Shown here in pieces: positions 1-20,689 of a stretch of 20,689 nucleotides of DNA (positions are counted from its first letter, which is position 1; every line of letters starts with the position of its first letter). This stretch comes from a virus. Below the pieces are notes generated by a model. That model was not told where the DNA came from. It made no database searches and saw only the letters and a program-made list of their open reading frames with translations. The translations under genes were made by a program, and so were the position numbers. The stretch lies in IMG/VR virus record IMGVR_UViG_3300048837_001096, positions 1 to 20,689 of that record; one strand, written 5' to 3'.

Positions 1-86
1 GCTGCGATCCCGGACACCTGGAGGGTGAATGAGTCGGCAGCGAGACGAAGGGCACGAACGTGCCCAATGCGGATGCCTCTGGGCAT
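1..86 (-). CDS. Partial gene of unknown function at left edge
   Basis: The reading frame starts with ATG at 86-84, which overlaps the stop of the preceding gene as TGATG, and runs off the window. Only 28 residues are visible, starting MPRGIRIGHVRALRLAADSF. An AGGTG lies 5 bases before the ATG. The TGATG coupling and shared direction make it the next gene of the packaging/head operon, so a structural role is inferred from position only. Too little is visible to assign a family. Confidence 0.6.
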   Translation of the reverse strand, partial: MPRGIRIGHVRALRLAADSFTLQVSGIA

Positions 87-508
87 CAGGTCACCTGGAA
101 GATGCCGTTAGTCGCGTCGAAGTCGACGGTGAAGGTCTCGCCGGCGTTAAGGGTGATCGACGAGCCGTAGTCCCACCAGGAGACCAGGGGGTCGGCCGGG
201 GAGGTGGGGGTGTCGTCGTACAGCACCGCGTAGCGGAAGGGTCCGATCGTACCGCCGGAGGCGGTGAAGACCACATCGGTGCCGGAGACCTTGGAGGTGC
301 CCCCCGACCGCGAGTGAGTGATCGTCGTCGCGGAGCCGCCGGCTGCGTAGCCGTTGCCCGCGGGAATCTCAGTTAGGTCTGCTTTGACGGAGTTTGTAGC
401 TACGGGAGCCACGTTCGTGAGCATCACTTTGAACGTGTCAGCGTTCCAGTCCATCTGGGAGATGAGCTGGTTCTCGACGAAGGCGTTAAATTTGTTATAG
501 GTGGCCAT
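86..508 (-). CDS. Small structural-type phage protein, unknown function
   Basis: A 140-residue protein beginning MATYNKFNAFVENQLISQMD. It is rich in Thr, Ser, Gly and Val with alternating hydrophobic residues, which suggests a beta-rich fold, and has no membrane segment or cysteine motif. Proteins with this opening (a short helix, then 'KVMLTNVAPVAT' and 'EIPAGNGYAAGG') are known to me as conserved phage proteins of unknown function encoded near head genes. AAGGA lies 6 bases before the ATG. It lies 23 bases downstream of the portal gene in the same operon. A head decoration or minor head role is possible but is inference from position. Confidence 0.8.
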   Translation of the reverse strand: MATYNKFNAFVENQLISQMDWNADTFKVMLTNVAPVATNSVKADLTEIPAGNGYAAGGSATTITHSRSGGTSKVSGTDVVFTASGGTIGPFRYAVLYDDTPTSPADPLVSWWDYGSSITLNAGETFTVDFDATNGIFQVT

Positions 509-531
509 AATGGATCCTTAATTCCCGGGGG

Positions 532-2736
532 TTACTGGATGTACTCTTCACGAGTCTCGAGGATGTCTCCAGACTCGGGATCGTAGATGGGGACGCTGCG
601 TTTGAGGCGTCCCACCTTCTGAACGAGTTGCGTGAGTTGCTCGATAATCTTGTTGTCGGTGGACTCGAGTTGCTTGATCTTGCTGTCGACGGCGGCTTGG
701 GCTTCGGCAGCCTGTTGCTTCCGGCCCTCGAGCTGCATTTTCTGCTGGCCCTGCTGGGCGGAGATAGTGGAGTCTTCCTGGGCCTGGTCGGCGGAAGCGG
801 CTGCCACGGCCGTATCAACCTGAAGATGGCGCTCGTCCATCGCGGCTTCGAGACCGGCGATGCGCTCCTTCGAGGCGATTTCCATTGCAGTGCGCTTAGT
901 TTCCTCGGCCTGGGTGGCTTGGGCTACCTGGGCCTTGAGTTTCTCGTTGGGATCGGGCTCAGGTGGCGGCGGAGGCGCCGCGAGACGTTGCTTCACCTGT
1001 TCCGCAGCATCCTCGATCGAAGCTTCGAGCTCTCGGCCGGTGGAGAAGCCCCTGACGACGAACTTGAGCATCTCAAAGGCGACGGGGATCATCTCCGGCC
1101 CGATCGCAGCGACATTCTTCATCGCGTTGAGGAAGTTGGAGATGGACGACATGAACTTGTCACGCCTTTCCTGCTCGCCGAGTTCGTCCAATTCGATCAT
1201 GGAGCCCTCGGCCACCTGGATACGGTAGCGGCGGGTCCGCTCGTCCTTGAGGAGCCGAATGGCGGCGTCCACCCGTTCGGGGTGCTGGGCGGATTCGAGG
1301 ATCTGATCCGCGGAGGAAATGCGCTTTAGCGTCTCCGGCGTGTAGTGGAAGCACATGATGTCCGCTTTGATCGCGAGAATCATAGAAGCGAACTCGGCTA
1401 CCTGCTGCTGCCGAGAGGAAAGGCGGAGATTGGCGAATTTGGCCTTGATCTGCTGGGCGCCGAGAGTCTCGGAGGCTACAGTGGCACCCCGGACGATGTC
1501 GGCCATGCCAGTGATCTCGTAGACCGTCTGTTTAACTGTCTCGCGGGCTTCATAGAGCCCCTGGAGCACCGCCACGACCTGCTCGATCGGGACGAAGTCC
1601 ATGACGTTTTTGAGGCCCCCCTTTTCAGCGAAGGCTGCCCACTGGTTGACCGGGATCATCCGGTTCTCGACGCCGGACTGAAGGAGAGTCGCGAGGTCGG
1701 TTTGGGAAGCGTCGTAGACCCCGACGACTCGGAGGGCCTCCGTCAGCAGGCTAATCCGGGCTGTGATGACATCGAGCTCGCGGAGCTGGCCCTGATAGAG
1801 GACGAAGTCGGCGACCGGGATGAGGGAGTCGTTGGTCGTGGTGGCCCACATCGGGGGTGGGAAGGGGAAGAAGTTCTCCAGCCCGACGGGGTCATCGCGG
1901 AGGTCGAGGGGAAAGTCATACCCCGGGGACACCCAGATGATCTGGCCCGACTCCTTATCCCATATCTCCCAGACCAGGGCCCGCTTGAGGGAAGAATCGG
2001 TGTCGGGGGCCGCCTTCTCCCGAGATTCGGGGTCAGGCTGCGTCGCGTCGTAGTTGCAGGAGACTTTCTCGACGTCTCCGCCGAATTGGGCGCAGGACTC
2101 CTTGAACCGCTTCCGCAGGGCATCCTTGGCAAACATGACCCGCTTTGCGCCCCAGCGGACATCGGCCCAACCCCGAGCGGGGGAGAACAAGACATCCTTC
2201 CAGAAGACGTAATCGACCGGGGTCTTTTCGTCTTTGACGACATCGACCTCGCGCTGGATGACGCCCATGCCCGAAGAATCGGGCTCTTCCACCGTTTGCT
2301 TGGCGAAGGAGGGCTCATAGCGGACCCAGGCGACGGCTTGGCCGGGGAGGAGGCGATCGAGGACGCAGGATTGAAGGGCGCGGTGGAAATCGAGGCCAGA
2401 ATCGACCTCGTATTGGAGGGCACGCTGAAGGATCTGGGCGGCTAGGCGCCCGATGGGGTCAGCGTCCCGGAAACGGCGGTAGACCTCGACCTTCGGGCGC
2501 CGGCTGTAGGTGGCCGGGGCGAGGGTCTGGACATTCGACCAGAAAAGGTTGAACTTGGCACCCCCGGTCGACTCGGACTGCTCGAGTTCGGCCCGATACC
2601 GGCGGGTGATCTTGTCCCCACGGTTGAAGAAGGCCTTGTAGTGCTCCTCAGCCTGCTTGATCGAGGCGAGCCAGTGGCGAGCGATCTCGTCCGGCCGTTT
2701 CTTGGCCGCTGGCGGGCTGTCCGGGGACTCGGTCAT
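532..2736 (-). CDS. Portal protein (podovirus-like)
   Basis: A 734-residue protein. Portals form the dodecameric ring at the capsid vertex through which DNA is packaged and ejected, and to which terminase docks. The N-terminal half (ARHWLASIKQAEEHYKAFFN, then 'TRRYRAELEQSE', 'FNLFWSNVQTLAPATYSRRP') matches the large portals of podovirus-like phages. A Pro-rich stretch near residues 583-592 (PPPPPEPDP) introduces a long Ala/Gln/Glu/Lys-rich C-terminal region, probably coiled coil, in the position of a barrel or tail extension. The length fits large P22-like portals rather than the roughly 500-residue siphovirus type. It starts at ATG 2736-2734, overlapping the terL stop as ATGA, so translation is probably coupled. 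Family assignment rests on length, composition and position next to terL. Confidence 0.9.
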   Translation of the reverse strand: MTESPDSPPAAKKRPDEIARHWLASIKQAEEHYKAFFNRGDKITRRYRAELEQSESTGGAKFNLFWSNVQTLAPATYSRRPKVEVYRRFRDADPIGRLAAQILQRALQYEVDSGLDFHRALQSCVLDRLLPGQAVAWVRYEPSFAKQTVEEPDSSGMGVIQREVDVVKDEKTPVDYVFWKDVLFSPARGWADVRWGAKRVMFAKDALRKRFKESCAQFGGDVEKVSCNYDATQPDPESREKAAPDTDSSLKRALVWEIWDKESGQIIWVSPGYDFPLDLRDDPVGLENFFPFPPPMWATTTNDSLIPVADFVLYQGQLRELDVITARISLLTEALRVVGVYDASQTDLATLLQSGVENRMIPVNQWAAFAEKGGLKNVMDFVPIEQVVAVLQGLYEARETVKQTVYEITGMADIVRGATVASETLGAQQIKAKFANLRLSSRQQQVAEFASMILAIKADIMCFHYTPETLKRISSADQILESAQHPERVDAAIRLLKDERTRRYRIQVAEGSMIELDELGEQERRDKFMSSISNFLNAMKNVAAIGPEMIPVAFEMLKFVVRGFSTGRELEASIEDAAEQVKQRLAAPPPPPEPDPNEKLKAQVAQATQAEETKRTAMEIASKERIAGLEAAMDERHLQVDTAVAAASADQAQEDSTISAQQGQQKMQLEGRKQQAAEAQAAVDSKIKQLESTDNKIIEQLTQLVQKVGRLKRSVPIYDPESGDILETREEYIQ

Positions 2737-4187
2737 ATGTAGGCGTCGAGCAGTCTCCGCGAACGGTCACTCGCTTCGAAGAGATCATTGAGGGTTGGGC
2801 CGGACTTTACCCGCACCGGGGGTAGTGAGTCAACAATCCAGGGGCGGGACATCACGCCATAGCGGACCATGTCGGCTGCGTGATCTTCGGCATCGGTGTC
2901 TACGTCGTCGGGCTTGTCTACGTCGGCGGGGACGGACTCGAGGGTCCGGATGGTATCGACGCAGGAGTCGAGGATGTAGATGAGCGGGGGAAGGAGGCCA
3001 CCCGGCCCATCATTGGGTCCGAGATGCCCGACTAGGTGCTGGCGGACCTTGTCCCAGCCGGATAGGCGGGCATTGTCGGCCCGCCGAAGCATGACGCCGT
3101 TTACAGCGAAGGTCTCCATGAGGGACGGTCCGCCGTCCTTTTTGAACATCGAAGGATCTGCAGCGATGTAGGTGAGATTCTCCGTGCCGGTTCGGAGCTT
3201 GATGCCTTGAGCAACAGGAGCGGCATCGAGGCGCAGCCCTTCGTTGGGCTGGCCGTTGGAGCCGTACCACTCACGATATAGGATAAGAGCACCCCGAGGC
3301 AGACCCCAAGAACCATCAGAAACAGCCCACCAACCCATCGCAAAGGGGGCTGCGTAGCCCCAGTCGAAAGATCCAAATCGGAGAGCGTCTCGGGGAATGA
3401 GGGCTTCGAATTTCTGCGGAAGAACATGGCGTGTCCTTGAGAATTGGGTGAAGTAGGCCCCGACGGGGGACTCCCAGTCACCGAGGAGCCAAGCTCGGAC
3501 GAGGGCTGCGGACCCGGATGTGGCGAGGTTGGCCACGTACTCCGGGTTGTTCTGCATGATCAGGGTGTTATCGGCCAGCCGGCTGGGGATGAACACTCGA
3601 TCGCGGGTCATTGGGGCGAAGCCTTCGACCTCGATGGTGTCGGTCAGGATGGTGTAGCCCTTAGGGGCAGGCTTGATATAGCGGGCGTGGACCCAGGAGT
3701 GGCCGGGACCCCCTGGGTTGCCGGTGAGGCGCATGCCGACGGGAACGCCTTTGGCGGAACGGAGGGTGCCGAAGAGCTTCTTGATCGGGGCGAAGGAAGG
3801 GAAATTGGTAGCTTCCTCAATGTAGACGCGGGTGTAGGAGTGGCCCTGGTACTTGTCGGCGTCGGCGTCTTTGTCGAGGTAGCGGAATTTGAGCCGGGCG
3901 CCCCCCGGCATGACGAAGGAGGTTTTTTGGGTGTTGAACTTCGCCCCAAGGGGCTCGAAGAGGGTCCGGGCCCTCGCGACGACCTCGTCGAGCTGCTGCT
4001 GCTCCCGGCGGAAGAACACCCCGACGGCGTCTTGCTTCCAGGTATCGGAGTGCTCGAGCCAGTCGCCGAGGGAACCTTCGGTCTTCCCGCCGCCTCGGGC
4101 ACCCCCGTAGAAGACTTCGAAGACCGGGCACTGGATGAGGGCCGTCTGTGGCCCTGGCATCGCAGACCAGTGGACGACTTGGCTCAT
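2733..4187 (-). CDS. terL: Terminase large subunit
   Basis: This is the ATPase-nuclease motor that pumps DNA into the prohead and cuts it. From the chosen start the protein has 484 residues. Walker A is GGARGGGKT at about 28-36, Walker B VYIEEA at about 121-126, and an ATPase coupling motif (LTGNPGG) follows at about 154-160. The RuvC-like nuclease half shows SFDWGYA with Asp at about 275, AADPS with Asp at about 344, and the closing DAEDHAADMVRY at about 432-443, giving the expected acidic residues. I chose ATG 4187-4185 because it overlaps the terS stop as ATGA, as at many junctions in this window. An ATG nine codons upstream (4214) would also work. Ribosome-binding signal is weak (ACAAGG against the ATG), which fits translational coupling. 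The middle of the nuclease domain (about 3280-3430) is lower in GC than the rest. Confidence 0.95.
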   Translation of the reverse strand: MSQVVHWSAMPGPQTALIQCPVFEVFYGGARGGGKTEGSLGDWLEHSDTWKQDAVGVFFRREQQQLDEVVARARTLFEPLGAKFNTQKTSFVMPGGARLKFRYLDKDADADKYQGHSYTRVYIEEATNFPSFAPIKKLFGTLRSAKGVPVGMRLTGNPGGPGHSWVHARYIKPAPKGYTILTDTIEVEGFAPMTRDRVFIPSRLADNTLIMQNNPEYVANLATSGSAALVRAWLLGDWESPVGAYFTQFSRTRHVLPQKFEALIPRDALRFGSFDWGYAAPFAMGWWAVSDGSWGLPRGALILYREWYGSNGQPNEGLRLDAAPVAQGIKLRTGTENLTYIAADPSMFKKDGGPSLMETFAVNGVMLRRADNARLSGWDKVRQHLVGHLGPNDGPGGLLPPLIYILDSCVDTIRTLESVPADVDKPDDVDTDAEDHAADMVRYGVMSRPWIVDSLPPVRVKSGPTLNDLFEASDRSRRLLDAYI

Positions 4188-4660
4188 CCTTGTGGAGTGG
4201 CGCGAGTGACCCACTCCTGGGTCGAGGCGATCTTTTGCGGGACCTGAAGAACCACGGCGACGTTGGTGGTGGAGCCGCCCGCGGAGCGGGCTCCATAGCC
4301 GAGGGCATCCGTGGCGAGCTTGGCCGACTTGATCAGGAAGTCGTCGGAGACCGGGAGAGGGGAGGTGAGCTTATTCAGCATCTTGTCCAGGGAGGCGGAG
4401 GCCACCGCCTGGATGCGTTCCTGGATGGAAGCGACGATAACGGGGTCGATTAGCTCGGCCTTGCGTTCGGATAGGCGGGCCTGGAAGGCATCCGACGACA
4501 TGATCTGAGACACCCAGGTCGGGGTCCGATCGAAGATCACCGCGAGGTCGTTCTGCTTGATCGTGGGCTCGGCGATGATCAGATCGATCATAGCGTCGTG
4601 AGTGTACCGGGTCTTGACGATCCCGTTGGTGATTTCTCCAGTCTGTGGGTCGGTAAACAT
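4184..4660 (-). CDS. terS: Terminase small subunit (putative)
   Basis: A 158-residue protein directly before terL. Small terminases bind the packaging-initiation site and load the large subunit. Residues about 24-55 (IDLIIAEPTIKQNDLAVIFD, then RTPTWVSQIMSS) look like a helix-turn-helix of the kind found at the N-terminus of this family. A helical, Ala/Leu-rich middle (about 70-125) could form the oligomerisation core. GGGGGAG lies 6 bases before the ATG, about 20 bases downstream of the predicted start of the promoter at 4688-4716, so this is the first gene of the operon. Small terminases vary greatly in sequence, so the call rests on HTH, size and position. Confidence 0.85.
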   Translation of the reverse strand: MFTDPQTGEITNGIVKTRYTHDAMIDLIIAEPTIKQNDLAVIFDRTPTWVSQIMSSDAFQARLSERKAELIDPVIVASIQERIQAVASASLDKMLNKLTSPLPVSDDFLIKSAKLATDALGYGARSAGGSTTNVAVVLQVPQKIASTQEWVTRATPQG

Positions 4661-4687
4661 GGCGGGCTCCCCCGTGCGATGCCCCGG

Positions 4688-4716
4688 AGTATAGCAGGGA
4701 CGGGGGGTGGAGTCAA
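4688..4716 (-). promoter_or_regulatory. Sigma70-like promoter of the packaging/head operon
   Basis: Read on the minus strand: -35 TTGACT (4716-4711), 17-base spacer, -10 TATACT (4693-4688). Predicted transcription start is near 4681, about 20 bases before the terS ATG. Both boxes are one base from consensus and the spacing is ideal. A repeated TAGTGCC..ATAGGGGCC element (4718-4735) abuts the -35 box on its upstream side, where an activator or repressor could act. Host RNA polymerase could transcribe this operon unaided unless that site is bound. Confidence 0.8.
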
Positions 4717-4717
4717 A

Positions 4718-4735
4718 TAGTGCCGGATAGGGGCC
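4718..4735 (+). repeat. Direct repeat copy 1, TAGTGCC..ATAGGGGCC
   Basis: Reads TAGTGCCGGATAGGGGCC. It matches the copy at 5253-5270 at 16 of 18 bases. It abuts the -35 box of the leftward promoter, so it is placed as an operator. Shorter ATAGGGGC cores recur only in non-coding stretches (5521-5528 and 7391-7398). Confidence 0.65.
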
Positions 4736-5148
4736 ACGGTGAGCCTACCGCCACCCACCCCTGTCCCGGAACCCGGCCCCAGCCGGGTGCCCCCTAGGTG
4801 AGTAATGGCCGGGAATAATACCCCAATTTTGGCCGGGAATTTTTGGAGGGACTCCACGCCCGAACTCGATCCACGTCCGAACTAATACCGCTCCAGCCCA
4901 TGGCCCTGGGACTCCCGCCGCCGCCTCACCGGGGGGGGGCGGTCGGGCCAGGGCCGATGTGACACAGTATGCAAGGCGTGTGCCAGGCCCTGCAGTGGCG
5001 GCGGCGCGACACAAAAGCCCGATGCCCGGCAATGGGGCTAGAAGGCCCGTGGCGCCATTCCGCCGCCCTGGTGTACCCTAGCCCCTTAACATAGTTATCC
5101 CAGGCGCCTACGACTATCCACTGCCCCTGTCATAGGTGCATCCACAGG

Positions 5149-5168
5149 TTATCCACATTGTGGATAAC
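5149..5168. other. Inverted pair of perfect DnaA boxes
   Basis: TTATCCACA at 5149-5157 and TGTGGATAA at 5159-5167 form a perfect dyad around one base, extended to GTTATCCACA and TGTGGATAAC by the flanking bases. TTATCCACA is the high-affinity DnaA box of bacterial oriC. Degenerate boxes lie close by (GCATCCACA at 5138-5146 and TTATCCCAG at 5096-5104). Host DnaA binding is expected from the sequence. Whether it starts replication here or acts as a regulatory site or DnaA sink cannot be told from sequence. Confidence 0.7.
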
Positions 5169-5204
5169 ACACATCTGGTTACAATGTAGGGTTAGTCCCA
5201 GTTG

Positions 5205-5244
5205 ACCGTCGGCGGTACGGGTGGGCCGACGGTGCCCGACCGTC
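5205..5244. repeat. Overlapping inverted repeats built on ACCGTC
   Basis: ACCGTCGGC (5205-5213) pairs perfectly with GCCGACGGT (5225-5233) across an 11-base loop. The second arm also pairs as GACGGT (5228-5233) with ACCGTC (5239-5244) across 5 bases. The two hairpins exclude each other. This may be a protein-binding dyad array or RNA structure. No function is known. Confidence 0.5.
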
Positions 5245-5252
5245 CCCTACCG

Positions 5253-5270
5253 TAGTGCCATATAGGGGCC
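5253..5270 (+). repeat. Direct repeat copy 2, TAGTGCC..ATAGGGGCC
   Basis: Reads TAGTGCCATATAGGGGCC, two differences from the copy at 4718-4735. It lies between the DnaA-box dyad and the T10 tract rather than at a recognisable promoter, so a role in origin structure as well as transcription is possible. Confidence 0.6.
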
Positions 5271-5331
5271 GGATTGACCCCACTGCCACCCAGGTCGATG
5301 TGCGAACCCGGCATCCCCGAACATACGCGAT

Positions 5332-5375
5332 GTGTGGTGTGAATGATACAGTTACAATTTTTTTTTTAACCACAC
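5332..5375. other. AT-rich tract with T10 inside a 7-base inverted repeat
   Basis: Ten consecutive T (5358-5367) follow GTTACAAT, a word also present at 5178-5185 beside the DnaA boxes. GTGTGGT (5332-5338) and ACCACAC (5369-5375) flank the tract. In such a GC-rich sequence this is the most easily melted DNA nearby, about 190 bp from the DnaA dyad, so it is a candidate unwinding element. The role is inferred. Confidence 0.5.
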
Positions 5376-5455
5376 TCCCACCCCCGCGAATAGGGGATTC
5401 CGCTCCCGCGTTATTGGGGACAGTCGCGTATGGGGCACCCCGGCCGGGTGGGGTT

Positions 5456-5528
5456 CCGCCACCGACATGGGTGGCGGTAGCCTACATGCGGCGCCTATAT
5501 GGGGCTATGTGGCCCCTACATAGGGGCA
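5456..5528. repeat. Dyad cluster with recurring TAGGGGC words
   Basis: CCGCCACC (5456-5463) and GGTGGCGG (5470-5477) form a perfect 8-base dyad with a 6-base loop. The following 50 bases hold several overlapping copies in both orientations of TATGGGGC, GGCCCCTACATA and ATAGGGGC (to 5528). They lie about 60-110 bases upstream of the rightward promoter at 5590-5619, a plausible place for operators. Confidence 0.5.
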
Positions 5529-5589
5529 TGTGGGCGGCACCCCTACCGCATCGCGCCCTGGTAGCAGTGAACAAATGCACAAGTCCCCG

Positions 5590-5619
5590 TTGACGCTAGG
5601 GGTTTTAACCGGCGATAAT
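5590..5619 (+). promoter_or_regulatory. Sigma70-like promoter of the rightward early genes
   Basis: -35 TTGACG (5590-5595), 18-base spacer, -10 GATAAT (5614-5619). Predicted start is near 5626, about 30 bases before the ATG at 5657. The spacer ends in CCGGC, matching CCGGN directly before the -10 box in the promoters at 7412, 12849 and 17111. This is probably the first rightward promoter after the control region. Confidence 0.75.
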
Positions 5620-5656
5620 TCGTCCACCGCAATCCCCAATGACCTAGGAGCCCATC

Positions 5657-5908
5657 ATGCAAACCGTTACGTTCACCGAACCGATCACACAAACCGAGAT
5701 GACCCTGGCCGACTATCGGCGTGCTCACGATGCCGATGCTTGGAATTTCATGGATGCCGATGACAAGTCGGTGTTTGTTTACACATTCGGCGGGATCGTC
5801 GGGGGTGCGATCATTGGGGAACAAGCCGATTTCGCCACCCTAACCGAATTCGCCGCCGGTGCGAACGATATCGCGTATCAAATCTGGGATAGCCGCGATT
5901 ATTGGTAA
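5657..5908 (+). CDS. Small acidic protein of unknown function
   Basis: An 83-residue, strongly acidic protein starting MQTVTFTEPITQTEMTLADY and ending in WDSRDYW. A hydrophobic Gly/Ile stretch (about 42-55, 'FGGIVGGAIIGEQ') is too short and polar-flanked to call a membrane segment. TAGGAG lies 7 bases before the ATG, and the same 'aggagcccatc' leader precedes the next gene. First gene of the rightward operon, about 30 bases from its promoter, so it is likely made early. Small acidic early phage proteins are often DNA mimics or host-enzyme inhibitors, but nothing here shows which. I do not recognise the family. Confidence 0.75.
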   Translation: MQTVTFTEPITQTEMTLADYRRAHDADAWNFMDADDKSVFVYTFGGIVGGAIIGEQADFATLTEFAAGANDIAYQIWDSRDYW

Positions 5909-5914
5909 GTCGCC

Positions 5915-5930
5915 TGTTCCACGTGAAACA
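5915..5930. promoter_or_regulatory. parS: parS-like ParB-binding site
   Basis: TGTTCCACGTGAAACA matches all 16 positions of the bacterial chromosomal parS consensus TGTTNCACGTGAAACA. It is a palindrome apart from one base per arm. The exact match is very unlikely by chance in 20 kb. It lies in the 34-base gap between two genes, ending where the Shine-Dalgarno AAAGGAG of the next gene begins. Host ParB would be expected to load and spread from here. The phage also encodes a ParB-fold protein (17257-18591), an alternative ligand. No ParA is seen in this window. Confidence 0.8.
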
Positions 5931-5942
5931 AAGGAGCCCATC

Positions 5943-6158
5943 ATGCAAAACCCTATCGACCTGGATGCACTAGCCGAACGCTATAAAATGACGTGCGAGC
6001 GCGCATCAGCTCGTAGTCGCGAATTCGCATGCACAGTGCATGTGTATGCCATCGTAACCGATATCAACGGATTGCCCCTAGTCACTGGCTACGGCATTAG
6101 TGACTGGTACGATGGATCAACGGTGAGAACCTATGTGGATGGACGATCCACTAACTAG
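5943..6158 (+). CDS. Small protein of unknown function beside parS
   Basis: A 71-residue protein starting MQNPIDLDALAERYKMTCER. The second half ('HVYAIVTDINGLPLVTGYGI', then 'SDWYDGSTVRTYVDG') has alternating hydrophobic residues suggestive of a small beta-sheet. An upstream in-frame ATG (5859) lies inside the preceding gene and is unlikely, because AAAGGAG sits 6 bases before the ATG at 5943. The parS-like site directly precedes that ribosome-binding site, so ParB binding could block or modulate this gene. Family not recognised. Confidence 0.7.
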   Translation: MQNPIDLDALAERYKMTCERASARSREFACTVHVYAIVTDINGLPLVTGYGISDWYDGSTVRTYVDGRSTN

Positions 6159-6170
6159 GGTTTCCCCGTC

Positions 6171-6191
6171 ATGCCCTACGGGTTAGGGCAT
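6171..6191. repeat. Perfect 8-base hairpin
   Basis: ATGCCCTA (6171-6178) and TAGGGCAT (6184-6191) pair perfectly across a 5-base loop, 12 bases after a gene stop. No T-run follows, so a Rho-independent terminator is not supported. It may be an operator or an mRNA-processing or stabilising hairpin. Its arms hold the TAGGGC word that recurs in this genome's spacers. Confidence 0.5.
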
Positions 6192-6222
6192 TGGGGGCAA
6201 TCCGCCCGACAAGGAGATGAGC

Positions 6223-6711
6223 ATGGCACGCGCTGACGCGACGATTCAATCGACCATCGACAACGGCACCCTCACGATTACAGTTGCGGGCTTCCCCCCG
6301 ATTGTGATCGACCCCACGGATTACCCGACCGAGCTAGTAGCCTATGCTGCCCTTCACGGGTTCAAACAGCGCTACGTGGATGCGGCAGCCCTGGGCGCCG
6401 ATGCCACCCCGGCGGAAAAGCATGCCGCCATCACGGCGTTGGTGGACCATCACGCCACCACGGGCGAATGGCGCCGCAATGGCCAAGGCGATGGCACGAC
6501 AGGCGATGGCCTCCTCGTTCGGGCTATCATGGAATATCACGGGATGGACCGTGATGCGGCGCGCACGGCCGTGGCGGGCTTGGACAAGAAGACCCAAGCC
6601 GCACTCCGGGCATCGGCGGAACTGTCCCCGATCATCGAGCGCCTGCGCGTGGCCCGCACGCCGAAGGCATCGGTGGATGTCAGCGCGATCCTCGCAGGCA
6701 TTGGCCGCTAG
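6223..6711 (+). CDS. Conserved phage protein, paralogue of the 10049 gene
   Basis: A 162-residue protein from ATG 6223. That start is preferred because AAGGAG is 6 bases upstream, whereas the ATG at 6217 touches it. The C-terminal third (GLDKKTQAALRASAELSPII, later 'VDVSAILAGIGR') closely matches the product at 10049-10630 (GLDNKTKAALRASAEVGPTV, 'VDTASVLAGLKG'). The N-terminal parts also align loosely: 'NGTLTITV' with 'NGETRTFTV', 'HGFKQRYVDA' with 'HGASQKLGDE', and 'TGEWRRNG' with 'QGEWRVARE'. These are diverged full-length copies. I know such proteins as conserved phage proteins of unknown function. No enzyme motif is visible. Confidence 0.85.
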   Translation: MARADATIQSTIDNGTLTITVAGFPPIVIDPTDYPTELVAYAALHGFKQRYVDAAALGADATPAEKHAAITALVDHHATTGEWRRNGQGDGTTGDGLLVRAIMEYHGMDRDAARTAVAGLDKKTQAALRASAELSPIIERLRVARTPKASVDVSAILAGIGR

Positions 6712-6718
6712 GCCCCCC

Positions 6719-6769
6719 GGCACCCCGGTTAGGGGTGCCTCCCTTAGCCTAGGGCTATCGTGGCCCTAG
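6719..6769. repeat. Two tandem perfect hairpins in a spacer
   Basis: GGCACCCC (6719-6726) pairs with GGGGTGCC (6732-6739), then CTAGGGC (6749-6755) pairs with GCCCTAG (6763-6769). They fill almost the whole space between the gene ending at 6711 and the start at 6786. Neither has a T-run. They may be operators, processing sites or weak terminators. Confidence 0.5.
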
Positions 6770-6785
6770 ACTATAGGAGATGATT

Positions 6786-6998
6786 ATGAAAAGCGGTAGT
6801 GTCTCATTCGGGTCGATAGTGCCAGAATTTTGTGTCAGGTTCGATTTTCGCGAGCTATCCGCACGCGATCAAACAACACTATTTAATGCCTTGGCAGAAC
6901 ATCTCGGCATTACGGATGCCACGCATGCACGCCCGGACGAATCCTATCAAGTGCTGTGGAAAGAGATGATGGGGCGTGTTTGGGGAGCCGACAAATGA
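6786..6998 (+). CDS. Small protein of unknown function
   Basis: A 70-residue protein starting MKSGSVSFGSIVPEFCVRFD. The ATG at 6786 is chosen over 6780 because AGGAG (6775-6779) leaves a 6-base spacer to it and none to the earlier ATG. Predicted mixed alpha/beta, with an amphipathic helix at about 20-35. Its stop overlaps the next ATG (ATGA), so the two are probably co-translated. The DNA is lower in GC than the neighbouring 6223 gene. Not recognised. Confidence 0.65.
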   Translation: MKSGSVSFGSIVPEFCVRFDFRELSARDQTTLFNALAEHLGITDATHARPDESYQVLWKEMMGRVWGADK

Positions 6999-7237
6999 CA
7001 ATCCAACTACACACTATCCGCCACGGTAAATCCAAGGCGGCACTACAGGCCGAATTGAACGCGATGCCCGATCGCGTCCGGTTTTGGAACCCTAGCCCCT
7101 TCAGCGACAACCGTAGCGGGTTTTTCAGTGGTTCCGAGATGAAGCCAGGTGAATCCTTCGCATGCGTCTTGGACCCGGACACGCGGCGCCGATTTGCTAT
7201 CGTGGCGCGAACGGCCAGCGGCTTCCGCGTCACCTAG
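6995..7237 (+). CDS. Small basic protein of unknown function
   Basis: An 80-residue basic protein starting MTIQLHTIRHGKSKAALQAE. Start at 6995 is set by the ATGA overlap with the preceding stop; an in-frame ATG at 6956 lies inside that gene. The C-terminal part ('ESFACVLDPDTRRRFAIVAR') suggests a beta-hairpin with a basic surface. A nucleic-acid role is possible but unsupported by a motif. Last gene before a 240-base spacer holding operator-like repeats and a promoter. Confidence 0.65.
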   Translation: MTIQLHTIRHGKSKAALQAELNAMPDRVRFWNPSPFSDNRSGFFSGSEMKPGESFACVLDPDTRRRFAIVARTASGFRVT

Positions 7238-7281
7238 TCGGGCATGCGCGTAGGGGCATGGGGGCATCCGCCCCCTATAGT

Positions 7282-7379
7282 CGTTTCCCGGCCGTTTCCC
7301 GCCCCGTGGCGCCGTCCGACACCGGGCACCCTATGCAGGGGCGCCCACGGGTTCCGAACCGGGAAACGGGCCGTTTCCC
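7282..7379. promoter_or_regulatory. Operator-like array of CGTTTCCC half-sites
   Basis: Two direct half-sites CGTTTCCC (7282-7289 and 7293-7300) are 11 bp apart. An inverted pair forms the palindrome GGGAAACGGGCCGTTTCCC (7361-7379), again with an 11-bp half-site step. A hairpin with a 1-base loop is implausible, so DNA binding by a dimeric regulator is the natural reading. The palindrome lies 33 bp upstream of the promoter at 7412. TAGGGGC (7392-7398) with a facing CCCCTA (7406-7411) lies between them. Confidence 0.55.
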
Positions 7380-7411
7380 CATGCGGCGCCATAGGGGCTA
7401 GAGCCCCCCTA

Positions 7412-7441
7412 TTGCACCCTGCGAACCCGCCCGGTTATAAT
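7412..7441 (+). promoter_or_regulatory. Sigma70-like promoter
   Basis: -35 TTGCAC (7412-7417), 18-base spacer, perfect -10 TATAAT (7436-7441). Predicted start near 7448, 30 bases before the ATG at 7478, which has AGGAG 6 bases upstream. CCGGT precedes the -10 box, as in the family of promoters in this window. The operator-like array at 7282-7379 lies just upstream. Confidence 0.75.
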
Positions 7442-7477
7442 GACCACGTTATCCCCGTGAACCAATAGGAGCCACCT

Positions 7478-7624
7478 ATGACCATCGATCACGATGCACA
7501 CATGCACCTTGACCCATCGAACCGGCCCCGGTGGATGGAGCCATCCCCCTACACCCGCAGGCGCACGGACCCGAAGCCCCCATTGTGGCTCCGCATCGCC
7601 CGGTGGGTTTGGGGGTGGCTCTGA
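7478..7624 (+). CDS. 48-residue basic, tryptophan-ended small protein
   Basis: A short reading frame with strong initiation signals: AGGAG, 6-base spacer and ATG, about 30 bases downstream of a near-consensus promoter. Its stop is fused to the next start as TGATG (7622-7626). The protein begins MTIDHDAHMHLDPSNRPRWM, has a basic middle (TRRRTDPKP), and ends WLRIARWVWGWL, an amphipathic Trp-rich tail that could lie on a membrane or bind a partner. Function unknown. It could act partly as a leader peptide that couples translation to the gene after it. Confidence 0.6.
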   Translation: MTIDHDAHMHLDPSNRPRWMEPSPYTRRRTDPKPPLWLRIARWVWGWL

Positions 7625-8019
7625 TGCCCCGCATCCGCCCCCTCGAGACCTACCCCTATCGGCAATTCCTGGCGGTATTCACAAAGGTAGCCGAAACCCG
7701 GCAGCCCTTCCTAATCGCGTGCACCCGGCCGCAGGCCGCATCCCTCCGAGGCGAACTCTACGCCTTCCGTCGGGCCTGCGAGAACCAAGCCCAATCGGCC
7801 CAGGTTATGGGCATTGACGTGGCGCAGCTGCGCGACGTGGCCTTCCGCATCGTAGCCGAAGGGCTGGAGGCGTGCCATCAATCCAGCCTGCAAGGGCCGG
7901 CGTTGATCGAGGCGGCGCTCGGAGGCACCCCGCTCGCACCGAAGACAGCGGCCCAGCTAGCGCTGGAACGGCTCCAAGGTATGGGCCTACAACCAGGGGC
8001 ACCCGATGAGCGGGAATAG
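7624..8019 (+). CDS. Helical protein of unknown function
   Basis: A 131-residue protein starting MPRIRPLETYPYRQFLAVFT. Start fixed by TGATG coupling to the 48-residue gene. Mostly alpha-helical, rich in Ala, Arg and Gln. The segment 'FLIACTRPQAASLRGELYAF' then 'RRACENQAQSAQ' resembles small phage proteins with an Arg-rich helix pair. The C-terminal 35 residues, Pro/Ala-rich, overlap the next gene by 14 bases. No catalytic motif. Not recognised. Confidence 0.75.
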   Translation: MPRIRPLETYPYRQFLAVFTKVAETRQPFLIACTRPQAASLRGELYAFRRACENQAQSAQVMGIDVAQLRDVAFRIVAEGLEACHQSSLQGPALIEAALGGTPLAPKTAAQLALERLQGMGLQPGAPDERE

Positions 8020-8317
8020 GCCATTCGCCCAGGTATCGGCCTATCCGGCCGGCTTCCTCGCGGCCATCCAGAATGGTGGAGGGGTGTTCTATGCCGCTGA
8101 CCTGCCATGGACACCGACCACTTCGGCGAAGCGGTTCCGCCAACTCCTTGCCTTGCTACGCAAGCAACCAGGGCACCCGGCCTGTGCAAACGCAGGCCAT
8201 CGCTGGCGGGTTGAGGTTACGGCCAAGGCCCTCGTCACGTCAATGAACCAGCGCGGGGTGCCTGCAGCCTACCCGCATGGGCTTTTGATCGAGGCTGCGC
8301 TGGAAGGACAAACATGA
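8006..8317 (+). CDS. Small basic protein of unknown function
   Basis: A 103-residue protein starting MSGNRPFAQVSAYPAGFLAA. Two adjacent motifs, 'TSAKRFRQLLALLRKQPGHP' and 'HRWRVEVTAKALVTSMNQRG', give a basic helix followed by a strand-helix, so DNA or RNA binding is conceivable. It overlaps the upstream gene by 14 bases and the downstream gene by 4. GC content is like the phage backbone and unlike the gene that follows, so it is the last backbone gene before the accessory cassette. Confidence 0.75.
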   Translation: MSGNRPFAQVSAYPAGFLAAIQNGGGVFYAADLPWTPTTSAKRFRQLLALLRKQPGHPACANAGHRWRVEVTAKALVTSMNQRGVPAAYPHGLLIEAALEGQT

Positions 8318-9153
8318 GCACGGACAAGGTGCGCGAGGCGCTGGCGAAGATCCGCGAATACATCGAGGGCAACTCGGTCTACGGCCGTCCGCACATTCTG
8401 GAGGATTTTCTGCCCATCGTGGAAGAGGCCGCAGCCCGCGAAGCGTTATCTGCGCAGCCTGCAGAGCCGGTGGCGTGGCGCTATCACTCACCCAGCACTT
8501 GGCGCCTTGCCAGCAAGCCAGCGCTGCAGGCTTACACCGACATTTTGCCGGGCTTTGAGCAGGAGCCGCTGTTTGCCACGCAGCCTGCGCCGAGCGTGCC
8601 AGATCTGCCGGACCCAAATCAGCTTGAATCTTGGCGCACTGCCGCAGACGAGCTGTTGCGCAATCCGCAGCACATGCCAACTATCCGGTCAGCAGCGTTT
8701 CAACTTCAGAACGCTTACCTGTTTGCCCGCAAGCTCGCAGCCCTCGCATCCCAGGCCGAGAAACACGCTGCCGAGCTAGCCAAGCTGCGGCAGGGTGAGC
8801 CGGTGGCCGGGTGGCGACTACTGAAGGACACCACCTACGCAGAGCGCTCTTGGCCTGAAGATGCGAGCCACGAAAACGGCTGCTATTCAAACACATGCTG
8901 CCACTGCGGGCGCGCGTTCACGGGCCACAAGCGCAGACCGTCTTGCAAGGCGTGTAGCGCCGCCTCCACTCCACCAGTCCAGCCCCTGCGTGAGGCGCTG
9001 CAGCCGCTGAGCGATGCAGACTTCCTGCGGTGCGCTGATGAGAATTTCCCTGACTGGCGGGTTGACATTCAGGAACGCTTTGTAACCGAATTAGGCCACG
9101 CAATCGAACGCCTCATCACCGAGCGCATGAGCGCAGCAAAGGAGACGAAGTGA
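8314..9153 (+). CDS. Accessory phage protein with zinc-finger-like cysteines
   Basis: A 279-residue protein starting MSTDKVREALAKIREYIEGN. Two related segments, 'QPAEPVAWRYHSP' (about 49-60) and 'RQGEPVAGWRLLKD' (about 160-172), resemble modular early proteins of lambdoid and related temperate phages (Ea22-like in style). Cys195-x2-Cys198 and Cys211-x2-Cys214 enclose 'AFTGHKRRPS', a treble-clef or zinc-finger-like element seen in several phage proteins. Codon use is less GC-rich than upstream. First of three genes joined by GTGA overlaps. The role is unknown; such genes are usually dispensable and move between phages. Confidence 0.75.
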   Translation: MSTDKVREALAKIREYIEGNSVYGRPHILEDFLPIVEEAAAREALSAQPAEPVAWRYHSPSTWRLASKPALQAYTDILPGFEQEPLFATQPAPSVPDLPDPNQLESWRTAADELLRNPQHMPTIRSAAFQLQNAYLFARKLAALASQAEKHAAELAKLRQGEPVAGWRLLKDTTYAERSWPEDASHENGCYSNTCCHCGRAFTGHKRRPSCKACSAASTPPVQPLREALQPLSDADFLRCADENFPDWRVDIQERFVTELGHAIERLITERMSAAKETK

Positions 9154-9341
9154 AAACCGTAACCGTAGACGCTTCAGCATTGCGCGAGGTGCTTTTGGCT
9201 CTTGTCGGTCCACCGCACCTCGTTCGAGAACTGCAGGCCACAAGAGACAAGCCGCCGCTCTTTGAGGGCAACCCGATCGACACGTTGCTGAGTGATTTCA
9301 ACATGGCTGTCGAGAGCGCAGCGAAGGAGACTGGATCGTGA
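9150..9341 (+). CDS. Small accessory protein, GTG start
   Basis: A 63-residue protein starting MKTVTVDASALREVLLALVG. GTG at 9150 overlaps the previous stop as GTGA, and AAGGAG lies 5 bases upstream. Short proteins of this type (a strand, then an 'ALREVLLALVGPPHLVREL' helix) are known to me from accessory regions of phages and prophages, without an assigned function. Composition matches its two neighbours rather than the backbone. Confidence 0.7.
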   Translation: MKTVTVDASALREVLLALVGPPHLVRELQATRDKPPLFEGNPIDTLLSDFNMAVESAAKETGS

Positions 9342-9946
9342 GCAACATCAGCGCCCAATGGGCAGACGGAATGGAATTGCGCGTCAAGGAGCAGGCCGCC
9401 CAGATAGCGGCGCTCAAAACTGTGATGGTCGCCGCAGCCGAGGAAATCGCCGCGCATTGGAACGCTCACTGCGACGCTGAAGGCTATGGCCCGCAGAACC
9501 TGCTGCGCCGGCTGGAGGAAGGCATCCCAAGCGAGTACGGCTACACGGCCGGCGCTTTCGCGGCGCTTACTGCTGAGCTGGAGCTTCGGCGTAAATCAGG
9601 CAGTGCTTCTGACAGGTTGCACAACATTTGCGAAGGCATCGCGCGTGATGCCGATGGCAGCGAATGGTCACGCGAAGAGTGGGAACGGCTAGATGCGGAA
9701 ATGGCCGAACTTAAAGCCGCAAATAAGACGCTCACTGCTGAGCGGGATGCGCTGTACAAGGCGCTTAAAGACGCAACCATCCGCATGGACAGAGCGCGCG
9801 ACATTTTGACTGATGGAAAGCCAACGCCCCAGTGCAACTGGGGCGTTCTCGACACGTATCCGCAGCATAAAGCACTCGCAGCCCGCATCCAGGCACACAA
9901 GCCAGCCATCGAGGGACAGACACCGGACATGCCGTCGGCCGATTGA
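9338..9946 (+). CDS. Accessory coiled-coil protein, Ea22-like in style
   Basis: A 202-residue protein starting MSNISAQWADGMELRVKEQA, with GTG at 9338 overlapping the previous stop (GTGA) and AAGGAG upstream. Two coiled-coil segments are likely: about 12-45, and about 120-155 ('EWERLDAEMAELKAANKTLT', then 'AERDALYKALKDATIRM'). The C-terminal part is Pro/His-rich. This resembles the coiled-coil early proteins of temperate phages, whose function is poorly known. It closes the cassette; about 100 bases of regulatory-looking DNA follow. Confidence 0.75.
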   Translation: MSNISAQWADGMELRVKEQAAQIAALKTVMVAAAEEIAAHWNAHCDAEGYGPQNLLRRLEEGIPSEYGYTAGAFAALTAELELRRKSGSASDRLHNICEGIARDADGSEWSREEWERLDAEMAELKAANKTLTAERDALYKALKDATIRMDRARDILTDGKPTPQCNWGVLDTYPQHKALAARIQAHKPAIEGQTPDMPSAD

Positions 9947-9953
9947 CGGTCAA

Positions 9954-9997
9954 TTAGGGTTTTCCCTACCCCACGCATCCACCATCAGAGCTACAAT
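9954..9997 (+). promoter_or_regulatory. Putative activator-type promoter before the 10049 gene
   Basis: TTAGGGTTTTCCCTA (9954-9968), a dyad with a TTTT centre, lies about 24 bases before a -10-like TACAAT (9992-9997). No -35 box is present at the proper distance. The same 15 bases with one change precede the -10 at 10750 with nearly the same spacing, so the dyad may be an activator site replacing the -35. Predicted start near 10004, 45 bases before the ATG at 10049. Confidence 0.45.
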
Positions 9998-10048
9998 GGC
10001 CACGCCAATCGACGAATCCCCGTCAACCCCCCTCCCAAGGAGCACACA

Positions 10049-10630
10049 ATGGCAAAGACCCCTGTTGAGATCAAGACCGTCACAATGGATGACGGCCGTA
10101 CCGTCGAGTTCAGCGGCAAGAAGCGCCTGGACAAGAGCATCATCATCGAAGGCGACACCGTCAAGGTCCGCCTCGACTTCGTGAATGGCGAAACCCGCAC
10201 CTTCACCGTGCCCCCGAGCCTCCTGCTCCAATGCGCAGGCCACGGCGCCAGCCAGAAGCTGGGCGACGAGATCTCCGATGTCACTGACATTGAGGACGCG
10301 ATCGAGGCGATCGACCAGCTGATGGCCCGCCTGGAACAGGGCGAGTGGCGCGTGGCCCGCGAAGGCGGCACCTCGATGGCCGGCGCCTCGATTCTGGCGA
10401 AGGCCTTGGTGGAAGTCACCGGCCAGCCGATCGCCGTGGTGCGCCAGTACCTCACCGGCCTGGACAACAAGACCAAGGCGGCCCTCCGCGCCTCGGCCGA
10501 AGTCGGCCCGACGGTGCAACGGCTGGAAGCCGAGAAGGCAGCCCGTGCCGCCGAGCGTGGCAAGTCGGCCCCGACCGTGGACACCGCCTCCGTGCTGGCT
10601 GGCCTGAAGGGCGTTGCCGTTCCGGCCTGA
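10049..10630 (+). CDS. Conserved phage protein, paralogue of the 6223 gene
   Basis: A 193-residue protein starting MAKTPVEIKTVTMDDGRTVE, with AAGGAG 6 bases upstream. Residues about 5-55 look like a small beta domain ('GRTVEFSGKKRLDKSIIIEG', 'VKVRLDFVNGETRTFTVP'). A helical middle follows, ending in GLDNKTKAALRASAEVGPTV and the tail VDTASVLAGLKG. I recognise it as a conserved protein of many proteobacterial phages with no known function. Strong codon bias, good start signal, own leader and own terminator suggest high expression as a single-gene unit. The tail is shared with the products at 6223 and 13107. Confidence 0.9.
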   Translation: MAKTPVEIKTVTMDDGRTVEFSGKKRLDKSIIIEGDTVKVRLDFVNGETRTFTVPPSLLLQCAGHGASQKLGDEISDVTDIEDAIEAIDQLMARLEQGEWRVAREGGTSMAGASILAKALVEVTGQPIAVVRQYLTGLDNKTKAALRASAEVGPTVQRLEAEKAARAAERGKSAPTVDTASVLAGLKGVAVPA

Positions 10631-10665
10631 ACCGAGTTCATCCCCTGGCCCTTCGCAGAGCCTTC

Positions 10666-10693
10666 AATCCCGCCCAGGTGGCGGGATTTTTTT
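10666..10693 (+). terminator. Rho-independent terminator
   Basis: AATCCCGCC (10666-10674) and GGCGGGATT (10680-10688) pair perfectly across a 5-base loop, followed by T to 10693 (seven T in all, 10687-10693). It lies 36 bases after the stop of the 10049 gene and is the clearest terminator in the window. Confidence 0.9.
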
Positions 10694-10710
10694 CGCCCGA
10701 ATGGGGCGGG

Positions 10711-10755
10711 TTAGGGTTTCCCCTATGTTTTTGCCGGGAATAACGGGTATATAAT
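10711..10755 (+). promoter_or_regulatory. Putative promoter with TTAGGG upstream element
   Basis: A perfect -10 TATAAT (10750-10755) is preceded by a poor -35 (TTTTTG at 10728-10733, 16-base spacer). TTAGGGTTTCCCCTA (10711-10725) repeats the element at 9954-9968 with one change and almost the same distance to the -10 box. Start is predicted near 10762, about 57 bases before the ATG at 10819. It follows directly on the terminator, so it opens a new transcription unit. Confidence 0.6.
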
Positions 10756-10818
10756 GGCCGGGTGAAACGACGTAGTGCACCCAATCGGGCGCCCGGACGA
10801 TTCGCCTAGGAGTCAATT

Positions 10819-11139
10819 ATGCCACGCAAACCCCCCGAGACGTTAAATCGGCTTGACCGGAAGATGCACCGTCAGCTGGAAGACTACGTTCTGGCGAACT
10901 ATGTAAAAGAGGCGACGACCGATGTCGCCTTTGCCAAGATGGCTGAGGAGGCCCTCGGCTTCCCAGTGACAAACCATAACGTCGCGGGAGCCCGCGAGAT
11001 GTTCGACATCCCCTCGACGCGCTTCGCCGTCCGCGAAGAAGGCGACATCCCCTCCATCCTTCGCCGCCTTAACGCCCTTGAACAGCGAGTTCAAGTCTAC
11101 ATCGACGGCTGCTGCAAAGATCCGAGGAGCCCCAAATGA
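10819..11139 (+). CDS. Protein of unknown function, possible DNA-binding
   Basis: A 106-residue protein starting MPRKPPETLNRLDRKMHRQL, with AGGAG 6 bases upstream. The middle ('DVAFAKMAEEALGFPVTNHN', then VAGAREMFDIPS) reads as helix, turn, helix with 'GFPVTNHNVAGAREM' in the recognition position. It resembles small phage HTH proteins that combine an HTH with a C-terminal coiled coil (here 'SILRRLNALEQRVQVYID'). A regulator is plausible as first gene of this unit, but this is inference from fold pattern. Confidence 0.75.
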   Translation: MPRKPPETLNRLDRKMHRQLEDYVLANYVKEATTDVAFAKMAEEALGFPVTNHNVAGAREMFDIPSTRFAVREEGDIPSILRRLNALEQRVQVYIDGCCKDPRSPK

Positions 11140-11363
11140 GCAAGGGCAAATGGAACGGCGGCCCCCCGCCAGCTGTGGGCTGGTGGCCAGCCTCCCGTAA
11201 TCGAGTCTACGGCCCCTATCGCTGGTGGGACGGGAAAATTTGGTCCCTCCCGGCGTGGCGCGGGGATTCCCTTGAGACCGTCGCGCAGTATGCCGCTACC
11301 CCTTCGGAGAACCAAAAAGGAATCTGGTGGCGCTACTGGTCCAAGGGGAGGGCGATGCCATGA
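11136..11363 (+). CDS. Tryptophan-rich small protein
   Basis: A 75-residue protein starting MSKGKWNGGPPPAVGWWPAS, with nine Trp in 75 residues (WW twice before the C-terminal 'GIWWRYWSKGRAMP'). ATG overlaps the previous stop (ATGA), and GAGGAG lies 6 bases before it. Regular Trp/Gly/Pro spacing ('GWWPASRNRVYGPYRWWDGK') suggests a small WW- or SH3-like beta fold that binds a surface. No membrane segment. Function unknown. Confidence 0.75.
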   Translation: MSKGKWNGGPPPAVGWWPASRNRVYGPYRWWDGKIWSLPAWRGDSLETVAQYAATPSENQKGIWWRYWSKGRAMP

Positions 11364-11875
11364 CCCTCTCCCTCACCGACCTCATTGCCAAGTCCAAGCT
11401 TGCCGTCGAGCTAACCGAGGCAGCGAAGAAAGCCAAGGCCTCGGCCAAAAAGGCCAAGTCCCCGCAGGCGGCAGCCGAGGCCCTCGAGCAGGCGCAGGAA
11501 ATCCAAGCCCGCATTGACTGGCGCTCGCAGACCCTGGTCTTCCGCCTCATCAGGTGGGAATGCGCCTGCGGACACAGCGGCACCCGGCCGGATGGCCTAT
11601 TCATCTTCCAGGAGCACGCTCGGATGGCCAACTCCTACCGCTTCATCCGGCCAGTCGAAGGCGGCTCGATCGACCTCCCCCGTCGGGTGCAGACTCTGAC
11701 CGAGATCGTCAGCCTCTGCATTGCCTGTTCTTCTGACTCGGAGTTCCGCCTTCCCTTCGTCGAGCCACCTCGCCGGCTGCCCCCATCTCCAGCTCGGGAG
11801 GGCCTCGGCCCCTACGTTCAGGAGTTCCGCCACCTCACAACCCCTATCCTTGAGGAGAACGACGATGGAGAGTGA
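11360..11875 (+). CDS. Putative zinc-binding protein of unknown function
   Basis: A 171-residue protein starting MTLSLTDLIAKSKLAVELTE. Start at 11360 is set by the ATGA overlap. Residues about 20-52 form an Ala/Lys-rich helix ('EAAKKAKASAKKAKSPQAAA'). Cys68-x-Cys70 ('WECACGHSG') and Cys120-x2-Cys123 ('SLCIACSS') could bind zinc, as in a zinc ribbon. The C-terminal part is Pro-rich. The basic helix plus cysteine pairs would suit a nucleic-acid-associated protein, but no family is recognised. Confidence 0.75.
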   Translation: MTLSLTDLIAKSKLAVELTEAAKKAKASAKKAKSPQAAAEALEQAQEIQARIDWRSQTLVFRLIRWECACGHSGTRPDGLFIFQEHARMANSYRFIRPVEGGSIDLPRRVQTLTEIVSLCIACSSDSEFRLPFVEPPRRLPPSPAREGLGPYVQEFRHLTTPILEENDDGE

Positions 11876-11975
11876 TTTTTGGATCGCCCTCGGCATCTGG
11901 ATGCTGTGCCTCTGCTGGCTCGTCGGCGCGATTGAAAACGCCGAGGACTACCCTTACGATGATGATACTTTCTAG
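11865..11975 (+). CDS. 36-residue single-pass membrane protein
   Basis: A short frame with a good start: GAGGAG 7 bases before ATG 11865, inside the last codons of the preceding gene, whose stop is 11873-11875. The protein begins MESDFWIALGIWMLCLCWLV, giving a clear transmembrane helix at about 5-23, then an acidic tail ending YPYDDDTF. Phages often use such miniproteins to modify the host membrane or block other phages, but the role here is unknown. It could be missed by gene finders. Confidence 0.6.
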   Translation: MESDFWIALGIWMLCLCWLVGAIENAEDYPYDDDTF

Positions 11976-11985
11976 GAGCCCGATC

Positions 11986-12324
11986 ATGCCCCAATTCCCG
12001 GTTGCCCTCACATCTGAGATGCTACGTAAGGTGCAACTCCACCTCCGCTCAAATGCGAACACCCTTAGTGATGAGGAAGCCAACTACTACGTCCACATCT
12101 GCAATTGTCTGCGTCGCAGTCTACACGAGTCCGACGTAGCCGGCTTCTTTTCCGACTGGCTCTACGCAGTCGGCTGGACCAATGAACTCGGCAACAGCCT
12201 TTACTTCGATGTTTACGACCCAGAAACCGACAACATTCGCTGGCTCAACGGTGAAGAAGAACAAGGCGCTCGCTTCATGCTCCTCGAACTTCTGGCCCTC
12301 GCGGTCGAGGACGGTGCGCTGTGA
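11986..12324 (+). CDS. Protein of unknown function
   Basis: A 112-residue acidic protein starting MPQFPVALTSEMLRKVQLHL. TAGGAG lies 8 bases before ATG 11986. The N-terminal half is helical ('EEANYYVHICNCLRRSLHES'). The second half ('SLYFDVYDPETDNIRWLNGE', 'RFMLLELLALAVEDGAL') is mixed. There is no metal-binding or catalytic pattern beyond one C-x-C. The stop overlaps the next GTG start (GTGA). Not recognised. Confidence 0.75.
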   Translation: MPQFPVALTSEMLRKVQLHLRSNANTLSDEEANYYVHICNCLRRSLHESDVAGFFSDWLYAVGWTNELGNSLYFDVYDPETDNIRWLNGEEEQGARFMLLELLALAVEDGAL

Positions 12325-12650
12325 ACTTCTACTTCGCTGAAACCCCCACCCTTCGCCTCAAGGTCAGCTGCACCGTGTTGCGTGGGCGCCCCGGCTGCAT
12401 GTATCTATCCAATGGCGACCCAGGCTACCCACCCGAGCCCGACGAACTCCAGATGGAGTCCATCCTCGTCGAGAAGTTCTTCGGCGGCCAGTGGTGCGAC
12501 ACCGGCATTGATCTCCTCGGCTGGCTGTGGGAAGACGAGGACGAGACCCCCTTGACCAAGCTCGCGGAGGAAGCCTACAACATGTGGGACGAGTACGAAG
12601 ATCGCATGCGGTGCGAAGCCTACGAACGCAGCTTCCCGGAGGATGTATGA
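12321..12650 (+). CDS. Acidic protein of unknown function
   Basis: A 109-residue protein starting MNFYFAETPTLRLKVSCTVL from GTG 12321, which overlaps the previous stop. The central part ('GDPGYPPEPDELQMESILVE', then 'WCDTGIDLLGWLWEDEDETP') is strongly acidic. The C-terminus ('NMWDEYEDRMRCEAYERSFP') is a charged helix. The net negative charge recalls inhibitor-type early proteins, but there is no direct evidence. Stop overlaps the next start (ATGA). Confidence 0.75.
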   Translation: MNFYFAETPTLRLKVSCTVLRGRPGCMYLSNGDPGYPPEPDELQMESILVEKFFGGQWCDTGIDLLGWLWEDEDETPLTKLAEEAYNMWDEYEDRMRCEAYERSFPEDV

Positions 12651-12874
12651 AGTGGCTCTCCCGCTTGTTCAAGTCCCCTCACCGGCGCATTCGGCTCCGC
12701 CGTGCCCTCTGTGACACCTTGCAGTATTCCATCGAGCTGACTCACCAGATCGAGACCCTCCAGATTGAGGCCGAGGAGATCAAGCACCAAATTACCAACC
12801 TGCAGCAGGCCATCCGAGATGCCGACCTCGCATGGGCTACGCAGGGGGTTGACACGGGGGTTTCGGCCGGGTAG
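12647..12874 (+). CDS. Small coiled-coil protein
   Basis: A 75-residue protein starting MKWLSRLFKSPHRRIRLRRA. The first 20 residues are basic and amphipathic and could sit on a membrane. Residues about 22-62 ('SIELTHQIETLQIEAEEIKH', 'QITNLQQAIRDADLAW') give a clear heptad coiled coil. GGAGG lies 4 bases before the ATG. The promoter at 12849-12877 overlaps the last codons. Phage Rz- and holin-like genes also pair a basic or membrane start with a coiled coil, but no true transmembrane segment is present. Confidence 0.75.
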   Translation: MKWLSRLFKSPHRRIRLRRALCDTLQYSIELTHQIETLQIEAEEIKHQITNLQQAIRDADLAWATQGVDTGVSAG

Positions 12875-12877
12875 AAT
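12849..12877 (+). promoter_or_regulatory. Near-consensus sigma70 promoter
   Basis: Perfect -35 TTGACA (12849-12854), 17-base spacer, -10 TAGAAT (12872-12877), with CCGGG directly before the -10. This is the best promoter on the plus strand. Predicted start near 12884, about 23 bases before the ATG at 12907, whose C-rich leader has no Shine-Dalgarno. It overlaps the end of the preceding gene. Confidence 0.8.
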
Positions 12878-12906
12878 CCGCCCATTACCCCCACCAATCA
12901 CCGCCC

Positions 12907-13110
12907 ATGTCCCGCCCTCCCAAAGCCGAAGCCCGCCGCCGAGTGGATGTTTACCTCCCCGAGTCGGTGCATGCAGCCCTCACCATGCTGCTATTCTCCA
13001 GCGCCGAAGGCCGGGTGCCGCACGGCGCGTGGTCGGCGTTTTTCGAGACCCTCGCCCGACAGGCCCTCGACCGGGTGGCCACCGCTCAAGCAACCAAGGA
13101 ACCAGTATGA
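12907..13110 (+). CDS. Small conserved phage protein, ribbon-helix-helix-like
   Basis: A 67-residue protein starting MSRPPKAEARRRVDVYLPES. The layout, a basic N-terminus, a strand 'RVDVYLPES', then helices 'VHAALTMLLFSSAEG' and 'GAWSAFFETLARQALDRV', resembles ribbon-helix-helix DNA-binding proteins. I recognise near relatives as conserved small proteins in several phages, not functionally described. It is the first gene after a strong promoter, with a leader lacking a Shine-Dalgarno. The ATGA overlap couples it to the next gene. A repressor- or architectural-type role is possible. Confidence 0.8.
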   Translation: MSRPPKAEARRRVDVYLPESVHAALTMLLFSSAEGRVPHGAWSAFFETLARQALDRVATAQATKEPV

Positions 13111-13373
13111 CCCCCGAAGATACCGCACGCATCCAGGCCACCCGCGCCAAAGTCCTCGCCGACCCGGCCTGGTCCAACACCCCCGAGGGCCGAGCCGAAC
13201 TCACCCAGGCCATCGCCATCCTTCGCTCCGACCGAGTGTCTGCGTCCATCGGTTCCAGTGCCTCCCGCACTGCGAGAGCCGAGGCCGCGAAGCCCGTGGA
13301 CACCGGCGCGGTGCTTGCCAACCTCAAGGCACTCGGCGCCGGGCTGGCCTCGGGCGTGGTGAAGGGGGCCTGA
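13107..13373 (+). CDS. Small protein sharing the VDT..VLA.LK tail
   Basis: An 88-residue protein starting MTPEDTARIQATRAKVLADP. ATG 13107 is set by the ATGA overlap; longer in-frame starts upstream run through other genes. The C-terminal 'VDTGAVLANLKALGAG' matches 'VDTASVLAGLKG' of the 10049 product and 'VDVSAILAGIGR' of the 6223 product. The rest is a short helical region ('NTPEGRAELTQAIAILRSDR') not shared with them. The tail may be a docking segment. Function unknown. Confidence 0.8.
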   Translation: MTPEDTARIQATRAKVLADPAWSNTPEGRAELTQAIAILRSDRVSASIGSSASRTARAEAAKPVDTGAVLANLKALGAGLASGVVKGA

Positions 13374-13374
13374 G

Positions 13375-13427
13375 CCTTTCCCTTCAGGGGCTCCCGGCCC
13401 CTAAGGAAAGGGTTCACGAGAGAACCC
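13375..13427 (+). repeat. Composite hairpins after the 13107 gene
   Basis: Outer stem CCTTTCC/GGAAAGG (13375-13381 with 13405-13411) holds an inner perfect stem AGGGGC/GCCCCT (13386-13391 with 13397-13402). A second stem GGGTTC/GAACCC (13410-13415 with 13422-13427) shares two bases with the first, so the two compete. No T-run follows. Possibly a structured transcript end, processing site or leader of the 13474 gene. Confidence 0.5.
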
Positions 13428-13473
13428 TCCGCGTGCCGGCGCTACCCGGCCGAACCTCCTACTTGGAGTTATC

Positions 13474-13770
13474 ATGCAAGCAACGCTCAAAATGTGGGCC
13501 TCTGGCGCTCACGGCCTCAGGAACTTCCTCACGGCGGAAACGGCCGAAGAAGCTTTCACATACGTCAGCCTTACGAGGCTTGACACAAAAATGGAAGAGT
13601 TCGGCTATATCGCCTTAGGCGAGGTCAACGTGATGATGGAAAAGCCGCTCAATCGCGCCGACCTCATCGCCAAAGGCATTATAGCAATCGACGCCGCTCT
13701 GGGCAAAGCTCACACCGACGCCAACGCATTGAAGCAGACCCTCCTCGCCATCGGCTACGAGGAGAAGTAG
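13474..13770 (+). CDS. Protein of unknown function
   Basis: A 98-residue protein starting MQATLKMWASGAHGLRNFLT, with TTGGAG about 5 bases before the ATG. Predicted alpha/beta: 'AEEAFTYVSLTRLDTKMEEF', a strand 'YIALGEVNVMME', then two helices. 'GYIALGEVNVMM' resembles the core strand of small phage proteins of this size, which have no known role. DNA is slightly less GC-rich than its neighbours. Two bases separate it from the next ATG. Confidence 0.75.
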   Translation: MQATLKMWASGAHGLRNFLTAETAEEAFTYVSLTRLDTKMEEFGYIALGEVNVMMEKPLNRADLIAKGIIAIDAALGKAHTDANALKQTLLAIGYEEK

Positions 13771-13771
13771 C

Positions 13772-13993
13772 ATGCACGTTGTCCAAGACATCGACGGCGT
13801 GATCGTCGCTCGCGGCCAGGCCACACCCGACGGAGTCACCCTCCAACTCTGTGCCCCGTCGGGGTTCACCGAGCCGGGCAAGTCCTTCTATCCAGCCGAA
13901 TCCCTCACCGTCAACACCCTCGACGGGGTGAAAAACCTCCGGGCCTTGTGCGATGATCTCCTGGCTGCCCACGCAGACCACATCGTCCCATGA
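13772..13993 (+). CDS. Small protein of unknown function
   Basis: A 73-residue protein starting MHVVQDIDGVIVARGQATPD. GAGGAG lies 7 bases before ATG 13772, inside the end of the upstream gene. Mostly short strands, then a helix 'GVKNLRALCDDLLAAHADH'. The stop overlaps the start of the nuclease gene (ATGA at 13990), so it may be made in equal amount and possibly assist that enzyme. Not recognised. Confidence 0.75.
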   Translation: MHVVQDIDGVIVARGQATPDGVTLQLCAPSGFTEPGKSFYPAESLTVNTLDGVKNLRALCDDLLAAHADHIVP

Positions 13994-14901
13994 GGCCGCC
14001 CTTCCCTGACGTGGTGGACTCCACGATCCTCTCCACCGCCAAGTCCTGCCTCCACAAGGCCTACCGCCAGTACATCGAACACTGGAAGCCGGGCGAGGCT
14101 TCTGTCCACCTCATCGCAGGCGGGGCCTTCGCGGCGGGCCTCGAAACCGCCCGGAGAGCCTTCTATGTCGAGAAACAGTCGGCCGAAGAGGCACTCGCGC
14201 AGGGCCTCGCCAGCCTGTGGGCACACTACGGCGATTTCGAGCCGCCTGAGGACTCACCAAAGGGGCCTCTCCGGATGGCGGGGGCGCTCGAGTTCTATTT
14301 CTCCCAGTACCCGCTTGGAGCTGATGGGGCCACGCCCCACGTCTTCGGAGCCCGTCATGGAATCGAGTTCTCCTTTGCCGAGCCTCTGTCCGTCCGACAC
14401 CCAGTCACCGGTGACCCGATCATCTACGCCGGGCGAGCGGATATGGTCGCCGATGCCTTCGGGGGCCTCTTCCTCTACGACGAAAAGACCGCATCTCAGC
14501 TTGGCCCCTCCTGGCTCCGCCAGTGGGAGCATCGGTCCCAGTTTACCGGCTATTGCTGGGGACTCCGCGGCCACGGTTTCCAGCCGACAGGTGTTGTTGT
14601 CAGGGGAGTTTCGATTCTCAAGGGAGGCTACGGCACCGCGCAAGCGGTTACCTACCGCTCCGCCTGGGAAGTCGATCGCTGGCTCTTCGAAACCGAAGTC
14701 ACCGTTCGTCGGATGATCCAGGCCTGGGAAGCCGGCTACTGGAACTTCAACCTCGACCATGCCTGCGCGGAGTACGGCGGGTGTGCCTTCCAGCGGGTGT
14801 GCAAGTCCCCCGAGCCGGAGAAGTGGCTCCCCCTGTACTTCCATAAGCGGCGCTGGGACCCCCTCGCGCGTGTCGAAATTAAGGAGATTGCAAATGTCTG
14901 A
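13990..14901 (+). CDS. PD-(D/E)XK nuclease, Cas4/RecB-like, probable Fe-S
   Basis: A 303-residue nuclease of the PD-(D/E)XK superfamily, probably a DNA exonuclease for recombination or end processing. The core is seen as GRADMV with Asp151, the strand FLYDEKTAS with Glu165 and Lys166, and a following Gln184-x3-Tyr188 (QxxxY) motif, the RecB/Cas4 arrangement. Cys20 ('STAKSCLHKAY') with Cys259, Cys265 and Cys271 (C-x5-C-x5-C near the end) fits the four-cysteine iron-sulfur pattern of Cas4 and AddB. Length suits a stand-alone phage Cas4-like nuclease. It lies upstream of the ATPase, SSB-like and polymerase genes. No cas1/cas2 or CRISPR array is present, so an adaptation role is not supported. 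Confidence 0.88.
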   Translation: MRPPFPDVVDSTILSTAKSCLHKAYRQYIEHWKPGEASVHLIAGGAFAAGLETARRAFYVEKQSAEEALAQGLASLWAHYGDFEPPEDSPKGPLRMAGALEFYFSQYPLGADGATPHVFGARHGIEFSFAEPLSVRHPVTGDPIIYAGRADMVADAFGGLFLYDEKTASQLGPSWLRQWEHRSQFTGYCWGLRGHGFQPTGVVVRGVSILKGGYGTAQAVTYRSAWEVDRWLFETEVTVRRMIQAWEAGYWNFNLDHACAEYGGCAFQRVCKSPEPEKWLPLYFHKRRWDPLARVEIKEIANV

Positions 14902-15109
14902 CTACGGAGACGAGAGCCCACTCGACAACCATCGTTACTGCCTCACGATCATCGGATTTCTTTTGGACAAAATCGGCAAGCCGGTCAAGATCACCCAGGC
15001 GGAGATTGACGAGTTCGCGGATAAGGAACTCTGCGTCATCTCTTCCTGCGACGGTCCGGGCAAGCCACTCGTTCTCCGCGTAGACAAGTGGGCTAACCAG
15101 CAGAACTAA
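14894..15109 (+). CDS. Small protein of unknown function
   Basis: A 71-residue acidic protein starting MSDYGDESPLDNHRYCLTII. AAGGAG lies 7 bases before ATG 14894, which is inside the end of the nuclease gene. A helix-strand core ('YCLTIIGFLLDKIGKPVKIT', then 'QAEIDEFADKELCVISSC') is visible. Small phage proteins next to nucleases are often accessory factors, but nothing in the sequence proves that. Not recognised. Confidence 0.75.
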   Translation: MSDYGDESPLDNHRYCLTIIGFLLDKIGKPVKITQAEIDEFADKELCVISSCDGPGKPLVLRVDKWANQQN

Positions 15110-15110
15110 C

Positions 15111-15428
15111 GTGGCCCACTACTTCCTCGGCAACAGGCTCCTCGGTGCCTCCGCCCACCGGCCCTGGTACTCCGACACCCAGCTCGAGTACTGCAACACC
15201 GTGTTCGTCTGTCCAATCTGCGGCGACGCCTGGGGCCGGATTGTCCTCAGCCCATCCGCCGAGTGGGCACCCATCCGATCCGGCTGCGCCCTCCATCCCT
15301 GGCCCTACGATGTAGGCGGTTCTTTCCTCCACCCGTGGCTCCGACGGCTCGAGGGCCTACCCCCCGAGCTCCTAGTCCACGAATTCAACCTCCGTTATGA
15401 AAGGCTACCCCATGCCAACGTCAATTGA
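15111..15428 (+). CDS. Putative zinc-binding small protein
   Basis: A 105-residue protein starting MAHYFLGNRLLGASAHRPWY from GTG 15111, one base after the previous stop and without a good Shine-Dalgarno. Cys34-x2-Cys37 ('VCPICGDAW') with Cys59 and His62 ('SGCALHPWP') could hold a zinc ion. Trp and Tyr are frequent. The last 17 bases overlap the MazG-like gene. No function assigned. The start is less certain than most. Confidence 0.7.
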   Translation: MAHYFLGNRLLGASAHRPWYSDTQLEYCNTVFVCPICGDAWGRIVLSPSAEWAPIRSGCALHPWPYDVGGSFLHPWLRRLEGLPPELLVHEFNLRYERLPHANVN

Positions 15429-15762
15429 AACAGCCTATGCCGACTTCGTGAAGCTCCGCTTCAAGGCCGAGACCCCCGACACCCTGCACGTCGGCGCTCT
15501 TCTTCACGCAGCTGTCGGCATCGCCGGGGAGGCCGGCGAACTCCTCGACGCGGTGAAGAAGACCTGGGTGTACGAGAGGCCACTCGACATCGCCAACTTG
15601 GTCGAAGAACTCGGCGACCTCGAGTTCTATATGCAAGCGATGCGGGCCGAGCTAGGCATCACCCGTGAGCAAGTGCTCGAGGCCAACGTGCAGAAGCTGC
15701 TCAAGCGCTATCCGACCGGCTACACCAACGAGGCTGCCATCGCACGGGCAGACAAAGTATGA
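15412..15762 (+). CDS. MazG-like nucleotide pyrophosphohydrolase
   Basis: A 116-residue protein of the MazG/all-alpha NTP pyrophosphohydrolase superfamily, which hydrolyses NTPs or dNTPs (or alarmones in some phages) to monophosphate and pyrophosphate with magnesium. The metal-binding pattern is present: Glu40-x2-Glu43 in 'GIAGEAGELLDAVKK', then Glu66-x2-Asp69 in 'NLVEELGDLEFYMQAM'. Its length suits a single-domain phage enzyme. ATG 15412 is preferred over 15397 because AAAGG lies 8 bases upstream. The stop overlaps the ATPase start (ATGA). Next to replication genes it may clean or balance the nucleotide pool; the substrate cannot be told from sequence. Confidence 0.9.
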   Translation: MPTSIETAYADFVKLRFKAETPDTLHVGALLHAAVGIAGEAGELLDAVKKTWVYERPLDIANLVEELGDLEFYMQAMRAELGITREQVLEANVQKLLKRYPTGYTNEAAIARADKV

Positions 15763-16613
15763 CCTTCTCACCTGCCACTTCCGCCCTCCCCGGCCCTAAC
15801 GTCCTCCTCATGGGGCCAGCCGGCACCGGCAAAACCTACTCCATCGCCACCCTTGTCGAGTCCGGCATCGAGGTGTTCTACCTCTCCATCGAACAGGGCA
15901 TCGAGTCCCTCCTCGGCTACTGGACGGACGCAGGCAAACCGATCCCGGACAACCTCCACTGGCACAAGATCGACCCGCCGAAGGCCTCGTTCAAAGAACT
16001 CGCCGAGACGGCCCTCAAAGTCAACACGCAGAGCTATGAAACCCTTGGCAAAGCCGTCGATCTCAACCGACATACTCACAATCTCTTCATCAAGGTCAAC
16101 GAATCATTTTTTGATTTCCCAGACGATCGTACTGGCACCAAATTCGGCTCCGTCGATACTTGGGGACCAGATCGCGCAGTTGTCGTTGATGGCCTCACAG
16201 GCTTGTCTCGTGCAGCTATGTCCCTCACAGTCGGGGGTAAGCCCATACGAAATCCAGGAGATTACGGTATCGCTCAAGGCCAGCTTGAGGGGTTCCTCCG
16301 ACTCATCTGCGACCACTGCCGCTGCTGGTTCGTCCTCCTCGCCCACGTAGAGAAGGAGATCGACCCCGTAGCCGGTGGCATGAAGATCACCGTCGCCACG
16401 ATCGGGAAGGCCCTCCCACCACTCATCCCTCCTATGTTCTCCGACGTAATCCTCGCTTCGCGCGAGGGGAACAAGTGGGCCTGGAACACCGCCGCTGCCA
16501 ACGTAGACACGAAGGCCCGCAACGTCCCCTGGCAGGACGGCATGGCGCCGGACTTCCGGCCACTGTACGACAAATGGGCATCGCGGGCAGCCGCGATGTC
16601 TGCATCCAAATAA
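15759..16613 (+). CDS. RecA-like AAA ATPase, Sak4-type
   Basis: A 284-residue P-loop ATPase. Walker A is GPAGTGKT (19-26) and Walker B is 'AVVVDGLTGLS' with Asp144. A later 'CRCWFVLLAHVEKEIDPVAG' strand ending in His fits sensor positions of the RecA-like AAA_24/Sak4 group. Such phage proteins act in single-strand annealing and recombination, often with an SSB-like partner encoded nearby, as here. The start overlaps the MazG-like stop. Codons for about residues 95-170 (16040-16265) are much more AT-rich than either end of the gene, so the centre may have come from another phage by recombination. Sak4-type is the best call; a helicase loader is less likely. Confidence 0.85.
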   Translation: MTFSPATSALPGPNVLLMGPAGTGKTYSIATLVESGIEVFYLSIEQGIESLLGYWTDAGKPIPDNLHWHKIDPPKASFKELAETALKVNTQSYETLGKAVDLNRHTHNLFIKVNESFFDFPDDRTGTKFGSVDTWGPDRAVVVDGLTGLSRAAMSLTVGGKPIRNPGDYGIAQGQLEGFLRLICDHCRCWFVLLAHVEKEIDPVAGGMKITVATIGKALPPLIPPMFSDVILASREGNKWAWNTAAANVDTKARNVPWQDGMAPDFRPLYDKWASRAAAMSASK

Positions 16614-16671
16614 CGGCCCGGCCAGCCGCTATCTTTGAAACCGGCCATCCCTCAACTACCACTCTACCATC

Positions 16672-17124
16672 ATGTCAGTCTTCGATCCCAACACCTTCGC
16701 TCAGATGACCTTCACGGAGGCCAACTCCACCGAAGCCAGTCCCGTCCCCGTCGGCGAATGGCCCGGCACCATCTCCAAGTGCGAAATCACCGCTTGGCAG
16801 TCCAAGAACGACTCGTCCAAGGCCGGCCTCAAGTACACCTTGCTCGTCGAAATCGAGGACCCGGCCGTGGCCGGAGTCACCGGGCGCCCGAAGTCCGTCG
16901 TCCGCGTCGAGCGCATGCTCGATCTGACCCCCGAGGGCGGCCTCGACTTCGGCAAGGGCATGAATGTCAACCTGGGCCGCGACCGGGCCGCGGTGGGCCT
17001 GAACAACCCCGGCCAGCCGTTCGCCTTCGACATGTTCGTCGGGCGCCCCTGCAAGGTGGCCGTCAAGCACGAGGAGTACCAGGGCCGGCTGCTGGCCCGC
17101 GGCAACGGAATTGCGGCACTGTAG
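16672..17124 (+). CDS. Putative ssDNA-binding protein (DUF669-like)
   Basis: A 150-residue protein starting MSVFDPNTFAQMTFTEANST. After a disordered 24 residues comes a beta-rich domain ('VGEWPGTISKCEITAWQSKN', 'GLKYTLLVEIEDPAVAGVTG', later 'FAFDMFVGRPCKVAVKHEEY'). 'G.Y.a.I...', a K-x-G strand and a closing 'R..G.a' are features I associate with DUF669-like phage proteins, usually next to Sak4-type ATPases and thought to bind ssDNA. The call rests on fold pattern and on position directly after the ATPase. No Shine-Dalgarno is seen before ATG 16672; the leader is C/A-rich. Confidence 0.7.
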   Translation: MSVFDPNTFAQMTFTEANSTEASPVPVGEWPGTISKCEITAWQSKNDSSKAGLKYTLLVEIEDPAVAGVTGRPKSVVRVERMLDLTPEGGLDFGKGMNVNLGRDRAAVGLNNPGQPFAFDMFVGRPCKVAVKHEEYQGRLLARGNGIAAL

Positions 17125-17141
17125 ATAGGGCCGGGCATAAT
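17111..17141 (+). promoter_or_regulatory. Possible promoter before the ParB-methyltransferase gene
   Basis: -35 TTGCGG (17111-17116), 19-base spacer, -10 CATAAT (17136-17141). CCGGG precedes the -10 box, as in the other promoters of the family, and GATAGGGCC (17124-17132) recalls the repeated operator word. The spacer is long and the boxes are imperfect. Predicted start near 17148, upstream of the terminator-like hairpin at 17205-17234. Confidence 0.45.
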
Positions 17142-17204
17142 GGCCGGATAATCCCCGGCCGCTATATCCCGTTTCCGAACCCGCAGGCTATCCTCCTATC
17201 AACC

Positions 17205-17234
17205 AACGGCCCGCGCGTCACGGCGGGCCGTTTC
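17205..17234 (+). terminator. Terminator-like hairpin before the ParB-methyltransferase gene
   Basis: AACGGCCCGC (17205-17214) pairs perfectly with GCGGGCCGTT (17223-17232) across an 8-base loop, followed by a short T-rich tail (TTTCTC from 17231). The stem is strong; the T-run is brief. It ends 22 bases before the ATG at 17257, so read-through or antitermination would be needed to express that gene from upstream promoters. Confidence 0.6.
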
Positions 17235-17256
17235 TCGCGGTTTCCCCGCCACTACC

Positions 17257-18591
17257 ATGCGCCCCAAATCCGCCGCCGAAATTATCGTTCCCCCCGGCCG
17301 TCAGCGCCAAGCCTTCGACGGTCCAGCCCTGCTGGAACTAGCCCAGTCGATCAAGACACACGGGCTGTTCCACGCAATCCAGCTACGCCAGGACGGTCAG
17401 ACCCTCGTCTCGGGCGAGCGCCGCCTCCGGGCCATCCGAGAGCACTTGCTCCCCTTCGGGCACCGGATCATGTATAACGGGGAGAATCTCCCCATCGGCT
17501 TCATCCCCACGGTCGAAGTTTCCTCCGACGACGCGCTCGCGCTCGAGGAAATTGAACTCCACGAGAACCTGATCCGCAAAGACCTGACATGGCAGGAACA
17601 TGCTGAAGCCACAGCCCGGCTGCATAACCTGCGGCAAGCACAGAAGGTCGCCGTAGGCGGGGTGCCGGTTCCGCAGACCTTCGCCGACACCGCCCGGGAG
17701 ATTGTCGGCCCCGACGCCAACGCCAACGACCAGTCCACAGTCCGGACTGAAGTCCTCGTCGCTGCCCATATGGACAAGCCCGAGGTGGCCAAGGCCCCGG
17801 ACCTGAAGTCTGCCTTCAAAGCCCTCAAGCGGATCGAGGAGGCCCAGCGGAACCGGGACCTCGCGATTGCCGTCGGGGAGACCTTCTCAGTTGGGGATCA
17901 CAAGATCTTCAATGCCAACTGCCTCACTTGGATGCTGGACCCTCAGTGGCATGAGAAGTTCGATGTCATTCTGACTGATCCCCCCTATGGCATGAACGCC
18001 CAGGACTTTGGAGACGGGGCCGGTCGACTCGAAGGCATCGACCATTCCTACGACGATTCCTATGAGGCCTGGAAATCCCTCATGGCCCAGTGGTCTGTTC
18101 TCGCTTTCACCGTCGCAAAGCCGCAAGCACACGCCTATGTCTGGTGCGACATCGACAACTTCCACGAGCTACGCGAGATGATGCGCAAGGCCGGCTGGTA
18201 CGTCTTCCGCACCCCCCTCACGAACTACAAGCAAAACAGTGGCCGGGTGCCCCTCCCAGACGAAGGCCCCCGTCGGCAATCCGAGTGGTGCCTCTACGCA
18301 ATCAAAGGGCATAAGCGGGTCAACTACATCGCCTCGGACGTGATCGTCACGGGCGCCGACGAACAGCTCTCCCACGGCGCCCAGAAGCCCGTCGCCCTCT
18401 ACGACGATCTCCTCCGCCGTTCTGTTAAACCGGGCGACTGGGTACTCGACACCTTCGCGGGCACGGGTACAATCCTCGCGGCGGCCCATCCCCTCAAGTG
18501 TGTGGCAGTGGCGGTCGAACAGAATCCGACCTACTACGGGATCTGCCTACAGCGGCTGGATGGCCTCGAGAAGCAAGGGAAGCTGATATGA
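17257..18591 (+). CDS. ParB-fold / DNA methyltransferase fusion
   Basis: A 444-residue fusion. Residues about 8-125 are a ParB N-terminal domain: 'LAQSIKTHGLFHAIQLRQDG', GERRLRA (53-59) and ENLIRKDL (103-110) match the three CTP-binding motifs of ParB. About 140-190 ('TFADTAREIVG', 'STVRTEVLVAAHMDKPEV') looks like the following helix-turn-helix region. Residues about 205-440 are an amino-methyltransferase: DPPY at 241-244, 'QKPVALYDDLLRRSVKPGDW' and then FAGTGT at 400-405. Catalytic motif before SAM motif indicates the beta class (N6-adenine or N4-cytosine). Phages use such enzymes to evade host restriction or regulate DNA. The ParB part may give it site choice or loading. The leader lacks a Shine-Dalgarno, and a terminator-like hairpin precedes it. 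Confidence 0.92.
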   Translation: MRPKSAAEIIVPPGRQRQAFDGPALLELAQSIKTHGLFHAIQLRQDGQTLVSGERRLRAIREHLLPFGHRIMYNGENLPIGFIPTVEVSSDDALALEEIELHENLIRKDLTWQEHAEATARLHNLRQAQKVAVGGVPVPQTFADTAREIVGPDANANDQSTVRTEVLVAAHMDKPEVAKAPDLKSAFKALKRIEEAQRNRDLAIAVGETFSVGDHKIFNANCLTWMLDPQWHEKFDVILTDPPYGMNAQDFGDGAGRLEGIDHSYDDSYEAWKSLMAQWSVLAFTVAKPQAHAYVWCDIDNFHELREMMRKAGWYVFRTPLTNYKQNSGRVPLPDEGPRRQSEWCLYAIKGHKRVNYIASDVIVTGADEQLSHGAQKPVALYDDLLRRSVKPGDWVLDTFAGTGTILAAAHPLKCVAVAVEQNPTYYGICLQRLDGLEKQGKLI

Positions 18592-18749
18592 GCTATCATC
18601 GACACTGGTACGCTGTCGAAAATTATCGTTTTCCGGGCTGGGAACTGGGAAACCTCACAACCTGTCTCTACAGAGCAAAGACAATCCATTGGAAATTCCT
18701 TAAATGGCGAGGTTTCTTTGAAATTCCTTTCACAAGGAAAGCGCGATGA
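18588..18749 (+). CDS. Small basic protein, AT-rich gene
   Basis: A 53-residue protein starting MSYHRHWYAVENYRFPGWEL, basic and rich in aromatic residues ('TIHWKFLKWRGFFEIPFTRK'). ATG 18588 overlaps the methyltransferase stop (ATGA), with AAGGGAAG upstream. The codons are distinctly more AT-rich than both neighbours, suggesting recent acquisition. No family recognised. Aromatic/basic character would suit nucleic-acid binding, but that is a guess. Confidence 0.65.
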   Translation: MSYHRHWYAVENYRFPGWELGNLTTCLYRAKTIHWKFLKWRGFFEIPFTRKAR

Positions 18750-19156
18750 CCCCCCCCAATCCGTTCGACGCCCGGCTCGTCTTCATGGACGGCCCTCTCG
18801 CCCTCTACGTCCACGAAGCCTCGTCTCAGGAGCTCCTCGATGCCTACGCCCGTATCGGCCGTTACCTCACCATCGCCGGCCAGCAGCTCGACGCTGAAGC
18901 TGTCCGTAAAGCCAACCGGGCCGTGCCCGAGCCCCCTGATGATAGTGTCGGAGGCTCCGGGACCGAAGGAAGTGGAGGCTGGAGCTCCCATAGCATCGAC
19001 GGCCGCGTGGCTCCTGTCCGAATGTATGAAAGAGGCGGGGCTTCACCTGAGCGCATTTACATCGACAGTCGGGAGGGAATTGCCCCCAGGGGCGGACCCA
19101 GGCAACTGGATCGCCAGTACGATCAAAGCTCGAACCCCCGCCCACCGACTGATTAA
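18746..19156 (+). CDS. Small phage protein, 3' end out of frame over polymerase
   Basis: The frame has 136 codons, starting MTPPNPFDARLVFMDGPLAL. The first 64 residues look like a genuine small helical phage protein ('ASSQELLDAYARIGRYLTIA', 'DAEAVRKANRAVPEPP'). From about 18935 on, the frame runs across the polymerase N-terminus and its product is low in complexity (Gly/Ser/Arg). One extra C in the C5 run at 18932-18936 would end the gene with TGA fused to the polymerase ATG as TGATG, the coupling seen elsewhere here. So the real protein may be 64 residues and the long overlap a sequencing or true one-base deletion. ATG 18746 overlaps the previous stop (ATGA). Confidence 0.65.
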   Translation: MTPPNPFDARLVFMDGPLALYVHEASSQELLDAYARIGRYLTIAGQQLDAEAVRKANRAVPEPPDDSVGGSGTEGSGGWSSHSIDGRVAPVRMYERGGASPERIYIDSREGIAPRGGPRQLDRQYDQSSNPRPPTD

Positions 19157-20689
19157 CGGCAAGTACGTCCTCCCACCCCTAGCCGCTGGCCGGGACCTCC
19201 TTCTCCAGGAGGTCGATCTATGCAAGCCCACAGTCGTGGTCGCAATGGGCAACATTGCCCTCTGGGCCCTCACCGGCAAATGGGGAGTCCGAAAGTGGCG
19301 ATCCTCTATCCTCCAAGGCGAAGTCAATGGGCACCGATTTAAAGTTATCCCAGTCGAAACCCCAACCTCGGTACTCCGAGAGTGGCCCCGCCGCGGTCTA
19401 CTCGTCCACGATCTGCGACGGGCAAAAGTGGAACTTGGCCGAGGGCCAGAGGTTTCAATCCCTAAATATCAATTCATTATCCGCCCCAATTTCCAACAAG
19501 CTTCGGCGTGCCTCCGTGAACTCCTCGCCCGGCTGGATAATTCCTCCAGCCTTATCCCCCTTGCGGCTGACATCGAAACGCGAGCAGGCCATACTGCTTG
19601 CTTGGGTATCGCTTGGTCGCGGCTGGAGGCAATATGTGTGCCTTGGATGTGTGTGGAACGTGCGGAAGGTTATTGGAACGTCGAGGAAGAACTGGAGCTT
19701 GTTCTCTTCACTAATCAGATCCTAACGCATCCAAAGGCCTCGGTGACCTGGCAGAACGGCGCATATGACCACCAGTACGAGCACCGATGGCATTTCATCC
19801 AGCCTAATCTTGGTTGGGACACAATGCTGGCCCACCACAGCATGTTTTCCATTAGCCCGAAAGGTCTCGATCACCTATCGTCCCTGTATTGTGACTATCA
19901 TGCCTACTGGAAAGATGATGGTAAGCTATGGGACCCCTCAATCCCGGAAGAAGATTTTTGGACCTACAACTGCGAGGATTGTGTTAGAACCTTCGAGATT
20001 CGAGAGGCTGAAGAAGCAGCCATCCAGCACCTATCTCTCGACTGGCCAAAGCTTCCCTCCGTCGTCGCCTTTCAACACGCCCTCCAGCCCGCCGTCGTAC
20101 GCATGATGCTCCGGGGCGTCCGCTCCGACGACCGCACCCGATCCGAGATGGGCAGAGCTCTGCTCGCCGCTTCCCAGCGCCTCCAAGGGGAGCTAACCCA
20201 GCTCTGCGGAGCCGAGCTCAACATCAACTCCCCGAAGCAGATGCAGGAGTTCTTCTACGAAACGCTCCGGCAGACGCCGGTGAAGAAGCGGCGCCCCGAC
20301 GGCACCTGGGGGCCGACCTGCGACGATGACGCCCTCCAAACGATCGCCCTGCGGGAGCCCGTTCTCCGCCCCGTCGTCGCCCGTATTCAGGCCCTCCGCT
20401 CGGGCGGGAAATTCCTATCTACCTACGTCCAGATGCCACGGGACACGGATGGCCGGATGCGTTGCTCCTACAACGTGGCCGGGACAGTCACCTATCGCTT
20501 CAGCTCGTCCGAGAATGCTTTTGGCTCCGGGGGAAACCTTCAGAACATCCCAGTCGGCGACAAGGACGAAGACGCCCTGATCCTCCTTCCCAATATCCGA
20601 AAGCTTTTCCTCTTCGATGAAGGCTACACCGGATTCGATCTCGACGGCGACTCCGCTGACCTCCGCATTGTAACTGGCGAGTCGGGGTG
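18939..20689 (+). CDS. UDG-like / 3'-5' exonuclease / DNA polymerase A fusion, partial
   Basis: Replicative-type family A polymerase, cut by the right edge after 583 codons. Residues 1-about 170 are uracil-DNA-glycosylase-like (family 4, as in SPO1 polymerase): 'MIVSEAPGPKEVEAGAPI', 'KPTVVVAMGNIALWALTGKW', 'VIPVETPTSVLREW'. The usual active-site HPS is TPT here, so glycosylase activity is doubtful. Residues about 205-360 are the proofreading exonuclease, with DIET (Asp211, Glu213), 'NGAYDHQ' (Asn273, Asp277) and 'YNCED' (Tyr343, Asp347), a complete set. The palm starts near 360 and reaches motif A ('FDLDGDSADLRIVTGE', about 566-581); motifs B and C lie outside. ATG 18939 follows from the UDG alignment; ATG 18840 has a better ribosome site (AGGAG, 7-base spacer) but adds a Ser/Pro-rich, shadow-like stretch. 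The exonuclease codons are more AT-rich than the flanks. Confidence 0.92.
   Translation, partial: MIVSEAPGPKEVEAGAPIASTAAWLLSECMKEAGLHLSAFTSTVGRELPPGADPGNWIASTIKARTPAHRLINGKYVLPPLAAGRDLLLQEVDLCKPTVVVAMGNIALWALTGKWGVRKWRSSILQGEVNGHRFKVIPVETPTSVLREWPRRGLLVHDLRRAKVELGRGPEVSIPKYQFIIRPNFQQASACLRELLARLDNSSSLIPLAADIETRAGHTACLGIAWSRLEAICVPWMCVERAEGYWNVEEELELVLFTNQILTHPKASVTWQNGAYDHQYEHRWHFIQPNLGWDTMLAHHSMFSISPKGLDHLSSLYCDYHAYWKDDGKLWDPSIPEEDFWTYNCEDCVRTFEIREAEEAAIQHLSLDWPKLPSVVAFQHALQPAVVRMMLRGVRSDDRTRSEMGRALLAASQRLQGELTQLCGAELNINSPKQMQEFFYETLRQTPVKKRRPDGTWGPTCDDDALQTIALREPVLRPVVARIQALRSGGKFLSTYVQMPRDTDGRMRCSYNVAGTVTYRFSSSENAFGSGGNLQNIPVGDKDEDALILLPNIRKLFLFDEGYTGFDLDGDSADLRIVTGESG

Follow-up and report, generated by a model that had tools for sequence, protein, structure and literature searches.

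A chromosome-type parS site in the early region of a phage, its displaced copy in a relative, and a possible role for host ParB

What might a parS site of the kind found on bacterial chromosomes be doing on the genome of a virus, in the short gap between two small early genes? The question is raised by a virus record of 20,689 bases (the window, by which we mean the whole stretch of DNA that was analysed), in which TGTTCCACGTGAAACA at positions 5915-5930 of the plus strand was found to match the degenerate form TGTTNCACGTGAAACA at all specified positions, with 0 mismatches. This confirmed the exact 16-position match claimed by the first-pass annotation of this DNA. The chance expectation of an exact parS was 9.5e-6 for the window (from its second-order Markov model), and nowhere else did the sequence come within 3 mismatches of TGTTNCACGTGAAACA, apart from the opposite strand of the same place (1 mismatch). 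As a 16-bp palindrome of the TGTTNCACGTGAAACA form, the site belongs with the chromosomal-type parS (Spo0J/ParB sites), the consensus of which is given as TGTTTCACGTGAAACA in the section of PMC10197239 that describes them. It matches this degenerate consensus exactly and differs from chromosomal parS in being a putative ParB site on a virus genome, single and without parAB. The features needed below are listed here in window coordinates; L134 is a related viral contig.

4661..5656, no strand: non-coding, origin-like region from which late and early genes diverge; it contains a T-tract that L134 also has (5354-5368) and an inverted pair of DnaA-box-like sites
5590..5619, plus strand: promoter-like site TTGACG-18-GATAAT, with a counterpart in L134, TTGACA-17-TATTAT, read by eye
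5657..5908, plus strand: small ORF 5' of parS, 83 aa, without a family match and without a relative in L134 (tblastn)
5915..5930, plus strand: parS TGTTCCACGTGAAACA, where host ParB is presumed to load; an exact consensus match with an identical 16-mer at L134:2765-2780
5931..5945, plus strand: one base of spacing, then the Shine-Dalgarno AGGAG (5932-5936) of the next ORF and its ATG start (5943-5945)
5943..6158, plus strand: small ORF 3' of parS, 71 aa, without a convincing family match and without a relative in L134 (tblastn)
17257..18591, plus strand: ParB_N - N6_N4 methyltransferase fusion, with no HTH_ParB detected, an unlikely reader of parS

The site takes up 16 nt of a 34-nt gap that runs from the stop codon TAA (5906-5908) to the ATG at 5943, with a single base separating its end at 5930 from the AGGAG at 5932-5936. 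A local assembly error is unlikely, because L003 and L005, IMG/VR contigs that differ in metagenome id, both carry parS in the same context at 99.9% identity to the window; an overlapping record of 32 kb holds one parS, as the 20.7 kb window does. Contact with the ribosome-binding site had been read by the first-pass annotation as a sign of selection, which proved a weak argument, as the sequence AGGAGCCCATCATGCAAA, an 18-nt identical repeat at 5646-5663 and 5932-5949, covers the ribosome-binding site and start codon of two adjoining small genes, and its copy at 5646-5663, before the preceding gene, has no parS ahead of it (window scan, up to 3 mismatches).

The minus strand of the window encodes a portal (phrog_12082, E 3.4e-175), a large terminase and a weakly matched small terminase (E 0.046), and the plus strand encodes MazG-like, exonuclease-like and Sak4-like proteins together with the ParB_N-N6_N4 methyltransferase fusion; further genes, on the overlapping contig of 32 kb, encode a DNA polymerase, a holin, a primase-type protein and head and tail proteins. 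The closest portals in the phage collection were those of the Myxococcus phages Mx8 and Mx9 and of Stenotrophomonas phage BUCT555 (33-35%), and window positions 4600-9000, used as a DNA query against the same collection, gave no match. Among the best 80 terminase matches listed from bacterial genomes, the closest came from five Caulobacteraceae MAGs (46-50%), with other proteobacteria at 44-49%, and these neighbours give a weak hint of the host. Six of eight genomes with near terminases had TGTTTCACGTGAAACA sites, in which N was always T and never the C of the window, and the backward control gave 0. tRNAs were looked for and none was found, and the window contained no site of the form TTAA-N7-TTAA, which is the CtrA pattern. 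By profile search, neither Phage_integrase nor AAA_31 (ParA-type) was matched in four records of the phage group, leaving the plasmid-like prophage suggested by the first-pass annotation without direct support for a lysogenic plasmid state; a temperate life is still compatible with these results, which cover one recombinase family (Phage_integrase) and one ParA family (AAA_31) in four records. Searches with the 71-aa and 164-aa proteins brought up no relatives past L003, L005 and L134, except for a 27-residue match in L130. Two genes of the window, at 6217-6711 and 10049-10630, are paralogous (34% identity, common motif LDxKxxAAxRASxE); the former has a 75% relative in L134 and the latter a sub-threshold DUF6391 match.

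A search of relatives for the 16-mer, which had been proposed as a check, gave a divided answer. In L134, the terminase of which is 83% identical in amino acids to that of the window and the aligned blocks of which are 72-81% identical in nucleotides, the identical 16-mer was kept (chance expectation of an exact parS in L134, 3.4e-6) but had moved. It lies at 2765-2780, in a non-coding region between early and late genes that is the counterpart of the origin-like region of the window (4661..5656), and is far from any gene start. The L134 site precedes the shared T-tract by 157 bp and the promoter-like site by 398 bp, whereas the window site follows the T-tract by 561 bp and the promoter-like site by 325 bp. 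Of the 57 exact matches that the window and L134 share in the same orientation (14 nt or longer), parS was the sole break of collinearity in the early region; the other out-of-register matches were a 16-mer at 3379 in the terminase gene and 14-mers at 16113 and 17131, and two matches were in opposite orientation (15 and 14 nt, the first at 5058). No relative of the 83-aa and 71-aa ORFs that flank the window site was found in L134 (tblastn, E up to 1; the positive control, the 164-aa gene nearby, was recovered at 74%). Because L134 has the identical 16-mer at another position, it appears to be parS itself that is under selection, rather than a ribosome-binding site or a fixed operator, the relocation being known from one relative. 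The shift between the two genomes looks like the picture expected of binding-site turnover under selection.

At up to 2 mismatches, parS was absent from the records of seven other relatives, which are mostly fragments (L135/G003, of 29 kb, L136, L137, L138, L139, L140 and the doubtful L130); those that count as real negatives are G003, with its 29 kb, and, for the 1.9-2.3 kb that they cover upstream of the large terminase, L137 and L136. In a further 80 distant loci, 1.15 Mb in all with their host flanks, there were 0 exact parS and one site at a single mismatch. The site is not universal in the phage lineage of the window, though most of the records are fragments, and the claim that it has been selected is strengthened by the moved copy in L134 and tempered by these seven absences. 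In the alignment, the L134 parS falls where the window has a pair of perfect inverted DnaA-box-like sites at 5149-5167 (TTATCCACA / TGTGGATAA), with one base between them and about 190 bp before the shared T-tract; the pair is a possible replication origin using host DnaA.

To whom such a site would be addressed was examined with the HTH_ParB profile, which matches 9 of 14 control genomes. It gave no match in 53 parS-bearing viral records, many of them fragments (50 of the 120 IMG/VR loci and three records of the window's phage group, G000, G001 and G004), and none in 50 control records. Because the parS-bearing records have no detectable canonical ParB, host ParB is the likely reader of the phage site, as the first-pass annotation had supposed, and the loci can be argued not to be host parAB regions. 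A partition system of the phage's own, of the P1-like ParABS type, was rejected as far as the records go (HTH_ParB in 0 of the 53, including G000, G001 and G004; AAA_31 in 0 of 4). The phage ParB-methyltransferase, which had also been put forward as binding parS, fared poorly: in this protein Pfam names only ParB_N and methyltransferase-type families, with no HTH_ParB match, and it is an unlikely reader, a divergent HTH being conceivable. Fusions of a ParB fold to a methyltransferase are known in phages, where the passages of PMC12704722 on them propose roles in anti-defence or phage-host interaction.

Chromosome-type parS was then found to be widespread in phages. A phage collection of 50,697 records, not dereplicated, was searched with parS followed by AAGGAG, and 303 records matched in the TGTTTC version and 171 in the TGTTCC version (274 and 161 at 99% identity or above), against 9 records for a control query in which the central CG was changed to GC (5 at 99% or above, 3 spanning the full 16-mer). 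Records are redundant within these counts, the T search including 90 from Listeria and 49 from Microbacterium and the C search 36 from Pseudomonas and 33 from Arthrobacter. The enrichment of chromosome-type parS in phages is strong and specific to the core. Carriers include phi29, PZA and phages of Arthrobacter, Gordonia, Ruegeria, Clavibacter, Stenotrophomonas and Lactobacillus; in Stenotrophomonas phage BUCT548 parS stands directly before GGAG and an ATG, which is the layout of the window.

In IMG/VR, which is redundant and may include misassigned host DNA, at least 120 loci were found for parS and at least 120 for the core-swapped control, and composition was compared among those listed. 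The variable base N was T at 78, C at 38, G at 4 and A at 2 of the 120 parS loci listed (sum 122, as some loci hold two kinds), and T at 13, C at 31, G at 44 and A at 32 of the 120 control loci listed. More than one site was present at 19 of the 120 parS loci and at 0 of the 120 control loci, and sites lay inside ORFs of at least 150 aa in 59 of 149 cases for parS and 99 of 120 for the control, again among the loci listed. With related contigs treated as independent, Fisher tests gave p = 6e-11 for C versus A+G, 1.8e-6 for multiple sites and 5e-13 for ORF location.

The placement seen in the window also recurs, as parS within 0-6 nt of AGGAG was found in at least 120 IMG/VR stretches and the control core in 0. 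Across 132 such sites in 125 loci (L003/L005-type loci and the window included), N was T at 100, C at 30 and G at 2; a start codon with an ORF of at least 30 aa followed 99 of the 132, which form 67 clusters of downstream proteins, and was lacking at 33. parS abutted AGGAG in 5 of the first 120 IMG/VR parS loci listed, so that this layout is that of a minority, and short gaps in compact genomes may explain it. One IMG/VR contig of 116,662 bases (L360) has three parS-AGGAG units before different genes. Three other viral contigs (L030, L073 and L098) have three to five parS each and may be phage or misassigned origin regions.

If the site served to regulate the genes beside it, ParB at parS would spread over the early region and damp the adjacent early genes until ParB was diluted or the right stage of the cell cycle was reached. 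The window site lies among early ORFs and follows the promoter-like site by 325 bp, which would suit such a role, as would the recurrence of parS-AGGAG layouts in at least 120 IMG/VR stretches and the repression of promoters adjoining parS3 and parS4 of Pseudomonas aeruginosa that the title of PMC5521831 reports. We nevertheless consider regulation unlikely, with the L134 site upstream rather than downstream of the promoter-like site and nowhere near a gene start, three of the four phi29 sites inside genes (10, 15 and 17) and just 5 of the 120 IMG/VR loci listed having parS against AGGAG. The silencing of neighbouring genes that the first-pass annotation had offered is weakened by the same observation that the L134 parS does not adjoin a gene start. 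An action in RNA, with the palindrome forming an mRNA hairpin just before the ribosome-binding site, is scarcely tenable: the perfect palindrome can fold, at -3.9 kcal/mol, but the window variant does not (0 kcal/mol, with z = 0.10 for the 46-nt context), a control palindrome with an AGCT core folds equally well (-3.9) yet occurs 0 times next to AGGAG in IMG/VR, and the L134 parS is not in a leader adjoining a start codon. The leader hairpin was rejected as a candidate, no stable transcript hairpin being obtained.

Alternatively, the site might act as a decoy, a replicating phage multiplying parS, pulling ParB from the host origin and disturbing segregation. The number of parS copies would climb with phage DNA, and phages with several sites do occur (19 of the 120 IMG/VR loci listed, and four sites in phi29); we think this quite improbable for a phage that has one parS, whether the 20.7 kb window or the overlapping record of 32 kb is counted, and many bacteria suffer little from losing ParB. 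More doubtful again is that the match is due to chance, or is the operator of an unknown phage repressor resembling parS. A large scan meets some 16-mers by chance, the background of N = A or G (6 IMG/VR loci listed) suggests such an origin for a few among the 38 loci with N = C, and seven relatives' records have no parS; either reading would, however, leave both the identical 16-mer elsewhere in L134 and the same 16 bp in many unrelated phages to be accounted for.

The reading we prefer, at a probability of roughly 60%, is that the phage has acquired a chromosomal-type parS and kept it under selection, and that host ParB loads on it, so that the phage DNA is served by the host ParABS system, with a benefit in retention. 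ParB binds parS, shuts as a CTP clamp, spreads outward and forms a platform for ParA, in the outline given by the relevant part of PMC12704722. After injection, host ParB with CTP would load at parS and slide onto the adjacent phage DNA, presumably coating the early, origin-like region. The phage genome would in this way become a client of host ParABS, and possibly of SMC too, and its DNA would be held with the nucleoid or origin region and passed to daughter cells when infection stalls. A benefit to the whole genome seems likelier than the silencing of one gene because parS is on opposite sides of the promoter-like site in the window and L134 and is mostly intragenic in phi29; the genome-level role is favoured over regulation, this position independence being the one basis for the preference.

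Precedent for such a role comes from phi29, the annotation of which names no ParB and no ParA. We counted four exact TGTTCCACGTGAAACA sites in it: genes 10, 15 and 17 each contain one, and the fourth follows closely on gene 16. According to the passage of PMC9437464 on this phage, citing Meijer 2005, Spo0A puts the lytic cycle on hold, and the genome enters the spore by means of Spo0J. The window's phage resembles phi29 in having its own DNA polymerase, an exact TGTTCCACGTGAAACA site and neither ParB nor ParA detected in its records, and it can be placed with phi29 as a phage bearing parS without an HTH-bearing ParB, from records that may be an incomplete genome. It differs in the number of sites, four in phi29 against one, in phage type and in giving no sign of sporulation control, the host of phi29 being a spore former; Caulobacteraceae, the source of the closest terminases listed, are not known to form spores. 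By analogy, the Spo0J-dependent entrapment of phi29 in spores may be seen as a precedent and a special case. The statement of the first-pass annotation that phage use of a host parS is little described is roughly right, with the qualifications that phi29 set a precedent in print (the same passage of PMC9437464) and that parS-bearing phages are common. Host-type parS on a phage was known already from phi29, with a role for Spo0J; what is new, as far as literature searches go, is that the site has moved within a lineage other than that of phi29 and that chromosomal parS is spread so broadly across phages. No paper giving a phage-wide survey of chromosomal parS was found in a literature search that took in neither most subscription journals nor bioRxiv preprints.

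Two other systems invite comparison. SGI1 carries parS mimics that bind the ParB of a plasmid and stabilise SGI1 (PMC10954446, in its account of these sites). The likeness is that of a mobile element with ParB sites for a partition system, there the IncC plasmid ParABS, that it does not itself encode; the difference is that the lender for SGI1 is a plasmid and was shown experimentally, whereas the lender for the window's phage would be a chromosome and is proposed from sequence. Alphaproteobacterial phages carry CtrA sites, discussed as 'lytic deferment' in the pages of PMC9437464 given to them. There, too, phages that are not related have converged on sites for a DNA-binding protein of the host cell cycle, but CtrA is a transcription factor and ParB a sliding CTP clamp for segregation, and the window is without the TTAA-N7-TTAA motif.

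More tentatively, with somewhat less than even confidence, capture of host parS may be a general, convergent strategy among phages of many ParABS hosts. Such phages would have ParB loading sites but no ParB gene, and an infection that stalls or runs slowly would be tethered to the host chromosome and segregate with it in a ParB-borne carrier state; where the host has no ParABS, as in enterobacteria, its phages would be without the sites. Enterobacterial chromosomes are not known to carry ParABS. Phages of Escherichia, Klebsiella, Salmonella and Shigella were not seen among the 240 matches listed (60 from each of four overlapping searches), and enterobacterial genera account for about 2,149 records of the phage collection in two capsid searches alone (T4 gp23 and T7 gp10); the tallies leave 21 and 20 organism groups unnamed (at most 7 and at most 4 records each), which could hide a few enterobacterial phages. 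Drawn from listed matches, and with the E. coli control genome itself matching HTH_ParB, the apparent lack of parS from enterobacterial phages is suggestive.

A carrier state maintained through ParB, if true, would need no integrase and no plasmid genes and would provide a mechanism for pseudolysogeny without integration, with infected cells bearing a segregational burden. The count of parS would then serve as a sequence test for which virulent phages can persist, and ParB-fluorescent host strains could reveal natural infections by parS phages. If host ParB loads on phage genomes, ParB-parS would constitute an interface between phage and host, and the pattern is open to test in laboratory pairs such as phi29 and Bacillus subtilis. 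In T5-like phages the DNA of the terminal repeat enters the cell first, and ParB could load at once on a parS placed there; phiPsa300 (L146) and Vibrio phage phi 3 (L147) each have an exact parS inside the annotated terminal repeat.
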